From Thermoplasmata archaeon (GTDB lineage Archaea > Thermoplasmatota > Thermoplasmata > UBA184): a DNA stretch of 5,082 nucleotides. Shown here piece after piece: positions 1 through 5,082 of this stretch; within the stretch, counting starts at the first letter, position 1; each line of letters begins with the position of its first letter. Location of the stretch: positions 1 through 5,082 of the forward strand of contig JAKAZU010000060.1 in NCBI GenBank assembly GCA_021826525.1, read 5' to 3'. A program made the translations under genes and the position numbers. Under the pieces are notes generated by a model. The model saw nothing but the letters and a program-made list of their open reading frames with translations. It did no database searches and was not told where the DNA came from.

Positions 1-446
1 GCGCCCTCGTCGATGCGGCGAAGCGCTTCCCCAAGGTTTCGGGCGCCGCAGACGAACGGTACCTGGAACGCCTTCTTATCGACGTGGTAGAAGGGATCGG
101 CCGGCGTGAGGACCTCGGACTCGTCCACCATGTCGACTCCGAGCGATTCCAGGATCCGGGCCTCGGAGGTGTGACCGATGCGGCACTTGGCCATCACGGG
201 AATCGTGACGCGAGCCTGGATCTCGCGCACCTTGAGCGGGTCGGCCATGCGGGCGACACCGCCCATGGCCCGGATGTCCGCGGGGACCCGCTCCAGCGCC
301 ATCACCGCGACGGCCCCGGCCTCCTCTGCGAGCGCGGCTTGTTCCGCGTTGGTGACGTCCATGATGACGCCGCCCTGCTGCATGCGGGCAAAGCCGCGCT
401 TGACGAGCTCCGTGCCGAACCGAAGCTGGTCCATCGAATCGACCAT
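1..446 (-). CDS. pdxS: Pyridoxal 5'-phosphate synthase subunit PdxS (partial, C-terminus beyond left edge)
   Basis: PdxS is the synthase subunit of the DXP-independent vitamin B6 pathway. It condenses a pentose phosphate, glyceraldehyde 3-phosphate and ammonia (supplied by the glutaminase PdxT) into PLP in the cytoplasm. The visible 148 codons cover the N-terminal half of the (beta/alpha)8 barrel. They show family hallmarks: GGVIMDV (residues 25-31), [19 protein letters not shown] (41-59), GGVARMADP (62-70), [11 protein letters not shown] (82-92), [11 protein letters not shown] and [19 protein letters not shown] near the edge. Asp30 and Lys87 match the catalytic Asp24 and the substrate-binding Lys81 of the Bacillus enzyme with a constant offset of six. 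The second catalytic lysine lies outside the window. The ATG at 446 is chosen because GAGGAG (456-461, minus strand) precedes it by 9 bases; Met5 at 434 is the next option. It is divergent from the thiamine transporter. No pdxT is visible here. Identity is very secure. Confidence 0.97.
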
Positions 447-455
447 CGGGCGACG

Positions 456-461
456 CTCCTC
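456..461 (-). promoter_or_regulatory. Shine-Dalgarno of pdxS
   Basis: The minus strand reads GAGGAG nine bases before the ATG at 446. It supports that start over Met5 at 434. Confidence 0.6.
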
Positions 462-483
462 TACCGCATAGACTCGCGAGGGG

Positions 484-490
484 TATATCA
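484..490 (-). promoter_or_regulatory. Putative archaeal TATA box for pdxS
   Basis: The minus strand reads TGATATACC in an otherwise GC-rich spacer, about 40 bases before the pdxS start. An archaeal TATA element places transcription initiation roughly 25-30 bases downstream, which would give a leader of about 10-15 bases that just contains the SD. This is seen as a motif only; assigning it as a promoter is inference and depends on the host being an archaeon. Confidence 0.4.
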
Positions 491-533
491 CGCTAGACCG
501 GCACGCCGCGGGCCCTCGTCGGTCGCGAAGGAC

Positions 534-561
534 GTCGAGGAGCTCCGAGCCCTCCCTCGAC
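534..561. repeat. 7-bp inverted repeat in the divergent intergenic region
   Basis: GTCGAGG (534-540) is repeated inverted as CCTCGAC (555-561) with 14 bases between. The repeat lies between the pdxS promoter candidate and the thiB leader, where a regulator operator could sit. In such GC-rich DNA an arm of this length can arise by chance, so an operator role is only a suggestion. Confidence 0.25.
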
Positions 562-583
562 CCGCACGCGAACCGGCAGGTCT

Positions 584-596
584 GCAAACGTTAATG
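584..596 (+). promoter_or_regulatory. Weak candidate promoter element for the thiB operon
   Basis: GCAAACGTTAATG is the most AT-rich stretch between the inverted repeat and the riboswitch. A TATA-type element here would place the transcript start near 615-620, at the 5' edge of the TPP aptamer (618). The position is attractive but the match to a TATA consensus is poor. Confidence 0.25.
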
Positions 597-617
597 CCGC
601 GGACGGGATGGTCTTCC

Positions 618-709
618 TCGCAGGGGGAGCTGTGAACCGGCTGAGAGGACGAGCACGCCTCGTCGACCCCAGGAACCTGCACGGGATAATGCCCGCGAAG
701 GGAACGCGA
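618..709 (+). promoter_or_regulatory. TPP riboswitch (thi-box) controlling the thiBPQ operon
   Basis: The thi-box signatures appear in order: GGCTGAGA (639-646), GAACCTG (673-679), GGGATAATGCCC (683-694) and AAGGGAA (698-704). Pairing fits the family fold. P1 is TCGC (618-621) with GCGA (706-709). P2 is GGGG within 623-627 with CCCC (667-670). P3 is AGCTG (628-632) with CGGCT (638-642). A facultative P3a hairpin is GACGAG (648-653) with CTCGTC (659-664). P4 is CCT (676-678) with AGG (699-701). P5 is CGGG (682-685) with CCCG (692-695). Thi-boxes bind thiamine pyrophosphate and repress thiamine synthesis or uptake genes. The location directly ahead of a ThiB-type gene confirms the assignment. 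No U-tract terminator follows, so control is probably translational. Confidence 0.95.
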
Positions 710-753
710 TGGACGAAGTGACCATCCTCTCCGCCGGTTCGCCGGAGGAATGA
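709..753 (+). CDS. Possible 14-codon leader peptide overlapping thiB
   Basis: An ATG at 709 opens MDEVTILSAGSPEE, which ends at a TGA (751-753) overlapping the thiB ATG in an ATGA junction. The start codon lies at the last base of aptamer stem P1. The only SD-like sequence before it is the conserved riboswitch segment AAGGGAA (698-704), so ligand binding could directly gate it. Its codons mostly end in G or C, like the neighbours. It runs through the hairpin that masks the thiB SD, so its translation would open that hairpin. The peptide resembles nothing I recognise. A chance ORF of this length is quite possible. Confidence 0.35.
   Translation: MDEVTILSAGSPEE
730..749 (+). promoter_or_regulatory. 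Hairpin sequestering the thiB Shine-Dalgarno (expression platform)
   Basis: TCC (730-732) pairs with GGA (747-749) and CCGG (734-737) with CCGG (742-745). A single G-A mismatch (733/746) separates them, and the loop is TTCG (738-741). The 3' arm contains the GGAGG SD (744-748) and abuts the thiB ATG. There is no downstream T-run, so a masking hairpin is likelier than a terminator. The SD lies only one base from the ATG, which is unusually close and suggests initiation helped by coupling to the upstream leader ORF. Confidence 0.55.
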
Positions 754-1910
754 GCAGCGCACCATCGAACGCGGCCGCGTCGCCGCGGCGATTGCGCCGC
801 CCGGGCCGCGCGAGCACGATCATCCTGATCGCGGCGGTCTCGGTGGTCGTCGTCGTCGCCGGCATCGGCCTCACGCAGTACTACTTCACCCCGACGCCGA
901 CCCTGACGATCTACACGTATTCGAGCCTCTTCGGCGGTACGTGCGGCGCCCCTGCGTTCTCGAAGGTCTTCGGGACCTTCGAGGCGGCGCATCACGTCCG
1001 CATCCAGGTCGAGTGTCCTTCCGGAGATCTGGCGAGCACGCTGCTCGCGCAGAAGAACTCGCCCGGAGCGGACCTCGTGATCGGACTGGACGAGATCACC
1101 GCGAGCCAAGCCGAGAGCCAGGGGCTGCTCGTCCCGTACGTTTCCCCCGCGCTCGCGACCGTGCCGGCCTCGTTGGTCCGGGACCTGAGCCCGGATCACG
1201 CCGTCACCCCGTACGAATACGGCTATCTCGGCATCGACTACAATGCGTCGTTCCGCACGATCACGAACGGCGCTATCGCGAACTCCTCGTTCCTGAACTT
1301 CTCGCAGAACTCCACGTGGGCGCGCCAGCTCCTCTACGAGAACCCCACGACCGACATCACGGGGGAGGAGTTCCTGGCTTGGGAGATCGAGTTCTACTCC
1401 GCGATCCTGCACGAGAACTGGCAGAACTTCTGGCAGCAGGTCCTTCCGTACGCTCCCAGCGCGCCCGACTGGTCGACCGCGTTCAACGAGTTCACCTCTC
1501 CTCCGGGAAACCCGCTCGCGGTCGTCAGCTACACGACCGACCCGGCGTACGCGATCGTCAACCCCGGCCTCGGGGCGTTCAACACGACCGTGACGAGCTG
1601 GAACCACACGCTCTACGGTTGGCAGACCATCTACGGGATCGGGATCGTCGCCGGGACGCAGCACCTCTCCCTCGACGAACAGTTCATCAACTGGTTCCTG
1701 AACGGGACGGTCCAGAACGAGATCCCGCTCAATGAGTGGGAGTACCCGGCGAACCGGACGGTCCCGCTCCCCTCCGAGTACCGCGGACTGATCGACCCGA
1801 ACTCGATCGTGCCGCTCAACGAGTACACGACCCCCTCCGCACTCGCCGCGAACATCGCGAACTGGCAGAACGAATGGCAGACCCTGGCGAACCAGTACGC
1901 TCCACCGTAG
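750..1910 (+). CDS. thiB: Thiamine ABC transporter, membrane-anchored substrate-binding protein (ThiB/TbpA family)
   Basis: This 386-residue protein binds thiamine or its phosphates outside the membrane and delivers them to ThiP. A basic N-terminus (PRRLRRPGR) leads into one hydrophobic helix (about 22-42). No lipobox cysteine follows, so it looks like an uncleaved anchor. The ThiB family pattern follows: LTIYTYSS (52-59), ADLVIGLDE (107-115), PYEYGYLGIDYN (154-165), VVSYTTDPAY (258-267), INWFLNG (313-319), NEWEYPAN (328-335) and NWQNEWQ (371-377). These are the counterparts of the LTVYTYDS, ADVVLGLD, PFDYGYFAF, VLSYTTSPAY and NWMYPV segments of E. coli TbpA. The related iron-binding FbpA family fits less well. 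Eight N-X-S/T sequons and a lone cysteine pair (65 and 89, possible disulfide) fit an extracellular archaeal protein. The ATG at 750 is the only in-frame start after the stop at 687. The gene follows a TPP riboswitch and overlaps thiP. Confidence 0.93.
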   Translation: MSSAPSNAAASPRRLRRPGRASTIILIAAVSVVVVVAGIGLTQYYFTPTPTLTIYTYSSLFGGTCGAPAFSKVFGTFEAAHHVRIQVECPSGDLASTLLAQKNSPGADLVIGLDEITASQAESQGLLVPYVSPALATVPASLVRDLSPDHAVTPYEYGYLGIDYNASFRTITNGAIANSSFLNFSQNSTWARQLLYENPTTDITGEEFLAWEIEFYSAILHENWQNFWQQVLPYAPSAPDWSTAFNEFTSPPGNPLAVVSYTTDPAYAIVNPGLGAFNTTVTSWNHTLYGWQTIYGIGIVAGTQHLSLDEQFINWFLNGTVQNEIPLNEWEYPANRTVPLPSEYRGLIDPNSIVPLNEYTTPSALAANIANWQNEWQTLANQYAPP

Positions 1911-3523
1911 ATGATCGGGGGGCGTGGCCGGTCCTCCCGATCATCGGTTACGTCCTCCTCTTCGCGCTCCTCCCGGTCGCCCTGCTGTTCGGTCAGGGGC
2001 TCTGGGCGGGAGGCGGAGCCGGCTGGATCGACGCGCTCACGCAGTCCCCGCTGAATCGGCAGGCGTTCGAGAACTCGCTGGAGCAGGGAAGCCTGAGCGC
2101 CGTGCTCGCCGTCGCCATCGGCTATCCGGCCGGCGTGTTCCTGGGCCGCTACACCTGGCCCGGTCGCTCCGCCGTCCGCGCCTTCCTGCTCGTCCCGTTC
2201 CTCCTCCCCTCGATCGTGGTCGTGCTCGGCATCCTCGATCTCTTCGGTCCGTCCGGCACCGTATCGAGCGCGATACCGGTCCTCGGGGTCCTGGGCCACG
2301 GCCTTCCGGCGATCGTCGCGGCGAACCTCTTGTTCAACGTCCCGATCGTGATCTTGTTCACGGCGCTCGGATGCGAGAGCGCCTCCTCGGAGCTGGAGGA
2401 AACAGCGGCGACCCTCGGGGGCGGTCCGACGCGAGCGTATCGAGACGTCTGGGGCCCGGGATCCTGGCTCGGGGCGGCGGCCGGTGGATTCCTGACCTTC
2501 CTGTTCAGCGCGGTCGCCTTCGCGACCCCACTCGTCCTGTGCGGAGCGCGATGCTACACGGTCGAGGCCCGGATCTGGTACCTCGACCAGTATGGGTTCG
2601 ATCCGACCGGTGCGGCTCTCCTCGCCCTCGCGCTCTTCCTCTTCCTCGTGATCCCGACGGCGATCTACCTCGTGCTCCTTCACCGGCTCCGCTCGTCGAG
2701 CTCGTCGGTCCGGACCCGACCGCGCCCGGGACGCGTCCGTTCGCCCCTCGCCTACGCGCTCGCCGCGGAGACGATCGCCCTTCTGGGAGCGGTCGCGTTC
2801 TTCCTCGGGACGGTGCTCTATCGTTCGTTGAGCCCTCCGGGAGGAGGGGCGTTCGGCGCTCCGTGGACGGAACTGTTCGGTCCCACCGCGACCCACCTTC
2901 TCGGGATCCCGCTGGTCCAGGTCCTCGCCAACACCCTGTTCTTCGCGGCGGTCGCGGCGACGATCGTGCTGCTCCTCGGGATCGTGGCCGGCTACGCGCT
3001 CGGAGCTCGGCCGCGGCTCGCTACGGGCCTGTCGCTGTACCTGTTCCTCCCGCTCCTGATCTCGCCGGTGCTTCTCGCGTTCTCGCTGGCCGAGTTCTGG
3101 CGGCCCGTGCTCGGCGGGGAGTCGACCGTGTGGATCCTGATCATCGTCAGCCAGTCCATCCTGGCGCTCCCGTTCGCCCTCCAGAGCCTCCAGATACCTC
3201 TCGCCGGGCTCTCGCCCGCGGCTCGAGATTCCGCACGCGTGCTCGGGGCCCCGGCCTGGATCGCCTACCTCGACACCGATCTCCCCCAGGTCCGTCGCGG
3301 ACTCTTGACGGCCGGGCTCTTCGCCTTCGCCTTGGGGCTCGGGGAGTTCACCGCGACGTACTTCCTCGTCACTCCGAACTTCGCGACCCTGAGCGTCGCG
3401 GTCTACGATCTCCAAGACCTGCGCCAGTTCCCGCTCGCGGAGGCGGCGGCAGGGCTGCTGCTCCTGGTCAGCCTCGCCGTCTTCGCGGCGGTGAACTATG
3501 GAGGCAACCGTGCCGAGCTCTGA
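1874..3523 (+). CDS. thiP: Thiamine ABC transporter permease (fused two-domain ThiP)
   Basis: This 549-residue integral membrane protein forms the transport channel. It is close in length to E. coli ThiP (about 536). I count about twelve hydrophobic segments in two six-helix halves (roughly 22-268 and 294-541), joined by a Ser/Arg-rich linker (271-290). Each half has the EAA-type loop that docks the ATPase: ETAATLGGGPTRAYRDVWGP near 176-195 and DSARVLGAPAWIAYLDTDLP at 452-471. Fused permeases of this form are typical of the ThiP and FbpB/AfuB branch; the thi-box and ThiB neighbour decide for thiamine. The ATG at 1874 is used because no other ATG, GTG or TTG lies in frame between the GTG at 1736 and the end of the first helix. 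It has no clear SD and overlaps thiB by 37 bases, so coupled translation is likely. The end overlaps thiQ. Confidence 0.92.
   Translation: MADPGEPVRSTVDDRGAWPVLPIIGYVLLFALLPVALLFGQGLWAGGGAGWIDALTQSPLNRQAFENSLEQGSLSAVLAVAIGYPAGVFLGRYTWPGRSAVRAFLLVPFLLPSIVVVLGILDLFGPSGTVSSAIPVLGVLGHGLPAIVAANLLFNVPIVILFTALGCESASSELEETAATLGGGPTRAYRDVWGPGSWLGAAAGGFLTFLFSAVAFATPLVLCGARCYTVEARIWYLDQYGFDPTGAALLALALFLFLVIPTAIYLVLLHRLRSSSSSVRTRPRPGRVRSPLAYALAAETIALLGAVAFFLGTVLYRSLSPPGGGAFGAPWTELFGPTATHLLGIPLVQVLANTLFFAAVAATIVLLLGIVAGYALGARPRLATGLSLYLFLPLLISPVLLAFSLAEFWRPVLGGESTVWILIIVSQSILALPFALQSLQIPLAGLSPAARDSARVLGAPAWIAYLDTDLPQVRRGLLTAGLFAFALGLGEFTATYFLVTPNFATLSVAVYDLQDLRQFPLAEAAAGLLLLVSLAVFAAVNYGGNRAEL
3500..3504 (+). 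promoter_or_regulatory. Shine-Dalgarno deciding the thiQ start
   Basis: GGAGG lies inside the last codons of thiP, five bases before a GTG at 3510. It overlaps the last base of the alternative ATG (3498-3500), so it cannot serve that ATG. It therefore favours GTG as the thiQ start. Confidence 0.6.
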
Positions 3524-4481
3524 GCCTCCCGTGCTCGAGGTCGAGGATCTCTCGGTCTCGCTCGGTCGGACCTCGGTACTGGATTCGATATCCTTCGAGG
3601 TCGCTCCGGGCGAGCTGTTGTCGTTGATGGGCCCGAACGGAAGCGGAAAGACCACGCTGCTGCGGACCATCGTGGGGTTGGAGCGCCCCGCTCGGGGCGC
3701 CGTCCGGCTCGACGGAAAAGATCTTCGCGATGTGCCCGTTCACCGCCGACGCATCGGGCTGCTGCTCCAGGAAGCGGCGCTCTTTCCGCGCCGGACCGTG
3801 TACGAGAACGTAGCCTACGGCCCGCTCGTTCAGGGGCGCTCGCTCTCCGAGACGGACACCGAGGCCCGCCGGGCCCTCGAACTCGTCCGGATGCAGGGGT
3901 TCGAAGAACGCAATCCGGCGACGCTCTCGGGAGGAGAGCGCCAACGGGTAGCGCTCGCCCGCACGATCGCGGCCCACCCCCGGGTCGTGCTGCTCGACGA
4001 GCCGTTCGCTGCGATCGATGCCGGGGTCCGGGCCGGCCTGCGGGGGGAGTTCCGTCACGTGCTCGCGGAGCGGGGGATCGCGGCCGTCCACGTCACCCAC
4101 GATCGGGAGGAGGGCCTCTTCCTCGGGGATCGGGTCGCCATCCTGCTCGAGGGTCGACTGCACGCCATCGGCGCACCGGCGACCGTGTACGACGCGCCGC
4201 TGGACGTCGGCACGGCCCGCTTCCTGGGATACAACCTCCTGCCGGAGGGTCCGGGCTGGATGGCGTTCCGACCCCAAGACGCGCGGCTCGACCCGATCGG
4301 CTCGGTGGGCCTCCCGGTCGACGTTCTCGCCGTGGGGTTCACGGGTCGTGGCTCGCTCGTGGTCGTGCGGTGCGCGAGCGGAGAGCGGCTCGAGGTCGAG
4401 CTGGATCGCCATGCGGCACGGCCCCGTCCGGGAGAGCGCCTCGCGCTGCGCTGGGAGCGCTCGCTCCGCTTCTCCCGGTGA
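3510..4481 (+). CDS. thiQ: Thiamine ABC transporter ATP-binding protein (ThiQ-type, with C-terminal TOBE-like domain)
   Basis: This 323-residue cytoplasmic ATPase powers import through ThiP. All nucleotide-binding motifs are intact: Walker A GPNGSGKTT (41-49), Q-loop Gln87 in LLLQEAALFP, signature LSGGERQR (139-146), Walker B VVLLDEP (159-165), D-loop AAID (167-170) and switch histidine His197 in VHVTHD. After the ATPase core a region of about 70 residues (250-321) with FRPQD, GSLVVVRCASGERLEVEL and PGERLALRW reads as a TOBE-like domain, as in PotA, CysA and FbpC. E. coli ThiQ, about 232 residues, lacks it. I chose GTG at 3510 for its well-spaced GGAGG. The ATG at 3498 would add four residues, with only a weak GGTGA (3490-3494) before it. 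The thiP overlap and the operon's thi-box support thiamine as substrate; the sequence alone would also fit iron or polyamine importers. Confidence 0.9.
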   Translation: MPSSEPPVLEVEDLSVSLGRTSVLDSISFEVAPGELLSLMGPNGSGKTTLLRTIVGLERPARGAVRLDGKDLRDVPVHRRRIGLLLQEAALFPRRTVYENVAYGPLVQGRSLSETDTEARRALELVRMQGFEERNPATLSGGERQRVALARTIAAHPRVVLLDEPFAAIDAGVRAGLRGEFRHVLAERGIAAVHVTHDREEGLFLGDRVAILLEGRLHAIGAPATVYDAPLDVGTARFLGYNLLPEGPGWMAFRPQDARLDPIGSVGLPVDVLAVGFTGRGSLVVVRCASGERLEVELDRHAARPRPGERLALRWERSLRFSR

Positions 4482-4507
4482 CCGTCGGCCCGGGCAACCG
4501 CTCGGGC

Positions 4508-4515
4508 AAGGAGGT
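4508..4515 (+). promoter_or_regulatory. Orphan strong Shine-Dalgarno in the thiQ-acn spacer
   Basis: AAGGAGGT is a full-strength match to an SD, but no ATG, GTG or TTG lies at normal distance after it. The next gene starts at 4563, 47 bases further on. A hairpin (4526-4559) fills most of that gap and could bring the SD within about 13 unpaired bases of the ATG. Confidence 0.4.
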
Positions 4516-4525
4516 GGATCACGTA

Positions 4526-4559
4526 CCGCAGAGCCCAAGAAGGGTCGCGTACTCTACGG
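4526..4559 (+). promoter_or_regulatory. Hairpin in the putative leader just before acn
   Basis: CCGCAGAG (4526-4533) pairs with CTCTACGG (4552-4559) at seven of eight positions, with one C-A mismatch (4529/4556). Inside the loop CCC (4534-4536) can pair with GGG (4542-4544). The stem ends three bases before the aconitase ATG. There is no T-run, so it is not an obvious terminator. A competing GTAC/GTAC pairing (4523-4526 with 4549-4552) is weaker. Confidence 0.35.
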
Positions 4560-4562
4560 ACC

Positions 4563-5082
4563 ATGAAGCCCGCGGATCCCCTCGGTGTTCTCGAGTCGGT
4601 CTTTCTGGCCGGAGAAGATTCGTTCGTCTACCGCCTCGACCGCCTCTCGGGGATCGACCACTCCAAGCTCGCCCGGCGTCCCCGGACCGTCCGGATCCTT
4701 CTGGAGAACCTCGTGCGCCGGTTCGACCCGGCGCGCGTGAGCCCGGAGACCATCCGCGCGCTCGCCGAGGGTCGCGACATCCCCCCAACGGTCGAGATCC
4801 CGTTCCATCCGGCGAGGGTCCTGCTGCAAGACTTCACGGGGATCCCCACGCTCGTGGACCTCGCCACCCTGCGCAACGATGCGGCCGAGCGCGGGCTCGA
4901 CCCGAAACGGATCAATCCGGTCGTGCCGGTCGACCTCATCGTCGACCACTCGGTCCAGGTCGACAGCTTCGGGACACCCCAATCGCTCACGATCAATCTC
5001 GATCACGAGTACGAGCGCAACGGGGAGCGGTACCGCTTCCTTGGCTGGGCGAGGGATGCGTTCTCGAACACCCGGATCGTGC
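4563..5082 (+). CDS. acnA: Aconitate hydratase, AcnA/IRP type (partial, C-terminus beyond right edge)
   Basis: Aconitase interconverts citrate and isocitrate through cis-aconitate in the citric acid cycle, using a [4Fe-4S] cluster. The visible 173 residues match the N-terminal part of the AcnA/IRP branch: LLENLVRRFD (46-55), ARVLLQDFTGIPTLVDLATLR (84-104), INPVVPVDLIVDHSVQVDSFG (117-137), then EYERNGERYRFLGWARDAFS (149-168). QDFTG contributes substrate-site residues in the family, and VDHSV is equally conserved. The cluster cysteines lie beyond the edge and cannot be checked. The ATG at 4563 is the only standard in-frame start in the spacer and places the protein's beginning as expected for AcnA. 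A close relative such as 2-methylcitrate dehydratase AcnD shares these motifs and cannot be fully excluded from this part. It lies 81 bases after thiQ on the same strand, without functional link to thiamine. Confidence 0.93.
   Translation, partial: MKPADPLGVLESVFLAGEDSFVYRLDRLSGIDHSKLARRPRTVRILLENLVRRFDPARVSPETIRALAEGRDIPPTVEIPFHPARVLLQDFTGIPTLVDLATLRNDAAERGLDPKRINPVVPVDLIVDHSVQVDSFGTPQSLTINLDHEYERNGERYRFLGWARDAFSNTRIV

Follow-up and report, generated by a model that had tools for sequence, protein, structure and literature searches.

Ordinary thi-boxes that mask a Shine-Dalgarno sequence (SD), such as that of E. coli thiM, cover the gene's own well-spaced SD and have no leader ORF. Fungal TPP riboswitches work via splicing and upstream ORFs (uORFs), and these eukaryotic uORFs inhibit. 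A different logic has been described for the B12 riboswitch of M. tuberculosis ppe2, which, in the part of the report drawn on here, controls a uORF, uPPE2, with termination-reinitiation shown using reporters (PMC11260477). Such a handover of ribosomes is also found outside riboswitches: as given in the section of the study used here, of 14 cases examined in H. volcanii and E. coli, in which gene pairs overlapped as ATGA or TGATG, 13 showed strict coupling (PMC6728339). A review describes uORFs that merely deliver ribosomes, and in the sections of it used here the word riboswitch is absent (PMC12548453). TPP riboswitches ahead of thiB have been found in metagenomes, and the description in the portion of the paper used here includes no leaders of the ppe2 kind (PMC2211319). 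Among the matches listed in the open-access literature, we found neither an archaeal riboswitch nor a prokaryotic TPP riboswitch described as acting via a leader ORF.

We examined a stretch of 5,082 nucleotides from a Thermoplasmata archaeon, referred to here as the window. On its minus strand lies pdxS; its other features are a TPP aptamer, the genes thiB, thiP and thiQ, and the beginning of a gene for aconitase. The named relatives of its ThiB are Thermoplasmata archaea, and no relative was found in viral contigs. The features of the thi operon and its leader are as follows.

586 to 596, plus strand: promoter-like element of archaeal type (BRE/TATA-like), AAACGTTAATG, lying 28-38 nt upstream of aptamer P2
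613 to 721, plus strand: predicted TPP riboswitch aptamer (RF00059; cmscan 60 bits, E 2.3e-10)
698 to 704, plus strand: AAGGGAA, an aptamer element and the sole (weak) SD-like sequence of the leader ORF
709 to 753, plus strand: leader micro-ORF (ORF B), 14 codons, MDEVTILSAGSPEE followed by a stop that overlaps the thiB start as ATGA
730 to 749, plus strand: hairpin before the thiB start, containing GGAGG 744-748 (local folds)
750 to 1910, plus strand: thiB, thiamine ABC transporter substrate-binding protein (TIGR01254 above cut-off)
1874 to 3523, plus strand: thiP-like permease, its inferred start being based on the length of a homologue with 99% identity
3498 to 4481, plus strand: thiQ-like ATP-binding protein

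The aptamer scores 60.0 bits against a gathering score of 54.3 bits, which identifies it by sequence and structure as a TPP riboswitch, and we would expect this predicted aptamer to bind TPP and to change expression in response. A first-pass annotation of this DNA had described a short ORF beginning at the end of the aptamer, with AAGGGAA as its only SD-like element, a stop overlapping the thiB start, and a thiB SD lying one base from its ATG within a hairpin. All of this anatomy holds in the sequence. The 14-codon ORF runs from 709 to 753, A709 being the final base of the Rfam P1 3' strand; no SD-like element other than AAGGGAA precedes it; and the thiB start is arranged as GGAGG 744-748, A749, thiB ATG 750-752 and leader stop TGA 751-753, with the hairpin at about 730-749 in local folds. 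The predicted thiB start itself is backed by an alignment of 15 ThiB proteins in which M1 is invariant. Further downstream, the apparent thiP start lies 37 nt within thiB (window 1874-1910), and this overlap reads GTGA in the relative L001 and GTAG in the window and L063.

We then asked how the locus looks in related genomes. Genome contigs were scanned by ThiB alignment, blind to the upstream region, and the best 80 of 89 loci were taken, nearly all of them titled Thermoplasmata. One of these, L049, was left out, having 121 nt of upstream sequence and no aptamer there; the remaining 79 loci and the window all carry the aptamer and, after dropping one duplicate, make up an unselected set of 79 distinct sequences including the window. 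At the exact place of ATG 709, a start codon was found in 77 of the 79 (72 ATG, 5 GTG), or in 78 of 80 before the duplicate was removed. The two misses are L064, which has GCC in this slot, and L073, where an ATG comes one base sooner and shares the thiB frame. The leader start slot is thus conserved beyond chance.

To this set we added 5 loci, a further 30 loci and 100 regions. When 400 genomes of the class were searched, which gave the 30 loci, 193 had the aptamer; because only the best matches were listed, this sample leans to high scores. The enlarged sample holds 185 distinct aptamer loci, 115 ahead of thiB and 70 ahead of other genes. The thiB loci are of three kinds. Leader loci (86) carry ATG or GTG in the slot, with the thiB start following 38-44 nt downstream, direct loci (11, including L073) have thiB's own start within 1 nt of the slot, and leaderless-linker loci (18) have neither, 17 of them being scored and the eighteenth, L064, having neither a start codon in the slot nor a placeable thiB start codon. 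Since the leader kind is defined by its ATG or GTG, conservation of the start codon is judged on the unselected set; among the 86 leader loci the codon is ATG in 80 and GTG in 6. On a ThiB tree of 113 rows, the three kinds need only 3 changes, and the leader rows form one clade save for L213 inside it. All locus counts given here are of related loci and not of independent events. L213 is leaderless yet nested in the leader clade, and it has a well-spaced SD. In L073 (L103 is the same locus), the leader has no stop before thiB and shares its frame, and leader and thiB could be one protein.

The relatives do not keep A709 paired in P1: the base is complementary in 22% of the 86 leader loci, and we therefore rejected the explanation that the ATG is kept merely because P1 pairs. 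An A/T-rich, promoter-like peak 28-38 nt ahead of P2 recurs across the 86 leader loci, which suggests that the mRNA probably begins at or near the aptamer. An upstream ORF running from ATG 608 through the aptamer was set aside by reading only, as this peak puts the mRNA start near the aptamer.

As at ppe2, a short ORF lies between aptamer and gene, and its stop overlaps the start of the gene. We found the leader stop between -5 and +23 nt from the thiB start in all 86 leader loci, with an NTGA overlap in 66 of them. The distance from slot to thiB start is 41 nt in 58 loci, 40 in 15, 44 in 7, and 38 in 6, and the thiB start codon is ATG in 67, GTG in 17 and TTG in 2; on the ThiB tree, the offset has changed at least 11 times and the start codon at least 9 times. 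Offsets 41, 44 and 38 share one frame (71 loci), while offset 40 puts thiB in another (15 loci). The fourth base of thiB follows this division: it is A in 66 of the 71 loci where the frame makes a leader stop of it, and in 0 of the 15 elsewhere. A tree-paired test of the frame-tied ATGA gave p 0.25, with too few independent pairs. The leader frame meets a stop ahead of thiB in 2 of the 86 loci (L027 and L191, where it ends 2 nt before the thiB ATG), although an open frame alone is weak evidence at this G+C, as frame +2 also has just 2 stops in the linkers. We rejected the possibility that the leader is a frameshifted N-terminus of thiB in the leader loci, given that M1 is invariant in the 15 proteins and that thiB is in another frame in all 86. 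The synonymous pattern that the first-pass annotation had proposed as a check proved weak.

To ask whether thiB could recruit ribosomes by itself, we scored SD matches against the 16S tail, which is GGATCACCTCCT in 5 of 5 relatives examined (16S recognised by eye), and took a match score of at least 5 at a spacing of 3-10 as a usable SD. A usable thiB SD is present in 22% of leader loci, versus 24% in shuffles, and in 17 of 17 leaderless-linker and 11 of 11 direct loci, that is, in all 28 orthologues without a leader (the leaderless-linker starts having been picked without regard to SD, on how far they lie from the aptamer). In leader loci, then, the main gene is without a usable SD of its own, as at ppe2, and the best match usually touches the thiB start codon, with a spacing between -2 and 2 in no fewer than 67 of the 86. 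For the leader itself, the best match is the AAGGG register in 82 of 86 loci. By the same yardstick this SD is weak, with a median of 4.75 and 3% of the 86 reaching 5, against medians of 4.00 for thiB and for shuffles. Because it is weak but in one register, leader initiation would hinge on an SD that is well placed but poor. In the direct thiB loci, the aptamer contains a strong SD, mostly GGAGGG.

The same slot is used ahead of other genes of the class. Fifty-two of the aptamer loci lie upstream of one transporter family unrelated to thiB (MFS_1 for the one tested), and here the main gene occupies the slot in 22, a possible leader does so in 29, and neither does in one (L188). The possible leaders, found among L090-L184 (for example L095, L097, L101, L114, L128 and L173), have 12-42 codons, and in 28 of 29 (not L167) they terminate within -4 to +14 nt of a main start codon that is in frame, a result favoured by our taking the nearest start codon as the main start. 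In 23 of the 29, the remaining frame has reached a stop by offset 23. A further 17 loci lie ahead of AIR-synthase-like genes (10, plus 3 resembling them by eye) and cytosine/purine-type permease genes (4), and include L107, L111, L121, L131, L156, L163, L168 and L170. In 0 of these 17 is there an ATG or GTG in the exact slot, and an ATG lies 3 nt off it in 7. Thirteen of the 17, counted by eye, have TTTTCAGC, a sequence complementary to the aptamer's GCUGAGA save for one G-U pair and likely to be a classical antisequestor in these loci.

The conserved slot, the frame-tied overlap of stop and start, the absence of a usable thiB SD where there is a leader, the use of the slot by main genes elsewhere, the recurrence of leaders ahead of MFS transporter genes, and the known coupling of ATGA pairs all favour the relay through a leader that the first-pass annotation had suggested. 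We put at roughly two in three the probability that the locus works as a TPP OFF switch at the level of translation, directly targeting the 14-codon leader ORF rather than thiB, with thiB reached by termination-reinitiation. At low TPP, ribosomes would bind the AAGGGA of the aptamer and initiate at AUG 709, pass through the hairpin covering the thiB start, terminate at UGA 751, and reinitiate at the overlapping AUG 750. When TPP is present, the aptamer (P4 and P1) would sequester AAGGGA and the bases just 5' of AUG 709, and no leader initiation would take place. With the leader untranslated, the hairpin would stay closed, and thiB, having no properly spaced SD, would not be made. The sequence of the peptide would hardly matter to such a device. 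We infer leader translation and reinitiation from the conserved anatomy and the missing SD, and the TPP-dependent step mainly because the leader start occupies the place that the gene start holds in direct switches of the class.

Folding models were used to look at both ends of this relay. The hairpin before thiB is more stable than its shuffles (mean z -1.60 over 80 distinct sequences, 71 of them below zero, versus -0.17 in thiB coding stretches). Swapping its arms between sister loci gave no significant difference (p 0.46): among 30 pairs, native arms did better in 17 and worse in 12. Over the 86 leader loci, the thiB start is closed in both modelled states, with a pairing of 0.65 free and 0.69 when constrained to the aptamer. 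The closing of the leader start that the relay would lead one to expect did not appear in these models: pairing at the AUG 709 site was 0.39 free and 0.44 constrained, less accessible in 40 loci and more accessible in 30. This, together with the weak leader SD and the sister-locus and tree tests that fell short of significance, counts against the relay. In a model of the window only, pairing of AUG 709 rises from 0.24 to 0.67 in the aptamer state.

The folds also brought out a second pairing partner for the linker.

634 to 649, plus strand: stretch of the aptamer complementary to 725-740 that may act as an antisequestor in this genome (MFE fold; duplex -44.3 kcal/mol)
725 to 740, plus strand: pairs with 634-649 in this fold and forms the 5' portion of the thiB hairpin

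Free window RNA folds with these strands paired, and in the window such a pairing is a plausible antisequestor according to the models. It would fit a classical direct switch, in which 634-649 pairs with 725-740 without TPP and frees GGAGG, TPP lets the hairpin at 730-749 mask it, and the leader is a bystander. The very strong complementarity in the window (-44.3 kcal/mol) speaks for this, as do the window's thiB SD, whose modelled pairing rises from 0.56 free to 0.80 with the aptamer, and the native aptamer-linker pairing over the 86 loci, which beats permuted pairing (mean -34.2 versus -32.4, z -6, kinship uncorrected). Between sister loci, however, native pairing was better than swapped in 18 and worse in 15 of 35 pairs, a comparison of low power in which the negative control, thiB codons, gave 18 and 17 of 36, and the positive control, P3, merely 9 and 4. 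Nor is there a well-spaced SD to be freed: GGAGG lies 1 nt from the ATG in the window and is absent in some loci, whereas all 28 leaderless orthologues have a well-spaced SD. A direct switch also leaves the conservation of the start slot and the frame-tied overlap unexplained, and we consider it unlikely. Less likely still are both layers combined, the aptamer strand loosening the hairpin while the leader ribosome supplies initiation; the long pairing in the window and the leader evidence would each find a place there, but the pairing register varies among the loci printed, and the sister comparison lends no support.

In a further rival reading, the leader would act through transcription. If untranslated leader RNA let the archaeal termination factor FttA stop transcription, thiB would be lost through polarity. 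Archaeal polarity is likely due to FttA according to the consulted part of a review (PMC12548453), and the M. tuberculosis Mbox, in the part of its description used here, joins translational control with Rho (PMC12810186). Against this, a simple scan, blind to FttA sites, found no terminator-like site in 400-1000, and the route would not require the NTGA overlap; we hold it to be very improbable.

Returning to the relay through the leader, we next considered whether its peptide is itself under constraint. Leader peptides differ between relatives, and so do not resemble the conserved peptide of an attenuator-type leader. Among near relatives (30 pairs), 67 of 109 single-change codons were nonsynonymous versus 76.1 expected, a small deficit (p 0.04, uncorrected and one of several tests) that neither of the other two frames shows. 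In the window, L063, L205 and L001, the 14 encoded residues are identical, and two synonymous differences separate the reading frames. With coding constraint this weak, we rejected a functional or stalling peptide; it seems, from these comparisons, to be translation rather than the peptide that is kept.

A further signal lies in a second frame.

689 to 721, plus strand: second short ORF (ORF A), 10 codons, with its AUG in aptamer loop L5 and its stop, TGA 719-721, within the leader ORF in the +1 frame

In the leader loci, the first stop in the +1 frame lies at offset 10 in 69, 13 in 12, 16 in 2, and 1 in 2, so that 85 of 86 have one within offset 1-16 (in L029 the first is at 379). Base composition predicts such a stop in about 10% of loci. 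It is present in 6 of 18 leaderless-linker loci, 6 of 11 direct loci and 23 of 70 loci ahead of other genes, controls whose genomes are partly A+T-richer. The codon at offset 10 is TGA in 29, TAG in 26, TAA in 15, and TGG in none, with 10.8 TGG expected from the bases, and the type of stop has changed at least 26 times on the ThiB tree. The L5 AUG, in the frame of this stop, is present in 76 of 86 leader loci; of the 10 that do not have it, offset -38 holds an in-frame TTG or ATG in 9 (as it does in 4 of the 76), and the tenth has an ATG at -74. Between -75 and -1, there are 94 AUGs in the +1 frame versus 2 and 2 in the others, mostly owing to L5. This conserved second-frame stop is a new feature that goes beyond the earlier observation, and it would either end ribosomes started inside the aptamer or be the first step of the relay. 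A relay in two steps, with ribosomes handed on first by ORF A and then by ORF B before they reach thiB, or a decoy stop there, would make the sensing domain itself a translated part of the switch, which we regard as doubtful, at about the same level as the direct switch or slightly below it.

How, then, does this arrangement compare with known systems? With thi-boxes of the E. coli thiM type it shares a TPP aptamer and, as proposed here, translation OFF. Fungal TPP switches likewise combine a TPP aptamer with upstream ORFs within a single leader; in the present case, ribosomes would instead be delivered by the leader. The TPP switches of the class in which the main gene starts at the aptamer end have the same aptamer, an embedded SD, and the same start slot, but that start is the transporter gene's own and the SD is stronger (GGAGGG). 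Archaeal termination-reinitiation pairs share the ATGA/TGATG coupling, although those covered in the part of the study used here are ordinary gene pairs with no riboswitch relay (PMC6728339). In the M. tuberculosis pe20 Mbox, as far as the consulted part of the report describes it, a riboswitch directly governs a small upstream ORF, rv1805A, but it responds to Mg2+, uses Rho-dependent termination, and has a highly conserved uORF with a homologue elsewhere, whereas the peptide here is barely constrained (PMC12810186). The first-pass annotation had called a relay through a leader unusual, and for this the ppe2 system is a precedent in kind: in the part of the report drawn on, a riboswitch runs a short uORF whose AUGA overlap hands ribosomes to a main gene without an obvious SD, in a translational OFF switch that is bacterial, responds to B12, and has a longer uORF (PMC11260477). 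The present system, as predicted from sequence, is archaeal, would respond to TPP, has 14 codons with the SD-like element inside the aptamer and the start at its end, and is clade-wide. Across that clade, the direct, leaderless and leader versions of one gene are natural controls, and the ribosome-delivery role of sequence-independent leader ORFs becomes directly testable; for annotators, such genes may hide leaders. What is new here, on the predicted anatomy, is an archaeal, clade-wide arrangement of riboswitch and leader, the principle of which is already known in bacteria.
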